Shown here: positions 1 to 63,234 of the stretch, one piece after another | How the letters are laid out: each line of letters starts with the position of its first letter | Position numbering within the stretch: the stretch's first letter is position 1 | NCBI GenBank assembly: GCA_024641305.1 | Contig: JAHEDI010000019.1 | Location: 1 to 63,234, forward strand | Reading direction: 5' to 3' | From: a bacterium | Lineage (GTDB): Bacteria > Actinomycetota > Acidimicrobiia > Spongiisociales > JAENVV01 | DNA length: 63,234 nt | Translations under genes and position numbers: made by a program | Notes under the pieces: generated by a model | Database searches by the model: none | The model's input: only the letters and a program-made list of their open reading frames with translations | Told to the model about the DNA's origin: nothing

Positions 1-740
1 CGATTCTTGAACTTGGCCTTCATGTAGTCCTTGTTCATGAGGGCAATGAAATCAATTGAGATTTCCTTCGGGCAGGCCGTTTCGCATTCGCCGTGGTTCG
101 TGCAGGAGCCGAAAAATTCTTCCATCTTGTCGACCATCGCCTCCACCCTGGTCCAGCGCTCTGGCTGACCCTGGGGGAGCAGCGAGAGATGGGCGATCTT
201 GGCGGCCGTGAACAGTTGAGCGGCCGAGTTGGGGCAGGCAGCCACACAAGCGCCACATCCGATGCAGGCTGCCGCGTCCATCGACCACTCGGCAACTTCC
301 TTGGGAATCAGCGTCTGGTTGGCGTCAGATGCCGATCCGGTTGGCACTGTGATGAAACCACCGGCCTCGATGATCCGGTCAAAGGTGCTCCGATCGACGG
401 CGAGGTCGCGCACGATCGGAAACCCGGTTGCCTTCCATGGCTCGATGACGATCGTGTCACCATCCTTGAACTTGCGCATGTGGAGCTGGCAGGTTGCCGT
501 CCCGAGCTGAGGACCGTGAGCCAGACCATTGATCATGAGCCCGCACATGCCACAGATTCCCTCACGGCAGTCGTGGTCAAAGCTGATTGGTTCGATCCCC
601 TGGGTGTTGAGACCCTCGTTGACGATGTCGAGCATTTCGAGGAACGACATGTCGGGGCTGATGTCCTTGGCTGGATATTCCACAAGCCGCCCGGGGGCGT
701 TTGGTCCTGACTGGCGCCATACCTGAAGCGTGAGGTCCAT
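1..740 (-). CDS. sdhB: Succinate dehydrogenase iron-sulfur subunit SdhB (3' end cut by window edge)
   Basis: Electron-transfer subunit of succinate:quinone oxidoreductase; it carries electrons from SdhA-bound FAD to the membrane quinone site. 246 codons are visible before the window ends. The plant-ferredoxin-like N-terminal domain has C58, C63, C66 and C84 for the [2Fe-2S] cluster. The C-terminal domain has the [12 protein letters not shown] motif (C159, C162, C165, C169) and C213, C219 and C223 for the [4Fe-4S] and [3Fe-4S] clusters. Its ATG overlaps the sdhA stop as TAATG, so the two are translationally coupled. The order is sdhC-sdhA-sdhB on the minus strand. The visible length is close to the family's usual size, so few residues should be missing. 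Confidence 0.95.
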
Positions 741-2662
741 TACTTGTAGCTCCTCTGTGACAGTTTCACGTATTTGAAGTCGAGCGGTTCTTTGGTGAGA
801 TCGGCTTTGCCGGGATCACCGGTCCAGCCCCAGGCGGCGACATAGGCGAAGTCGTCGTCGTTGCGCAACGCTTCACCGTCTTCGGTCTGGGACTCCTCCC
901 GATAATGACCACCACATGATTCGGCTCGTTCGAGAGCATCGAGGCACATGAGCTCGGCGAGCTGGAAATAGTCATCGACTCGCTGGACATTCTCGAGCGA
1001 CTGGTTGAACGTCTCGGCGCTGCCGAGCACCTTCACATCCTTCTTGAACTCCTCATAGAGGGCCGGAATCTCGATGAGTGCCTGCTTGAGTCCGGCCTCG
1101 TTTCGGGACATACCGCAGTGGGCAATCATGATCTTGCCGAGTTCGCGATGGAAGTAGTCGGCCGAGCGAGTGCCTTTTATCGAAAGCCAGTGGTTGGTGC
1201 GTTCGGCGACCTCCGACTCGACTTCCGTGAAGGCCGGATCATCCGTCGGTACGACCGGGTCGCCGAGCATGCCTGCCAGGTAATCGCTGATCGTGTATGG
1301 CAGTACGAAGTATCCGTCCGCCAGCCCCTGCATGAGTGCTGAGGCGCCCAGGCGGTTGGCACCGTGATCTGAGAAATTGGCCTCCCCGATGGCATAGAGC
1401 CCGGGAATGTTGGTCATCAGGTGATAGTCCACCCACAGGCCACCCATCGTGTAGTGCGGAGCCGGATAGATGCGCATGGGTGTCTCGTATGGGTTTTCGT
1501 CGGTGATGCGGTGGTACATCTCGAACAGGTTGCCGTATCGCTCCCGGATGGTGTCTTCCCCGAGACGCTTGATCGAGTCGGCGAAATCGAGATACACGCC
1601 GTTCTTGAGCGGACCGACCCCTTTGCCCTCGTTGATCATGGACTCGGCGTTGCGAGACGCCACGTCGCGGGGGACCAGGTTGCCGAACGCCGGGTAGCGG
1701 CGTTCGAGGTAGTAGTCCCGTTCGTTCTCCGGAATCTCTTGAGCCTTACGAGTGTCGCCGGCCTTCTTAGAGACCCAGATGCGGCCGTCGTTACGCAACG
1801 ATTCGGACATGAGGGTCAGCTTGGACTGGAACTCTTCGGCCGACGGAATGCACGTCGGATGAATCTGGGTGTAGCACGGGTTGGCGAACGCCGCCCCGCG
1901 CCGATGTGCCCGCCAGATTGCCGTTGCGTTACAGGCCATGGCGTTGGTCGACAGGTAGTAGACGTTGGAGTAGCCCCCGGTCGCCAGGACAACTGCATGA
2001 GCCGAATGTGATTCGATCTCACCGGTGATCAGGTTGCGGGTAACAATGCCGACCGCCCGTCCGTCTTTGACGACGACATCAAGCATCTCGGTGCGGGTGT
2101 GCATTTCCACCTGGCCCAATCCGACGACCCTCGCCAGCGACTGGTAGGCGCCGAGCAGCAGTTGCTGTCCGGTCTGGCCCCTGGCATAGAAGGTACGCGA
2201 CACCTGGGCTCCACCAAACGAACGGTTGTCGAGTTTGCCGCCATATTCGCGGGCAAACGGCACCCCCTGAGCAGTCGCCTGGTCGATGATGTTCAAACTC
2301 ACCTCGGCGAGCCGGTACACGTTTTCTTCACGGGACCGGTAGTCGCCGCCTTTGACCGTGTCATAGAACAACCGGAACACGGAGTCACCGTCACCGTGGT
2401 AGTTCTTGGCCGCATTGATGCCACCTTGGGCGGCAATCGAATGAGCCCGACGGGGAGAGTCGTGGTAGGTGAACGCCTTGACGTTGTAGCCAAGCTCGGC
2501 CAACGAAGCGGCCGCCGAGGCGCCGGCCAGACCGGTCCCTACGACGATGATGTTGAACTTGCGCTTGTTGTTCGGGTTCACCAGTTTCATGTCGAACTTG
2601 TGGTTCTCCCACATGGTGGCGATGTCCCCGTCGGGAATTTTTGAGTCGAGTTCCAAGGGCAT
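740..2662 (-). CDS. sdhA: Succinate dehydrogenase flavoprotein subunit SdhA
   Basis: Catalytic subunit oxidising succinate to fumarate in the TCA cycle and respiratory chain. 640 aa, a normal length. The Rossmann dinucleotide motif GTGLAG lies near residues 42-47. The AHSIAAQGG segment (H74) matches the position of the histidine that covalently carries FAD. Conserved substrate and capping-domain segments follow, including HPTCIPS and the ANRLGASAL region. The start has a GAGGAG ribosome binding site about eight bases upstream. It lies 13 bases after sdhC and overlaps sdhB by one base. It resembles the soluble part of type-B SQR, which uses a single-subunit membrane anchor. Confidence 0.96.
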
Positions 2663-2675
2663 AGTCGGGGCTCCT

Positions 2676-3392
2676 CTAGCTGACCTGGCCGGTCATGATC
2701 ATGACCGGAAAGCTGATGTTGCCAATGACGATGAGGGTGGCGAGGCCTTGTGCCAGCCATCTGCGCCATTGATTGAATCGGGGGTTGTTCACTCCGATTG
2801 ACTGGAACAAGCTCCAAGCGCCATGGAAGATGTGCATCCCAAGCAAGATATTGGCAACGATGTACAGGACCCCGATTCCAACGTTCGAAAGGCTCACCAC
2901 AGCGTTCTCGTACGGCGCGCCTGCGATGAAATCAGGGTTGAGCCATCCGAGGGTGAGGTCGGCCAGATGCCAGGCAACGAACAGAAGGACGATCACGCCT
3001 GAATACCGCATCGTGCGTGACGCATAGCTGGCAGCCAGCCATTCTCTGGGCTGCTTGTATTTGTCGATGGTGGCGTGGTGATTGGTAACGGTCAGGGCGT
3101 ACGCCGCATGAATATGGATGACGAAGGCTGCAGCCAGCGGGAGGCGGATCAGCCAGAGGAACACTGTGTGGGGGAGGATCGGTGCCCCGATCTCACGCAA
3201 GTACTCGCCGTACTCGTTCATCTCGGCGGCACCCTGGTACATGTGCAGGTTTCCGATCATGTGGGCGACCACAAATCCGAGGAGCACGATTCCAGAAAGG
3301 GCCATGGCCCACTTCTTTCCGACACCCGATCCATATAAGTCGAGGAGCCAATAGCTCCGGCGACTCTTAGCGGGAGACTCGGTTACGGCCAC
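2676..3392 (-). CDS. sdhC: Succinate dehydrogenase cytochrome b subunit SdhC (single-anchor type)
   Basis: Membrane anchor of the SdhCAB complex, holding heme b and the quinone site. 238 aa with about five hydrophobic helices and histidines inside them (for example [39 protein letters not shown]), as in the fused five-helix anchors of Actinobacteria and Bacillus. The GTG start at 3392 has an AGGAGG site five bases upstream. It is the first gene of the minus-strand sdhCAB operon. The 128 bases between it and the whiB promoter should hold the sdh promoter, but I could not pick a convincing -35/-10 pair. Confidence 0.9.
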
Positions 3393-3520
3393 TGCGTCCT
3401 CCTAGATGAAGCTCGGCGCCCAACCTACAACACCCGATGGGAGTGGGGGCGGTTTGCGTCGTGAATTGTCCATATCTGCCAAAACTCTAGAGGGGGAGCG
3501 GCCGATCGCGTGAATCCTTC

Positions 3521-3549
3521 TTGACATGTCGCGCGGGACCATGCACAAT
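3521..3549 (+). promoter_or_regulatory. Sigma-70-type promoter of the whiB2-like gene
   Basis: TTGACA (3521-3526), a 17-base spacer and CACAAT (3544-3549). The start of transcription should fall near 3556. The box overlaps the ATG codons at 3526 and 3541, so these cannot be translated from this promoter. That argues for the TTG start at 3586. Confidence 0.6.
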
Positions 3550-3585
3550 CACATCGGTGTAATTACAAGGTTTAGGGGTTTACCT

Positions 3586-3867
3586 TTGCATCGAACACTA
3601 ATTGACGCGCTCGCAGTCGACGATCTGTCCTGGCAGGACTATTCAAACTGCCGTGGGGCAGACGCCGATTTGTTCTTCCCCGAGCGAGGCGCATCTACCC
3701 GAAAAGCCAAAGCGATCTGCAACGCCTGCGAAGTCCAGACCGAGTGTCTCGAGTTCGCCATAACGCAGTCGGAGAAGTTTGGCATTTGGGGTGGCCTGTC
3801 CGAACGCGAACGTCGCAAGATTCGAAAAGAACGGTCCATCGCAGCTCGAATTCGTAGGGCTTCCTAG
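3586..3867 (+). CDS. whiB2: WhiB-family iron-sulfur transcriptional regulator, WhiB2/WhmD-like
   Basis: Small [4Fe-4S] protein expected to act with the primary sigma factor. The four cluster cysteines are present as C-x22-C-x2-C-x5-C, followed by the FGIWGGLSERERR turn and a basic C-terminus. The FFPERGAST...CLEFA stretch is most like the WhiB2/WhmD subgroup, which in Mycobacterium and Streptomyces (WhiB) acts in septation and cell division. I place the start at TTG 3586 (93 aa) with AGGGG at 3574-3578. The longer frame from ATG 3526 (113 aa) begins inside the promoter. A role in division here is inferred from family only. Exclusive to Actinobacteria, so it is the best lineage marker in the window. 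Confidence 0.88.
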   Translation: MHRTLIDALAVDDLSWQDYSNCRGADADLFFPERGASTRKAKAICNACEVQTECLEFAITQSEKFGIWGGLSERERRKIRKERSIAARIRRAS

Positions 3868-3888
3868 CCTTCTTATCGTCCTGTAACC

Positions 3889-3907
3889 AGGCCCCCGGGG
3901 AGGGCCT
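3889..3907 (+). terminator. Possible weak terminator after whiB
   Basis: AGGCCC (3889-3894) pairs with GGGCCT (3902-3907) around a 7-base loop. There is no T-run after it. It lies between the whiB stop and the next gene. Confidence 0.3.
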
Positions 3908-3942
3908 CTAGACTGATCATACGCAGTCAAATGGAGGAACCT

Positions 3943-4896
3943 GTGGAGTTGCTGACGCCGACGTTGATTTTTGCCTTTGCCCTGCTGGTGGTGTGGTTCC
4001 TGCTCAGGCGCAGTACCGAAGCTCGCAAAGCCGCTCTCAAAGACGCCGGGATGCCGGTTCGTTCCAAAGCCGGGTCAAAAGGCGGCGAAATCGTCGTCCA
4101 TGAGCGGCCCCGCCCGACGGTGGTTGCCTTCCATGTCCGGGACGATGTTGCCGAGGTGACGTTCGACGTACCCCTTCCGGCGGGCGGCGCCGACGAGGTG
4201 ATGCAAGAACTTCTGGTCGCCGAAGCGCTCGAGGTTGTGCGCGAGAAACAACACACCCTTCCCATCACTCAGGTCAGCAAAGTCACCGCCTTTGCAGGTC
4301 GCGGCGGCGATCCCATCAAGGTCGGTACGATGGAGCTCCCGACACGAGGCGAGCTTCCCCCACCGCTGGTGGCCGCCCCACAACTCCACCTCGGACATGT
4401 CGGATTTGACCCGATTGATGCACAGTTCGAGGGCGACAGCGAAGTCCCATCCACCGTTACGAAGTCCCGCTCGGACACCCTGGGTCCGATTGGCGCCGAG
4501 CTCCGTATTCCAAAGGCGGTCGAAGTTGGTTTACGCGGTCAGGGAATCGATCCAGCCGAGATGGATTCGGGTCAACTGGTGGCCGGTCTCCTGAGGTTGT
4601 TTGGGTATGCCGTGGTCGACGGGGGCGTCCCTGCTAGCTACACCGCCAGCAAAGGTGGGTCAGTCACGTTTGTCCGTCAGGTATCCCACGAAGCCGACGA
4701 TTCTCCGGAGCTAGACGAGAAAGACATGCGAACCTTTCTCGTCGATTTCCTATCGTCGAAGGCCGACCGTGGATTATTGGTCTCGGACAAATACGGACCG
4801 TTCAGTGTCTATCAGATGGAAAAGGCTGAGCCGCGTATCCAGTTCGTAACCCGTGAACGTCTTCAGAAGTTCATAGACGCCCTCGCCCTGAACTAG
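3943..4896 (+). CDS. Membrane-anchored protein of unknown function
   Basis: 317 aa; I do not recognise the family. One hydrophobic helix at residues 7-21 ends in RRS, predicting an N-terminal anchor with a cytoplasmic body. The rest is soluble, with a proline-rich linker near residues 130-145 and a C-terminal domain containing RTFLVDFLSS...GLLVSDKYGPFSV and a final FIDALALN helix. I chose GTG 3943 because GGAGG at 3933-3937 is correctly spaced for it. An ATG 12 bases upstream is in frame but overlaps that site. It stands alone between whiB and tatA. The C-terminal part faintly recalls restriction-endonuclease-like folds (DUF2034/Mrr-like), but I see no firm catalytic motif. Confidence 0.75.
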   Translation: MELLTPTLIFAFALLVVWFLLRRSTEARKAALKDAGMPVRSKAGSKGGEIVVHERPRPTVVAFHVRDDVAEVTFDVPLPAGGADEVMQELLVAEALEVVREKQHTLPITQVSKVTAFAGRGGDPIKVGTMELPTRGELPPPLVAAPQLHLGHVGFDPIDAQFEGDSEVPSTVTKSRSDTLGPIGAELRIPKAVEVGLRGQGIDPAEMDSGQLVAGLLRLFGYAVVDGGVPASYTASKGGSVTFVRQVSHEADDSPELDEKDMRTFLVDFLSSKADRGLLVSDKYGPFSVYQMEKAEPRIQFVTRERLQKFIDALALN

Positions 4897-5022
4897 ACCT
4901 CCGAAAGAGCCTGGGAACCGATCTGGCGGTTCGCGACGTCCTAGCTTGCAAGAGCCATGTTGATGGCATTGCATCTAGGCCGCCGGAGGCAGCTAGGCTA
5001 TGCGAGACGAAAGGACATCAGC

Positions 5023-5214
5023 ATGGGTATTCCAAAAGGCGGAGAATGGATCGTCATTCTCATCGTGGTTCTCTTGCTCTTCGGTGCCCGCAAACTCCCT
5101 GATCTGGCTCGCTCGTTGGGCGCCTCGACCAAGGAATTCCGCAAGGGTATCGAAGAAGGCGCCAAGCCAGACGAAAGCGCCAAGCCAAGCGATTCTTCCA
5201 CACCGGAGTCCTAA
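5023..5214 (+). CDS. tatA: Sec-independent (Tat) translocase subunit TatA
   Basis: 63 aa, a typical TatA/E size. One N-terminal membrane helix (about residues 8-22) ends in the conserved FG, followed by the amphipathic helix ARKLPDLARSLGASTKEFRKG and a charged tail. TatA oligomers form the pore for folded twin-arginine substrates. The ATG at 5023 has AAAGGA upstream. A longer frame from 4957 adds only non-homologous residues and is rejected. No tatB or tatC is adjacent. Confidence 0.93.
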   Translation: MGIPKGGEWIVILIVVLLLFGARKLPDLARSLGASTKEFRKGIEEGAKPDESAKPSDSSTPES

Positions 5215-5263
5215 CCACCTCTACGAGTCGGCCTTGGGCCGAACACAATTTCTCCCATCATTC

Positions 5264-5290
5264 GGGAACTCTTGCGTTTCGCGCTCCGTT
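5264..5290 (+). promoter_or_regulatory. ECF-type (SigE-like) promoter upstream of the sigma factor operon
   Basis: GGGAACT (5264-5270), 16 bases, then CGTT (5287-5290). This fits the GGAAC...CGTT consensus of actinobacterial SigE-type ECF sigma factors and suggests the operon is autoregulated. The boxes end 14 bases before the GTG start, so the 5' leader would be very short. Confidence 0.55.
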
Positions 5291-5304
5291 GAGAGGTATG
5301 AGCC

Positions 5305-5808
5305 GTGACAGACGGCATGCCACTCTCGTGGGAAGACGTTGCCAAAACACATGGGCGCAAGATCTACAACTTCGCGTATCGCCTCACCGGGAATCCTGAC
5401 GATGCCAAAGACCTGGCCCAAGATGTGCTGCTGCGCGTCGAACGGGGCCTCGCCAATTACACTCCCGGCTCCTTTGAAGGCTGGCTGTGGCGGATTACCC
5501 GCAACGCATTCCTTGACGATGTTCGCCGCAAGAAGCGGCGACCGACAACAGCCCTGCCCGACGACCTCGACCGAACTAATCTCATTTCGACCCCGGCCCC
5601 TGACGAGGTGCTCGCCTCGATCAGGCTGGGAGACGATGTCCAGAAGGCCCTGCTCGGTCTCCCATATGACTTTCGCGAGGCGGTTGTACTGTGCGATGTG
5701 GTCGGCCTCTCGTATGACGAGATCGCCCTGGCCGTCGCCGCACCCGTCGGGACGGTCCGAAGTCGGATTCATCGAGGCCGCAAGATGATGCGGGAAGCAT
5801 TGACGTGA
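5305..5808 (+). CDS. ECF sigma factor, SigE-like
   Basis: 167 aa. Region 2 lies at about residues 15-85, with FAYRLTGNPDDAKDLAQDVLLRV and the -10-binding WLWRITRNAFLDDVRRKKR. Region 4 lies at about 110-165, with LPYDFREAVVLCDVVGLSYDEIA and a helix-turn-helix ending GTVRSRIHRGR. The GTG start has GAGAGG eight bases upstream. The stop overlaps the anti-sigma start as GTGA. Its partners (zinc anti-sigma, RseB-like) and the matching ECF promoter just upstream point to envelope or oxidative stress control, as for mycobacterial SigE. That role is inferred. Confidence 0.92.
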   Translation: MTDGMPLSWEDVAKTHGRKIYNFAYRLTGNPDDAKDLAQDVLLRVERGLANYTPGSFEGWLWRITRNAFLDDVRRKKRRPTTALPDDLDRTNLISTPAPDEVLASIRLGDDVQKALLGLPYDFREAVVLCDVVGLSYDEIALAVAAPVGTVRSRIHRGRKMMREALT

Positions 5809-6218
5809 TCCATCTTGGTGAACTCGCCTCCGCGTACCTCGACGGGGAGACCACCGAGCAAGAGGCTGCCAAACTCGTGGCCCACCTCGGCAGCTGTCAG
5901 GCCTGCCAACGCGAGATGGAAGACCTTCATGCTGCTCGGTCCCTGCTTCGCTCCCTCCCTGTCCTGGAGATGCCCGAGTCAATTCGGGCCGATCTCGGAC
6001 TCGTGCCAAACGTGGTTCCTTTGGCCAGACGACCACTCACCTGGGTGGGTGCAGTCGCGGCAGCCGTCATGATTTTCATCGTGGCCGCGACGGCCACGGC
6101 GCCCGACCCCGTCGGGCTTTCGCTGCGCGAGGTTTCAATTCAGTACGAGCAGCAGACCCTGATCGACGGCGGGGTACTTCCGGTCGTTGGTGTCGTCCAG
6201 GCCGGAGGCGGGCAATGA
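5805..6218 (+). CDS. Zinc-finger (ZAS/RsgA-type) membrane anti-sigma factor
   Basis: 137 aa. The N-terminal anti-sigma domain has the ZAS signature H27-x3-C31-x2-C34, with H3 as the likely fourth zinc ligand. One membrane helix lies at about residues 78-98, and a short extracytoplasmic tail of about 38 residues follows. It should hold the preceding sigma factor at the membrane until cleaved or released. It begins with GTG overlapping the sigma stop and ends overlapping the RseB-like gene (ATGA), so the three proteins are made in a coupled way. Confidence 0.9.
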   Translation: MIHLGELASAYLDGETTEQEAAKLVAHLGSCQACQREMEDLHAARSLLRSLPVLEMPESIRADLGLVPNVVPLARRPLTWVGAVAAAVMIFIVAATATAPDPVGLSLREVSIQYEQQTLIDGGVLPVVGVVQAGGGQ

Positions 6219-7120
6219 TCGGTCGGTCGCTGGCCATGGTCTTCATGGTTCTGGTTGTGATGGTCGGATCGGCGACGGCAGCAATGGCCAACGAATTGAC
6301 CGACCGACTGGGCGACAGTGCGGGCGTTGCCTATTCGGGCGAACAATCGGTCGTATGCAATCAGCCAGATGGGCGATACTCAGAATTATTCGACGTCGGG
6401 CAGAATGGCCTCGGGATCACCGTCACCGTCGACCCGGCAGGGACGACCCGGGCTGCGAAAGCCGGCGCCCTTTCGACCGGTCTCAGTTCTCGGTATGAAA
6501 TCGATCTATCCGCTGGGGGAGAGGTTCTGGGCCGGCCCGTCGAGGTCATCGAGGTTCTCGATGGTGACACCCTCCGAGTCCGGTTGTCGTTCGATGTCGA
6601 ATCCAGCGTCCTTCTGATGTCTGAGATCTTCAATAGTGACGGTTCGACGTATTGCACCACGCGGTTTATCGAGTTCACTCTGGGATCGCCAGGTCCGGCC
6701 CAGGGGGTGTCGACGGTCGATAGCCCCGAGCCGGTTGGCGCTGTTCAGGCCGACGATGTCGATCGGACGCTTCCGATCCAGTTGGCCGGGTTCAGTCGCT
6801 TGCAGGTGCGAGGCGGTTCTCAGTCGGACTTGTCGTCGGCCTTCTACGGTGATGGGCTATTCACGTTTCAACTCACCAATTCGAGTCGGCCGATCTCGAT
6901 ACCAGAACTGGACGATCAGCCGCGCGTGACCATCGAAGGCCACGAGTACCAACGAATTTTTGAGTTGGGTCGAGCCGTGTACGCATGGCAGAGCGACCTC
7001 GGTGGGTACGTGCTCGTCGGTGAGCTGCCGGTCGATGTGCAAGCCAGGGTGTTGTCTGAACTTCCTGACCCCCACAGTCGGGGATTTTTCGAGCGACTCT
7101 GGGACGGTCTGTTCGGCTGA
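6215..7120 (+). CDS. RseB/MucB-like extracytoplasmic regulator
   Basis: 301 aa with a Sec signal peptide (residues 1-25, cleavage near AMA-NE). The mature part has the lipoprotein-like fold features of RseB: a VAYSGEQ strand early on, a two-domain layout, and a C-terminal domain with VYAWQSDLGGYVLVGELPVDVQARVLSELP. In Gram-negatives RseB shields the anti-sigma factor RseA from proteolysis. Here it sits directly behind a membrane anti-sigma gene, so a matching role is likely. Similarity is weak in the middle, and the family call rests on context plus these segments. Confidence 0.7.
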   Translation: MIGRSLAMVFMVLVVMVGSATAAMANELTDRLGDSAGVAYSGEQSVVCNQPDGRYSELFDVGQNGLGITVTVDPAGTTRAAKAGALSTGLSSRYEIDLSAGGEVLGRPVEVIEVLDGDTLRVRLSFDVESSVLLMSEIFNSDGSTYCTTRFIEFTLGSPGPAQGVSTVDSPEPVGAVQADDVDRTLPIQLAGFSRLQVRGGSQSDLSSAFYGDGLFTFQLTNSSRPISIPELDDQPRVTIEGHEYQRIFELGRAVYAWQSDLGGYVLVGELPVDVQARVLSELPDPHSRGFFERLWDGLFG

Positions 7121-7134
7121 CCGTGGTCGGTCAG
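7117..7134. terminator. Short shared terminator-like hairpin between convergent genes
   Basis: CTGACCG (7117-7123) and CGGTCAG (7128-7134) form a 7-bp stem with a TGGT loop. The palindrome contains the stop codons of both the plus-strand rseB-like gene and the minus-strand peroxiredoxin. There is no T-run, so termination strength is uncertain. Confidence 0.4.
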
Positions 7135-7589
7135 ATAGACAACAGACTTTGGTGATAGGCCGCCATCGAGCGAGCTTCCCTCAGGATTGGCGTAGCAACG
7201 ATGTCTCGAACAATCCCGTCGACGTCAAGGACGTACGTTGAACGCATGGCAACGCCTATCGCCTCGTTGAAACATCCGTAGGCTTGAGCCACGGCCCCGT
7301 GCGGCCAGAAATCTGACAGGATCGGGAAGGAAACGCCAAGTTCGGCCGCCCATTTTGCATTGGACGGCATCGGGTCACAAGTGATGACAACGATATTGGT
7401 ATCAAGGTCGGTGAGGGACGAGAGGTTGTCACGTACTTCACACACCTCGCCCTCACAGACGGCGGTGAATGGGAAAGGAATGAACTTGATCAGGGCCTTT
7501 TTACCCAGCAGTGATTCAAGTGATACGAGCGACCGGGTCTGGTCGACCAGTTCAAAGCCCGGTGCTGGCTTTCCGATCTCGGCGGTCAT
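7131..7589 (-). CDS. Peroxiredoxin (AhpE/PrxQ-Bcp-like)
   Basis: 152 aa thioredoxin-fold peroxidase reducing H2O2 and organic peroxides. The peroxidatic cysteine is C45 in PFTAVC. A second cysteine, C50, gives the C-x4-C spacing of PrxQ/Bcp enzymes, which form an intramolecular disulfide resolved by thioredoxin. The start ATG at 7589 (MTAEIGKPAPGFEL) matches family N-termini; upstream in-frame residues are unrelated. It is the last gene of the minus-strand cluster and faces the sigma operon. Confidence 0.9.
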   Translation of the reverse strand: MTAEIGKPAPGFELVDQTRSLVSLESLLGKKALIKFIPFPFTAVCEGEVCEVRDNLSSLTDLDTNIVVITCDPMPSNAKWAAELGVSFPILSDFWPHGAVAQAYGCFNEAIGVAMRSTYVLDVDGIVRDIVATPILREARSMAAYHQSLLSI

Positions 7590-7639
7590 TTCGGGTCCGA
7601 TTCTGTCGATTTCTGGTACACGGGAATGTATCGATGTTC

Positions 7640-8728
7640 CTAGAATTCTGGCAACAAAACCCGGGCGGCCCAGGCGACCTGGTCGGTTAGCTCTCCGCCG
7701 ATCGGGAGGTTGGATGGCTCTTCCCAGACGCTTTCGAGAGCTTCCGATCCCCACCGTCGGGAGACCTCATCACAGAACTCGACGCCTTCCTGGTGGAGTT
7801 CTTCGGTGAGTTCGATGCCGACGAGTTTGGTCAATGGCTGTTCAGGGATTCCAGGTTCAGATTGTTTGACGCGGTGGGCGGTCTCGATCGCTCCGCGGTC
7901 AGGGATCAGGTTGCTCGCCGCCGCCAAGACATAGTCGCCATACCCGCTGACGAAGCCGATCGCCGCCCGGGCCTTTGCCTGAGCTTCCGATGTCGAGGTT
8001 GGCGAGAGAAAGCCACTGAGGCCGTCTGCGTCCGCCATCATCTGCTGGATGTTGTTCGGGTCGCTCAGATTTTGCAGCGTCTCCATGAGATGGGATGTGT
8101 CGAAGGTGACACCCGCCAAGTGCTCCTCAACCAGGTCGATGACGTATTGCCGCAGCCAAGGCCCTGCGAATGCCGCGTCGTGGATGCCGTTTCGTAGAGC
8201 CACCCATAATCGGACCTGGCGGGGTTCGAGTTGGTAGTCGGAGGCGAAATCTTCGACGTTGTCGACGATGACATATCGGGCCCCGGCCGGGTTGGCCGGT
8301 AGACCGATGTCGAACTGGCCGATCGCCCGGTGCGAAAGGAACCCGATCGTTGACCCGATCTGCATGCCGAGTAGCGCTGGGCCGAGCGGTTTGAGCAACT
8401 GACTCATCGGATCCGAACCGCCGCCGAGGTCATCGTACTGGCTGGCGAGCGGCTCGACAAGGTATGAGAACGATTGCAGCCGCTGAGTTGCCCAGTCATG
8501 GCGGTCGATCGGAACGACATCGAGCGAGTCGGGCGCCCGCAGATGAGTCGCTGCTTGGATCTGGAGTTGGGCGAGTCGGCCCAGTTCGATGTACTCATCA
8601 GCCAACCAGGGGTCGATCGGCTCCCGGTCACCGGCTAGCTGTACCGCGACCTCCCTGGCCAGCTTCCAATTCACCGGGCCTGGCTGGTTGAACAGTTCGA
8701 TAAGTTGGGAAAAGATGTCGTCTGCCAT
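7640..8728 (-). CDS. DUF2342 (Zincin_2) family protein lacking the HExxH zinc motif
   Basis: 362 aa, a normal family length. The family signatures are clear: GMQIGSTIGFLSHRAIGQFD (residues 121-140) and VRLWVALxxxxH. In active-looking members the latter continues HEVTHRAQF. Here residues 179-183 read RNGIH, so the first zinc histidine and the catalytic glutamate are replaced and only the last histidine remains. Family members in Actinobacteria are annotated as zinc-dependent metalloproteases or F420-biosynthesis-associated proteins. This one is unlikely to be a working zincin. The ATG at 8728 is preferred over the TTG six bases upstream. It follows the HtrA-like gene with almost no gap, so the two are probably co-transcribed. 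Confidence 0.8.
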   Translation of the reverse strand: MADDIFSQLIELFNQPGPVNWKLAREVAVQLAGDREPIDPWLADEYIELGRLAQLQIQAATHLRAPDSLDVVPIDRHDWATQRLQSFSYLVEPLASQYDDLGGGSDPMSQLLKPLGPALLGMQIGSTIGFLSHRAIGQFDIGLPANPAGARYVIVDNVEDFASDYQLEPRQVRLWVALRNGIHDAAFAGPWLRQYVIDLVEEHLAGVTFDTSHLMETLQNLSDPNNIQQMMADADGLSGFLSPTSTSEAQAKARAAIGFVSGYGDYVLAAASNLIPDRGAIETAHRVKQSEPGIPEQPLTKLVGIELTEELHQEGVEFCDEVSRRWGSEALESVWEEPSNLPIGGELTDQVAWAARVLLPEF

Positions 8729-8734
8729 GTGCAA

Positions 8735-9880
8735 TCACGATTCCGGATGGCGGTCTAGGGTCACTTCGATTGCGATCGTTTCGAACTCTCGCAGAATCTG
8801 AACTGTGACGTTGTCACCTTCACGATAGGTCCGTAGCAGCGCTACTAGTTCGGCCGTTGACGTAATTTCGTTGGCGTTGATGCCGACGATGACGTCCCCT
8901 TCGCGGGCACCACCAGCTCGCAGCGGCGACCCGGCGGGTAGCGCGAAAACCTCAACGCCACCAAGTAAGGAGTCCACGCCTTGCAGTCCCAGGTACCCGT
9001 GGGGGACCTGACCAGTCGCAATCAGCTCGTCGGCGATGGCGAGCCCGGTCGCTATCGGGATGGCATACCCGGGTCCGTCGTCCTCCGCCACGATGGTCAG
9101 GATGCCAGCTACACGTTGGTCAACATCGAGAAGAGGTCCGCCGCTCATCTGGATGGGGAACCCACGGTCGAGTTCGATGAGGTCATACAGGCGCCAGGTG
9201 TCGTTGATATTGAGCCTTTGAGCCGTGCCGATCACGGTTGCTTGATCCGACAAACCCAGAAGGGTGGTGACCCTAGAGCCAACGGTGAGTGGTTCGTCTG
9301 ACGGTTCGCCCATCACGACGAGCGGCGACCCATCAATCCGAAGTACCGCCAGATTCGTAACAGGATCGGTCCCGACCACCGTTGCGATGTAACGGTTCTG
9401 CTGGTCGTCGATCACACTGATCGACTCGGCGGTCCCGACGATATGAGAGTTGGTGAGAACATACGTTCCGTCGTTGATGGCTATTCCCGAACCGAGTCCG
9501 ATCTCGTCGCTCACGTCGCCAGTGACCTCAATGGTCACTGCGAATGGAGCCGAGACGACGGCGATGGTGGTTTCAGGAGGCGGCGGGGACGTCGTAGTTG
9601 TCACCGGATTGGCCACCGGAACGGGCACCTGCAGCTGCGTAAACGCCAATGATGTGCCGATCCCGAGGACCAGGAGAGCGCTCAACCAGCCTGCCCATTT
9701 CGACCATTGACGGCGTGAACCCGGCTGGCGATGGGTGATGGCGCCCTGGGCCGCCAGCGGCGTCGGGCGTGGCTTGGACGCTTCTCCGGCAGGGGTGGCC
9801 GGCAACGGGGGCGGGGTGTCACCGGAGCGACCAGCGAACGGATCGGGCATCGGAATATCGTCGGACGGCTCGTCTGGCAT
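8735..9880 (-). CDS. HtrA/DegP-like trypsin-fold protein with PDZ domain and altered catalytic triad
   Basis: 381 aa. A proline-rich cytoplasmic N-terminus (1-60) precedes one membrane helix (about 62-82), a trypsin-like domain (about 108-285) and a PDZ domain (about 290-375, with GDVIVGINANEITS). The expected triad is H146 (TNSHIVG), then an aspartate in TDLAVL, then the GNSGGP serine. Here the middle residue is N176 (VTNLAVL) and the serine loop reads QMSGGPL (S246). Loss of the aspartate should strongly reduce or abolish proteolysis, so a chaperone or scaffold role is possible. I take ATG 9880 because a leaderless-type promoter sits exactly upstream; a longer frame to 9940 would run through moaE. 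Confidence 0.85.
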   Translation of the reverse strand: MPDEPSDDIPMPDPFAGRSGDTPPPLPATPAGEASKPRPTPLAAQGAITHRQPGSRRQWSKWAGWLSALLVLGIGTSLAFTQLQVPVPVANPVTTTTSPPPPETTIAVVSAPFAVTIEVTGDVSDEIGLGSGIAINDGTYVLTNSHIVGTAESISVIDDQQNRYIATVVGTDPVTNLAVLRIDGSPLVVMGEPSDEPLTVGSRVTTLLGLSDQATVIGTAQRLNINDTWRLYDLIELDRGFPIQMSGGPLLDVDQRVAGILTIVAEDDGPGYAIPIATGLAIADELIATGQVPHGYLGLQGVDSLLGGVEVFALPAGSPLRAGGAREGDVIVGINANEITSTAELVALLRTYREGDNVTVQILREFETIAIEVTLDRHPES

Positions 9881-9894
9881 ATGATCATTGTATG
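9878..9894. promoter_or_regulatory. Back-to-back leaderless promoters for the HtrA-like gene and moaE
   Basis: On the plus strand TATGAT (9880-9885) lies six bases before the moaE ATG (9892). On the minus strand TACAAT (9892-9887) lies six bases before the HtrA-like ATG (9880). Each -10 hexamer overlaps the other gene's start codon, and only 11 bases separate the two genes. Neither start has a ribosome binding site. No clear -35 is seen on either side. Confidence 0.6.
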
Positions 9895-10326
9895 AACGAT
9901 GAAACGCTTCGAACCCGTGTTGGTCTTTCTGCCGATCCACTCGACCCCGGCGCGGTGTACGCCGAGGTGGCTGACGACCGGGCCGGGGCCACCGTTCTGT
10001 TCTCCGGGACCGTTCGAGACCATTCGCCTGGGAAGGTCGACATCGATCGTCTTGAGTACGAGGCCTATGCCGAGCAGGTGGTCGGAAAGATACGTGGGAT
10101 TATCGAGGAGGCTCGCCGGGAGTGGGACCTTCTCCATATCGTCGCCGAACACCGGACCGGGGTCGTTGAGGTCCGGGGGGTGTCAGTGCTCGTGGCGGTT
10201 TCTTCGGTTCACCGAGGAGAAGCCTTTGACGGAGCGCGCTACATCATTGACGAGCTCAAGAAGCGAGCTCCCATCTGGAAGAAAGAGCACTGGCCAGGGG
10301 GAGCCGAATGGGTGGAAGGCGCCTGA
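9892..10326 (+). CDS. moaE: Molybdopterin synthase catalytic subunit MoaE
   Basis: 144 aa. Converts precursor Z (cPMP) to molybdopterin together with thiocarboxylated MoaD. Family motifs are ATVLFSGTVRDHS near the N-terminus, HRTGVVEVRGVSVLVAVSS, HRGEAFDGARYIIDELKKRAPIWKKE with the conserved active-site lysines, and the final WxEG. It stands alone without moaD or moaA nearby and is transcribed divergently from the HtrA-like gene. The ATG at 9892 sits six bases after a TATGAT hexamer. Confidence 0.94.
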   Translation: MNDETLRTRVGLSADPLDPGAVYAEVADDRAGATVLFSGTVRDHSPGKVDIDRLEYEAYAEQVVGKIRGIIEEARREWDLLHIVAEHRTGVVEVRGVSVLVAVSSVHRGEAFDGARYIIDELKKRAPIWKKEHWPGGAEWVEGA

Positions 10327-10340
10327 GGAAATCAGGTCTA

Positions 10341-10357
10341 GCCGCGCCAAGCGCGGC
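10341..10357 (+). terminator. GC-rich hairpin after moaE
   Basis: GCCGCGC (10341-10347), CAA loop, GCGCGGC (10351-10357): a perfect 7-bp stem. It is followed by GTAGAAATTT rather than a T-run. It separates moaE from the liv operon. Confidence 0.45.
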
Positions 10358-10441
10358 GTAGAAATTTGACGCTCAGCCCTCTGATCGGACAGGTGAGTCG
10401 CCTACCATGGCAGGCGCCAGCGATTGACGGAGGAGCCGGGA

Positions 10442-11230
10442 TTGCTTGAAGTCGCCAACTTGGAGGTCGTCTACCACGACGTCATCCTTGTGCTTCGTGG
10501 CGTTTCATTTCAGGTTCCCGATGGCCAGATCGTCGCTCTCCTCGGCGCCAACGGTGCTGGCAAGACGACCGTCTTGCGAGCAATCTCGGGGCTGCTCGAC
10601 GTTCACGACGGCGACATCACCAAAGGCGAGATCAGCCTCGACGGCACCCCGATCCACAGGGCATCGGCTGCCGCAATCGTCGGGCGGGGCGTGACGCAGG
10701 TATTGGAAGGTCGCCGGGTGTTCGGCGAGTTCACGGTCGAAGAGAACCTCCGGGTCGGTGCTCACACCACGAGGGGTGATCTTTCAGGACAGATGGATCG
10801 GGTATACGAGTTGTTTCCCATCCTGGCCGATCGGAGGAAATCCACGGCCGGGTACCTCTCTGGCGGAGAGCAACAGATGCTTGCCATGGGCCGGGCGATG
10901 ATGTCCAACCCTCGCTACCTGATCCTCGATGAGCCCAGCCTGGGCCTCGCACCGATTCTTGTCCAACGAATTCGTGACCTCATCGTCGACATCAACAAGC
11001 ACGGCACCAGCATTCTCCTGGTCGAGCAGAACGCCACGATGGCGCTGTCGATCGCCCAGCACGGCTACATCATGGAAACCGGCAAGATCGTCATGGATAA
11101 GCCGGCCGCCGAACTCATGAAGGATGAAGATGTCCAGGAGTTCTACCTCGGCCTTCACTCAGGCGGCGAAGAACGGAAGTCGTTCCGGGACGTAAAGCAC
11201 TACAAACGTCGGAAGCGATGGCTGTCGTGA
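10442..11230 (+). CDS. livF: Branched-chain amino acid-type ABC transporter ATPase LivF
   Basis: 262 aa ATP-binding subunit of a Liv/HAAT importer. Walker A is GANGAGKTT, the signature is LSGGEQQ, Walker B is YLILDEPSLGLAP, and the H-loop region is ILLVEQN, all typical of LivF. I chose TTG 10442 because GGAGGAG (10429-10435) is well placed. A TTG 18 bases upstream overlaps that site. The C-terminus is extended by a basic tail (YKRRKRW). It is the first gene of a six-gene operon and overlaps livG by 13 bases. Confidence 0.9.
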   Translation: MLEVANLEVVYHDVILVLRGVSFQVPDGQIVALLGANGAGKTTVLRAISGLLDVHDGDITKGEISLDGTPIHRASAAAIVGRGVTQVLEGRRVFGEFTVEENLRVGAHTTRGDLSGQMDRVYELFPILADRRKSTAGYLSGGEQQMLAMGRAMMSNPRYLILDEPSLGLAPILVQRIRDLIVDINKHGTSILLVEQNATMALSIAQHGYIMETGKIVMDKPAAELMKDEDVQEFYLGLHSGGEERKSFRDVKHYKRRKRWLS

Positions 11231-12045
11231 GCGCCCCACTTCTCGCATTCGATGACGTTCGGTTGTCGTTTGCCGGTGTGATCGCCGTGGACGGGATCAG
11301 CTTTGAGGTCAAGGAAGGTGAGCTGTTCGCGATCATTGGCCCGAATGGTGCGGGAAAGACATCAATTTTCAACTGCCTGAACGGGGTCTATCGGCCGCAG
11401 GAGGGATCCATCGTTCTCGATGGGACCAGCCTGCTCGCCATGAAACCGGACAAGATCGCCGGACTCGGGGTGGCGCGGATGTTTCAAAACATCGAGCTCT
11501 TCTCGAACCTGACCACGCTCGACAATATTCTTCTTGGCCGGAACCTGCATATGCGAGCCGGGATTCTGTCGGCGGCCATGTACGCCGGGAAAGCCAAGCG
11601 AGAAGAAACCGTGCATCGTCGGCGGGCCGAAGAGATCATCGATTTCTTGGAGATCGCCCAATACCGCAAGAGTCTGGTTGGCATGCTCCCGTATGGCATT
11701 CAGAAACGCGTCGAACTCGGTCGAGCATTGGCGATGGATCCGCGCCTGCTGCTTCTCGACGAACCGGTGGCGGGTATGAACCTCGAGGAGACCGAGGACA
11801 TGGCCCGGTTCATCCTCGACATTCAGGAGGAACTGAAGATCACGATGATCCTGGTTGAGCATGACATGGGTCTGGTTATGGACATTGCCGACCGGGTCAT
11901 GGTCATTGATTTTGGAAGGAAGATTGCCGAGGGCACGCCTCACGAGATCCAGACGAACCCGGATGTCATCCGCGCCTACCTCGGCGAAGAATTTGTTGGG
12001 TTGGAGATTGAACATTCTGAGGCGAGCGAAGGAGGACGACTTTGA
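11218..12045 (+). CDS. livG: Branched-chain amino acid-type ABC transporter ATPase LivG
   Basis: 275 aa. Walker A is GPNGAGKTS and Walker B is LLLLDEPVAGMN. The signature loop reads LPYGIQKRVELGRAL, with proline where most ABC proteins have serine; this LPYG form recurs in liv-type systems linked to acyl-CoA ligases, as far as I recall. The longer insert after RMFQNIELFSNLTTLDNI is characteristic of LivG. The gene overlaps livF upstream and the ligase downstream (TTGA), so the whole operon is translationally coupled. Confidence 0.9.
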   Translation: MAVVSAPLLAFDDVRLSFAGVIAVDGISFEVKEGELFAIIGPNGAGKTSIFNCLNGVYRPQEGSIVLDGTSLLAMKPDKIAGLGVARMFQNIELFSNLTTLDNILLGRNLHMRAGILSAAMYAGKAKREETVHRRRAEEIIDFLEIAQYRKSLVGMLPYGIQKRVELGRALAMDPRLLLLDEPVAGMNLEETEDMARFILDIQEELKITMILVEHDMGLVMDIADRVMVIDFGRKIAEGTPHEIQTNPDVIRAYLGEEFVGLEIEHSEASEGGRL

Positions 12046-13892
12046 CAGCCACGATTGACCGACCGAGCCGACCGGATGGGTCGATCAGGGTCTCGTCGCT
12101 GCCCGGGCGACTTCGTGAATTGGCGAGCCGCCAGCCGGAGAGCATCGCCCTTCGCGAAAAAGAGTTCGGGATCTGGCGCGAAACGACCTATGGCGAGTAC
12201 TGGCACGATGTCCAGTCAGCCGCCATGGCCATGTGGCAGCTTGGAGTGCGTCCAGGAGACAAAGTGGCCATCCAATCCGAGAATCGGGAATCCTGGGTGA
12301 TCGCCGACCTCGCCGCCCAGGCGATCCAAGCGGTCTCCGTCGGCCTGTATGCAACCAATCCCACCGCCGAGGTCGCGTATCTGCTCCGCCACTCTGAGTC
12401 GAAGATTCTCATCGCCGAAGATCAGGAGCAGGTCGATAAGGCGCTCGCCGTCGAGGATCTTCCAGACCTTGAGAAAATCGTGTATGTGGAGCCGCGAGGG
12501 GTTCGGGCCTATATCGATCCGCGGCTAATGTCGTGGGCGGCGTTTATGGCCGCAGGCCGAGCCGCCCTGGAGGACGATCCACATCGGGTGAACGGCCTCG
12601 TCGACACGATCGACCAGGAATCCACCGCAACCCTCGTCTACACATCGGGAACCACCGGCCCGCCCAAAGGTGCGATGTTGTCGCATCGGAACCTGACGTG
12701 GGCCTCGGAATCGGCGGAGGACCTGATCGCCGCAGGTGGGCTTCCGAAAGGTCAGCCGCAGCTGCTCAGCTACCTTCCCCTGTGCCACGTGTTCGGCCGT
12801 CTCTACGACGTGTGTGGAGCCCTCGCGATGGGTTCGTGCGTCAATTTTGCCGAGTCGATCGAGACTGTGGTCGCGGATCTCGCCGAGATCCAGCCCACCT
12901 ATTTCCCTGCGCCACCGCGTATTTGGGAGAAGATGCATGCGTTGGTCAACATCCGGATGTCGGACGCATCATTCGTCAAGAAGGCCCTGTACACGGTGTT
13001 TCTGAAGGTCGGCATGAAGAACGCCGAGCGTCTCCTCGCCACTGGCTCGCGGGGGTTTGTTGGCGAGATCCTCCACAAGGTGGGACAGGTACTCGTGTAC
13101 CGATCGCTGCAACGCAAACTTGGCATGCAGCGATGCCGCCAGGCCACTAGTGGGGCAGCTCCGATCGCTCCAGAGGTGATCAAGTTCTTCCTGGCCATCG
13201 GCATCCCGCTTTACGAAGGATGGGGCATGACCGAGACCACGGCGCTGGGTACGGGCAACCTGCCGGGGAACGCCCGGCTGGGAACGATCGGCAAAGCGGT
13301 CAACGATGACGTCATGATCCGGTTGGAAGATGATGGCGAGATCCTTATCAAATCACCAGGCATCTTTCAGGGCTACTTCAAGAACCCCGAGGCCACCGCC
13401 GAGACCATCGACGCGGACGGGTGGATGCACACGGGTGATGTCGGAGAATGGGACGGCGACTTCCTCCGGATCATCGACCGTAAAAAGGACATCATTATTA
13501 CTGCCGGGGGCAAGAACGTGTCCCCGTCCGAGATCGAAAACCAGCTCAAGGTGTCACCGTTCATCAAGGAAGCCATGGTGATTGGTGATCGAAGGAAGTA
13601 CCTCACCGCTCTCATCGGTATCGAACTCGACACGACGTCGAACTGGGCCCAGCGTAAAGGCATTACGTTCACCACCTATCGGGACCTTTCTGAAAAGCCG
13701 GAGGTGATCGCGCTCATTCAAAAACAGGTCGATGCGGCAAACGAGCATTTCGCCAGGGTCGAGACCATCAAGCGCTTCGTGCTGATTCCCAAGGAACTCG
13801 ATCACGAAGAAGGAGAGCTGACCGCCACTCAGAAGCTGAAGCGGAAAGTACTCGAGGATCGATTCTCAGATCTGATTGAGCAGATGTACTGA
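12042..13892 (+). CDS. AMP-forming long-chain acyl-CoA synthetase (FadD15-like)
   Basis: 616 aa ANL-superfamily ligase: acid + ATP + CoA to acyl-CoA + AMP + PPi. It has the P-loop YTSGTTGPPKGAMLSH, the GWGMTETT motif, the hinge region GWMHTGDVGEW...IDRKKDIIITAGGKNVSP, and a C-terminal lysine in ELTATQKLKRK. The TTG start overlaps the livG stop and has GGAGGAC upstream. Its place between livG and livH suggests it activates the imported compound, so the transporter may carry a carboxylic acid rather than an amino acid. That is inference. Confidence 0.9.
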   Translation: MTATIDRPSRPDGSIRVSSLPGRLRELASRQPESIALREKEFGIWRETTYGEYWHDVQSAAMAMWQLGVRPGDKVAIQSENRESWVIADLAAQAIQAVSVGLYATNPTAEVAYLLRHSESKILIAEDQEQVDKALAVEDLPDLEKIVYVEPRGVRAYIDPRLMSWAAFMAAGRAALEDDPHRVNGLVDTIDQESTATLVYTSGTTGPPKGAMLSHRNLTWASESAEDLIAAGGLPKGQPQLLSYLPLCHVFGRLYDVCGALAMGSCVNFAESIETVVADLAEIQPTYFPAPPRIWEKMHALVNIRMSDASFVKKALYTVFLKVGMKNAERLLATGSRGFVGEILHKVGQVLVYRSLQRKLGMQRCRQATSGAAPIAPEVIKFFLAIGIPLYEGWGMTETTALGTGNLPGNARLGTIGKAVNDDVMIRLEDDGEILIKSPGIFQGYFKNPEATAETIDADGWMHTGDVGEWDGDFLRIIDRKKDIIITAGGKNVSPSEIENQLKVSPFIKEAMVIGDRRKYLTALIGIELDTTSNWAQRKGITFTTYRDLSEKPEVIALIQKQVDAANEHFARVETIKRFVLIPKELDHEEGELTATQKLKRKVLEDRFSDLIEQMY

Positions 13893-14788
13893 TGACGACC
13901 TTTCTTCAGGCGACCATTGCCGGGCTCTCGCTGGCGTCGATCTATGCGCTGTTGGCTCTCGGGTTTGTGATCATCTACAAGGCCATGCAGGTGGTGAGTT
14001 TTGCCCATCCCGCCGTGATGCTCTTCGGCGCCTACATGGTTTCATGGTTTGCAGTCGACGTCGGGGTGCCGTTCGTCCTGGCTGTGGTCCTCGGTGCCCT
14101 GGCCACCGCCCTGCTCGGTTACCTTTCAGAACGAATCGCCATCCGACCCATGATCGGCAAACCGCTGTTCTCGATTGCCATCGTGACGATCGGGTTGGAT
14201 GTTGTCATACGCACACCGATCAACAACCTCATCGGGCTCGACATCCGGGGAGTGGGCTCCCCGTGGGGTTTCAACTCGTGGACGGTTGGCGGTGCCAACC
14301 TGCCACACCGGAGTGTGGCAATGATTGTCACGGCTCTCGTCATCACCGTGTTTCTGTTTCTCTTCTTCCGGTACACCCGGGTCGGACTGGCCATGCGGGC
14401 AACCGCCATGGACCAGGAAGTTGCCCTGGCCCAAGGAATTAACGTCGGTCGGATCTTTGCGCTTGCCTGGATGATGGCCGGCGCCATGGCTGCGGTGGCA
14501 GGTATGTTCGCGGCGTCCGACCTGGCCGGTCTATCGGCGTCCACCTATATCGTTGGCATCAAAGCCTTGCCCGCCATTGTCGTCGGTGGGCTTGACTCCA
14601 TCAATGGGGCGGTCGTTGGTGCGCTGGTAGTTGGCCTGGCCGAGGCATACACCGCCACCTACCAGAGCAGCGTGGCGCCCTGGCTGGGGAGCAATTTCAG
14701 CCAGGTGGTTCCGTACGTGGTGCTGTTGGCGGTGCTTCTCATTCGACCATACGGTCTGTTCGGGTCCGCAGAGGTCGAACGCGTATGA
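13892..14788 (+). CDS. livH: Branched-chain amino acid-type ABC permease LivH
   Basis: 298 aa integral membrane protein with about eight hydrophobic segments. The conserved permease segment GLAMRATAMDQEVALAQGINVGRIFALAW includes the EAA-like loop that contacts the ATPases. Its ATG overlaps the ligase stop (TGATG). It ends by overlapping livM (ATGA). The strong N-terminal match ALLALGFVIIYKAMQVVSFAH is typical of LivH. Confidence 0.92.
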   Translation: MTTFLQATIAGLSLASIYALLALGFVIIYKAMQVVSFAHPAVMLFGAYMVSWFAVDVGVPFVLAVVLGALATALLGYLSERIAIRPMIGKPLFSIAIVTIGLDVVIRTPINNLIGLDIRGVGSPWGFNSWTVGGANLPHRSVAMIVTALVITVFLFLFFRYTRVGLAMRATAMDQEVALAQGINVGRIFALAWMMAGAMAAVAGMFAASDLAGLSASTYIVGIKALPAIVVGGLDSINGAVVGALVVGLAEAYTATYQSSVAPWLGSNFSQVVPYVVLLAVLLIRPYGLFGSAEVERV

Positions 14789-15894
14789 GGGGGCGACCGG
14801 CACTGTTCACCCGGTACGAGTCAGACTCGGCCATGTTGCCAACAACGACGCAGCGGGTCTGGCTGCTCGTTGGTCTTCTGGTCGTCGCTGGAGCCGCAGT
14901 GTGGCTACCCCGGGATTGGTTGATCCTGATTGCCACCGCGTTTATCGCTTCCGTCGGGGTGATCGGGCTCAACCTGGTGACCGGCTATGCCGGTCAGGTC
15001 TCGCTAGGTCATGCCTTCTTCCTTGGGGTCGGGGCATATGCCGGGGCGGCGTTTGGAGGTGAAGCGACCGACAAACTGGTCGGGTTCGGACTCGATGTGG
15101 TCCTGTGGATCCCGCTCGCCGGACTGGTGGCGGCGGTCATCGGGGCCGCCATCGCTCCGATTGCGGTTCGGTTGAGGGGACTGTATCTCGCGTTCTTGAC
15201 TCTTGGTCTCGTATTCCTCGGGGAACACGTCTTCCGTGAGTGGGACTCCGTGACGGGCGGACCCGGCATCGGCCGTAAGCCAGGCGTGCTCAGGCTGGCA
15301 GGATGGCGGTTCGATCTCGATGGTGAGATTGCCGGATACGCGGTCACCCGCGAACAACAGATCTATTGGTTGGCCTTGATCGTACTGATCATCATGGCGT
15401 TCGCAGCCAAGAACATCGTTCGGTCGCGGATTGGGCGGGCCTTTGCCGCCGTTCGGGATCGTGATATCGCCGCCGAAGTGATGGGCATCGACCTGACCCG
15501 CTACAAGGTGCTCGCCTTTGCGGTCTCGTCGTTCTATGCGGGGGTGGCGGGATCCTTACTCTTTACGGTGACGGGCTTCGTGAATACGAACTCGTTCAAC
15601 CTTCTGCTGTCGTTCGCCTACATCGCCATGGTGGTCATAGGCGGGGCGGCCAGCATCACGGGCTCGATCATGGGCGCCACCTTCTTGACGCTGCTTCCCA
15701 GGCTGATCGATGGTGCCGGGGGTGTTTTGCCCTTTCTCAAGGTGAGCTCTCAGGGGCTACTCAGCACGTCACAACTCGAACGGATCGTGTTCGGGGCGCT
15801 TATCATTGGTTTTCTGATCTTTGAGCCGCGTGGGCTCAATGGGATATGGATGCGGATACGGAATTACTGGAAGGCTTGGCCGTTCAGTTACTAG
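14785..15894 (+). CDS. livM: Branched-chain amino acid-type ABC permease LivM
   Basis: 369 aa with about ten hydrophobic segments. LivM hallmarks are LNLVTGYAGQVSLGHAFFLGVGAYAGA, GRAFAAVRDRDIAAEVMGIDLTRYKVLAFAVSSFYAGVAGSL and the C-terminal FEPRGLNGIW. It begins with ATG overlapping the livH stop. The N-terminal 15 residues are polar and not conserved; a start at the internal Met (MLPTTTQ) is possible. It pairs with LivH to form the pore. Confidence 0.9.
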   Translation: MRGRPALFTRYESDSAMLPTTTQRVWLLVGLLVVAGAAVWLPRDWLILIATAFIASVGVIGLNLVTGYAGQVSLGHAFFLGVGAYAGAAFGGEATDKLVGFGLDVVLWIPLAGLVAAVIGAAIAPIAVRLRGLYLAFLTLGLVFLGEHVFREWDSVTGGPGIGRKPGVLRLAGWRFDLDGEIAGYAVTREQQIYWLALIVLIIMAFAAKNIVRSRIGRAFAAVRDRDIAAEVMGIDLTRYKVLAFAVSSFYAGVAGSLLFTVTGFVNTNSFNLLLSFAYIAMVVIGGAASITGSIMGATFLTLLPRLIDGAGGVLPFLKVSSQGLLSTSQLERIVFGALIIGFLIFEPRGLNGIWMRIRNYWKAWPFSY

Positions 15895-15946
15895 GTCATC
15901 AGAATGCTTCCGACCCTCAGTCGGCAGAACCCAATGGAGGAGACAT

Positions 15947-17353
15947 ATGAGATCCAGCAATCGAAAGGCCCTGGCATGGGTGGCGGTACTGTCGCTTGTC
16001 ATGGCTGCGTGCGCGCAGGAAGCCGAGACAACTACGACGGCCGCTCCCGCCACCACAGTAACTACGGCGGCGCCAACCCCCGATACCACCGAGGCAACAC
16101 CGGATACAACGATGCCAGACATGACGATCGCCACCGACATCGGGGTGACCGAGGAACCATGTCCTGGCGGTAATCCGGATCGCGGCTGCATCTATCTCGG
16201 TGTCTTGACGGACGAGTCCGGACCATTCCAGGCAGCGGCTCCGGCTCTCTATGGTGCCCAGCAGTTGTTCTGGGGAACCGTCAATGCCGGTGACGGTATC
16301 GGCGGCGCCTATGACGTGGCGCTCCCGGAAGAATTGAAGAAGGACACGGCCTATCAGCCAGACAAGTTCGTGGCCGACTACAACCAGATTGCTGGAGAAG
16401 TAGCAGCGGTTGCCCAGTCGCTCGGCACGTCCCAGTCCATTGCCGCGATGGCCGATTATCAGCGTGACCATACGGTTGCCGCTCCCATGTCGTGGTGGTC
16501 AGGTTGGTCTTTTGAAGACAACATCATTGAGTTCGGGACCAACTACTGCTTCGAGGCGATGAACGCCGTCGACTGGGCGGCCGGGGCTTTCCCCGCGCAA
16601 AGTCGTGAATTGGCGACGATTGGAATCCTGGCCATTCCGAATGACTACGGTGCCGACTACTCGGCCGGTGTCAAGCTCGCTGCTGAAGCGAATGGCATCG
16701 AGATTGCCTGGGAGCAGGCTGTGATCCCGGCATCGGCCGGTGGCGACCCCACCCAAACCGAAGCCGTCGCCAAGATTGTTGGTGACGCACCTGATCTGGT
16801 CATTCTTGTGGTTGGTCCGAGTGAGACCGCCGCCATTGTTGGTGGGGCTGCTGCCCAGATGGGTGCAACGGTTCCGTTGTTCATCGGGGCTGCGCCATCC
16901 TGGAACTCGGCGTTGCTGGCTTCGCCGGCCGCCCCGGCTTTCCAGGCGGGGATCTTCTTCCAGTCGTCGTTCGTTCCCGGCTGGGACACGGATTCGGTCG
17001 GGCATGCCAAGATGCGTGCGGCCGTTGAATCCATTAGCCAGCCGCCCAATGACTTCTGGATCTCGGGTTGGGTCTCCCAGTACGGACTCAAGGCTGCCCT
17101 TGAGGGCGCGTACGCGGCTGGTGATTTGACCAAAGCCGGTATCGAAGCAGCCGCCTGGGCGCTTGAGACGGTTGATTACGAAGGCATGATGCCTGAGCGC
17201 TCGTTCGCTGGCGACGCCAACGACATCACTCCTCGCGAAGCGGTGATTGGTGCATACTCGGCCGATGCTTCGACGGGTATCGCCACGATTCAGGACTTCT
17301 TCGTGGGTCCGACGGCCAGCGCCTACGAGTTCACGGAGGCCTGCGGCGGTTAG
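15947..17353 (+). CDS. Liv-type substrate-binding lipoprotein
   Basis: 468 aa periplasmic-binding-type protein of the leucine-binding (HAAT) family. A signal peptide ends in VMAAC, with C22 as the lipidation site. A threonine/proline-rich linker (residues 26-60) tethers the binding domains. The ligand-binding fold begins at IYLGVLTDESGPFQ. The ATG at 15947 has GGAGGA five bases upstream. It is the last gene of the liv operon and is followed by a strong terminator. The ligand cannot be told from sequence; the embedded acyl-CoA ligase hints at an organic acid. Confidence 0.88.
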   Translation: MRSSNRKALAWVAVLSLVMAACAQEAETTTTAAPATTVTTAAPTPDTTEATPDTTMPDMTIATDIGVTEEPCPGGNPDRGCIYLGVLTDESGPFQAAAPALYGAQQLFWGTVNAGDGIGGAYDVALPEELKKDTAYQPDKFVADYNQIAGEVAAVAQSLGTSQSIAAMADYQRDHTVAAPMSWWSGWSFEDNIIEFGTNYCFEAMNAVDWAAGAFPAQSRELATIGILAIPNDYGADYSAGVKLAAEANGIEIAWEQAVIPASAGGDPTQTEAVAKIVGDAPDLVILVVGPSETAAIVGGAAAQMGATVPLFIGAAPSWNSALLASPAAPAFQAGIFFQSSFVPGWDTDSVGHAKMRAAVESISQPPNDFWISGWVSQYGLKAALEGAYAAGDLTKAGIEAAAWALETVDYEGMMPERSFAGDANDITPREAVIGAYSADASTGIATIQDFFVGPTASAYEFTEACGG

Positions 17354-17370
17354 TCAACCCGAAGCACCGT

Positions 17371-17402
17371 CACGAGAGACAACAATCACGAGAGACAACA
17401 AT
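17371..17402 (+). repeat. Perfect 16-bp tandem duplication
   Basis: CACGAGAGACAACAAT occurs at 17371-17386 and again, without gap, at 17387-17402. It lies just before the terminator hairpin of the liv operon. Confidence 0.95.
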
Positions 17403-17435
17403 AGAGGGGCTGCCGAAAGGCAGCCCCTCTTCTTT
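17403..17435. terminator. Strong terminator of the liv operon
   Basis: AGAGGGGCTGCC (17403-17414), GAAA loop, GGCAGCCCCTCT (17419-17430): a perfect 12-bp stem with a GNRA loop, followed by TCTTT. On the other strand the convergent bioY gene ends 18 bases away, so it may act for both. Confidence 0.85.
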
Positions 17436-17452
17436 CATGGTCAAAAGGTTCG

Positions 17453-18031
17453 CTAGGTGCGCTCGCCAAGCACCTTCCATATGCCTGGTAGCACCGTGCC
17501 GGCGGCGGCGACCTTGAGCAGGTCGCCAACCACAAACGGCGTGAAGCCCCACTCGAGACCCTGGGCGAGATCGACGTTGAGCGAGATCATGAGCCAACTG
17601 ACTCCGAAGAGGTAGATGACGACCGACCCGGCGAGGATGGCGGGGATGGCCGTGAGGATATGGCGATCTTGACGGGTCTCGGCCAACTTGCCGATCAGCC
17701 AGGCCGCCACAACGAATCCGACCAGGTAGCCCGCGGTTGAACCCGTGGCAGTTTCCCAACCCGAGCCGCCGCCGGCATAAAACGGAAGGCCCATCGCTCC
17801 GAGAATCCAGTACAAAAGCATACTGGCCGCCCCATTTCGGCTTCCCAGGGCTGCTCCTGCCAGCACCACTCCCAGGGTCTGGCCGGTGATGGGAACGGGT
17901 GTGAATCCCAGCGGGATCTCCCACTGCGCCAGGAAGGCAGTGGCGAATGCGAATCCGACAATAGACGCCACCGCGACAATCTTCGAGCGTGGTAGAACCC
18001 GGGTTCCGAGAACGGCGGGATGAGCGAGCAT
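17453..18031 (-). CDS. bioY: Biotin ECF transporter substrate-binding component BioY
   Basis: 192 aa S-component with about six membrane helices. Family segments include LGFTPVPITGQTLGVVLAGAALGSRNGAASMLLYWILGAMGLPFYAGGGSG and GSTAGYLVGFVVAAW. The ATG at 18031 has AGGAGG about eight bases upstream; the frame extends further 5' but without homology. No bioM or bioN is adjacent, so it probably works with a shared energising module or alone. Two palindromes lie just upstream. Confidence 0.93.
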   Translation of the reverse strand: MLAHPAVLGTRVLPRSKIVAVASIVGFAFATAFLAQWEIPLGFTPVPITGQTLGVVLAGAALGSRNGAASMLLYWILGAMGLPFYAGGGSGWETATGSTAGYLVGFVVAAWLIGKLAETRQDRHILTAIPAILAGSVVIYLFGVSWLMISLNVDLAQGLEWGFTPFVVGDLLKVAAAGTVLPGIWKVLGERT

Positions 18032-18063
18032 GCGGTTTTCCTCCTGTGGTGTGCAACATTGGA

Positions 18064-18104
18064 CCGGGTAGGCGTGACCCACGTTACCCGGCCGAAAACG
18101 GCCG
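18064..18104. promoter_or_regulatory. Inverted repeat and hairpin upstream of bioY (possible operator)
   Basis: CCGGGTA (18064-18070) and TACCCGG (18085-18091) form a 7-bp inverted repeat with a 14-base spacer. It is followed by CGGCCG-AAAA-CGGCCG (18089-18104). The block begins 33 bases upstream of the bioY start and precedes the rpoB promoter on the other strand. It does not match a biotin-regulator site that I know. Confidence 0.4.
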
Positions 18105-18138
18105 AGTCGACACTGGCAGCTTGTCTAGGCGCAGGTGC

Positions 18139-18168
18139 TTGACGTTCGTATCGATTCACAGGTATATT
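18139..18168 (+). promoter_or_regulatory. rpoBC promoter P1
   Basis: TTGACG (18139-18144), an 18-base spacer and TATATT (18163-18168), close to the primary sigma consensus. Transcription should start near 18175, giving a leader of about 170 bases before rpoB. The 313 bases between bioY and rpoB hold this promoter, the bioY palindromes and a second candidate promoter, but no gene. Confidence 0.75.
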
Positions 18169-18268
18169 CCCCCCACTGACAACGAAGTCGGTTCGAGCGG
18201 TCCACCAGGACAACTCGGCCACAAAATCGTCGAGCTGTTCCCCAGGGACATTGGCGCATGTTCATCTT

Positions 18269-18297
18269 TTGCTAGGTGCGCTGGCTTTCGCTAAGCT
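18269..18297 (+). promoter_or_regulatory. Possible second rpoB promoter P2
   Basis: TTGCTA (18269-18274), 17 bases, TAAGCT (18292-18297). The spacing is ideal but the hexamers are weaker. It would start RNA about 41 bases before the rpoB start codon. Confidence 0.4.
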
Positions 18298-18344
18298 GCC
18301 TATTCGCTTGTCGTCTCACAACCCCTTTTCGAGGAGGAACGCCG

Positions 18345-21300
18345 TTGGTCTCGCGCGTCGCTGAACGTTTATCGTTCGCAAAGATCCCTGAAGTACTACC
18401 CCTGCCCGATCTATTAGCTGTTCAGCACGAATCATTCCGATGGTTTCTTGAGGAAGGTCTTCAGGAGATTTTCGACGAAATTTCGCCGATCGAAGATTTC
18501 ACCGGCAGCCTCGCCCTCGAACTCGTCGACCATCGTTTCGGCGACCCATCTCGCACCATTGAAGAAGCCAAGGAACGCGATGAGAACTATTCCCGGCCCC
18601 TTCATGTGACTGCTCGCTTTGTCAACAAGGAAACCGGCGAGATCAAGGAACAGCAAGTCTTCCTTGGCGATTTCCCCATGATGACCGACAACGGTGTCTT
18701 CATTATCAACGGCACCGAACGAGTCGTTGTTTCGCAGTTGGTGCGTTCGCCGGGGGTCTACTTTGATGTCACTCGCGACAAAACGTCTGATGCACTGATC
18801 TACGCCTCCAAGGTGATCCCCGGCCGGGGAGCCTGGTTGGAGTTCGACACCGACAAGCGTGGAACGATCGGCGTGCGGGTTGACCGCAAGCGCCGTCAGT
18901 ACATCACCGGCTTCCTCAAGGCTCTTGGTATCGCCGAGACCGACGAAGAGATCCTCGGATTGTTCAGGGGTGCCCCGGCGATTCAGGCCACCATTGACAA
19001 GGACCCGGCCCAGTCCAAAGAGGAAGCACTCCTCGACCTGTACCGGAAGCTGCGTCCTGGTGAGCCAACCACGGTCGACTCGGCGCGCGGGTTGATCCAG
19101 ACGTTGTTCCGTAACACGAAGCGCTACGACCTTACGAGGGTCGGGCGCTACAAGGTGAACACCCGATTTGGCCATGAGGTCCCGGAGAACTATCGCCTTG
19201 AGGGCCAGCAACTGCTCTCCGACGATGACATCCTTGACACCATCCGGTATCTCGTCGCCCTCCATGCCGGCGACGCCATGTATATGACAAGTGCCGGGGT
19301 GGAAGTCCCCGTCCAGACCGATGACATCGACCACTTCGGTAACCGCCGTATTCGTACGGTCGGCGAACTCATCCAAAACCAGATTCGGGTCGGCTTGACT
19401 CGATTGGAGCGGGTGGTTCGGGAGCGGATGACGACGCAGGATCCTGAAGCGATCACGCCGCAATCCCTCATCAACATCCGGCCCGTGACGGCAGCTATCA
19501 AGGAGTTCTTCGGAACCAGCCAGTTGAGCCAGTTCATGGACCAACCGAACCCGCTCGCCGGTCTCACCCATCGTCGTCGTCTTTCGGCGCTCGGCCCTGG
19601 TGGTCTGTCACGTGAGCGGGCCGGCTTTGAAGTCCGTGACGTCCATCCGTCTCATTACGGTCGTATGTGCCCGATTGAAACGCCGGAAGGACCCAACATT
19701 GGTCTCATCGGTTCCTTGTCGTCCTATGCCAGGGTGAACCGGTTTGGATTCATTGAAACGCCTTACCGTAAGGTCGAAATGGGAACGGTGACCACGAAGG
19801 TCGATTACCTCACGGCCACCGAGGAAGAGCGATACGTCATCGCTCAGGCCAACGCACCTTTGACCGACAAGTTCGCGTTTGCGAATGAGCGTGTTCTGGT
19901 CCGTCGTGCTGGCGGCGAGGTCGACTACGTCTTGGCCGAGAACGTCGATTATATGGACGTATCTCCGAAACAGATGGTTTCGGTTTCCACGGCTCTCATT
20001 CCGTTCCTTGAGCACGACGACGCCAACCGGGCCCTGATGGGTTCGAACATGCAGCGTCAGGCGGTTCCACTCCTTCGGGCCGATGCCCCATTGATCGGCA
20101 CCGGCGTTGAACAGCGGGCCGCCCAGGATTCGGGCGACATGATCGTTTCGCCGGTTGATGGAGAAGTTGTTGAGATCACCGGTGACGAAATCGTCGTCAA
20201 GGAAACAGGCACCAACAAAAAGCACACCTTCCCGCTGAAGAAGTTCGAGCGCTCCAACCAGGGCACCTGCGTCAACCAGAAGCCTCTCGCCAAAGAAGGC
20301 GACAAGGTCACGGTCGGCACCGTTCTGGCCGATGGCCCTTCGACCGATCAGGGCGAACTGGCGTTGGGACGTAACCTGCTTGTGGCGTTCATGCCATGGA
20401 AGGGCTACAACTACGAAGACGCCATCATCTTGAGCGAACGTCTCGTCAAAGACGACGTCCTCACCTCGATTCACATCGAGGAGCATGAGGTCGACGCCAG
20501 GGACACGAAACTGGGCGCCGAGGAAATCACCCGTGACATTCCGAACGTTGCCGAAGAGGCCCTCATGGACCTTGACGAAAACGGGATCATCCGGGTAGGG
20601 GCCGAAGTCGGTCCTGGCGACTACCTGGTCGGCAAGGTCACTCCCAAAGGCGAGACCGAGCTCACACCTGAAGAGCGTCTCCTGCGAGCCATTTTCGGCG
20701 AAAAGGCTCGTGAGGTTCGTGATACGTCACTGAAGGTGCCTCATGGTGAAGCCGGCAAGGTCATCGACGTGAAGGTCTTCAAGCGCGACGAGGGTTACGA
20801 CTTGCCTCCCGGGGTCAACGAATTGGTCCGGGTGTATGTCGCCAGCCAGCGCAAGATCTCCGAAGGAGACAAGCTGGCCGGTCGCCATGGCAACAAGGGC
20901 GTTATCTCCAAGATCTTGCCTGAAGAAGACATGCCGTTCATGGAAGACGGGACACCGGTCGACATCATTTTGTCGCCGCTCGGTGTGCCGTCCCGAATGA
21001 ACCTGGGTCAGGTCCTTGAGACGCACCTTGGTTGGGCAGCTGCCGTCGGTTGGGAACCACTTGAAAAGCATATGGACTTCAGTCCTGCCAAGGATGGCGC
21101 CGCGCCGTGGACCAAAGTTGCGACTCCTGTCTTCGACGGGGCCCGCGAAGGTGAAATTGCCGAGGTCCTGAGCCATTCGAAGGTCAATCGTGACGGTACC
21201 CAGCTCATTGGTGAGTCCGGCAAGGCGATGCTGTTCGACGGTCGGACCGGTGAGCAGTTCGACACGCCGATCACCGTTGGATACATCTATATCCTCAAGC

Positions 21301-21722
21301 TGGTCCATCTGGTTGATGAGAAAATTCACGCTCGTTCAACTGGCCCGTACTCGATGATCACCCAGCAGCCGCTCGGTGGTAAAGCACAGTTCGGTGGCCA
21401 GAGATTCGGTGAGATGGAAGTGTGGGCCCTCGAAGCATATGGCGCCGCCTATGCGTTGCAGGAAGTACTCACCATCAAATCCGATGACGTGCAGGGCCGC
21501 GTCAAGGTCTACGAGGCCATCGTCAAGGGGGAGAACATCCCCGAACCCGGTATACCAGAGTCATTCAAGGTGCTGATCAAAGAAATGCAGAGTCTCTGCT
21601 TGAACGTGGAGATGCTCTCGGCCGGTGAGGAAGTGCAGCTTCGTGAACTCGACGAAGACGCGTTCCGCACCGCCGAGTCACTCGGCATTGATCTGTCCCG
21701 TCCCGAACGACGCGAGTCATAG
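18345..21722 (+). CDS. rpoB: RNA polymerase beta subunit RpoB
   Basis: 1125 aa, a usual actinobacterial length. The TTG at 18345 has GAGGAGG (18331-18337) seven bases upstream; the in-frame ATG at 18276 adds unrelated residues. The rifampicin region ([13 protein letters not shown]...[20 protein letters not shown]) keeps D516, H526 and S531 (E. coli numbers) but has P at 518 and A at 522. The C-terminal [38 protein letters not shown] is present. It has its own promoter, and no rplJ/rplL precede it. rpoC follows 17 bases later. Confidence 0.98.
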
Positions 21723-21739
21723 CGAGCGCTGGAGGAAAC

Positions 21740-24700
21740 ATGCGACAGTTTTTTGATGAGCTAAAGATCAGCCTCGCCACCAGCGAACAGATTCGTTCGT
21801 GGTCATATGGTGAAGTGAAGAAGCCGGAAACCATCAACTATCGGACATTGAAGCCCGAGAAGGATGGTCTCTTCGACGAGCGTATTTTCGGTCCCCAGAA
21901 GGACTGGGAGTGCTACTGCGGTAAGTACAAGCGAATCCGCTACAAGGGCATCATCTGTGAGCGCTGTGGCGTTGAAGTCACGCGCGCCAAGGTGCGTCGT
22001 GAGCGGATGGGTCACATCGAACTTGCGGCCCCGGTCACGCACATCTGGTTCTTCAAGGGTGTCCCGAGTCGACTCGGCTACCTCCTTGATATGTCTCCAA
22101 AAGAGTTGGAGAAGGTCATTTACTTCGCCGCCTACCTGGTGACAGACGTGGACGACGACCGTCGACACACCGACCTCCCAGAGTTGGAAGAGACGATGAC
22201 CGCCGAGCTTCAGGTGGTGCGCGAGGAATTCGAGGATTGGCAAGCAGATCGTCTTGAGCGCCTTGAGGCGGAACTCTCTCAAATGGAAGAGGGCGGCGCC
22301 AAGCCCCAGGAAATTTCAGCTCGTCGCCGCGAGGTAGAGAAGGAAATCAAGGAACGTTACGAACGCTCCGAGATGGAAGTCGACCTCGTGAAGGAGGCTT
22401 TCGATCGGTTCTCCGGCATGAAGCGTAAGACGCTCATCGAGTCCGAACAGCTGTGGCGTGAGATCATCGACCGTTACTCCGACTACTTCACCGGTGGTAT
22501 GGGCGCAGAAGCCGTCAAGGATCTCCTGGGCCGGATCGATCTCGATGCCGAGATGGAAATGCTCGAAGAGAACCTGACAGCCAACTCGGCGCAGAAGCGT
22601 CAGCGGGCCACCCAGCGGATGAAGGTCGTCAAACCATTCTGGGAAGGAAAGAACCATCCACAGTCGTTGGTTCTCGAAACCGTCCCGGTCATTCCGCCGG
22701 ACCTTCGTCCGATGGTCCAGCTCGACGGTGGCCGGTTTGCCACGTCCGACCTTAATGACCTTTATCGACGCGTCATCAACCGGAACAACCGACTCAAGCG
22801 ATTGCTCGATCTCGGTGCCCCAGAAATCATTGTCAACAACGAAAAGCGGATGCTTCAAGAAGCAGTTGACGCTCTGTTTGACAATGGCCGTCGTGGCCGC
22901 GCCGTCACGGGACCGGGTAACCGGCCTCTCAAGTCGCTCTCCGACATGCTCAAAGGCAAGCAGGGTCGCTTCCGTCAGAACTTGCTCGGAAAGCGCGTCG
23001 ACTATTCGGGCCGTTCGGTCATCGTGGTCGGCCCCTATCTGAAGCTCAATCAGTGTGGTCTTCCCAAGATTATGGCGCTTGAGCTTTTCAAGCCGTTTGT
23101 GATGAAGCGTCTGGTCGAACTCGACCTGGCGCAGAACATCAAGTCGGCCAAGCGTATGGTCGAGCGCCGGCGTTCGCAGGTGTGGGATGTGCTCGCTGAG
23201 GTCATCCAGGAGCATCCAGTGCTTTTGAACCGTGCCCCGACGTTGCACAGGCTTGGTATCCAGGCGTTCGAACCGATCCTGGTCGAGGGCAAGGCGATCC
23301 AAATTCACCCGCTGGTTTGTGAGGCGTTCAACGCCGACTTCGACGGGGACCAGATGGCCGTGCATTTGCCACTGTCCGCCGAGGCTCAGGCCGAAGCGCG
23401 TGTGCTCATGATGTCGACTCAGAATGTGCTCTCACCAGCTTCGGGTATGCCGATCGTGACACCGTCCCAGGACATGGTCATCGGTGTGTTTTATCTGGCT
23501 GAGAAGGTGGAAGATGGACTCGGTAAGGGCCTGAGCTTCTCGTCGGTGGATGAAGCGGTAATGGCCTATGAGATGGGGGCCATCGGTCTCCATGTTCCGG
23601 TCAATATTCGGCTCGGTGTCAACCTGGTCGGTTCGCCAGAACGTCATGCGTCATTCAAGGATGTCTTGAGTGGCCTGGTGACAGAAGCCCCGATCGATGG
23701 GACCAAGGCATACGAGACCACGGTCGGCCGGGCGATCCTGAACCGGGTCTTCCCTGAGGACTTTCCGTTCATCGACTCGACCGTTTACAAGGCCGATATT
23801 CGCAAGATCATCGAAGAGATCATCGACGTCTACCCGCGTTCGGTAGTCCAGATGACCCTTGACGGCATCAAGGAGATAGGGTTTGAGTACGCCACTCGCT
23901 CCGGTCTGACCATCGGACTCGAAGACGTCAAGACGCCGTCGAACAAGGCGGAGATTCTTGAGTCGTTCGAAACCAGTGCAGAGAAAGTTGAAGGTCTTTT
24001 CCAGAAGGGCGTCATTACTGATGACGAGCGCCGCCAGGAACTGATCGACATATGGACCGAAGCCACTGACCGGGTCAAGGACTCCATGGAAATCACCATG
24101 AAGGCCGACCCGTTCAACCCCATCGAGATGATGGTTCGTTCGGGTGCCCGAGGCAACATCATGCAGGTACGTCAGATCGCCGGTATGCGTGGCCTGGTGG
24201 CCAACCCCAAGGGTGACATTATCCCGCGACCGATTATCTCCAACTTCCGTGAGGGTCTGTCCGTTCTCGAGTACTTCATCTCGACGCATGGCGCCCGCAA
24301 GGGATTAGCCGATACCGCTCTACGAACCGCCGACTCGGGTTACTTGACCCGTCGTTTGGTCGACGTGTCGCAGGAGCAGATCGTGCGCATGGACGATTGT
24401 GAGACCGATCGAGGTATCAAGTTCATCATCCGTGATGCGAATGGCGAGTCCATCCGTAACCTGCGGAGCCGGGCCTACGGTCGGGTATTGGCCGACGATG
24501 TCAAGATCGAGCGCAAACTGGTCGAAACCCGTGAGGGTGTGAAGCTCAAGGCCGGCGTCGTGCTAGACCGCAAGGCACTGCTGACACTCGCCGATGAAGC
24601 TGATGTGGTCGAGATCAGGGTTCGTTCCGTACTCACCTGCGATGCCGAGTATGGCGTCTGCAAGGTTTGTTACGGCCGCTCGCTGGCGACCGGCCTGGAG

Positions 24701-25648
24701 GTCGAATCGGGTGAAGCGGTCGGCATCATGGCCGCACAGTCCATTGGTGAGCCGGGAACCCAGCTGACGATGCGTACCTTCCACACCGGTGGTGTGGCCG
24801 GTGACGACATTACCCATGGTCTTCCCCGGGTCGTCGAACTTTTCGAAGCTCGTACGCCGAAGGGTAAAGCGGTCCTGGCTGAGGTCGGGGGAACCGTGGC
24901 CGTCGTTGACGGCGATGACGGTCGCAAGATCGTGATTTCTGCATCCGAAGGCGACTTTGAGTATCCGATCTCTCGACGAGCCCGCCTCCGGGTTTCCGGT
25001 GGTGACGTCATCAAACCAGGTACTCCGCTTACGGAAGGTCCGTTGGACCCGAAAGAGGTTCTTGAGATCCAGGGAGTCCGGGCTGCCCAGCAGTATCTGG
25101 TCGACCAGGTCCAAGAGGTGTACCGGTCCCAGGGCGTGGACATCCACGACAAACACATCGAGATGATTGTTCGTCAGATGCTGCGTCGGGTGAGGATCGT
25201 TTCTTCGAACGATTCAGATTTTCTGCCGGCTGGACTGATCGATGAGCGGGTCTTCAGGGACATCAACCGTGAGCTGGTGGCCGAGGGCAAGCGTCCCGCC
25301 GAGGGTCGTCCCGAATTGATGGGAATCACCAAGGCGTCTCTGGCAACTGACTCATGGCTGTCAGCGGCATCGTTCCAGGAGACCACCCGGGTGTTGACGG
25401 AAGCGGCTCTGTCGAGCAAATCCGATTACATGCGGGGACTCAAGGAGAACGTCATTATCGGCAAGCTGATCCCGGCCGGTACCGGTGCGACCGAATACCA
25501 GTCGATTCGGCCATCGTTACCGGATGCAGATCCGATTGCCGCGCTTGGTATCTTCGGAGAACTACCCGATAGCGATGATGAGCAGTTACCGGCCAACCCG
25601 GCCGAGTGGCTTGCCAGCCTCGGTACCAACACCGACGAAGAAGAGTAA
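21740..25648 (+). CDS. rpoC: RNA polymerase beta' subunit RpoC
   Basis: 1302 aa. The catalytic [12 protein letters not shown] motif that holds the active-site magnesium is intact. The N-terminal zinc ribbon ([20 protein letters not shown]) and the second zinc site ([13 protein letters not shown]) are present. The bridge-helix region and the trigger loop ([18 protein letters not shown]) are conserved. GGAGGAAAC precedes the ATG. The operon ends at a strong terminator just after the stop. Confidence 0.98.
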
Positions 25649-25663
25649 GCGATCCAACTGAGT

Positions 25664-25701
25664 GAATCAGGGCCCCGCTTCGGTGGGGCCCTGATTCTTT
25701 T
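25664..25701 (+). terminator. rpoBC terminator with a cUUCGg tetraloop
   Basis: GAATCAGGGCCCC (25664-25676) pairs with GGGGCCCTGATTC (25685-25697). The inner GC-TTCG-GT forms an extra-stable tetraloop. TTTT follows. This is a classic intrinsic terminator, 13 perfect pairs plus two inner pairs. Confidence 0.92.
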
Positions 25702-25742
25702 GACCGGTTCCTGGGGCCTCAGCTCCCGTTTTCGGGCGTAGG

Positions 25743-25765
25743 AACCCAGGGTTCAGTCCTGGGTT
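25743..25765 (-). terminator. Hairpin after the amidohydrolase gene
   Basis: AACCCAGG (25743-25750) and CCTGGGTT (25758-25765) form an 8-bp stem around a 7-base loop, just past the minus-strand stop at 25771. There is no T-run on either strand. Confidence 0.4.
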
Positions 25766-25770
25766 GGATC

Positions 25771-27090
25771 TCAGGAGATGGTGTGGCCGTCTTTGAAGAC
25801 GTGCCAGGCGAGGTTGTTGCCGGGTCTGGCGACGAGGTGGTTGGCGCGCGGGGCATCGAGGACGACAAAGTCGCCAACCGCCCCCCGGCCGAGCCAGCCC
25901 TTTTCCGGTTCTTGCAACGCCAGGGCACCGCCCCGGGTGGCCGACCACACAGCCTGGGCCGGAGTCAGGCCCATTTCAACGCTGGCGAGGGCAACGACGA
26001 ACTGCATGGATTCGACGGCGGCGCTTTCCGGGCCACAGTCGGTGCCAAGCGCCACGGTAACCCCGGATTCCCACAGCATCCTGGCCGGGGCATGGCCCGA
26101 TCGAATACCAAACGATGAAGCCGGCAGAAGAACGGCCACGGTGCCTGACTCAGCGAGTCGTCCGGCCTCCGAGCGGGTCACATGATCAAGATGATCGGCG
26201 CTCACCGCCCGGGCCGATACGGCAACCATGACGCTTTCGTCAGCCCCGAACCGTTGGGCATGAACCCGGGCGGGTAGACCGTGAGAAGCGGCCGCATCGA
26301 GAATCACCTGAGCCTCCTCAGGTGTAAATCCGGTCTCGTCGCAGTAGACGTCACAGTAGGTGGCCAGGGGAGCGCAGATGGCAAGGGTCTCTTCGGTGAT
26401 CGTCTGGATCTGGTCGGACCGCTCCACGTGGCTCGGGATCCCTCGAAAGAAAAGTGTGGGTACCACGTCGATAGGGTGCTGATCGGCTACCCGGTTGAGC
26501 ACCTCCAACAGCCTGCGTTCGCCGATCGTTGTCATACCAAAGCCGGACTTGACCTCGACGGTGGTGGTCCCCATGCGCAACATCCGGTCCAGCCGATCGC
26601 TGGTCTCACGAAGAAGGTGTTCGTCACTGGTGGCGCTCGTGGCCCTGACAATGGCTCCGAGATCTGTCATGGGGGGGTCGGCGAACATGGCTAACTGGTC
26701 GGCGTAGTCATCGGTTGTGTCACCACCGAAAATGGCGTGGGTGTGGGCGTCGACAAATCCCGGGACCACGGCCCGTCCCTCCACGTCGAGCGTCGGCAAA
26801 TCACGCCATCGTTCAGGGACGGAGTCTTCCGGGCCCGCCCAGGAGACCACCCCATGGACCACCGCCAGCGCGGCATGTTCGAGGACCCCGAGTAATCCGG
26901 GTACGAGCGGGTCGTTGGTAACGAGTTCGCCGATGCCAGAGACGAGGACCCCGCCGGCGAACTCTTCCTTTGTGATGTCACCGAACAGGGCCACACACTC
27001 ATTGCATACGCCTACCCGATCGGGTCCCGCCACGATCTGGCGGACTTCGGATTCAGATTTTCCGCAGAAACTGCATGATGATCGAGGCAT
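25771..27090 (-). CDS. ClpX-type zinc finger fused to a HutI-like (imidazolonepropionase family) amidohydrolase
   Basis: 439 aa, unbroken frame. Residues 6-45 match the ClpX N-terminal zinc domain: C6-x2-C9-x19-C29-x2-C32 with [14 protein letters not shown] between. From about residue 47 the protein is an amidohydrolase of the imidazolonepropionase group. It has DAHTH (H116, H118), [15 protein letters not shown] (H277), SADH (H300) and GTDCGP (D351), which supply the metal and catalytic residues. Some HutI features are changed: the LGAH motif reads FFRG, and the arginine and GGGI substrate segments are missing. The substrate may therefore not be imidazolonepropionate. No other hut genes are nearby. 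Confidence 0.85.
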
Positions 27091-27142
27091 GTGACGCTTG
27101 TCAGGATAGGCAGGGCTGGATGTGGATCTTGGCGAAGGTGCT

Positions 27143-27739
27143 CTATCGGAGGGTGAGGCGAGGCAGGAAGTAGTGAATCAAGGGGCCGATCGAGAACGCA
27201 AACACGATCGTACCGATGCCGAAAGTGCCACCGAGAATGATGCCAGTTATGAGCACGGCCACCTCCAGCAGGGACCGAACCAATCGGATTGAGGGCCCGC
27301 GCTTGGCAATGCCGGTCATCAAGCCGTCGCGTGGTCCCGGTCCGAGATTTGCCCCGATGTATAGGCCGGAGGTTACCCCGATCGCCACGACACCTCCTAA
27401 CAGAAATACCCAGGCTGTCGTGAGGGTGTCAGCGACGGGAACCCGGCCAATCGTCAGATCGATCATGGTGCCGATGATGAGGGCATTGAGAATTGTTCCA
27501 ATTCCAAATGGTTGGCGGAGGGGAATCCACGGGATCATCACGACCAGACCAACCAGGATTGACCAGAGACCGATGGTGCCGCCCAGGTGTCTGGCGAGGC
27601 CCTGATGAAGGACGTCCCAGGGAGGCACTCCCAGACCAGACTGGTTCATGAGGCCGATGCCGATGCCATAGATCGACAGACCGACCAGTAGGCGGAGCAA
27701 CCGAACCGTCATCCGGGGCTGGGCGAGGGAAATGAACAT
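27143..27739 (-). CDS. YczE/YyaS-family membrane protein
   Basis: 198 aa with about five hydrophobic helices. Family features are the [34 protein letters not shown]-terminus and a central [24 protein letters not shown]. Members are predicted integral membrane proteins of unknown function, and Bacillus YczE affects surfactin-type synthesis indirectly. It is 52 bases upstream of the amidohydrolase gene on the same strand and may share its transcript. The ATG has no clear ribosome binding site; TACCGT lies eight bases upstream. Confidence 0.75.
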
Positions 27740-27802
27740 CGGCCGGGACGGTAGCAGTACCAGGTCGCCCGGCGGTCGTCTGCCAGGGCGGCGGACGATC
27801 TG

Positions 27803-28033
27803 TCAGTACAGCGGCCGATACAGCACCAGTGGATCGTTTGGATCCGGTGCACCGCATGCCACCCATCCTGACTTGCCATCGAGTTTGATGTCGCGCAGTC
27901 GATCGCAACTCAGGCATCGATCCACCGAGACTCGACCGTCGTACGGGCAGTCGACAAAACTACCGTCAACGGGTCGGCGAGAACGGCCATCGTGTGTGAA
28001 TACTGACCAGACGCTCTGCAACGTGCCGGGCAT
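27803..28033 (-). CDS. Small cysteine-rich protein, possible zinc binder
   Basis: 76 aa, not recognised by name. It has C-P-x-D-G-R-V-S-V-x-x-C-x2-C and a fourth cysteine in the C-terminal third (VACGAP), a pattern that could bind zinc. The ATG at 28033 has an AAAGGA site four bases upstream, which supports real translation. It lies between the YczE-type gene and the divergent rpsL promoter region. Similar short Cys proteins occur in Actinobacteria without known function. Confidence 0.55.
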   Translation of the reverse strand: MPGTLQSVWSVFTHDGRSRRPVDGSFVDCPYDGRVSVDRCLSCDRLRDIKLDGKSGWVACGAPDPNDPLVLYRPLY

Positions 28034-28123
28034 TATGTCCTTTCTCCCTTAGATTCTCACTCCTGGAGGCGCTATCCGGTAGGTCCGAATGGCCTAGCTC
28101 TCGGCGAGGACGGAGACCCGAGG

Positions 28124-28153
28124 TTGACCGGAAACGTCAAATGGGCGTACACT
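28124..28153 (+). promoter_or_regulatory. str operon promoter P1
   Basis: TTGACC (28124-28129), 18 bases, TACACT (28148-28153). It lies about 220 bases upstream of rpsL. The 337 bases between the small minus-strand gene and rpsL hold two promoters and leader hairpins but no gene. Confidence 0.6.
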
Positions 28154-28200
28154 TCGCACCCGGTCGGTCGGATTTCGTTCGACCGGCAGGTGTTGCCGTT

Positions 28201-28229
28201 TTGGCGCCAGCACCTGGTGGCCATATACT
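28201..28229 (+). promoter_or_regulatory. str operon promoter P2
   Basis: TTGGCG (28201-28206), 17 bases, TATACT (28224-28229). The start would be near 28236, leaving a leader of about 135 bases before rpsL. Confidence 0.65.
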
Positions 28230-28305
28230 GGCGACTCAGGTTTTTGAAACCTGCCCTCGTATGTCCCTCCTTGGAATACATGGTGGGTGTGGTAGGTCTT
28301 GAAAG

Positions 28306-28323
28306 GGTCCGTTCCAACGGACC
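28306..28323 (+). promoter_or_regulatory. Hairpin in the rpsL leader
   Basis: GGTCCGTT (28306-28313), CC, AACGGACC (28316-28323): a perfect 8-bp stem in the transcribed leader. A smaller AGGTTT-TTG-AAACCT stem lies near 28238. Such leader hairpins often serve ribosomal-protein feedback, but no specific target is recognisable. Confidence 0.4.
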
Positions 28324-28370
28324 GCTAAACGCGTAAGCCTCGATTCAGGGGCCTTTGATAAGGGAGCAGA

Positions 28371-28739
28371 ATGCCGACGATTAACCAGTTGGTTCGACAG
28401 GGCCGACAGGCAAAGTCGAAGAAGGAAAAGACGCCGGGCCTCAAAGGGGCACCGCAGCGTCGCGGGGTATGCACGCGTGTGTACGCCGTGACCCCCAAGA
28501 AGCCGAACTCAGCCATCCGTAAGGTTTGCCGTGTGCGGCTCACCTCGGGCGTCGAAGTAACCGCCTATATCCCCGGCGAAGGTCACAACCTCCAGGAGCA
28601 CAGCATCGTCCTGGTTCGTGGTGGTCGTGTAAAGGACCTTCCTGGTGTTCGCTACAAGGTTATTCGTGGCGCCCTCGATACCGGTTCGGTTCAAGGCCGC
28701 AAGCAAGCCCGTTCCCGCTATGGAACGAAGAAGGGTTAA
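28371..28739 (+). CDS. rpsL: 30S ribosomal protein S12
   Basis: 122 aa decoding-centre protein. The [16 protein letters not shown] and [12 protein letters not shown] segments are conserved, with the lysines whose mutation gives streptomycin resistance still wild type. AAGGGAG precedes the ATG. First gene of the str operon; rpsG follows after two bases. Confidence 0.98.
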
Positions 28740-28741
28740 CC

Positions 28742-29212
28742 ATGGCACGTCGCGGACCCGCCCAGAAACGTCATATCGAACCAGATCCCGTCTACGGCTC
28801 CCTGGCCGTCAGCCAGCTAACGAACAAGGTCTTGCTGGCCGGTAAAAAGGAAACCGCTCGAGCCATCGTGTACACGGCGCTTGAAACGGTTGAGCGACGC
28901 TCGGGGCAAGATCCCAGTGTGGTGCTCAAACGGGCTCTCGACAACCTGAAGCCGCACCTCGAGGTCCGCTCGCGTCGTGTCGGTGGATCCACCTACCAGG
29001 TTCCGGTTGAGGTTCCCTCCCGTCGCGCCAATACGCTGGCCGTTCGCTGGCTCGTCGACTATTCCCGTCGTCGCAAAGAAAAAACCATGTCTGAGCGCCT
29101 TGCAAATGAAATCATGGACGCCAGCAACCGGACAGGTTCTGCGATGAAGCGCCGTGAAGACATTCACAAGATGGCTGAATCCAACAAGGCATTTGCCCAC
29201 TACCGCTGGTAG
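28742..29212 (+). CDS. rpsG: 30S ribosomal protein S7
   Basis: 156 aa, the primary 16S 3'-domain binder that nucleates head assembly. It starts [10 protein letters not shown] and contains the conserved [11 protein letters not shown] and [12 protein letters not shown] segments. The C-terminus YRW and its stop codon form the first unit of a 19-bp tandem repeat that continues into the spacer before fusA. Confidence 0.98.
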
Positions 29213-29268
29213 TGGCCACTGCCGCTGGTAGTGCCGACCACCGCTGGTAGGGCCTCTACCGCCGGTAG
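29203..29268 (+). repeat. 19-bp degenerate tandem repeat spanning the rpsG stop codon
   Basis: CCGCTGGTAG occurs at 29203, 29222 and 29241, with CCGCCGGTAG at 29259 (spacings 19, 19 and 18). The first copy encodes the last residues of S7 and its TAG stop. Copies 1, 2 and 4 sit in small palindromes such as CTACC-GCT-GGTAG. Confidence 0.85.
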
Positions 29269-29357
29269 ACAGACCCCCGGCAAGGCCCGGTTGTCTAACG
29301 AGAAAGAATCCGCGATCTCCGGCCTGGTCGGTGGTCATTGACAACGAAGGACATATC

Positions 29358-31448
29358 GTGGCAACGCGCAGCGAACCACTGAACAAGATCCGCAATATCG
29401 GCATCATGGCTCACATCGATGCCGGTAAAACGACGCTCACCGAACGTATTCTCTATTACACCGGCCGTACCTACAAGATCGGCGAGGTCCACGATGGCGG
29501 TGCCACCATGGACTGGATGGAGCAGGAGCAGGAACGCGGTATCACCATTACTTCGGCGGCCACGACCTGCAAGTGGGATGGCCACACCATCAACATCATC
29601 GACACGCCCGGTCACGTGGACTTCACCGTTGAGGTGGAGCGTTCGTTGCGGGTGCTCGATGGGGCGGTTGCCGTTTTTGACGGGGTCGCAGGAGTCGAAC
29701 CACAGTCTGAGACCGTCTGGCGCCAGGCCGACAAATACAACGTCCCGCGCATGTGCTTCATCAACAAACTCGACCGCACCGGTGCCGACTTTTTCGCCGG
29801 CGTCGACTCGATCCGCGAGCGCCTCGGAGCCCAGCCAGTCGTCATGCAGCTTCCGATCGGAAAGGAAGCCGGCTTTCATGGCATCGTTGACCTGGTCACG
29901 ATGGAAGCCCATTTTTGGCTTGATGACGACGGTAAGGAATATACGACCGGTCCGATACCCGATGATATGGCTGCCCAGGCAGCCGAATATCGTCACCTAC
30001 TGCTCGAAGCGGTCGCTGAGACCAATGAAACTCTTCTGGACAAATACCTTGAAGACCCTGAGTCATTGACGACCAATGAGATCCACGCGGCGGTTCGCCA
30101 TGCGGTTATCGAGCAGCTCTTTACTGCCGTGTTCACGGGATCGGCGTTCAAGAACAAAGGTGTCCAGCTTCTGCTCAATGCGATTGTTCGGTATCTGCCT
30201 GCCCCGTCCGACTTGCCGCCTGTCGAAGGCTTTCGGCCGGGCAACGAAGATGTAACCATTGAGCGCAAGCCGACCGATGATGAGCCATTCTCGGCTCTGG
30301 CTTTCAAAATTCAGTCTGATCCGCACGTCGGCAAGCTGACATATTTCCGGGTCTACTCCGGCCACATGGCGCAGGGCGATTCGATCGTGAATACGTCCAC
30401 AGGAAAGAAGGAACGCCTCGGGCGTTTGCTTCGGATGCATGCCAACGCCCGTGAAGAGATCAGCGATATATTTACCGGCGACATCGTCGCGGCCGTCGGC
30501 CTGAAGCAAACCACGACCGGCGATACCCTGGCCGACCCGAGTTCTCCGATCCAGCTCGAATCGATGACGTTCCCCGAACCGGTTATCTCGGTGGCCATCG
30601 AGCCGAAAACCAAGGTTGATTCGGACAAGCTTGGTGACGCTTTGCAGAGGTTGGCTGAAGAGGATCCGACCTTCCGGGTAAACACCGACGAAGAAACCGG
30701 CCAAACCATCATCGCCGGAATGGGCGAATTACACCTCGATATCCTGGTCGATCGGCTGGTTCGCGAGTTCCGGGTGGAGGCCAATGTGGGCCGCCCGCAG
30801 GTCGCCTATCGTGAGACGATCAAAAAGCCGGTCACGAAGGTGCGCTACACGCATAAGAAGCAGACCGGTGGAAAAGGCCAGTTCGCGGACATCATTATCA
30901 GCCTTGAGCCTGCCGAGCCAGGGGGTGGCTACGAATTTGTCGACTCAATCAAGGGTGGCAACGTCCCGAAGGAATATATCCCCTCGGTCGACTTCGGCAT
31001 CCGTGGCGCCATGGAACAAGGCGTTCTCGCCGGTTATCCGATGGTTGACATCCGGGCCATCCTTACCGACGGTTCCTACCATGATGTTGACTCTTCTGAG
31101 ATGGCGTTCCGCTTGGCCGGTTCGATGGGTTTTCAGGAAGCTGCCCGCCAGGCCGGTGTGAAGCTGCTTGAACCGATTATGGAAGTCGAAGTGACCACGC
31201 CTGAGGATTACATGGGCGACGTCATTGGGGATCTTTCCTCACGCCGCGGCAAGATCGAGGAGATGGGCCATCGTGGGGCAGCCCGGGTGGTGCGGGCCAT
31301 GGTCCCGCTCGCCGAGATGTTCGGCTACGTGTCGGACCTGCGGTCCAAGACACAGGGTCGCGCCAACTACTCCATGCAGTTCCACTCCTATCAGGATGTC
31401 CCTGATGGAATCGCCAAGGAGATCGTTGCCAAGGTTCGCGGCGAATAG
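29358..31448 (+). CDS. fusA: Translation elongation factor G
   Basis: 696 aa GTPase driving ribosomal translocation. G1 is [10 protein letters not shown]2 lies in RGITI, G3 is DTPGH and G4 is NKLD. Domains II-V follow, with the domain [11 protein letters not shown] loop. The GTG at 29358 has GAAGGA six bases upstream; the GTG at 29331 lacks one. It follows rpsG by 145 bases, and tuf is not behind it as in most bacteria. Confidence 0.97.
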
Positions 31449-31492
31449 TCGCTTTTCGGCGAATACTCGTCCTCCGGGCGTTCACGAACAAA

Positions 31493-31519
31493 GAAGACCC
31501 CGGCCCGTCCGGGGTCTTC
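31493..31519 (+). terminator. Hairpin terminator after fusA
   Basis: GAAGACCCCGG (31493-31503), loop CCCGT, CCGGGGTCTTC (31509-31519): an 11-bp perfect stem. It lacks a T-run. It closes the str operon before the lipoprotein gene. Confidence 0.6.
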
Positions 31520-31555
31520 CAGTTAACCCGAGCGCTCTTACGGTGCCCTTCCGAG

Positions 31556-31570
31556 TAGTCTCTGCCGGTG
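31556..31570 (+). promoter_or_regulatory. Leaderless-type promoter of the lipoprotein gene
   Basis: TAGTCT (31556-31561) lies six bases before the GTG start at 31568, and no ribosome binding site is present. No convincing -35 is seen. Confidence 0.45.
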
Positions 31571-31984
31571 CGTCGGAACTCATCGTATCGCCCATTGGCC
31601 AGTGCTTTGCTCGTCGTAATGTTGACCGGGTGTGGCCCGGTGTCGACCGCCGGAGCGCCGGAACTGGTTGGCGATGAGGGGTGCGCCGATGTCATTCGGG
31701 CCGACGTTGAGACCTCGTACAACGGTACCCACACCTTCACGGTTACGGTGGCCTCCGACGACCACGGTTGGGACAAGTATGCAAATGCGTGGATCGTCCG
31801 TGTCGATGGCGTCGAGGTAGGTCGCCGAGAACTCACCCACCCTCACGCAGACGAACAGCCGTTTACCCGATCCCTGTCGGGCGTGGTGGTCCCCGACGGC
31901 GCCACCGTTGCTGTGATAACGGCGAATGATTCGGTATTGGGGGAGTGTGGGAAACCCTTGGAGTTGAGCCTGCTGACCCCGTGA
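31568..31984 (+). CDS. Predicted lipoprotein with a GWDKYA...EQPFTRS domain
   Basis: 138 aa. The signal peptide ends in VVMLTGC, with C22 as the lipidation site. The mature domain contains FTVTVASDDHGWDKYANAW and LTHPHADEQPFTRSLSGV. I recall this pattern from short, widely scattered bacterial proteins of unknown function. It is flanked by the fusA terminator and the rpsJ promoter and has its own leaderless-type promoter, so it is an independent unit wedged between the str and S10 clusters where tuf is often found. Confidence 0.75.
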   Translation: MRRNSSYRPLASALLVVMLTGCGPVSTAGAPELVGDEGCADVIRADVETSYNGTHTFTVTVASDDHGWDKYANAWIVRVDGVEVGRRELTHPHADEQPFTRSLSGVVVPDGATVAVITANDSVLGECGKPLELSLLTP

Positions 31985-31995
31985 CGGTCCAGCTT

Positions 31996-32025
31996 TTGAC
32001 ACGCCGGTGATGGCCTCTCTACACT
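31996..32025 (+). promoter_or_regulatory. S10 operon promoter
   Basis: TTGACA (31996-32001), 18 bases, TACACT (32020-32025). Transcription should begin near 32032, giving a leader of about 205 bases before rpsJ. Confidence 0.75.
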
Positions 32026-32068
32026 CCCATCGTCGGCCTCCCGTCGACACCTCCAACTAAGAAGTTGC

Positions 32069-32090
32069 CGGGCACGTTTGCGCGTGCCCG
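32069..32090 (+). promoter_or_regulatory. Hairpin in the S10 leader
   Basis: CGGGCACG (32069-32076), loop TTTGCG, CGTGCCCG (32083-32090): a perfect 8-bp stem. In E. coli the S10 leader is the L4 autoregulation target. Whether this leader does the same is not visible from sequence. Confidence 0.4.
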
Positions 32091-32237
32091 ATGTTGCGGC
32101 CAGACCCGCGACGTACCCAAGAAACCGTTCGCGGTATCAGACGGGGTACCTCTCGCCAGGTGGTCAGCATGGCGTCTCATACAGACGCTTTCGCTGCCTG
32201 CGCGGATGTGCCTCGACGATTTATCAGGAAGGCCAGC

Positions 32238-32552
32238 GTGGCAGACAACGAGCAGAAGATTCGGATCCGGCTCAAAGCCTACGATCATCACGTGGTTGAC
32301 GAGTCAGCCCGTAAGATCGCGGAAACGGTCCTTCGCACCCAGGCGAAGATCAAAGGCCCAATTCCGCTCCCCACCCGCATTCACCGCTACTGCGTCATCC
32401 GCGGACCGCATGTCGACAAGGACTCGCGCGAGCATTTCGAGTTGCGCATTCACAAGCGCTTGATCGACATTCTCGAACCGACCCCCAAGACGGTCGACTC
32501 CCTCATGCGTCTTGACTTGCCGGCAGGTGTGGAAGTCGAGATTAAGTTATGA
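32238..32552 (+). CDS. rpsJ: 30S ribosomal protein S10
   Basis: 104 aa. Starts at GTG 32238 behind AGGAAGG; the longer in-frame extension to 32091 is unrelated sequence in the leader. Conserved segments are [23 protein letters not shown] and [12 protein letters not shown]. The stop overlaps the rplC ATG (ATGA). First gene of the S10 cluster. Confidence 0.97.
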
Positions 32553-33181
32553 AAGCGATTCTTGGAGAGAAGCTTGGCATGACCCAGGTCTTCAACGATG
32601 CAGCACAGGCGATTCCCGTCACGGTTATCAAGGCCGGTCCTTGCACGGTGACTCAGCTTAAGACAGTGGAAAAGGACGGCTACTCAGCCATCCAGATCGC
32701 CTACAAGGAGCTCCCTTCCCGCAAAGTCACCCAGCCGATGCAGGGCCACTTTGAGGCCGCCGGCGTCGCCCCGAACAAGTACCTCGTCGAATTGCGGGTT
32801 GCCGACTCGTCCGAATTCGAACTTGGTCAGAAAATCACCATCGCCGATGTGCTCGCCAAGGGCGACAAGGCCGATGTGAGTGGGGTCACCAAGGGCAAGG
32901 GTTTCCAGGGCGTCATGAAGCGCCACAATTTCAAAGGTATGCCCGCCAGCCACGGCGCCCACAAGGTCCATCGTGCCCCTGGTTCGATCGGTGCTTGCGC
33001 CACTCCGGCCCGTGTCTTCAAAGGCACCAAGCTGCCTGGTCGCATGGGCAGTGAAAAGGTGACGGTAATGAATCTGAGTGTCGTCGACATCGACGTCGAG
33101 CGCGGCTTGTTGCTGCTTGGCGGTGCCGTCCCCGGTCCCAAAGGATCGGTCATTCTTGTTCGAGAGGCGGTGAAGTCATAA
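32549..33181 (+). CDS. rplC: 50S ribosomal protein L3
   Basis: 210 aa, an early assembly protein at the peptidyl-transferase entrance. The [15 protein letters not shown] segment has ACA where E. coli has QNQ, so the glutamine methylated by PrmB is absent, as is usual in Actinobacteria. Overlaps rpsJ by four bases and rplD by one. Confidence 0.97.
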
Positions 33182-33861
33182 TGGCTGGACTCGCAGCACC
33201 CTTGTACGCTCCTGATGGCAAAGAACAGGGCACTGTGCCACTCGACGAGTTTGTATTTGGCATTGAGCCGAATCACTCGGTCATGCATCAGGTGGTCACT
33301 GCTCAACTCGCTGGCGCTCGCGCCGGCACCCATTCGACCAAGACCAGGGCCGAGGTGGCCGGTGGTGGTCGGAAACCATGGAGGCAGAAAGGCCTGGGCC
33401 GGGCTCGCCATGGTTCGACTCGTTCCCCTCAGTGGAAGGGTGGCGGTGTCGCATGGGGACCGAAACCGCGGTCGTACGCTCAGCGCACTCCCCGCAAGAT
33501 GAAAGCGCTGGCTCTTCGTTCTGCGTTGTCGGCCAGGGCCTCGGAATCGGCCGTACGGGTGGTGCAGACCATCGACTGGACCGAGCCGAAAACGAAGTCG
33601 GCCAAGTCGCTGCTGCACGCTATGGGGTGTGACGGTAAGACCCTGGTGGTGCTCGGACGCGGCGATGCCGTAGCTCTCAAGTCGTTCCGTAACTTGCCAA
33701 ACATCATGATCGCCAATCCGGGTCAACTCACCACCTATGACGTGTTGTGGGCGTCGCGAATCGTCTTCACGACCGACACGATCGGCGGAGCGGCCGGGGT
33801 GGGTACCCATGCCAAGGCCGATGATGACTTTGTACGTGAGACGGCAGGGGAGGAAGAATGA
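33181..33861 (+). CDS. rplD: 50S ribosomal protein L4
   Basis: 226 aa, lining the exit tunnel. The extended loop [23 protein letters not shown] is conserved and basic. It begins at TAATG with the rplC stop and ends overlapping rplW (ATGA). Slightly longer than E. coli L4 because of an acidic C-terminal tail. Confidence 0.96.
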
Positions 33862-34145
33862 AATTCGCTGAAGACGTGATTTTCGCTCCGGTCGTATCTG
33901 AGAAGACGTACGAACTGATCGAAACATCCAACACATACACCTTTGTGGTTGATCCTCGCGCCAACAAGACCGAGATTCGCCTGGCGGTAGCCGGTCTCTT
34001 TGATGTGACCGTACTCAACGTGAATACCGCCAACCGCAAAGGCAAAGTCAAGCGGACCGGCAACGTCCTAGGTAAGCGCAGAAGCACGAAGCGGGCCTAC
34101 GTGACGTTGGCGGCCGGCGATTCAATAGACATTTTCGGAGTGTGA
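33858..34145 (+). CDS. rplW: 50S ribosomal protein L23
   Basis: 95 aa, at the tunnel exit, where it docks trigger factor and SRP. It has the [10 protein letters not shown] start and the [20 protein letters not shown] helix. Overlaps rplD; rplB starts four bases after its stop. Confidence 0.95.
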
Positions 34146-34149
34146 CGAA

Positions 34150-34986
34150 ATGGCTGTGAAAAAACACAAGCCGACCTCGCCAGGTCGCCGATTTCAGACG
34201 GTTTCGGATTTTGCGGAACTGACCAAGGGCAAGAAGCCCGAAAAAGCATTGCTTGAGAAGAAGAAGGCTACGGCCGGTCGCAACAGCAAGGGCCGGATCA
34301 CGTCTCGTCATCGTGGCGGTGGCCATAAGCAGCGTTACCGGGTTGTCGACTTCCGCCGGACCAAGGACGGGATTCCCGCCAAGGTGGCGGCCATCGAATA
34401 CGATCCGAACCGCAACGCTCGGTTGGCGCTGCTGCATTATGTCGATGGGGAGAAGCGCTACATTCTGGCTCCGCTCGGTGTCAAGGTCGGCGACATGATC
34501 GAATCTGGTCCGCGAGCCGATATCCGGCCAGGAAACGCCCTGCCAATGCGCAATATCCCCGGTGGTACGGTCATTCACGCCATCGAGATGCGTCCCGGCG
34601 GTGGTGCCAAGATGGTGCGAGCCGCCGGCAACTCGGCCCAGCTCATGTCCAAAGAGAGCGACAAAGCTTTGCTTCGTCTGCCCTCCGGCGAGATGCGCAC
34701 CGTGTCGCTCGATTGTCGGGCGACAGTCGGCGAAGTTGGCAACCCGGAAGCAGAATTGGTCAAGCTGGGCAAGGCGGGACGTAACCGCTGGAAGGGCGTC
34801 CGACCACAAAGCCGTGGTGTTGCCATGAACCCGGTCGACCACCCACTCGGTGGTGGTGAGGGCAAGACTTCTGGTGGTCGCCATCCTGTCAGCCCCTGGG
34901 GCAAGCCCGAGGCCAGGACCCGCAAGAAGAACAAAGCGAGCAACAAGGAAATCGTGCGTCGCCGCTCCAAGAAGGGACGTCGCTAA
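34150..34986 (+). CDS. rplB: 50S ribosomal protein L2
   Basis: 278 aa, near the peptidyl-transferase centre and needed for subunit association. The [17 protein letters not shown] segment and the universally conserved [13 protein letters not shown] loop are intact. A 99-base spacer, the longest within this cluster, separates it from rpsS and holds a candidate promoter. Confidence 0.97.
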
Positions 34987-34998
34987 TGATTCCGTCAG

Positions 34999-35027
34999 TT
35001 GTTGTTACCGGGGGGGCGCTGTATAAG
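34999..35027 (+). promoter_or_regulatory. Possible internal promoter before rpsS
   Basis: TTGTTG (34999-35004), a 17-base spacer and TATAAG (35022-35027). The spacer contains seven consecutive G (35010-35016), so slippage would change the -35/-10 distance. Confidence 0.4.
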
Positions 35028-35085
35028 TTTCGCTTCCATGAAGACCCGAAGATCCGCCGCTGCCTAAACCAGAAGGGACGCCGCA

Positions 35086-35364
35086 ATGGCTCGTAGTCTC
35101 AAAAAGGGCCCATTTGTCGACGATCACCTCATGAAAAAGGTGGATGCGCTCAACGATTCGGGCGACAAGAAAGTCATCCGAACCTGGAGCAGGCGATCAA
35201 CCGTCTTTCCGGAGATGGTCGGACATACGATTGCCGTCCACGACGGGCGCAAACACGTGCCGGTCTACATCACCGAATCGATGGTAGGACATAAGTTGGG
35301 CGAATTTGCGCCCACCCGTACGTTCCGTGGTCACGCAGGTGATAGGGGAGCTAAAAAGCGATGA
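35086..35364 (+). CDS. rpsS: 30S ribosomal protein S19
   Basis: 92 aa. Starts [18 protein letters not shown], with AGAAGGGA upstream. It contains the conserved [32 protein letters not shown] and [16 protein letters not shown]. Overlaps rplV as ATGA. Confidence 0.97.
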
Positions 35365-35702
35365 AAGTACGAGCCCAGGCCAAATATATTCGACAGGCCC
35401 CGAACAAGGTTCGCTTTGTGCTTGATCACGTGCGGGGCCTTCCGGTCATCGAAGCTCAGCAGGTTTTACAGTTCACTACGCGCCGGGCTGCCGAGCCGGT
35501 TTCGAAGGTTCTGAACTCCGCCATTGCCAATGCATCCAATAACTTCGGGTTCGACCCCGAAGAGTTGGTGGTTGCCGAGGCGTTCGCCGACGAGGGCCCG
35601 ACGCTCAAGCGTTTCCGGCCTCGTGCTCGTGGGCGGGCTACTCCGATTCATAAGCGGACGAGCCATATCACGATTGTTTTATCAGCGAACGAGGAGGACT
35701 GA
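35361..35702 (+). CDS. rplV: 50S ribosomal protein L22
   Basis: 113 aa with the tunnel beta-hairpin [21 protein letters not shown]. The wild-type hairpin suggests macrolide sensitivity at this site. It overlaps rpsS and is followed two bases later by rpsC. Confidence 0.96.
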
Positions 35703-35704
35703 CC

Positions 35705-36811
35705 GTGGGTCAGAAAACACATCCCTACGCGTTCCGTCTTGGCATCGTCAACGACTGGAAATCGCGTTGGTATGCCGAAAAGGAATATACGGAACTCGTC
35801 AACGAGGACTGGAAGATCCGCGACTACCTATTCGGCGAACTCGAGCGTGGCGCGGTGTCCCGGATCGAACTTGAGCGCAGCCGTGGTCGCGTCGAGATCG
35901 AGCTGTTCACGGCTCGTCCTGGCGTCGTCATTGGTCGCAAAGGCGCCGAAGCCGAGCGCTTGCGCGGTGGCCTGGAGAAACTCACCGGTCGTCAGGTCAA
36001 ACTGAACATCAACGAGATCAAGGATGCCGAAACCGACGCCACGTTGTTGGCTCGGGGGATCGCCGACCAGATCGCCAACCGAGTTGCCTTCCGACGGGCC
36101 ATGAAAAGGGCCGTGCAGACGGCCATGAAGTCGGGCGCACAGGGCGTCAAGGTTGAATGCAAGGGTCGTCTCGGTGGCGCCGAGATGGGTCGGCGCGAGT
36201 GGTATCGCGAAGGCCGGGTTCCGCTGCATACATTGCGCGCCGACATCGACTATGGATTAGCAACTGCCCGGACAACCGTCGGGGCGATCGGTGTGAAGGT
36301 TTGGGTTTACAAGGGCGACCTGGTGACCACCCTCAAAGCAACGCGCGAGAAAATTGCTGCGGAGGCGCAGCTCGCCTCTGGCAACCGCGGTCGGGTTGTC
36401 CCGGCCAAAGCAAGGGCCGAGCTGGCGGCCGGTGGCGAGAAGAAGCCACGTCTCATTGAAGCTGGTGGCGGCAAGCGTCTCATCGAAGCTGGTGGCGGCA
36501 AGCGCAAGGAGTTTGCCAAGACCGAGGCTGAAGAGCCCCGCAAGATGAGTGCAGATGAGGCCGAGTCGGTTTACAAGGAAGAGATGTCAGACGTTGACAC
36601 TCCGATGGTCGACGTCAACGTTGCCGACCTCGTCGAAGACGAGACGACCGAAGTGCTTGAAGCTGACGTCGCCGACGCCGAAGCCGTTGTCGAAGAGGCA
36701 CCAGTTACCAAAGGCGCCGTCGTCGAAGACGCTCCGGCAGTTGCCGAAGAAACAGACGCCGAACCGGTCGTCGATGCGGCCACTGACGCGGATGCCGAAG
36801 GAGATAAGTAG
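35705..36811 (+). CDS. rpsC: 30S ribosomal protein S3 with a long acidic C-terminal extension
   Basis: 368 aa, about 150 longer than a usual S3. Residues 1-215 are a standard S3, with the KH motif [15 protein letters not shown] and the [27 protein letters not shown] segment. The extension opens with basic, Ala-rich sequence, then a perfect nine-residue repeat (RLIEAGGGK twice). It becomes strongly acidic and Val/Ala/Glu/Asp-rich to the end. Some actinobacterial S3 proteins carry shorter tails of this kind. The GTG start follows rplV by two bases. The frame is intact to rplP. Confidence 0.95.
36449..36502 (+). repeat. 27-bp tandem repeat inside rpsC
   Basis: Two adjacent 27-base units (36449-36475 and 36476-36502) encode RLIEAGGGK. 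They differ at one synonymous base (ATT/ATC), so the duplication is recent or conserved. Confidence 0.95.
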
Positions 36812-36814
36812 CCC

Positions 36815-37228
36815 ATGTTGATGCCTAAGCGGACCAAATACCGCAAAGTTCATCGCGGCAAACGCCGTGGACCGGCCAAGGGCGGCACCAAGGTGTCGTT
36901 CGGTGACTACGGGTTGCAGGCGCTTGAGGCCGGCTGGATTACGGCCCGCCAGATCGAGTCTTCTCGTATTGCCATCACTCGAACCATCCGCCGTGGTGGC
37001 AAGGTGTGGATCCCGATCTTCCCGGACAAGCCAGTTACCGCCAAGCCGGCTGAGACCCGTATGGGGTCAGGGAAAGGTAGCCCGGAGTTCTGGGTGGCCG
37101 TCGTCAAGCCGGGTCGGGTTCTCTTCGAGCTCTCGGGTGTACCTGAGGACCTGGCCAGAGAAGCAATGCGCAAGGCTGGACACAAGATGCCCGTCAAGAC
37201 TCGCTTTGTGACACGGGAGGACTCGTGA
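36815..37228 (+). CDS. rplP: 50S ribosomal protein L16
   Basis: 137 aa. Starts [19 protein letters not shown] and contains [33 protein letters not shown]. The arginine modified by RoxA in E. coli lies in a segment that reads PAETRMG here. Ends overlapping rpmC (GTGA). Confidence 0.97.
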
Positions 37229-37452
37229 ACGTCAACAAACTACGGGAACTGTCGGACGAAGAGTTGGATATCCAGCTCGTCGAAGCGAAGCGTGAGCTGT
37301 TCAATCTCCGCTTTCAACTGGCCACCAACCAGCTCGACAACACCGCTCGTCTCGGACAGGTCAAAAAAGACATCGCTCGCATTCTTAGCGTTGCCCGCGA
37401 ATCTGAAATCAAGAGGTGGGCTGCCTCACAGCTCGGTAAGGAAGGTGCGTGA
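37225..37452 (+). CDS. rpmC: 50S ribosomal protein L29
   Basis: 75 aa, two-helix protein at the tunnel exit: [34 protein letters not shown] then [21 protein letters not shown] start overlapping the rplP stop; the C-terminal tail is slightly longer than in E. coli. Confidence 0.95.
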
Positions 37453-37709
37453 TGACTGATCGCAACGCTCGCAAAGTGCGACAGGGCATCGTCGTCAGTG
37501 ACGCGCGCGACAAGACCGTGACGGTCGTGGTGTCTGACTCCGTCAAACATCCGAAGTACGGAAAAGTCATGCGTCGATCGAAGAAGTTCCATGTACACGA
37601 TGAAACGAATGACGCCCGCAACGGCGACACGGTTCGCATCGTGGAGACCCGTCCGCTTTCGAAGTCGAAGCGCTGGCGGATCGAAGAAGTCGTGGAGCGT
37701 GCCCGATGA
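37452..37709 (+). CDS. rpsQ: 30S ribosomal protein S17
   Basis: 85 aa. Conserved [20 protein letters not shown] and [18 protein letters not shown] use ATG 37452, which overlaps the rpmC stop (TGATG); an in-frame GTG three bases earlier is possible. Overlaps rplN. Confidence 0.95.
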
Positions 37710-38074
37710 TTCAGCAGGAATCCCGCCTCAAGGTCGCCGACAACAGCGGCGCCCGCGAAGTTCTTTGTATCCGGGTACTCGGCGGATCCAAGCGCCGGTA
37801 CGCCCGGGTTGGGGACGTGATCGTGGCCAGTGTCAAGGAAGCTCTTCCTGGCGCCAACGTCAAGAAGGGCGACGTTGTTAAAGCCGTCGTCGTTCGGACC
37901 GCCAAGGAGAGCCGCCGGGCAGATGGGACGTACATTCGTTTTGATGACAATGCCTGCGTGGTCATCGACGACAACCGCCAGCCTCGGGGTACCCGTATCT
38001 TCGGCCCGGTGGGACGTGAGCTTCGTGATGCCAAGTTCATGAGAATCGTCTCACTTGCCCCGGAGGTGATCTAA
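37706..38074 (+). CDS. rplN: 50S ribosomal protein L14
   Basis: 122 aa. Starts [22 protein letters not shown] and carries [17 protein letters not shown] and [13 protein letters not shown]. It binds the L19/16S bridge and RsfS. Directly abuts rplX. Confidence 0.97.
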
Positions 38075-38380
38075 GTGCGGTTGAGAGTTGGAGACACAGT
38101 AAAGGTCATCGCTGGCAAAGATCTCGGTAAAGAATCCAAGATCGCCAAGGTCTATCCCGACCGCAACAAGATCATTGTTGAAAATGTGGCGACCGCTAAA
38201 CGGCACGAAAAGGTCAACCCTCAGGTGCAAAACAGCGGTGGAATCATCGACAAAGACATGCCGATCGACGCTTCGAACGTGATGATCGTGTGCAAGAAGT
38301 GTGGTCCGACCAGGATCAGCATGAAAGTGACCGGCTCGGTGAAGACCCGGGTATGTCGCAGATGTGGAGCAGCGCTATGA
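38075..38380 (+). CDS. rplX: 50S ribosomal protein L24
   Basis: 101 aa with the KOW motif [22 protein letters not shown]. Two CxxC pairs near the C-terminus ([10 protein letters not shown] and VCRRCG) could bind zinc. GTG start immediately after the rplN stop; overlaps rplE (ATGA). Confidence 0.96.
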
Positions 38381-38934
38381 CGCCTCGCCTTAAGATCAAG
38401 TACAACGAAGAAGTGGCTCCGGCATTGTTCGAGTCGCTCGGTGTTACGAATCGTATGCTCGTACCGACCTTCAAGAAGATCGTCGTCAACGTGGGCTGTG
38501 GAGAAGGCTCGGCAGACCGTAAGGTCATTGACGGCGTCATGGAAGACTTGTCGACCATCACGGGTCAGAAACCACGTGTGAACCTTGCTCGCAAGTCGAT
38601 TGCCAACTTCAAGCTTCGAGATGGCCAGTCGGTCGGTGCTTCGGTCACGATGCGCGGAGACCGCATGTGGGAATTTCTTGACCGGTTGATCGCCATCGCC
38701 ATTCCGAGAATCCGTGACTTCCGCGGGTTGAATCCTCAATCGTTTGATGGTCGCGGCAACTACACCTTCGGGGTAACCGAGCAGTTGATCTTTCCTGAAA
38801 TCGATTACGACAAAGTCAGTGCCATTCGGGGCATGGACATCACGATTGTGACGTCGGCCCAGACGGACGCACACGGCAAAGCCCTCCTGGACGCATATGG
38901 CTTTCCGTTCCGCAAACAGACGGTTCAGGCGTAG
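38377..38934 (+). CDS. rplE: 50S ribosomal protein L5
   Basis: 185 aa 5S-rRNA binder. The ATG at 38377 overlaps the rplX stop; the longer frame from 38290 lies wholly inside rplX and is rejected. Conserved segments are [33 protein letters not shown] and [19 protein letters not shown]. Confidence 0.97.
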
Positions 38935-38946
38935 GGGAGAATTCAT

Positions 38947-39132
38947 ATGGCAAAAAAATCAATGATCGCAAAGCAGCAACGGAAGCCAAAGTTTGAAACA
39001 CGCGGCTACAACCGGTGCCAGCGCTGCGGCCGGCCTCGCGCCTATCTGCGGAAATTCGGCATGTGCCGTATCTGCGTGCGTGAGCTGGCGTTGCGCGGCG
39101 AGCTGCCTGGTGTGCGAAAGGCTTCGTGGTAG
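38947..39132 (+). CDS. rpsN: 30S ribosomal protein S14, zinc type
   Basis: 61 aa zinc-binding (C+) S14 with [20 protein letters not shown]. Starts [16 protein letters not shown]. This short type is the usual one in spc operons of Actinobacteria and Firmicutes. Confidence 0.97.
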
Positions 39133-39135
39133 ATC

Positions 39136-39531
39136 ATGATGACTGATCCGATCGCAGACATGCTGACCCGTATTCGCAACGCGAATGCCGTCAGCCAGGA
39201 GCAGACGGGCATGCCGTCGTCAAAGCTCAAAGAGACCATCGCTGACCTGCTGGTCGCCGAAGGGTATCTCGATGGATACGAAGTGAAGCCGGCCGGACCT
39301 GGTCGCGAACTCAAGGTGATGCTCCGTTATGGAGCCAACCAGGAGCGGGTTATCCAGGGTATCCGACGGATTTCCACTCCAGGTCGACGGGTATACGCGT
39401 CGGCCTCGAAATTGCCCCGGGCTCAAGGTGGACTTGGAGTCGTTGTCGTCTCGACCTCACAGGGCCTGATGCCGGACCGTGAAGCACGTCGCCGCAAGCT
39501 TGGTGGCGAGCTCATTTGCGAGGTGTGGTGA
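39136..39531 (+). CDS. rpsH: 30S ribosomal protein S8
   Basis: 131 aa. MTDPIADMLTRIRNAN is the family N-terminus. Two adjacent ATG codons (39136 and 39139) are possible starts, and neither has a clear ribosome binding site. The C-terminal GVVVVSTSQGLMPDREARRRKLGGELICEVW is conserved. Confidence 0.96.
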   Translation: MMTDPIADMLTRIRNANAVSQEQTGMPSSKLKETIADLLVAEGYLDGYEVKPAGPGRELKVMLRYGANQERVIQGIRRISTPGRRVYASASKLPRAQGGLGVVVVSTSQGLMPDREARRRKLGGELICEVW

Positions 39532-39532
39532 T

Positions 39533-40075
39533 ATGTCTCGGGTAGGTAAAGCTCCCATTACGATTCCGTCAGGGGTTGACGTGACCGTCAACGGCTCGAC
39601 GGTGGCCGTCAAAGGCCCGAAAGGGTCGATGGAGCGAACATTCTCCGACCGCATCACCATTGTCGTCGAAGCCGATCAGGTGTTGGTCACCAGGGCAACC
39701 GATGAGCCGCGTGATCGTGCCCATCATGGACTTGTCCGGGCGCTGACCGCCAATATGGTTGCGGGCGTTTCAGATGGGTTCGTGAAGAACCTTTCGCTGG
39801 AAGGCGTTGGCTACCGGGCGGCCATGAAGGGCGAGAGCTTGGAGCTGCAGGTCGGCTTCAGTCACCCGGTTCTCATGGACCCACCGGATGGAATCACCAT
39901 CGAAGTTCCTGAGCCAACGAAGATCAATGTTTCCGGAATCGACAAGGAGTTGGTTGGACAAGTTGCGGCTGATATCCGCGGCGTTCGCCCGCCCGAGCCT
40001 TACAAAGGCAAGGGTATCCGGTATGTCGGTGAATACGTCCGCCGCAAGGCAGGCAAGGCAGGTGTTGCCCGATGA
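39533..40075 (+). CDS. rplF: 50S ribosomal protein L6
   Basis: 180 aa. [17 protein letters not shown] start at 39533, one base past the rpsH stop; the frame upstream lies inside rpsH. It has [23 protein letters not shown] and the C-terminal [24 protein letters not shown]. Confidence 0.97.
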
Positions 40076-40431
40076 GTAGACTTAAAACCCGCTCGGCGGC
40101 GAGAGTACGCCGGCACCGTCGGGTCCGCAAGAAGTTGCTTGGTACTCCCCAGCGTCCTCGTCTGGCGGTATTCCGATCAAACAAGTTCATCTATGCCCAG
40201 GTCATCGATGACAACCAAGGCCACACGTTGGCAGCTGCCTCTTCCAAAGAGTCGGCTCTCGGTGGCAAGGGTTTGACAGTGGAGACCGCCGCAGAGGTAG
40301 GGACGTTGCTCGCCAAGCGTGCCAAAGAGGCCGGAGTTACGGCCGTCGTGTTTGACCGCGGCGGGTATCCCTATCACGGTCGGGTCAAGGCACTCGCCGA
40401 CGCAGCTCGCGCTGCAGGATTGGAGTTCTAA
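40072..40431 (+). CDS. rplR: 50S ribosomal protein L18
   Basis: 119 aa 5S-rRNA binder with [23 protein letters not shown] and [23 protein letters not shown]-like end. Overlaps rplF (ATGA); rpsE starts two bases after its stop. Confidence 0.96.
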
Positions 40432-40433
40432 TC

Positions 40434-40985
40434 ATGGCACGTCAGGAAGATTCATCATTCGACGAACGAGTTGTCGAGATCAACCGAGTTGCCAAGGTCG
40501 TCAAGGGTGGCCGCCGGTTCTCCTTCACCGCACTGTGTGTCGTCGGTGACGGTAACGGCAAAGTCGGGATCGGATACGGGAAAGCCAAGGAAGTCCCTGC
40601 TGCGATTCAGAAGGGGATGGAGAACGCTCGTCGAGCCATGATCCTCGTTCCGATGGCCGGTCAGACGCTGATTCACAAAGTGATCGGTGAGCATGGCGCT
40701 TCCCGGGTCCTTTTGCAGCCAGCGGCTCCCGGTACCGGTGTCATCGCTGGTGGGTCGGTCCGTCAGATCCTTGAGGCGGCGGGCATCAAGGACGTACTGG
40801 CCAAGTCCCTGGGCTCCCCCAGCCATCTCAACACTGCCAAAGCGACCATGCATGGTTTGCTCGGTCAGCGTCGACCCGACGTGATCGCCCGACTCCGTGG
40901 CAAGACACCCGAAGAAGTAACGCCTCCCGGGTTGCTCGCCGCCTATCGCTCCACCGAGATGGTGCGAGCCCACGAAGGTAAATAG
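40434..40985 (+). CDS. rpsE: 30S ribosomal protein S5
   Basis: 183 aa. Double-stranded RNA-binding N-domain with [43 protein letters not shown], then [23 protein letters not shown]. The spectinomycin loop is wild type. Confidence 0.97.
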
Positions 40986-40988
40986 GAC

Positions 40989-41171
40989 ATGGCCAAAGCA
41001 CTCAAAGTGACCCTCACGAAAAGCACCATCGGCGAAAAGCCGAAGAATCGGGCTACAGTCCGCGGACTCGGTCTACGGCGGATGCATCAGACCGTCGAGC
41101 ACGACGATTCTCCGGTGATCCGGGGCATGATCCATGCCGTCGCGCATCTCGTGACCGTGGAAGAGAAGTAA
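40989..41171 (+). CDS. rpmD: 50S ribosomal protein L30
   Basis: 60 aa. [43 protein letters not shown] is the family core. Three bases after rpsE, eight before rplO. Confidence 0.96.
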
Positions 41172-41179
41172 GGAACAAC

Positions 41180-41626
41180 ATGGGACAGCTACAACTTCAT
41201 CATCTTCGACCCGCGGATGGGTCAAAGAAAACCAAGATCCGTGTCGGTCGTGGCGAAGGTGGCCGGCGGGGCAAGACCGCCGGTCGCGGCACCAAAGGCA
41301 CAAAAGCCCGTAATACGGTCCGCCCCGGCTTTGAAGGTGGACGCGTTCCGTTGCAACGTCGTATCCCGACTCTGCGTGGATTCACGAATCCCAATAACGA
41401 AACCTTTGCTGTCGTCAACGTCGAGGATCTGAACGTGTTTGCTGCCAACTCGGTGGTCACATCGGCCAGCTTGAAGGCTGCCGGTCTGGCCAAGAAGAAG
41501 GGCCGTGTGAAGGTTTTGGGGGACGGCGAGATCGATCGGGCGCTCAAGGTGCAGGTTGATGCGGTGTCCGCGTCGGCGAAAGCCAAGATCGAAGCAGCCG
41601 GTGGCTCGGTAGAGACCATCGACTAA
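41180..41626 (+). CDS. rplO: 50S ribosomal protein L15
   Basis: 148 aa. It has LHHLRPADGSKKTKIRVGRGEGGRRGKTAGRGTKG and FEGGRVPLQRRIPTLRGF. A small hairpin (GACGTC-CCG-GACGTC, 41628-41642) lies between it and secY. Confidence 0.97.
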   Translation: MGQLQLHHLRPADGSKKTKIRVGRGEGGRRGKTAGRGTKGTKARNTVRPGFEGGRVPLQRRIPTLRGFTNPNNETFAVVNVEDLNVFAANSVVTSASLKAAGLAKKKGRVKVLGDGEIDRALKVQVDAVSASAKAKIEAAGGSVETID

Positions 41627-41673
41627 CGACGTCCCGGACGTCAAGACCGGCTTGGAGAAGGGCCCTAAGAAAT

Positions 41674-43002
41674 ATGCTCGCTGTTTACCGTCACATGTTC
41701 ACGATCCCGGATCTTCGTAAGAAGATTCTGTTCACCCTGATGGTCTTCGTGATCTATCGCTTCGGCGCTGCCGTTACGGTTCCTGGCGCCGATCTGGCCC
41801 AACTGAAAGCCTTCCAGGAGTCGGCCAACGATCTGGGTATCGTCGGGTTGCTGAACCTGTTCTCGGGTGGTGGGCTCCAACAGTTCTCGGTGTTCGCGCT
41901 GGGAATCCTCCCCTACATCACGTCAAGCATCATCATGCAGTTGCTGACCGTAGTGATTCCCCGACTCCAGAAGCTTCAGGAGGAAGGTCAGTCGGGAACC
42001 AAGGTCATCACGCAATGGACCCGGTACCTGACAGTCATTCTCGCCCTGCTTCAGTCGACGACGATCTCGTTCCTTTTCAGCCGAGGACAATTGACGGGCG
42101 GCTTCCAACTCGTGTCCGAATGGAACTGGTGGCGAGCGTCGCTCATCGTTCTCACCATGACCGCCGGTACCGCCCTCATCATGTGGCTAGGTGAACAGAT
42201 CACCGCTCGGGGAGTTGGAAACGGTATGTCGTTGCTCATCTTCATCTCGATCATCAGCCAACTACCAAGGCAATTCGGGTTCATCTTCACCCAAACCGTT
42301 GGATCGTTGAACAACCCGGCCGCCAGATGGACCCCCTTCATCCTGATCATGGCCATCTTCGCCGTCATGGTCGTGGCCATCTTGTACGTCGACCAGGGTC
42401 AACGTCGTATCCCGATTCAGTTTGCGAAGCGGGTCCGTGGTCGTCGGGTGTACGGCGGAAACTCCACCTACATTCCGTTGAAGGTGAATACAGCAGGGGT
42501 GATTCCGGTCATTTTCGCCTCGTCTGTGCTTACGTTCCCTGCCCTGCTCGTAACCTTGATCCCCTCGGACGAGAATCGCATTCTCCTATCGATACGGGCC
42601 TGGGTGGACGAGAACCTGGGGCTTCAACGAGGTACGACCTGGTTTTACATCATCTTGCTGTTCTCGCTTGTTGTGTTCTTCACCTACTTCTATACCGCCA
42701 TTCAGTTCGACCCGAAGAAGCAAGCCGATATCCTCCAGCGACAGGGTGGCTTCGTTCCTGGTGTTCGCCCGGGAACGGCTACCGAGCGGCATCTTGAGCA
42801 CATCCTCAACCGGATCACCCTGCCAGGAGCGTTGTTCCTCGGTTTCATCACGATTGCCCCGTCTCTCGTAGGACTCGCCTACAACATCACGGTGGCCTTC
42901 TCTGGCGTCTCGCTGCTGATTGTCGTCGGGGTCGCTCTGGAGACGATGAAACAGATCGAGTCTCAGCTCACGCTGCGCAACTATGAAGGCTTTCTGACCT
43001 GA
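41674..43002 (+). CDS. secY: Protein translocase subunit SecY
   Basis: 442 aa with ten membrane helices forming the Sec channel. It has the plug/helix-2 region VPGADL...GGGLQQFSVFALGILPYITSSIIMQLL, the cytoplasmic loops with GQRRIPIQFAKRVRGRRVYGG, and the terminal LRNYEGFLT. The ATG is 47 bases past rplO. Overlaps adk (TGATG), tying export to the ribosomal genes. Confidence 0.97.
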   Translation: MLAVYRHMFTIPDLRKKILFTLMVFVIYRFGAAVTVPGADLAQLKAFQESANDLGIVGLLNLFSGGGLQQFSVFALGILPYITSSIIMQLLTVVIPRLQKLQEEGQSGTKVITQWTRYLTVILALLQSTTISFLFSRGQLTGGFQLVSEWNWWRASLIVLTMTAGTALIMWLGEQITARGVGNGMSLLIFISIISQLPRQFGFIFTQTVGSLNNPAARWTPFILIMAIFAVMVVAILYVDQGQRRIPIQFAKRVRGRRVYGGNSTYIPLKVNTAGVIPVIFASSVLTFPALLVTLIPSDENRILLSIRAWVDENLGLQRGTTWFYIILLFSLVVFFTYFYTAIQFDPKKQADILQRQGGFVPGVRPGTATERHLEHILNRITLPGALFLGFITIAPSLVGLAYNITVAFSGVSLLIVVGVALETMKQIESQLTLRNYEGFLT

Positions 43003-43640
43003 TGAAGCTTCTGTTTCTCGGCCCCCCCGGGGCGGGCAAAGGCACGCAGGCCGTGCGGATTGCCGGGCGATTGAACATCCCCCATATCGCGACCGGGAAC
43101 ATGCTCCGCGAAGCAGTGGCCGCCGGAACCGAACTAGGGCTGGTCGCCAAAGAAGTCATGGCTCGCGGTGACCTCGTCTCGGATGACCTTGTCATCGCCA
43201 TGCTCGAGGAGCGGATCGAACAACCGGATGCCGAGCGGGGATTCATTCTCGACGGATTCCCGCGAACGATCGCCCAGGGTGAGGCGCTTGCCGAACGGAT
43301 GGGGGACAGCGCCCTGGATGGTGCGGTCTACATCGGCGTCGAGGATGATGAGATCGTCCGTCGCATATCGGGTCGGCGGACGTGCCCGAATCAGCATGTC
43401 TATCACGTGGACGACAATCCACCCGAGGTGTTCGGTGTCTGTGACATCGACAACGAGACCCTTGTCCAACGCGAAGATGACGCCGAAGACGTTGTGCGCA
43501 ATCGGCTAAGGGTGTATCGAGAACAGACCGAACCCCTCGTAGAGTTCTACACAAGTCGCGGGCTGAGGATTCACCCTGTCAACGGACTCGGAGATCTGGA
43601 CGAAGTCGAGGCCGCCATCGTGGCTACGCTCGATATCTGA
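43002..43640 (+). CDS. adk: Adenylate kinase
   Basis: 212 aa, long-form Adk (ATP + AMP to 2 ADP). P-loop GPPGAGKGTQ, AMP-site DGFPRT, LID domain from about residue 122. In the LID the usual zinc CxxC...CxxC/D pattern is partly lost: it reads CPNQ and CDID, leaving C, C and D but not the second cysteine. Overlaps secY and directly abuts map. Confidence 0.96.
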   Translation: MKLLFLGPPGAGKGTQAVRIAGRLNIPHIATGNMLREAVAAGTELGLVAKEVMARGDLVSDDLVIAMLEERIEQPDAERGFILDGFPRTIAQGEALAERMGDSALDGAVYIGVEDDEIVRRISGRRTCPNQHVYHVDDNPPEVFGVCDIDNETLVQREDDAEDVVRNRLRVYREQTEPLVEFYTSRGLRIHPVNGLGDLDEVEAAIVATLDI

Positions 43641-44419
43641 TGATCACGATCAAAAAGCCCGATCACTTTGCTCGCATGGCTAAGGCAGGCGAAGCGGTCG
43701 CCGCAGTGCACCGGGCCGTGCGACGGGCCGCCAAGCCGGGTGTCACGACCCGGCACCTCGATGACGTCGCCGCCGCGGTACTGCGCGATCACGGATGTAT
43801 TCCCTCGTTTTTGCACTACCACGGATTTCCTGCGCACATCTGCACGTCTCCCAACGACGTGATTGTCCACGGCATCCCGAACGACCGCCCATTACAGGAC
43901 GGCGACGTTCTCTCTATCGATGCTGGAGCCATCTTCGATCGATATCATGCCGATGCTGCCATCACCTTTGGCGTCGGAGAGATATCTGCGGAGGTCCAAA
44001 CCTTGATCGACGCCACTGAGGAAGCCATGTGGGCCGGCATCAAAGCGGTGGCTCCCGGGGCCCGGATCGGCGATATTGGGGCGGCGGTTCAGGCAGTCGG
44101 AGATCGCCACGGCTATGGAATTGTCCAGGAGTACGTTGGACACGGGATTGGCCTCAACATGCATGAGAAGCCCAACGTCCCCAACTTCGGCAAGGCTGGT
44201 TCGGGCATGAAATTGCGCGAAGGTATGGCCATCTGCATCGAGCCAATGTTCAACCTGGGCACGCATGAGACATTTGTTGAGGATGACGAATGGACAGTCA
44301 AAACCGCCGATGGTTCTTTGTCGGCCCACTGGGAACACACGGTGGCACTGACGGAAGAAGGGGTCAAGGTTTTGACGGCCCAACCCGAATTACGAGCGGA
44401 TTTGTGGGGGAGTGACTAA
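43640..44419 (+). CDS. map: Methionine aminopeptidase, type I
   Basis: 259 aa, removes the initiator methionine from new proteins. The five metal ligands are seen in SIDAGA (D), ADAAI (D), GHGIG (H), CIEPM (E) and HWEHT (E). ATG overlaps the adk stop. After its stop a 171-base gap precedes rpmJ, where infA is found in most relatives but not here. Confidence 0.97.
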   Translation: MITIKKPDHFARMAKAGEAVAAVHRAVRRAAKPGVTTRHLDDVAAAVLRDHGCIPSFLHYHGFPAHICTSPNDVIVHGIPNDRPLQDGDVLSIDAGAIFDRYHADAAITFGVGEISAEVQTLIDATEEAMWAGIKAVAPGARIGDIGAAVQAVGDRHGYGIVQEYVGHGIGLNMHEKPNVPNFGKAGSGMKLREGMAICIEPMFNLGTHETFVEDDEWTVKTADGSLSAHWEHTVALTEEGVKVLTAQPELRADLWGSD

Positions 44420-44590
44420 GGCGGCTAACCTCAACGTTCGGTCCTGGACCCCGTTTTTGTTGTGCCTCCATTGAGGTGGCGCCCTCTACGAAATCCTGAT
44501 CGGACCACAGGTCAAGCGCCCTGCCACCATAGCTTCGAACATGACCCGAGGCGCGTGTTTTCGGCGGGCGCCACGGAACTGGAGATTGAA

Positions 44591-44704
44591 ATGAAGGTAC
44601 GTCCTTCAGCCAAGAAAATGTGTGAAAAGTGTCGGATCATCCGGCGGCGTGGCCGCGTATGGGTGATCTGCCCCAACCCACGCCACAAGCAGCGACAGGG
44701 GTAG
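44591..44704 (+). CDS. rpmJ: 50S ribosomal protein L36, zinc type
   Basis: 37 aa. [20 protein letters not shown]...[12 protein letters not shown] holds the C-x2-C-x12-C-x4-H zinc site. GGAG lies about seven bases before the ATG. The frame upstream to 44462 is not homologous. Start of the alpha-operon part (rpmJ-rpsM-rpsK-rpsD-rpoA-rplQ). Confidence 0.96.
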
Positions 44705-44710
44705 TGACAG

Positions 44711-45088
44711 ATGGCTCGTATCGCAGGAGTCGACCTTCCGAGGGAGAAGCGGCTCGAAATTGCCCTCACCTATATTTTTGGAATCGGACAGACCCGTTCG
44801 CTCAAGATGATTGCCGAACTAGGTCTGGATCCCGGCACAAAAGTGCGCGACCTCACCGAGGATGAAATCCTCAAGATCCGCCGCTACATCGATCAGAACT
44901 ACCGCATCGAGGGCGATCTACGCCGCGAGATAAGCCAGAACATCAAACGCAAGGTTGAGATTGGTTCGTACCAGGGCATCCGGCATCGCCGTGGTCTCCC
45001 AGTACACGGTCAGCGCACTCATACCAATGCGCGTACCCGAAAAGGCAAGCGTGTGGCCATTGCCGGTAAGAAGAAGGTAACCAAGTAA
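44711..45088 (+). CDS. rpsM: 30S ribosomal protein S13
   Basis: 125 aa. Starts [26 protein letters not shown]; ends with the basic tail [21 protein letters not shown] that reaches the P-site tRNA. Confidence 0.97.
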
Positions 45089-45106
45089 TGTCGGCGGAGG
45101 ATTCCT

Positions 45107-45496
45107 GTGACTGATCAGCAACGACGCGTTCGTCGACGCGAGCGAAAAAACATCGCTCATGGCGTGGCACACGTGAAAGCAAGTTTTAACAACACCATCA
45201 TCAACATCAGCGACCAGTCGGGTAACACTGTCGTGTGGACATCTGGCGGTTCCGTTGGTTTCAAGGGATCTCGTAAGTCGACCCCCTACGCGGCTCAGGT
45301 GGCTGCAGAAGAAGCCGCTCGCCGGGCCGGGGAGCACGGTATTCGCAAGCTTGATGTCATTGTTTCGGGCTCCGGCTCTGGTCGCGATACGGCCGTTCGA
45401 ACGCTCCAGAACATGGGGATGGAAGTGACCGGCATCAACGACATCACGCCATCGCCGCATAACGGATGTCGTCTGAAGAAGCGGAGGAGAGGCTAA
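45107..45496 (+). CDS. rpsK: 30S ribosomal protein S11
   Basis: 129 aa. GTG start with GGCGGAGG upstream. [22 protein letters not shown] and [18 protein letters not shown] are diagnostic. The stop overlaps rpsD (TAATG). Confidence 0.97.
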
Positions 45497-46101
45497 TGGC
45501 CCGCTATACAGGACCGCGACACAAGCCGTGCCGTCGTGCAGGTACGCCCCTTTGTCAGTCGAAGAAATGTCCAGTCGACAAGCGTCCGTACCCGCCCGGC
45601 GAACATGGCAAGGGTCGTGTCCGCGAGACCGATTACCTGATCCAGCTGCGCGAGAAGCAAAAGCTTCGCATGATGTACGGCATCCTGGAGCGTCAGTTCC
45701 GTAATTACTACGAGCTGGCGAACAACCAGAAGGGGATTACCGGCGAGAACTTGCTGCGAATCCTCGAGAGCCGTCTCGACAACGTGGTGTGGCGGGCCGG
45801 TTTTGCCGCCACCCGCCCTCAGTCCCGCCAGCTGGTCAACCACGGCCATTTCCTTGTCAACGGCAAGAAGGTCGATATTCCTTCGTACCGGGTTCGTAGC
45901 GGTGACGTGATCACCATGCGCGAACGGAGCCGCAATTTGCTCATCGTGCAGCATGCGGTTGACACGGGCGATCGGTCCGTTCCCGAATGGATGTCGGTTG
46001 ACGCCGGCGACCGGAAGGTATCTATTTCCGACCTGCCAAATCGCGCCCAGATCGACACACAAATCCAAGAACAGCTCATCGTCGAGCTCTACTCGAAGTA
46101 A
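45496..46101 (+). CDS. rpsD: 30S ribosomal protein S4, zinc type
   Basis: 201 aa. ATG 45496 gives [16 protein letters not shown]; the longer frame is inside rpsK. The N-terminal cysteines (C12, C21 and C26) suggest the zinc-bearing S4. S4 RNA-binding domain SRLDNVVWRAGFA...GHFLVNGKKVDIPSYRVRSGD. Confidence 0.97.
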   Translation: MARYTGPRHKPCRRAGTPLCQSKKCPVDKRPYPPGEHGKGRVRETDYLIQLREKQKLRMMYGILERQFRNYYELANNQKGITGENLLRILESRLDNVVWRAGFAATRPQSRQLVNHGHFLVNGKKVDIPSYRVRSGDVITMRERSRNLLIVQHAVDTGDRSVPEWMSVDAGDRKVSISDLPNRAQIDTQIQEQLIVELYSK

Positions 46102-46113
46102 CGGGGAACCATC

Positions 46114-47061
46114 GTGCTCATTGTTCAGCGTCCTCAAATCCAAGAAGAGGTTGTCTCAGACACCCGCTCACACTTCATTGTCGAACCCCTTGAACCCGGC
46201 TTCGGATACACACTGGGGAACACGCTTCGTCGTGCCCTGCTGTCCCGGGTGCCAGGTTCGGCTGTAACCACCCTCCAGATCGAGGGAATCCAGCACGAGT
46301 TCACGACCGTAAAGGGCGTCGTCGAAGACGTCGTCGACATCATCCTTAACGTCAAGCAAATCGTCGTGAGCATGGAAGATTCCGAGGTTCAGACGATGTA
46401 TCTCTCGGCTAAGGGTCCCGGCGATGTAACGGCCGGATCACTCAAACTTCCTTCGGGCGTCGAGGTCATCAACAAGGACCTTCATATTGCCACGTTGTCC
46501 TCCACCGGACGCCTTGAGATGGAACTTACCGTCGAGCGCGGAGTCGGCTACCGGACCGCGCAGAAGATGCATGGATCCGATGCGATCGGGGTCATTCCGG
46601 TCGACGCCATCTACTCGCCGGTGCGTAAAGTCGCGTACCGTGTCGAGCCGACCCAGGTCGGCCAGCGGACCGACTTTGACCGCCTCGTGATCGACGTCGA
46701 GACCGACGGATCGATGTCGCCCAGTGAGGCCGTGTCATCAGCCGGGAAGACCCTTCGTGAGCTGCTCGGCTTGTTCGCCGACATGGGCGAAGGCATCGGC
46801 CTTGAGCTTGGTGAAGTGAACCAGCCCGAAACCGGTTCACCGGATCTCGACCTTCCCATCGAAGCTCTCGATCTGTCGGAGCGTCCTCGCAACTGTCTGC
46901 GACGTGCTCAGGTGAAAACCGTTGGTGAGCTGGTCCAGAAGACCGAAGAGGAACTCCTCAATATCACCAACTTTGGTCAGAAGAGCCTCGAAGAGGTTAT
47001 CGCCAAGCTGGACGAACTCGGATTGAGCGTCAGCACCGGCAGTGATCGCGAGGCTGGCTGA
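46114..47061 (+). CDS. rpoA: RNA polymerase alpha subunit RpoA
   Basis: 315 aa. N-terminal dimerisation domain with [30 protein letters not shown]-terminal domain (about 245-310) with [44 protein letters not shown], which binds UP elements and activators. GTG start. Overlaps rplQ (TGATG). Confidence 0.97.
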
Positions 47062-47411
47062 TGCCTCAGCCCACCAAGGGCAAACGATTCGGAGGAAGCT
47101 CCTCCCACCAGAAGGCCATCATGTCGAACTTGACGGCCGCTCTCATCTGGGACGGGAAGATCACCACGACGATATCGAAGGCGAAAGCCGTTCGCCCATA
47201 TGCCGAAAAGGTCATCACCAAAGCCAAGAGTGGGACGCTGCACGATCGCCGGCAGGTTCTGAGGACGATCACCGATACGGAGATCGTCACGAAGCTGTTT
47301 GACGAGATAGGTCCCCGCTACGCCGAGCGTCCAGGTGGCTACACCCGGATCACCCGCCTCGGTCCTCGTCGCGGCGACGGCACAGAGATGGCTGTCATCG
47401 AACTGGTGTGA
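47061..47411 (+). CDS. rplQ: 50S ribosomal protein L17
   Basis: 116 aa. [29 protein letters not shown] start, ending [23 protein letters not shown]. Last gene of the superoperon, followed by a hairpin. Confidence 0.97.
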
Positions 47412-47429
47412 CCAGTCACAACTCTCGCA

Positions 47430-47461
47430 CAGATGAACCGACCGCCTGGTCGGTTCATCTG
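47430..47461 (+). terminator. Hairpin at the end of the ribosomal superoperon
   Basis: CAGATGAACCGACC (47430-47443), loop GCCT, GGTCGGTTCATCTG (47448-47461): 14 perfect pairs. The T-run is missing, but the position after rplQ fits a terminator. Confidence 0.7.
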
Positions 47462-47543
47462 CAAGCGGGGCAGGTCAGCAGAGTCTCTCGGGGGGAGAGG
47501 TTTGTCCGGATATCCGAATCGTGAGCGCTAGCCTGGCCGCCGT

Positions 47544-48458
47544 ATGAACGACCGTTTCCTGTCCTTTACCCATGACGAATGGGCTTCGCTGCGCGCCAAC
47601 ACTCCCATGACGCTCGACGAAGGAGACGTCGAGAAGCTGCGAGGCATCAACGAGCGAATTTCACTCGAAGAAGTCGCCATTGTGTATTTGCCACTCTCGA
47701 GGCTCCTCAACCTCTACGTGACGGCCTCACAGGGCCTCTACACGGTCACCGACACGTTTCTGGGGCGACCGGCGGCCAAAGTGCCGTACATCATTGGAGT
47801 TGCCGGGTCGGTGGCCGTAGGCAAGAGCACGACCTCCAGGGTGCTCCAAGCCCTCTTGTCTCGATGGCCGGCCCACCCCCAGGTGGACATCGTGACGACC
47901 GACGGATTCTTGTACCCGAATTCGGTGCTTGAGGAACGAGGGATTCTCGACCGGAAGGGATTCCCGGAGAGCTACGACCAGCGAGCGTTGCTGGATTTTG
48001 TGGCAGCTGTGAAATCGGGTCATCCGGAGGTCGAAGCGCCGGTATATTCGCATGAAGCCTATGACATCGTTCCCGGGACGACGACCATGGTGGCGCAGCC
48101 TGACATTGTGATTGTGGAAGGCCTCAATGTTCTCCAGACCGGTGAGGGACGGGTGGTCGTGTCCGATTTCTTTGATTTCTCGGTGTACGTCGATGCAGAG
48201 GAGGCGGATATCCGCCGTTGGTACGTTGATCGGTTCATGACACTTCGTGAGACCCTGTTTCGTGACCCCGATTCGTACTTCCACCGATATTCCGACCTGT
48301 CCGATTCGGCGGCCTACGAGGTGGCGACCACCATCTGGGATACGATCAACGGGTTGAACCTCAAAGAGAACATACTTCCCACCCGAGAGCGGGCTCATCT
48401 GATTGTCGCCAAGGACGCCGATCACTCCGTCCGGCAAGTCCGCCTGCGGCGAATATGA
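47544..48458 (+). CDS. coaA: Pantothenate kinase, type I (CoaA)
   Basis: 304 aa, phosphorylates pantothenate in the first, feedback-controlled step of CoA synthesis. P-loop [15 protein letters not shown]; the [27 protein letters not shown] and [11 protein letters not shown] segments are all typical. No ribosome binding site is seen; TAGCCT lies nine bases upstream. It overlaps the NUDIX gene by four bases. Confidence 0.95.
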
Positions 48459-49003
48459 AGCTCGATCGGGCCGAACTGAGTCGGCGCCTGGGCTCAATCC
48501 AAGGAGCGGATCGCTCGTATGTGCCGGAGTTTCTCGCGCTTTTGGATCTGCCAGGGGATGTCACAGCGTTCGATCACTTCGTTCCCGGCCATGTCACCGC
48601 GAGCGCTTTTGTCACCTCACCCACGCAAGACTCGGTGGCGTTGATCCATCATCGAAAGCTTCAAAGATGGCTCCAGCCTGGTGGCCACTTGGAGCCAGGG
48701 GACGCCGACCTTGAAGCGGCCGCCCGCCGGGAAGTCGCCGAGGAGACCGGCCTGTCCAACCTGTCTTGCTTAGGCCTTTTCGACATCGATATTCACACGT
48801 TTCCCGAGCGGCCAGGGACACCAGAGCATCTTCATTACGACCTCCGATTTGCATTCAGGAGCAAGACAGAACAACTGGTCGCCCTCGATGGGGTTACGGA
48901 TGCAAGATGGGTACCGTTCGGCGACCTGAATGACTATGAGGTAGATGGAAGTGTTGCCCGGCCGGTTGCCAAGCTGGTCGGACTACTGTCTTCGGGAGGA
49001 TAA
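48455..49003 (+). CDS. NUDIX hydrolase
   Basis: 182 aa. The Nudix box GGHLEPGD...[13 protein letters not shown] (residues about 75-99) has aspartate for the first glutamate but keeps the REVAEE core that binds the metal. The substrate is not predictable; adjacency to coaA makes a CoA or nucleotide-housekeeping role thinkable only. Overlaps coaA (ATGA) and abuts truA. Confidence 0.88.
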
Positions 49004-49729
49004 ATGGCCCGGCTGGAGCTTTCATACGACGGAACCGACTACTTCGGATATGCCCGTCAGCCTGATGTGCGCACCGTCCAGGGTGAGCTCGAGAAGGCGC
49101 TGGCGGTGGTCTTCCAAATGCCCATCGAAACGGCCGTGGCCGGGCGCACCGATGCCGGTGTGCACGCTCGGCGACAGGTTGTCAGCTTCGATGCCCCAAT
49201 ACCCATTCTTGAACGCCGGGTAGTTGGCAGGTTGAACCGTATCCTGGAGCCGGACGTGGTCGTGCTGTCCGCGTCCGACACCCAGCCGGGTTTTCACGCC
49301 AGGTTTTCGGCGAAAAGCCGCACTTACCGATATCAGATCTGGAACAGTTCGCTGCGAGACCCGCTCTTGCGGAGGACCTTTTGGCACGTCCCTACCCCCC
49401 TCGACGTGGGGGCCATGAACGAAGCCGTTGGCCATCTCATCGGCCAGCATGACTTCACGTCATTCTGCCGCAAAGCTGAGGATCAAACCAGAGAGCGAAC
49501 CGTTCTTGAGGCGGAGTGGGAACGGATCGACCAAGTGGTGCAGCTATCGATCACCGCCAAAGCCTTCTGCCATCAAATGGTGCGGTCGATAGTGGCCCTG
49601 TGCGTCGACGTCGGTACCGGAAAGAAGGCGGCCACCGATGCACCAACGATCTTGGCTGCTCGCGATCGAAATGTTGCCAGTGGGGCGGCTCCGCCCGAAG
49701 GCTTGATCCTCTGGGGTGTCGACTACTGA
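49004..49729 (+). CDS. truA: tRNA pseudouridine synthase TruA
   Basis: 241 aa, makes pseudouridine 38-40 in the tRNA anticodon stem. Catalytic aspartate in AGRTDAGVHARRQV. Also FHARFSAKSRTYRYQIWN and FCHQMVRSIVALCVDVGTGK. In many Actinobacteria truA follows rplQ directly; here coaA and the NUDIX gene lie between. Confidence 0.96.
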   Translation: MARLELSYDGTDYFGYARQPDVRTVQGELEKALAVVFQMPIETAVAGRTDAGVHARRQVVSFDAPIPILERRVVGRLNRILEPDVVVLSASDTQPGFHARFSAKSRTYRYQIWNSSLRDPLLRRTFWHVPTPLDVGAMNEAVGHLIGQHDFTSFCRKAEDQTRERTVLEAEWERIDQVVQLSITAKAFCHQMVRSIVALCVDVGTGKKAATDAPTILAARDRNVASGAAPPEGLILWGVDY

Positions 49730-49813
49730 CAATGATCGCGGCCCCGTTGGTCAAGGAATGCGATGAGCTGATAGCGTGGGTGATGGTTTTGATGTTTGCT
49801 TCAGGAGGCCACC

Positions 49814-51763
49814 GTGTCAGAGACCCTTGAGAACCTGCTTCAGGAAGACCGCCGCTTTGCGCCTTCGCCTGCCTTTGTAGCCCGGGCCAATGCTCAAGCC
49901 GGGATTCACGCCGACGCAGAAGCGGATCCCGAGGCTTTTTGGATGACCCAGGCCAAAGACCGGATCACCTGGTTCAAAGAACCAACCGTAGGGCTGGACG
50001 AGTCCAACGCCCCGTTCTACACATGGTTTGCCGATGGGGAGCTGAATCTCTCGTACAACTGCCTCGATCGACATCTGGCTGGCTCGGCTGACAAAGTCGC
50101 CTATCACTGGGTGGGTGAGCCAGGCGATACCCGGACGATCACCTTTCAGGACCTGCACGACGCCGTGTGCCTGTTTGCCAACGCCCTCTCCGGTCTCGGG
50201 GTGGTCAAGGGCGATCGCGTAGCCATCTACATGGGCATGATCCCGGAGCTTCCGATCGCCATGCTGGCGTGTGCCCGTATCGGTGCAGTTCACTCGGTCG
50301 TTTTCGGAGGGTTCAGCTCCGACGCTCTGGCCGATCGGATTCTCGATGCCGATGCCAAAGTCGTCATAACTCAGGATGCCGCATGGCGACGCGGTGACAT
50401 CGTTCCCCTCAAGGCCAGCACGGATGTGGCGGTCGCTCGAACCCCCGGAGTTTCCTCGGTCATTGTCGTCAACCGGGTTGGCAACGATGTTCTCATGGTC
50501 GAAGGTCGCGACCACTGGTATCACGACCTCGTCGCTGATCAGCCGACATCTTTCGAACCGGCGGTCCTCAACGCAGAAGATCCGTTGTACATTTTGTATA
50601 CGTCCGGTACGACCGGAAAACCGAAGGGCATCGTTCATAGCCAGGGCGGTTACTTGACGGGGGCGGTGACCACACACAGCTACGTGTTCGATCTCAAACC
50701 AGATGAGGATGTGTATTGGTGCGCGGCCGACATCGGATGGGTTACCGGCCATACGTACATCGTGTACGGTCCACTTGCCAATCGCACGACCTCGGTGATG
50801 TACGAAGGCGCCCCCAACCATCCCGACCTGGACCGGCTGTGGTCGATCATTGCCGAGTACGGGGTCAGCATTTTCTACACTGCCCCGACGGCGATCCGGG
50901 CGTTCATGAAGTGGGGAGACGAGTACCCCCTGCGGCATGACTTGTCGTCGATTCGTCTGTTGGGAACGGTTGGAGAACCTATCAATCCGGAAGCGTGGAT
51001 GTGGTACCGAGAACACATCGGTCCCCCGGCAGCCCCGATTGTTGATACGTGGTGGCAAACCGAAACGGGCGGAATCATGATTACGCCTTTGCCGGGCGTC
51101 ATCGCGACGAAACCCGGTTCTGCCACGTTGCCGTTCCCTGGCATTGGTGCAGATGTGGTTGATGCGGACGGCGAATCCGTGCCGCTCGGCGGGGGAGGCT
51201 TTCTGGTGCTCACACGACCTTGGCCGTCCATGGCCCGGACGATCTGGGGCGATCCGGACCGGTTTGTCGACACCTACTGGTCACGATTCCCAGGCAGGTA
51301 CTTCCCTGGCGACGGTGCCAAACGAGACGCTGACGGCTACTACTGGCTGTTGGGGCGGGTCGATGACATCATGCTGATCTCGGGCCATAACATCTCGACC
51401 ACCGAGGTGGAATCGGCTCTTGTTTCTCATCCGGCAGTAGCCGAGGCGGCAGTTGTCGGGCGTAGGGACCCGATTACCGGTCAGGCAATTGCGGCGTTCG
51501 TAACGCTTCGGGGTACGGTCGAAGGTGACGATGCGTTGATCGAGGAACTGCGCGACCACGTCGCAAACGTGATCGGGCCCATTGCCAAGCCGAAGTCGAT
51601 TGTGTTCACACCCGATCTCCCGAAGACCCGTTCTGGAAAGATCATGCGCCGCCTTCTACAGGATATCTCCGAGCAACGCCAGCTAGGTGATGTCACAACC
51701 CTCGCCAACGCCGACATTGTGCATGAGATACAAGCCAAAGCCGATGGCGGTTCCGACGAATAG
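49814..51763 (+). CDS. acsA: Acetyl-CoA synthetase (AMP-forming)
   Basis: 649 aa, the normal Acs length: acetate + ATP + CoA to acetyl-CoA. P-loop [43 protein letters not shown] and [18 protein letters not shown] motifs. The regulatory lysine lies in TRSGKIMRR, the site acetylated by Pat-type enzymes. GTG 49814 has AGGAGG five bases upstream; the frame extends to 49796 without a signal. Confidence 0.96.
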
Positions 51764-51776
51764 TCCGTCACTCTCA

Positions 51777-51791
51777 TAGACTGTGACTATG
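51777..51791 (+). promoter_or_regulatory. Leaderless-type promoter of the LprG-like gene
   Basis: TAGACT (51777-51782) then six bases and ATG (51789). No ribosome binding site. Confidence 0.5.
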
Positions 51792-52463
51792 CGAAAAATT
51801 CTCTGGCTGACGTTGGTCGTCGTCCTGGTGGCATGTTCAGGAGACGAGCCGGCCGAACGCACCCCTGGAGAGGCAATGAACGCTGCTTCGGCTGCGGTGT
51901 TGTCAGCTCCTTCGTTTTCGTTTCGGGTGGCCTATGTCGGCGAAGTCGTGGAAGCCCAACCGGGACTCATATTGGACCGGGTGGACGGAGTGTTTGAGGC
52001 GCCTACCCGGTCGAGGGCCGATGTGCGGGTCAAGACGCTCGGTCTGACAGCCATCCTGGAAGTCGTTACTGAGGGAGATCGTCTCTGGCAGAGAGTGCCG
52101 TTTGCGGAGAACTTTGAGGAAGTGGTCGGTGGGAACCTCATCACGGGAAAGGATATTTTCGCCGCGGATGGTCTCGGGGCGCTTCTTCGTGAGGACTTGA
52201 GTGGTCTGGCCTGGGGCCAAGATGCTGAACTCGAGGACTTTCCCGGTGAGTCGTTCAAAGTCATCACGGGTGCCGTGTCCGGTGAGCGCCTCAAGACACT
52301 CACCCTCGGATACTTGCAGGGCGAAGGTGCCGATGTGACCATCTATCTGAGGGGTGACGAGGTGCGGCGGATCATCGTTGTCGAATCCGAGGTTCAATCA
52401 GCCCGGACGTGGACGATCGATATCTGGGCTTACGGCCAACCTGTCGACATCGTCATTCCGTGA
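51789..52463 (+). CDS. LppX/LprAFG-family lipoprotein (LprG-like)
   Basis: 224 aa. Signal peptide with lipobox ending VLVAC (C16). The mature domain has the family layout: an early helix (GEAMNAASAAVLSAPSFSF), alternating strands, LWQRVPFAENFEEVVGGNLITGKDIFAADGLGALL, and late strands. In mycobacteria LprG has a hydrophobic pocket that carries triacylated lipids and works with the MFS protein next door. Here too an MFS gene follows with a GTGA overlap. Confidence 0.82.
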   Translation: MRKILWLTLVVVLVACSGDEPAERTPGEAMNAASAAVLSAPSFSFRVAYVGEVVEAQPGLILDRVDGVFEAPTRSRADVRVKTLGLTAILEVVTEGDRLWQRVPFAENFEEVVGGNLITGKDIFAADGLGALLREDLSGLAWGQDAELEDFPGESFKVITGAVSGERLKTLTLGYLQGEGADVTIYLRGDEVRRIIVVESEVQSARTWTIDIWAYGQPVDIVIP

Positions 52464-53881
52464 CGGAGCGCCAACTCCAGATCGCCATCGGGCTGCCGGT
52501 ATTACTGGGAGCCCTCGATCTGACGGTGATTTCGGCGATTCTTCCGTCGGTGGTTTCCGAACTTGATCTGCCTGTGCCGGGCGGAATCCGACAGGCCTCC
52601 TGGCTGGTCACCGGATACCTCGTTGCCTATGCGATTGGAATTCTGGCGGCCGGTCGTCTGTCCGATCGTCATGGTGCGGGACCGGTGCTTCGATGGGGTC
52701 TGGTTCTTTTTGCGCTCGGGTCCGTGGCTGTGGCGGTATCGGGTCCGTGGTCAACCCGCCTGGTTCAACAAGTCGCCTATCGATCGCTCGAGGCTCGCCC
52801 GGCCGCAGAGTTCGTTGGCTTGTGGGTACTGGTAGCCAGCCGAAGCGTCCAAGCACTCGCCGCCGGTGCCATCGTTCCGGCAGGAATGTCCTTTGGATGG
52901 AAGCAGCTTGGGTCGTCGCGTTGGCTGGGGTTTGTGGCCGCAGTCGATCTGGCCGGCTGGACTTTGGGCCATCTCTATGGAGGCATCATCGTTCGTTTGG
53001 CTGATTGGCGATTGGCTTTTTGGATCAACCTGCCCTTCGTCGCGTTGTCGTTGTACATGTTGAGGTCGATGCAGTCCAGCCCATCACGCCAGGTCGTAAT
53101 GCCGTGGACGAGGGTGGTTCTGATCGGATTTGGTATCGCAGCGACGATGGTCGGCATCGGTGGCGTTGAAGGTTCCTTAACTGCCGTTCAGCCGGTCTGG
53201 CTGGTGGTCGGCGTCATCGCCACGGCGGCCGGGTTCGTCGGCGATGTCAATGGGCTGGTTCCACTTCGTACGTCGCTGCGAAACCCGGCAGTACTCTTGG
53301 CCAATGTCACGCTGGGATTTGTCGTGTTTCTCGTTCTGGCCCTGGTGCCGTTGTTCGTGTCGGTGTTGATCGAAGCCGACACTGAACGAGCGGGGTGGCT
53401 GTCCGGATGGATGTTGTCCGCATTCACGGTCCCCATGGCGGTTGTGGCCTGGTGGAGTTCCCGAGCCCAGCGCCGAAGCCTGCAATGGGTGGCTGCGTTC
53501 GGCGGAGTAGTCGGGTTTGTGATGGCGAGTCGCTGGGAACCTCGATTGGCCGAGCTGGTCCCTGGATTGTTGATTCTGGGTGTGTCCCTGGGTGTCTGGT
53601 TCGGCCCGTTGGCCGAACGAGTGTTAGAGGCCGTGCCGGTCGAGTCCAGCGGCGGTGGATCGGCGGTCGTGATTCTCAGTCGTCTTGTTGGCATGGCGAT
53701 CGGCACCGCCACCCTCACGAATTTTGTGCTTTCGAAGGTGCCGGCCGTGACTACCGCCGACGCGCTGATCGCTGATCTGCTCTCCGTATTTCATGATGCT
53801 GCCCTGCTTGGAGTGGCCGGATGTGTGCTTCTGGCCGGTCTCGCCCTGGGTTCGGGGCGGCAGTCGGTTCCCTCGCTTTGA
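52460..53881 (+). CDS. MFS transporter, Rv1410c/P55-like
   Basis: 473 aa with about 14 hydrophobic segments. Several stretches align with mycobacterial P55: LLGALDLTV, ASWLVTGYLVAYAIGILAAGRLSDRHG, WRLAFWINLPFVALSLYML and the late FGPLAERVLEAVP...VVILSRLVGMAIG. A polar insert between the third and fourth helices matches the extended periplasmic part in P55. Mycobacterial P55 with LprG moves triacylglycerides to the outer envelope. The GTG at 52460 overlaps the lipoprotein stop; the longer frame to 52409 is inside that gene. Confidence 0.82.
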   Translation: MTERQLQIAIGLPVLLGALDLTVISAILPSVVSELDLPVPGGIRQASWLVTGYLVAYAIGILAAGRLSDRHGAGPVLRWGLVLFALGSVAVAVSGPWSTRLVQQVAYRSLEARPAAEFVGLWVLVASRSVQALAAGAIVPAGMSFGWKQLGSSRWLGFVAAVDLAGWTLGHLYGGIIVRLADWRLAFWINLPFVALSLYMLRSMQSSPSRQVVMPWTRVVLIGFGIAATMVGIGGVEGSLTAVQPVWLVVGVIATAAGFVGDVNGLVPLRTSLRNPAVLLANVTLGFVVFLVLALVPLFVSVLIEADTERAGWLSGWMLSAFTVPMAVVAWWSSRAQRRSLQWVAAFGGVVGFVMASRWEPRLAELVPGLLILGVSLGVWFGPLAERVLEAVPVESSGGGSAVVILSRLVGMAIGTATLTNFVLSKVPAVTTADALIADLLSVFHDAALLGVAGCVLLAGLALGSGRQSVPSL

Positions 53882-53907
53882 CGGCCCTCTAGCCGATCGC
53901 CTAGCAT
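53878..53907 (+). promoter_or_regulatory. rplM-rpsI promoter
   Basis: TTGACG (53878-53883), 18 bases, TAGCAT (53902-53907). It begins inside the stop codon of the MFS gene. A perfect 12-bp palindrome (CCACGTACGTGG, 53916-53927) sits at the predicted start of transcription. Confidence 0.6.
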
Positions 53908-53980
53908 GATCCAGCCCACGTACGTGGACTGCGTTCGTGGCGCGTCGATCTTTTTTTCGAAATACCGCAAAGGTTTCACC

Positions 53981-54439
53981 GTGAAGTTCCAAAAAACACA
54001 TTCGACCCGGCCTGCCAACGTCAAGCGTGAGTGGTTCGTCGTTGATGCGACGGCCCTGCCGCTTGGTCGGCTTTCGTCCGAAGTTGCCCGAATTCTGCGC
54101 GGCAAGCACAAACCAGAATTTGCTCCGCACCTCGACGTCGGTGATCACGTAGTAGTCATCAACGCCGAGAAGGTTGCCGTGACCTCGAACAAGTCGGAGT
54201 CCAAGATCTACTACCGGCACTCCGGTTTTCCCGGTGGTTTACGTGAACAGTCATTTGCGGAGCTTATGGAGAAGTACCCCGAACGCATTGTCGAAAAGGC
54301 CATCAATGGCATGCTCCCCAAGAACCGACTCGGTCGCCAAATGGGAAGCAAGCTCAAGGTCTATGCCGGCCCTGACCATCCGCACCAGGCGCAACAGCCT
54401 CGTGATCTAGTTCTTGATATTCGAAAGGTGGAAGCCTGA
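53981..54439 (+). CDS. rplM: 50S ribosomal protein L13
   Basis: 152 aa. GTG 53981 is chosen since [36 protein letters not shown] matches family N-termini; the ATG at 53906 lies in the promoter. Ends overlapping rpsI (TGATG). Confidence 0.95.
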
Positions 54440-54837
54440 TGGCAAAAGCACAGCCTCTGGCTATCGCAACCGGCCGACGTAAGAGTTCCGTTGCGCGTGT
54501 TCGTCTCTATCCCGGTACCGGCGAGGTCACTCTCAACGGCAAGCCGTTATCCGCTTACTTCAGCACTCCCGCTCAGCAGAATCGGGTCACCACGCCGTTG
54601 AAGGTCGTCGACCTTGCTGAGAGGTACGACGTCGTTGCTTCAGTCGAGGGTGGGGGCACTACCGGGCAAGCCGACGCGATTCGGCTGGGTATCGCCCGGG
54701 CCATCATTTTGCTCGACCCCGAGTTGCGACCCGCGCTGAAGAAGGAAGGTCTTCTGACTCGCGACAGCCGCAAGGTCGAGCGCAAGAAGTACGGACTTCG
54801 CAAGGCTCGTCGGGCACCGCAGTACACCAAGCGCTAA
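54439..54837 (+). CDS. rpsI: 30S ribosomal protein S9
   Basis: 132 aa. [28 protein letters not shown] and the C-terminal [24 protein letters not shown] that contacts P-site tRNA. glmM starts six bases after the stop. Confidence 0.97.
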
Positions 54838-54843
54838 ACCGCC

Positions 54844-56175
54844 ATGCTCCGGGAAGGGCACCGGCTTTTTGGTACAGACGGTATCCGTGGCGTTGCCAAC
54901 TCGGCACTGACTCCTGAGTTTGCTCTCGCGCTCGGTCGCGCCTCCGGCGAACTTCTGGATTTTGGGCCGGTCGTGGTCGGTCGTGACACCCGTCGGTCGG
55001 GCGAAATGCTTTCTACCGCCCTCCAGGCAGGTTTCCATGCGGTTGGCATCGACACCCTTGATGCCGGAGTGCTGCCCTCGCCGGCGATTGCTCACGCCAC
55101 GGCCCACTCCGGAGCGATGATGGGGGTTGTGATCTCGGCGTCGCACAATCCCGCTCCCGATAACGGAATAAAGCTGCTTGGGGCGGCCGGGTTCAAATTG
55201 ACCGATGCCGACGAGGATCGGGTTGAGGCTCGGCTCCGACGAGGGGCACCGTGGCGGACTCCCGTCGGCCCTGGCGTAGGGTCCCGGTTCGTTCATGCCG
55301 ATGCGGCAGAGGCGTACATTCAGTCTGTGGTTCAAGCCGCTGACCATACGCTCCAGGGCATGGAGTTCGTCCTCGATACTGCCAATGGGGCAGCATTCAA
55401 GACGGCCCCTGAGATCTTTCGCCGCCTCAAAGCATCGGTCGATGTGCTGGCCGCCGATCCGGACGGGACCAACATCAATGATGGCGTCGGGGCCACTCAT
55501 CCAGAGGCTCTGGCCAGGTCGGCTCGCGGCCGGGTTGGATTCGCCTTTGACGGTGACGCCGATCGATTGATAGCCATTGACGAGAACGGGATACCGGCCA
55601 ACGGCGATGTCGTGATGGCGATCCTCGCCCGGCATATGAAAGAACGAAACGTACTCGCGAACAACCTGGTTGTTACGACTGTCATGGCCAACTTGGGGTT
55701 CCACAAGGCCATGCGCGAGCTTGGCATTGACGTTATTTCGACTGCCGTTGGTGACCGGTATGTGCTCGAATCGATGAAGGAACACGGGGCGGTTCTCGGC
55801 GGCGAGCAATCCGGCCACATGATCTTTCTTGACACGTCTACCACTGGCGACGGCACGTTGAGTGCGGTGAAGTTGGCCGACGTGATGGCATCCACCGGCA
55901 AGGAGTTGCGAGAACTCAGAGCCGAGGTCATTACAGAATTTCCTCAGATATTGCGAAATGTCCGGGTGGTTGACGCGTCGGGTCTGGCCGGGGCCGATTT
56001 GTTGTGGGCTGCGGTAGCTGACGTCGAACGCGAACTGGGTGACAACGGCCGGGTGTTGGTGCGAGCGTCGGGTACCGAGCCGGTCGTCAGGGTGATGGTG
56101 GAAGCTGCCGAAAAGTCGGTCGCCCTTTCGAAAACCGAGGAACTGATTGCCGTGGTCAGGGCTGCGTTCGCCTAG
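54844..56175 (+). CDS. glmM: Phosphoglucosamine mutase GlmM
   Basis: 443 aa, interconverts glucosamine-6-P and glucosamine-1-P for peptidoglycan precursors. LFGTDGIRGVAN start, phosphoserine loop VVISASHNPAPDNGIK, metal loop DGDADRLIAID, sugar loop GEQSGHMIF and phosphate loop RASGTEPVVRVMVE. The usual rpsI-glmM neighbourhood of Actinobacteria and Firmicutes. Confidence 0.97.
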   Translation: MLREGHRLFGTDGIRGVANSALTPEFALALGRASGELLDFGPVVVGRDTRRSGEMLSTALQAGFHAVGIDTLDAGVLPSPAIAHATAHSGAMMGVVISASHNPAPDNGIKLLGAAGFKLTDADEDRVEARLRRGAPWRTPVGPGVGSRFVHADAAEAYIQSVVQAADHTLQGMEFVLDTANGAAFKTAPEIFRRLKASVDVLAADPDGTNINDGVGATHPEALARSARGRVGFAFDGDADRLIAIDENGIPANGDVVMAILARHMKERNVLANNLVVTTVMANLGFHKAMRELGIDVISTAVGDRYVLESMKEHGAVLGGEQSGHMIFLDTSTTGDGTLSAVKLADVMASTGKELRELRAEVITEFPQILRNVRVVDASGLAGADLLWAAVADVERELGDNGRVLVRASGTEPVVRVMVEAAEKSVALSKTEELIAVVRAAFA

Positions 56176-56184
56176 ACGGGTCGT

Positions 56185-56199
56185 TAGGCTGGCCGGATG
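56185..56199 (+). promoter_or_regulatory. Leaderless-type promoter of acpS
   Basis: TAGGCT (56185-56190), six bases, ATG (56197). No ribosome binding site before acpS. Confidence 0.45.
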
Positions 56200-56571
56200 C
56201 AGATTATCGGGGTTGGCGTTGACTTGGCGGATATCTCTCGGGTTGCCGACCTCCTGACCCGGTATCCCCGTTTCGCCCAGCGTTGTTTCACCGAGCATGA
56301 GCAGGACTACGCGTTTCGTTTTGCGAATCCGGCCCGTCGATTGGCGGCCCGATTCGCCGGCAAAGAGGCTGTCATGAAGTCGATGGGGACCGGTTGGCGC
56401 AGGATCAGGTGGACCGATGTCGAGATCACCGGAGGCGGAAAGCCGACAGTGAATGTCTTCGGCACCGCCGCCGCCCGGGCAGCGATGATCGGGGTGGTCG
56501 GGTTTGAGGTCTCGATAACCCACACGGACGATCAGGCAATGGTGTTCGCTATTGCCATGGGTAATCACTAG
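56197..56571 (+). CDS. acpS: Holo-[acyl-carrier-protein] synthase AcpS
   Basis: 124 aa, transfers phosphopantetheine from CoA to ACP. IIGVGVDLADISR with the metal aspartate, and RRLAARFAGKEAVMKSMGTGW with the conserved glutamate and lysine; the ending SITHTDDQAMVFAI is normal. Forms the start of the nnr-alr-tsa run. Confidence 0.95.
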   Translation: MQIIGVGVDLADISRVADLLTRYPRFAQRCFTEHEQDYAFRFANPARRLAARFAGKEAVMKSMGTGWRRIRWTDVEITGGGKPTVNVFGTAAARAAMIGVVGFEVSITHTDDQAMVFAIAMGNH

Positions 56572-56634
56572 CTAGCGTTGATCGGGTTCCGCCGCAGGTG
56601 CTATTTCGGTGACGAGTTACTAGCGTTGGGCGCC

Positions 56635-58056
56635 ATGCGGTCCGTTCACACTGCTGCCACCTCGGCCAAGCTCGACAAGACATCAACGACTCCTCTTGAA
56701 GTGCTTATGGACCGGGCCGGTCTGGCTGTTGCATTGGCAGCGGCCGAGATGGGTATCGCTTACGGTCACCGGGTGGCGGTACTCGCCGGGTCAGGCAACA
56801 ACGGTGGTGACGGTTACGTTGCAGCCCACTACCTGGCTCGCCGGGGAGTGGATGTTACGATCTTCGAGTTTGCTCCGCCCGCCGGCCAGCTCGCCAGGTG
56901 GGCGGCCGATCGAGCGGTCCGGTCAGGCGTCAAAGTCCGGCCATGGTCTGACCAGGTCATTCCTGTGGATCTCATCATCGATGCGTTGTTCGGCGGGGGG
57001 TTCCATGGGCGGCTCCACGATCGAATAGTTCCATGGACACGATCGAACCTTCCGGTTCTCGCCATTGATATCCCCTCCGGGGTCGATGCTTCGACTGGTG
57101 TTGTCGATGGCCCGGCGTTTCGGGCGGTGAGAACCGTGACATTCCATGCCCTGAAAGTCGGACACGTGGTCGGGGCCGGGGTGGACCTGTGCGGCAAAGT
57201 GACGATCACCGATATCGGTCTCGAAGGTGGCGAGGCGGAGTTTTGGGTGGCCGAGGAGGCTGATGCTGTTCGCTTGGAACGCTCGCGTCAAGCCCACAAG
57301 TGGTCGGTTGGTTCGGTCATGGTGGTCGGCGGATCGGCCGGAATGACCGGCGCTGCCTATCTGGCCGCCGAGGCTGCCCTGCAGTGCGGGGCCGGGGCGG
57401 TCGCCATTGCTGTCAACCGCGGTAATGCGGAGGATTATCGGGGGTTTCCAGCGATTCTCCGGCCGGAGTTGGGAGGTCGTGAGGGCTGGACTGGCGAAGA
57501 TGTGCCGCGGCTTCTCGACGCGGCTGCACGATTTGGTGTGTTGGTCGTCGGGCCCGGATTAGAAGGGTCTGATGATTTCATCCTGCAGATTCTTGAACGT
57601 CGGAAAGGTCCGGTGCTGCTCGATGCCGGCAGTTTGCGCCTTCCCAACCTCATTGACGTTGTCACCCAGCGAGAAGGGGAGACCCTGGTGACGCCCCATG
57701 CCGGTGAGTTTCAGGCAATGACCGGAGAGGTCGGGACGTATGGCTCCGCCGGTCGGTTGGCCAAGGAGACCGGCGCGACGGTTCTGCTCAAGGGTTCACC
57801 TACATTCGTCGCCGAGTCGGGGCGTGCGGGATCGAAGATAGTTGCGGTGACCACCCCGGGACCAGAGCTGGCCACCATTGGGACGGGGGATGTTTTGGCG
57901 GGAGTGATCGCCGCCTGGTGGGCCGGTGGGCTGTCCGCCCTGTCAGCGGCGGTATCGGCCGCGTATTGGCACGGCGTGGCTGGCGCCGCGATAGCCGAAG
58001 AAACCACGGTGACGGCCACAAGGTTGGCCTCCGAACTGGGCCGGTGGGGTCGATGA
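56635..58056 (+). CDS. nnr: Bifunctional NAD(P)H-hydrate epimerase/ADP-dependent dehydratase Nnr
   Basis: 473 aa, repairs damaged NAD(P)H hydrates. The N-terminal YjeF epimerase domain (about 1-205) has LMDRAG, GSGNNGGDGYVAAHYL and IIDALFGGG. The C-terminal kinase-like dehydratase domain has GGSAGMTGAAYLAAEAALQCGAG, VTPHAGEF and the catalytic ATIGTGDVLAGV. I take ATG 56635 (TAGCGT eight bases upstream); the frame runs back to 56578. Overlaps alr (ATGA). Confidence 0.93.
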   Translation: MRSVHTAATSAKLDKTSTTPLEVLMDRAGLAVALAAAEMGIAYGHRVAVLAGSGNNGGDGYVAAHYLARRGVDVTIFEFAPPAGQLARWAADRAVRSGVKVRPWSDQVIPVDLIIDALFGGGFHGRLHDRIVPWTRSNLPVLAIDIPSGVDASTGVVDGPAFRAVRTVTFHALKVGHVVGAGVDLCGKVTITDIGLEGGEAEFWVAEEADAVRLERSRQAHKWSVGSVMVVGGSAGMTGAAYLAAEAALQCGAGAVAIAVNRGNAEDYRGFPAILRPELGGREGWTGEDVPRLLDAAARFGVLVVGPGLEGSDDFILQILERRKGPVLLDAGSLRLPNLIDVVTQREGETLVTPHAGEFQAMTGEVGTYGSAGRLAKETGATVLLKGSPTFVAESGRAGSKIVAVTTPGPELATIGTGDVLAGVIAAWWAGGLSALSAAVSAAYWHGVAGAAIAEETTVTATRLASELGRWGR

Positions 58057-59144
58057 GGCCCACTCGGGTCACCGTCGACCTGGCAGCGATCACCGCCAAT
58101 GTTGCAGCATTCGTCGACCACGTCGATGGGGCTCTGGTTTGCCCGGCAGTCAAAGCCGACGGCTATGGGCACGGGGATGTGCCCGTTGCCGAAGCCGCCA
58201 TCGCCGGTGGAGCGCAACGCCTGTGTGTCGCAACGGTCGATGAAGGTATTCGGCTACGGGAAGCGGGGATCTCCGTGCCGATCCTGCTGCTGTCGGAACC
58301 AACCGCCGGGATGGTCAGGGCTGTCGTGGATTGGGATTTGATGCCGACGGTTTACAGCCTCTCGTTTGTCGAAGCACTGGCATCGGTGACCACGTCGCCA
58401 AAGTCGGTCCACCTCAAGGTCGATACGGGCATGCACCGGGTTGGCGCGGCGCTCGATCAGGCGGTAGCTATCGCCCTGACAGTTACCCGACAACCAACCC
58501 TCGTGCTTGAAGGGGTGTGGTCACATTTGGCAGTGGCCGATACCGACCCGGACTACACCGCACTCCAGCGTGATCGGTTTGGGGGCGTTTTGGATGAACT
58601 GGCGTCGGTGGGCATTGAGCCTCCGCTTCGACATCTCGCCAACACGGCCGGGATATTCCTCGGCCGTGAGTACTGGTACGACATGGTGCGACCCGGCATT
58701 GGTGTGTATGGCCTTCCGCCTCACCCTGAGTCGGTCGGGCCGCTTGATCTGGCGCCTGCTCTACGAGTCGAGTCAGCCGTTTCGCATGTTCAGCGATTGT
58801 CGGCGGGGGAGCGGCCTTCGTACGGTCGCCGTCGCCCGCTCAAGGTAGATTCGACCGTTGTTACCGTACCGATCGGTTATGCCGACGGGTACTGGCGAGG
58901 GCTGATCGACGCCGATGTGCTGATTGGCGGCCAACGATATCCGTTGGCCGGGACCGTCACGATGGATCAAATCATGGTCGACGTCGGTGACGCCGATGTG
59001 CGACTGGGCGATGAGGTGGTTCTCCTTGGTCGCCAGGGAGGGGAGGAGATCACCGCCACGGAGTTGGCCGGTCGGCTTGGCACCATCAATTATGAGATTG
59101 TGTGCCGCCTGGGCCCCCGATTGAGAAGGGTGTACGAGACATGA
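58053..59144 (+). CDS. alr: Alanine racemase
   Basis: 363 aa PLP enzyme giving D-alanine for peptidoglycan. PLP lysine in AVKADGYGHG, second catalytic base tyrosine in GYADGYWRG, and the HLAVADTD...MVRPGIGVYG barrel segments. The frame begins earlier inside nnr, but ATG 58053 at the nnr stop is the match. Overlaps the next gene (ATGA). Confidence 0.95.
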   Translation: MRPTRVTVDLAAITANVAAFVDHVDGALVCPAVKADGYGHGDVPVAEAAIAGGAQRLCVATVDEGIRLREAGISVPILLLSEPTAGMVRAVVDWDLMPTVYSLSFVEALASVTTSPKSVHLKVDTGMHRVGAALDQAVAIALTVTRQPTLVLEGVWSHLAVADTDPDYTALQRDRFGGVLDELASVGIEPPLRHLANTAGIFLGREYWYDMVRPGIGVYGLPPHPESVGPLDLAPALRVESAVSHVQRLSAGERPSYGRRRPLKVDSTVVTVPIGYADGYWRGLIDADVLIGGQRYPLAGTVTMDQIMVDVGDADVRLGDEVVLLGRQGGEEITATELAGRLGTINYEIVCRLGPRLRRVYET

Positions 59145-60028
59145 GCCTCACGTCGATTGCCGGAGTCAGGGTGGGTCATTGGACACACGATACGGCCCAA
59201 ACCGGGTGCACCGTGATTGTGCCTCCCGTTCCCAACGTGGCGACGGTGGAAGTCAGAGGGGCTGCCCCGGGGAGTCGGGAACTGGCGCTGCTTGGCGTGG
59301 GCATGACGGTCCAGGAGGTTTCGGCAATTGTGTTGACGGGCGGCTCAGCCTTTGGTCTGGCGGCCGCCGACGGGGTCATGGCCGCATGTGAAGATGATGG
59401 TCGCGGTCATCCCACCCCGGCCGGGATCGTTCCGATCGTCCCTGCCGCCGTGATCTACGATCTGGCGGTTGGAGACGGTTCCATTCGTCCGACGGCGGCC
59501 AACGGGCGCGCCGCGTACGAAGTGGCGAGCGATCGACCGGTGCTTTCAGGGGCTGTCGGAGCTGGGGCGGGGGCCACCGTAGCCAAATGGAGAGGTCCGG
59601 CGGCGACCAGGCAGTCGGGCCTTGGTTCAAGCCTCGTGAAGGTCGGAGGTGTCCAGGTAGCCGCTCTTTCAGTGGTCAACGCACTTGGTGACGTGTACGG
59701 ACTTGATGGGACCCCGCTGACCGACGGACCCGGCATTGGCCAGATGCCTCGTGGATCGTTCGGTTCGCCGACCGCACTGACGAACACCACGCTGTCGTGC
59801 GTTATCACCGATGCCATTGTTGATCGGGTGACCCTCGCCCGACTGGCGGTCCGAGCGCACGATGCCTTCGGGGCCATGATCTCGCCGGTACATACTCGAT
59901 TTGATGGGGACACGGTCTTTCTCGTTGCAACCGGGACAGCCGGTGAATCCCAGGACGAAGCTCTCGGCGAGGCAGTGTTCCTCGCAGTTGCCCGGTCGAT
60001 CACAGCAGCTGTGGCGAGCAGTCGATGA
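59141..60028 (+). CDS. P1-family (S58/DmpA-like) peptidase
   Basis: 295 aa. VGHWTHDTAQTGCTVIV, VLTGGSAFGLAAADGVM and NTTLSCVITDA segments define the family. Members such as DmpA are autocatalytically cleaved N-terminal nucleophile hydrolases; the nucleophile is within NTTL here. Their cell role is often unknown. Sitting between alr and tsaE, it may act on D-amino acid or wall peptides, but that is guesswork. Confidence 0.9.
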   Translation: MSLTSIAGVRVGHWTHDTAQTGCTVIVPPVPNVATVEVRGAAPGSRELALLGVGMTVQEVSAIVLTGGSAFGLAAADGVMAACEDDGRGHPTPAGIVPIVPAAVIYDLAVGDGSIRPTAANGRAAYEVASDRPVLSGAVGAGAGATVAKWRGPAATRQSGLGSSLVKVGGVQVAALSVVNALGDVYGLDGTPLTDGPGIGQMPRGSFGSPTALTNTTLSCVITDAIVDRVTLARLAVRAHDAFGAMISPVHTRFDGDTVFLVATGTAGESQDEALGEAVFLAVARSITAAVASSR

Positions 60029-60058
60029 GGGTCTTGGAGGGCGTAGAGTAGTGGCCAC

Positions 60059-60520
60059 ATGTTTGTGATCACTACACAGGATGCTGCTGCAACTATGCAG
60101 GTTGGACGGCGGTTGGCGGCTTTGGTTCGCCCTGGTGACGTCATCGCGTTGAGCGGTGCCCTCGGAGCCGGCAAGACGACATTTGCGGCCGGACTCGGAG
60201 AGGGCCTCGGGATCGACGAACCGGTAACGAGTCCTAGCTTCGTTCTCGTTCGATCGTATCGGTCCGGATTCACGCCCCTCGTTCATGTCGATGCCTACCG
60301 CTTGTCCAGTCTCGGGGAGTTCGAGGATCTCGACGTCATAGACGAGGCAGCAGACGGTTTGTTACTCATCGAATGGGGCGACGCAGTGCTCGGCGTTCTC
60401 CCAAATGATTATCTTCAAATCCACCTGGAAGCCGATCCGGCTGATGACGAAACCCGGACGATTACGTTCCACCCGAACGGCGGATGGACGAACCGACCTC
60501 TTGAGGAAGTGACCGAATGA
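60059..60520 (+). CDS. tsaE: tRNA t6A synthesis ATPase TsaE
   Basis: 153 aa. P-loop SGALGAGKTTFAAGL, TSPSFVLVRSY and HVDAYRL, then LIEWGD. Supports TsaBD in making t6A37 of ANN-decoding tRNAs. No strong ribosome binding site; TAGAGT lies nine bases upstream. Overlaps tsaB by four bases. Confidence 0.95.
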   Translation: MFVITTQDAAATMQVGRRLAALVRPGDVIALSGALGAGKTTFAAGLGEGLGIDEPVTSPSFVLVRSYRSGFTPLVHVDAYRLSSLGEFEDLDVIDEAADGLLLIEWGDAVLGVLPNDYLQIHLEADPADDETRTITFHPNGGWTNRPLEEVTE

Positions 60521-61230
60521 AACTTCTGGCGATCGAAACCGCCACTCCCGCGGCGTCGGTAGCGCTCGGCGAGGGGCGCGATGTTGTCGCGTCGGCCCAA
60601 CGGGTTGATCGGCGGGGCCATGGATCGTTCCTGGTGTCAGCCCTCGATTTCTGTTTCGACCAGGCCGGATGGAACCCCGGAGATCTCGATGCCATTGTCG
60701 TCGACGTAGGCCCGGGCCTTTATACCGGGATCCGGGTTGGACTGGCGACGGCCCAAGGGTTGGCTGCCGCGCTTGGCATTCCGCTGATCCCGGGTTCTTC
60801 GCTCAACGCTATGGCTGTTCGGGCGGCGACCGGGCGGCGTCACATCTGGTCCATCGTGGATGTTCGTCGCGGGGAATTCGCCGTCGCCTCCTATAACCCG
60901 GTCCCTGGCGGAGTTGTCCGGGACGGCGCCAGTCAGCTCGTTCGCCCCGATCAGCTTCGGGCGATGATTGACAGCGATGCCAAGGATTCGCTGATGGTCG
61001 GCGATGTCGAGGGCCTGCCGGAAAGTTTCTTCAATGGACTGCACCGGACCAGGCGTGGGCTGCCACGGTATCCTGCTGCCGAAGCGTTGTTGGAGTTGGC
61101 GGTGCCGAGGGTCAACGCCGGAGAGTATCCGCATCCATCTGAGCTTCGGCCGTTATATATGCGTGAGCCTGACGTCAAGATCGGTTGGGAAGAACTACGC
61201 AAAGAGGGCCCATGGTTCGAGTCGGCCTGA
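60517..61230 (+). CDS. tsaB: tRNA t6A synthesis scaffold TsaB
   Basis: 237 aa, ASKHA-fold partner of TsaD. LLAIETATPAASVALGEG, VVDVGPGLYTGIRVGLATAQGLA and PLYMREPDVK. It lacks the metal histidines of TsaD, as expected for TsaB. Its end overlaps rimI by 19 bases. Confidence 0.95.
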   Translation: MKLLAIETATPAASVALGEGRDVVASAQRVDRRGHGSFLVSALDFCFDQAGWNPGDLDAIVVDVGPGLYTGIRVGLATAQGLAAALGIPLIPGSSLNAMAVRAATGRRHIWSIVDVRRGEFAVASYNPVPGGVVRDGASQLVRPDQLRAMIDSDAKDSLMVGDVEGLPESFFNGLHRTRRGLPRYPAAEALLELAVPRVNAGEYPHPSELRPLYMREPDVKIGWEELRKEGPWFESA

Positions 61231-61712
61231 CATTTCGCTCGATGACGGTTGACGACATTCCTGCGGTAACCACGCTGGAGCGGGCGACCTATCCGACCCC
61301 GTGGTCCGAGCAGGTGTTTCTTGATGAACTTGGCCAAGCCAATCGGATCTACTTGATTGCGGAGGACGAGGGAGTTTTGGCCGGCTACGCAGGACTGATG
61401 CTCGTTGGTGAGGAGGCTCACGTCACCACTGTGGCTGTTCATGATGCCTGGCGTGGAAGGAAGGTCGGAACGGGTCTCATGATCCGCCTGGTCGATGGGG
61501 CGATCCATTCTGGTGCGTTGCATCTCACCTTGGAGGTGCGGGCTTCGAACGTGATCGCCCAAGACCTGTACCGGCGGTTCGGCATGGCTCCGGTCGGTCT
61601 CCGAAAGAACTATTACCAAAACGAAGACGCGCTCATTATGTGGGCCCACGACATCGGGAGCGCTGAATACAGCGAGCGCCTGGCGACGATCCGGGAGGGT
61701 CTCAGTGCTTGA
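61212..61712 (+). CDS. rimI: Ribosomal-protein-alanine N-acetyltransferase RimI
   Basis: 166 aa GNAT protein. [20 protein letters not shown] is the acetyl-CoA loop, followed by [41 protein letters not shown] 61212 preferred (AGAGGG upstream) over the longer frame from 61185. The tsaE-tsaB-rimI-tsaD order is widespread. Confidence 0.92.
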
Positions 61713-62709
61713 ACCGACGGTGCTGGCGTTCGAGACCAGCTGTGATGAAACTGCCGTAGCGGTCGTACGCGGTCGCGAGATATTGTCGAATGTTCTGTCA
61801 TCGCAGACCGATTTACATTCACGATTTGGTGGGGTCGTGCCTGAGGTCGCTGCCCGAGCCCATGTTGAGTCGATTCGCTCGCTGACACACCAGGCGCTCG
61901 CTGATGCAATGGTCCATCCGGACGATCTCGACGGGGTAGCTGCCACGCAGGGGCCCGGGTTGGTTGGAGCTCTCCTGGTGGGTTTCTCGTTCGGGAAAGC
62001 CACCGCCTGGGCACGTCAATTGCCGTTTGTTGGCGTCGATCACATGGAGGGTCACCTGTTTGCCCCCTTGCTCGATCACGAAGGCTTCGAGCCGCCTGCC
62101 GTGGTGGTTCTTGCCTCCGGCGGACATAGCCAGCTGGTACACGTCAAGGGTTGGGGTGACTATCACGTTCTCGGCCAAACCATCGACGATGCCGCCGGCG
62201 AAGCGTTCGACAAGCTGGCCCGCTTCATGGGGCTTGGCTATCCCGGAGGTCCGGCAATCGACCTGGCTTCCGAAGGTGGCGACCCCGCGGCGATCGCTTT
62301 TCCGAGAGCCCTACCCGACCGGCCGTTCGATTTCTCGTTCTCCGGGTTGAAGACCTCTGTGACGACGTATATCCGCAAAGCCCAGGACGCCGGGACCCTG
62401 CCCCCGTTGGCCGATGTGGCTGCGTCCTTGCAAGAGGCGATTGTCGACGTCCTCGTTGCGAAAACCTTCAAAGCGGTAGAGGCAACCGGGGTCGATCTGG
62501 TTGGGGCCGGTGGGGGAGTCCTGGCGAATCGTCGTCTTCGTGAGAAGCTGGCGGCTGAGGCCGATCGCAAAGGGATTCGACTTATGCTTCCGACGCCCAA
62601 GTTGTGTACCGACAATGCTGCCATGATCGGGGTCGCCGGTGCTCACTGGCTATCCAGGGGCTCGTATTCGGCTTGGGATTCCAACGTCGATGCTTCAATG
62701 AAGCTGTAG
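61705..62709 (+). CDS. tsaD: tRNA N6-adenosine threonylcarbamoyltransferase TsaD
   Basis: 334 aa. [28 protein letters not shown], and the iron ligands in [11 protein letters not shown]. Active site segments [18 protein letters not shown] and [11 protein letters not shown] are intact. GTG 61705 has GGGAGGG upstream and overlaps rimI by eight bases. Last gene of the operon; groES, often next in relatives, does not follow. Confidence 0.96.
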
Positions 62710-62980
62710 GTCACTACCGGTATTGTCCCAAGGCCCCCGGTAGCTCTCGATTAGGTGGTCTGGCTACCGTGGCTGCGCGTGATCGCGAGCCCTTGTGTGG
62801 GCTCGAGTTGGACTACCTCTGCAATCGGCAAAGCGCGCAACCGAGGACACACCGATCAATTGAGGTGTGGCGGTCGCGAAGATTCGAAGGCTGTCACAGG
62901 ACAGCTGAACGGACCCAATGGGGTGCCCATCCTGGGCTGGATTATCGGGTTGCGAGGGAGAAGATTCTGTGGCTGGAGTG
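62710..62980. other. Intergenic stretch after tsaD, no gene recognised
   Basis: No convincing coding frame on either strand. It contains two hairpins: CTACCGG/CCGGTAG (62714-62743, 16-base loop) just after tsaD, and CGAGCCC-TTGTGT-GGGCTCG (62786-62805). Either could help end tsaD transcription. Confidence 0.5.
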
Positions 62981-63019
62981 GTTAGGCGGCTTTGTTAGCC
63001 GGCTTGGTTAGCCGGTTTG
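62981..63019. repeat. Three tandem 13-bp repeats at the end of the HNH remnant
   Basis: GTTAGSCGGYTTK occurs three times in a row (62981, 62994 and 63007). On the minus strand each copy contains a TAA, and the third holds the stop of the HNH frame. Confidence 0.85.
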
Positions 63020-63234
63020 CGGGTTGGGGGCTCGGACGGGTGGGGCGATAAACCGCAGCCGGTGAGGTGGTGAGGCGGGATCTATGGTGAAGCCTCGTTG
63101 GTGGATGGTGACGTGGTGGTGGCGTGACCTTCGGTCACGTTGCAGAACGGCGGGCCGTTCTGCCGACGGACCGGCTGTGCCGGTCCGCTACCAACAGAGG
63201 GTGACGAGGTTGTTGGCGTCGGTTGGGCCACCGT
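63008..63234 (-). pseudogene. 13E12/DUF222-type HNH endonuclease, C-terminal part, interrupted
   Basis: Read on the minus strand from the window edge the frame gives GGPTDANNLVTLCW, then a TAG at 63190-63188. After a 66-base block the same frame resumes as RHHHVTIHQRGFTIDP...RLRFIAPP and stops at 63010-63008. Together these are the N and last H parts of the HNH motif and the usual tail of DUF222-associated HNH proteins in Actinobacteria. The block between them is made of three hairpins. The 5' part lies outside the window. As it stands the active site is split, so the gene is probably dead unless the stop is bypassed. Confidence 0.75.
63123..63187. repeat. Cluster of three perfect hairpins inserted in the HNH gene
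   Basis: CGTGACC-TTC-GGTCACG (63123-63139), GCAGAACGGC-GG-GCCGTTCTGC (63142-63163) and CGGACCGGC-TGT-GCCGGTCCG (63167-63187). Stems are 7, 10 and 9 bp with 2-3 base loops and 2-3 base linkers. The block is 22 codons long, so it keeps the HNH reading frame. Confidence 0.9.

Follow-up and report, generated by a model that had tools for sequence, protein, structure and literature searches.

An HtrA-like protein with a substituted active site and a DUF2342 zincin without its metal site, encoded by neighbouring genes in an uncultured acidimicrobial genus

The window (the whole stretch of 63,234 nucleotides that was analysed) belongs to a genus of uncultured actinobacteria of the class Acidimicrobiia. 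On its minus strand, an htrA-like gene (9880–8735) is followed by a DUF2342 gene (8728–7640) and a peroxiredoxin gene (7589–7131), and the first two encode protease-family proteins in which active-site residues are replaced. This raises the question whether the two activities were lost together, and which role the proteins would have kept. The genomes compared, one per species, are in many cases draft assemblies; the genus was sampled by five species, each separately assembled (that of the window, G001, G002, G003, and G004), and trees were built as quick searches.

Organization and distribution of the locus

The genes of the locus are listed below.

5305–5808, plus strand: ECF sigma factor, SigE-like (PRK09647 SigE, 216.5 bits, under the cut-off of 265)
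5805–6218, plus strand: anti-sigma factor RseA (zf-HC2, one transmembrane segment, 38-aa outer tail; Gln117, which is Arg in other families)
6215–7120, plus strand: RseB-like secreted protein (MucB_RseB, 22.3 bits)
7131–7589, minus strand: peroxiredoxin, downstream of the pair and co-directed (AhpC-TSA, E 1e-27; synteny)
7640–8728, minus strand: DUF2342/Zincin_2 (TIGR03624) protein with its metal site lost (Pfam and TIGR profiles; fold matches 3cmn)
8726–8737, minus strand: junction of the htrA stop and the DUF2342 start (TGA TTGCAC ATG)
8735–9880, minus strand: HtrA-like protein of 381 aa with a cytosolic Pro-rich tail, one transmembrane helix, a trypsin-like domain, and one PDZ domain (Pfam Trypsin_2 and PDZ_2)

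The coordinates, strand, and order of the pair given in the original prediction, as well as Asn176 and RNGIH at the two active sites, were all correct. The ECF sigma/anti-sigma/RseB genes and the peroxiredoxin that it had named as neighbours were found by profile matches, MucB_RseB exactly at its cut-off. Together with a TatA gene, the genes for SigE, RseA, and the RseB-like protein occupy positions 5023–7120 of the plus strand, and moaE starts at position 9892, beyond htrA. The htrA and zincin genes are translationally coupled, and in most families they overlap by four bases (xTGA).

The pair was found conserved throughout the order beside the SigE-RseA-RseB module, and the gene order was kept over eight families, with local losses. 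At the locus of family f6 and of G058 (L058–L062 and L069), neither sigE-rseA-rseB nor htrA was found, and DUF2342 and the peroxiredoxin gene were kept; most f6 genomes contain a related htrA elsewhere. The pair also persists without a close sigE match in G010, G017, G033, and G040, which shows the link to SigE to be dispensable, and a strict tie was dropped because of G010 and G017. A link between the pair and SigE is thus suggested by position, and is weakened by these genomes. Outside the order, L182 was the only one among the class- and phylum-level loci examined to show a DUF2342-HtrA neighbourhood; elsewhere, the genes close to this DUF2342 copy, as read from the sequence, are an epimerase-like gene, moaE, or mreB-like genes.

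The start codons of the divergent htrA and moaE genes are 11 bases apart (window 9878–9894). In each of the five species, a TACAAT element is located six bases upstream of the ATG of htrA, and the ATG of moaE is likewise six bases from a TATGAT element, which reads TAAGAT in two of them. This arrangement suggests that both transcripts are leaderless and that their -10 elements interleave.

Active sites of the two proteins

The following features of the two proteins were compared between species.

9635–9700, minus strand: predicted transmembrane helix of HtrA, residues 61–82 (helix in the AF2 model; hydrophobic run)
9101–9493, minus strand: trypsin-like domain (Trypsin_2 match)
9443–9445, minus strand: His146, the retained triad His (sequence comparison)
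9353–9355, minus strand: Asn176 at the position of the triad Asp
9143–9151, minus strand: Gln244-Met245-Ser246, with Gln at the Gly193 position and the nucleophile Ser kept
8756–8995, minus strand: PDZ domain (PDZ_2 match), the best-conserved part of HtrA in the genus (dN/dS 0.08–0.20)
8180–8194, minus strand: RNGIH at the HExxH site of the zincin (direct translation)
7946–7948, minus strand: Ser261 of the zincin at the position of a conserved Glu, a probable third metal ligand

The HtrA-like protein has the fold of the HtrA/Do (S1C) family, with a trypsin-like domain and a PDZ domain (Pfam profiles Trypsin_2, E 1.6e-14, and PDZ_2, E 7.8e-10), and its AF2 model matches DegP, DegS, and Mtb HtrA. 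Its Do-family score was 119 bits, below the cut-off of 416, and an intact ortholog also fell below it (254 bits); DegS models matched under their cut-off in the profile search. Counted from the ATG at 9880, His146, Asn176, and Ser246 occupy the places of the triad. The His-Asp-Ser triad with Gly193 expected of an active S1 serine protease is interrupted by Asn176 and Gln244, and the loop reads QMSGGP compared to GSSGGA in orthologs, so that the oxyanion-hole Gly (chymotrypsin 193) is gone. Outside the genus, the loop (GSSGG) was intact at all 36 orthologous loci, and the triad including Asp at all 35 where the region was complete. Inside the genus, the residue at the Gly193 position was Gln in the window, Glu in G001, Gln in G002, Asp in G003, and Gln in G004 (non-Gly in 5/5), and the oxyanion and S1 motifs around the active site were rewritten. 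Asn176 is not fixed, being present in four of the five species; G003 has Asp, and with it the full His-Asp-Ser set, still without Gly193. In G001, Thr replaces Ser246.

On these residues, the HtrA-like protein of the genus is most likely a pseudoprotease. Trypsin with an Asp-to-Asn change keeps a little activity and mesotrypsin functions with a non-Gly residue at 193; because of this, and because of the full triad in G003, some residual activity is possible. HtrA could even have remained an active protease of altered pH optimum or specificity, with the zincin as a non-peptidase binding protein. Ser246 and His146, kept in four of the five species, and the Asp of G003 agree with such a protease, but Gly193 is lost in 5/5 species, G001 has a Thr nucleophile, the oxyanion and S1 motifs are rewritten, and there is the precedent of MamO, which together make this reading distinctly unlikely.

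MamO is a proven HtrA pseudoprotease of magnetotactic bacteria, inactive with Glu at 193 and a Thr nucleophile, and its authors explained that a non-Gly residue at 193 disfavours the active conformation (PMC4794232). Both MamO and the protein of this genus have an HtrA-type domain with a non-Gly residue 193, a Thr nucleophile (here in G001), and an active HtrA elsewhere in the genome. They differ in that MamO has a TauE domain, whereas the genus HtrA has one PDZ domain, a linked zincin gene, and a SigE context, and in the Asp-to-Asn change of four species. As judged from these residues, the apparent breakage of HtrA in the genus is convergent with that of MamO.

The DUF2342 protein was a clear member of its family (PF10103, E 6.9e-65; TIGR03624, 212.9 bits with a cut-off of 136), and 3cmn was the only confident match of its AlphaFold model in Foldseek (E 4.5e-11, TMt 0.82). 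At residues 179–183, counted from the ATG at 8728, RNGIH replaces HExxH, with RNG[IV]H in all five species of the genus, and Ser261 replaces the downstream Glu, so that neither HExxH nor the probable third ligand of a zinc metallopeptidase is present. This Glu was found in 41/41 intact paralogs; among orthologs, it was present in 15 of the 17 that have HExxH and in 12 of the 31 that lack it (Fisher p 0.002, with no correction for kinship). HExxH and Glu thus go together, which supports Glu as the probable third metal ligand, and the protein with RNGIH would be non-catalytic. The original claim of two broken active sites is therefore confirmed, and the breaks go further than predicted (Ser261 and Gln244), but Asn176 did not prove to be fixed in the genus.

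A second DUF2342 copy (C86; in G000 at L070, 9427–10449) has an intact HECTH and the Glu. This copy adjoins tilS, hpt, and ftsH, and its site was intact in all 41 genomes. The site of the htrA-linked copy was broken in 33 of 48 orthologs (0 of 41 for the tilS-linked paralog), with a minimum of six changes on the tree, and a broken metal site is thus the common state of this copy. According to a survey of substituted HExxH motifs, HExxH is present in only 43% of PF10103 members (PMC3650047). The sequence family and the fold (DUF2342/3cmn) are shared with our case; the passages of the survey that were consulted, however, tie the losses neither to a lineage or an htrA neighbour nor to a paralog that is strictly intact. 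A literature search found no paper on the function of DUF2342.

Separate histories of the two losses

Two dead proteases side by side had been taken in the original prediction as more than chance would give. The comparison does not bear this out: as 33 of 48 zincin orthologs are broken, a broken zincin is the expected state beside any given HtrA, and a broken DUF2342 adjoining a broken HtrA is no more than chance predicts. Outside the genus, the broken zincin was always found beside an intact HtrA or with none adjacent, and in families f4, f5, and f8 an intact triad and an intact HExxH occur side by side, a finding that the prediction itself had named as evidence against it. Its proposed check, whether orthologs keep both substitutions and the gene order, gave a partly positive answer, since the order is conserved and HExxH is lost in 5/5 species of the genus, but the triad Asp in only 4/5.

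The rates on the branch leading to the genus also differ. On this stem, HtrA accumulated 2.19 changes per column, more than on any other inner branch of its tree, and DUF2342 0.57. Among columns conserved in other families, 23 of 73 (32%) were changed in every genus member tested for HtrA, compared to 0–11% for ten neighbouring genes. The zincin rate on the stem is normal and the HtrA rate extremely fast, a difference of about fourfold. HtrA was broken once, at the level of the genus and along a very long branch, and breakage of the zincin is common and independent.

These results bear on the model in which both proteins lost catalysis together on becoming one non-proteolytic complex in the genus. 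The genes are adjacent and translationally coupled, and both are broken in 5/5 species and under purifying selection, as that model would have it. However, zincin losses occur throughout the order beside intact HtrAs, the HtrA loss is a single separate event, and the stem rates are about fourfold apart. The model is largely refuted as a coupled event, and we consider it very improbable; joint loss of the two activities was rejected. The adjacency of two broken enzymes makes joint inactivation a tempting inference, which the present data correct.

A sequencing artefact or frameshift was also rejected, as five separately assembled genomes agree and the frames are open. Loss of reading frame, which the prediction had named as a sign of decay, was not seen: both frames are open in the five species, with a protein divergence of HtrA of up to 46%. 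Within the genus, dN/dS was 0.04–0.10 for the zincin, close to the values of its intact paralog (0.03–0.06) and of the peroxiredoxin (0.05–0.09), and 0.16–0.29 for HtrA compared to 0.03–0.08 for the canonical C58 HtrA of the same genomes; these pairwise values are rough at dS above 1, and rows in which C58 matched a non-orthologous gene at 27–31% identity were ignored. Within HtrA, the PDZ domain was the tightest-constrained part in most pairs. Low dN/dS with intact frames argues against simple decay, and neither gene decays neutrally; both are under purifying selection. With regard to non-proteolytic roles under selection, as originally proposed, both proteins do look non-proteolytic, dN/dS is low, the order is conserved, and the genes are coupled, which makes a functional link plausible, but joint selection did not find support.

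It could still be argued that HtrA, being redundant with the canonical HtrA present elsewhere, is decaying under relaxed constraint, the zincin having lost catalysis earlier. Its dN/dS, which exceeds the canonical value by a factor of three to five, the unfixed Asn176/Asp and Ser/Thr positions, and the long stem would fit. Against this, the frame is intact in five species despite the protein divergence, dN/dS is well below 1 with the PDZ domain tightest in most pairs, and the htrA start codon and TACAAT element are conserved; we regard such decay as unlikely. The locus offers a clean natural experiment, an order-wide pair of which the cytosolic member repeatedly loses its metal site although strong selection still acts on its sequence, and of which the membrane member has a single loss of catalysis.

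Possible role of the pair

The reading that we prefer, with a probability of about 0.6 as a whole, is that of a non-catalytic, cytosolic zincin-fold partner coupled to an HtrA of DegS architecture that turned into a PDZ pseudoprotease in the genus. The locus would be an order-wide envelope-stress module of SigE, a membrane-anchored anti-sigma factor, an RseB-like protein, and HtrA on the opposite strand. This HtrA (cytosolic tail, one transmembrane helix, trypsin domain, and one PDZ domain) would be coupled to the zincin-fold DUF2342 protein in the cytosol, whose copy would represent a lineage prone to metal-site loss, with selection keeping the fold and not the metal site; on the cytosolic side, DUF2342 would probably serve HtrA as an adaptor or structural partner. 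The ancestor of the genus would then have lost HtrA catalysis, with the oxyanion-hole Gly absent from every species and the triad Asp from most, and kept the fold and PDZ domain, so that HtrA would now most likely be a membrane-tethered PDZ binding or scaffold protein. Proteolysis may be supplied by the second HtrA (C58), which has an intact GNSGGP, and by the intact second zincin (C86). Coupling and synteny point to a partnership, and an adaptor role and a physical complex may follow from it. The zincin is predicted to be cytosolic and the catalytic domain of HtrA to lie outside, which counts against a complex, and the DUF2342 genes without an adjacent htrA in f6 and G058 also count against the preferred reading.

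Pseudoproteases of both kinds are already known (PMC4794232; PMC3650047). What is new, as far as the literature found goes, is that one DUF2342 copy, coupled to htrA, has lost its site recurrently in a lineage-specific manner, together with the candidate genus-level HtrA pseudoprotease beside SigE. For DUF2342, a widespread actinobacterial family, this argues for a role without need of catalysis, and the HtrA and SigE stress module is where to look for it.

Two known systems resemble the module. A SigE-like factor, a zinc-finger anti-sigma factor, a membrane HtrA, and a TatA/B gene are shared with the sigE/rseA-htrA-tatB locus of Mtb (PMC10027907). The gene set is adjacent but rearranged here, with htrA on the opposite strand together with DUF2342 and the peroxiredoxin gene, an RseB-like gene added, and HtrA broken, whereas mycobacterial HtrA is an essential protease. 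With DegS-RseA-RseB of E. coli (PMC8103513), the locus shares an HtrA with a transmembrane anchor and a single PDZ domain, a transmembrane anti-sigma factor, and RseB, and S2P-family proteins are present in the genome. Here, however, the anti-sigma factor is of the zinc-finger type with its 38-aa tail, and HtrA is catalytically broken in the genus; the likeness is one of architecture and synteny.

It has also to be considered that the order-wide HtrA may act, like DegS, as site-1 protease in an actinobacterial SigE-RseA-RseB pathway with a cytosolic zincin-fold adaptor. The genus would then have abandoned proteolytic activation, and HtrA would have become a PDZ sensor binding RseA/RseB without cutting. 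The one Arg of the RseA outer tail that is conserved in at least 90% of 14 loci of other families (residue 117, window 6153–6155) is replaced by Gln in each of the four members of the genus that were compared; such a change is expected if a cleavage or recognition site was released, although Arg117-to-Gln is a single event outside statistical testing. We consider this more specific pathway unlikely.

Between whiB and tatA, a gene for a protein of 321 aa (window 3931–4896) was found that gave no Pfam match at E 0.01, and it is present in many families of the order.
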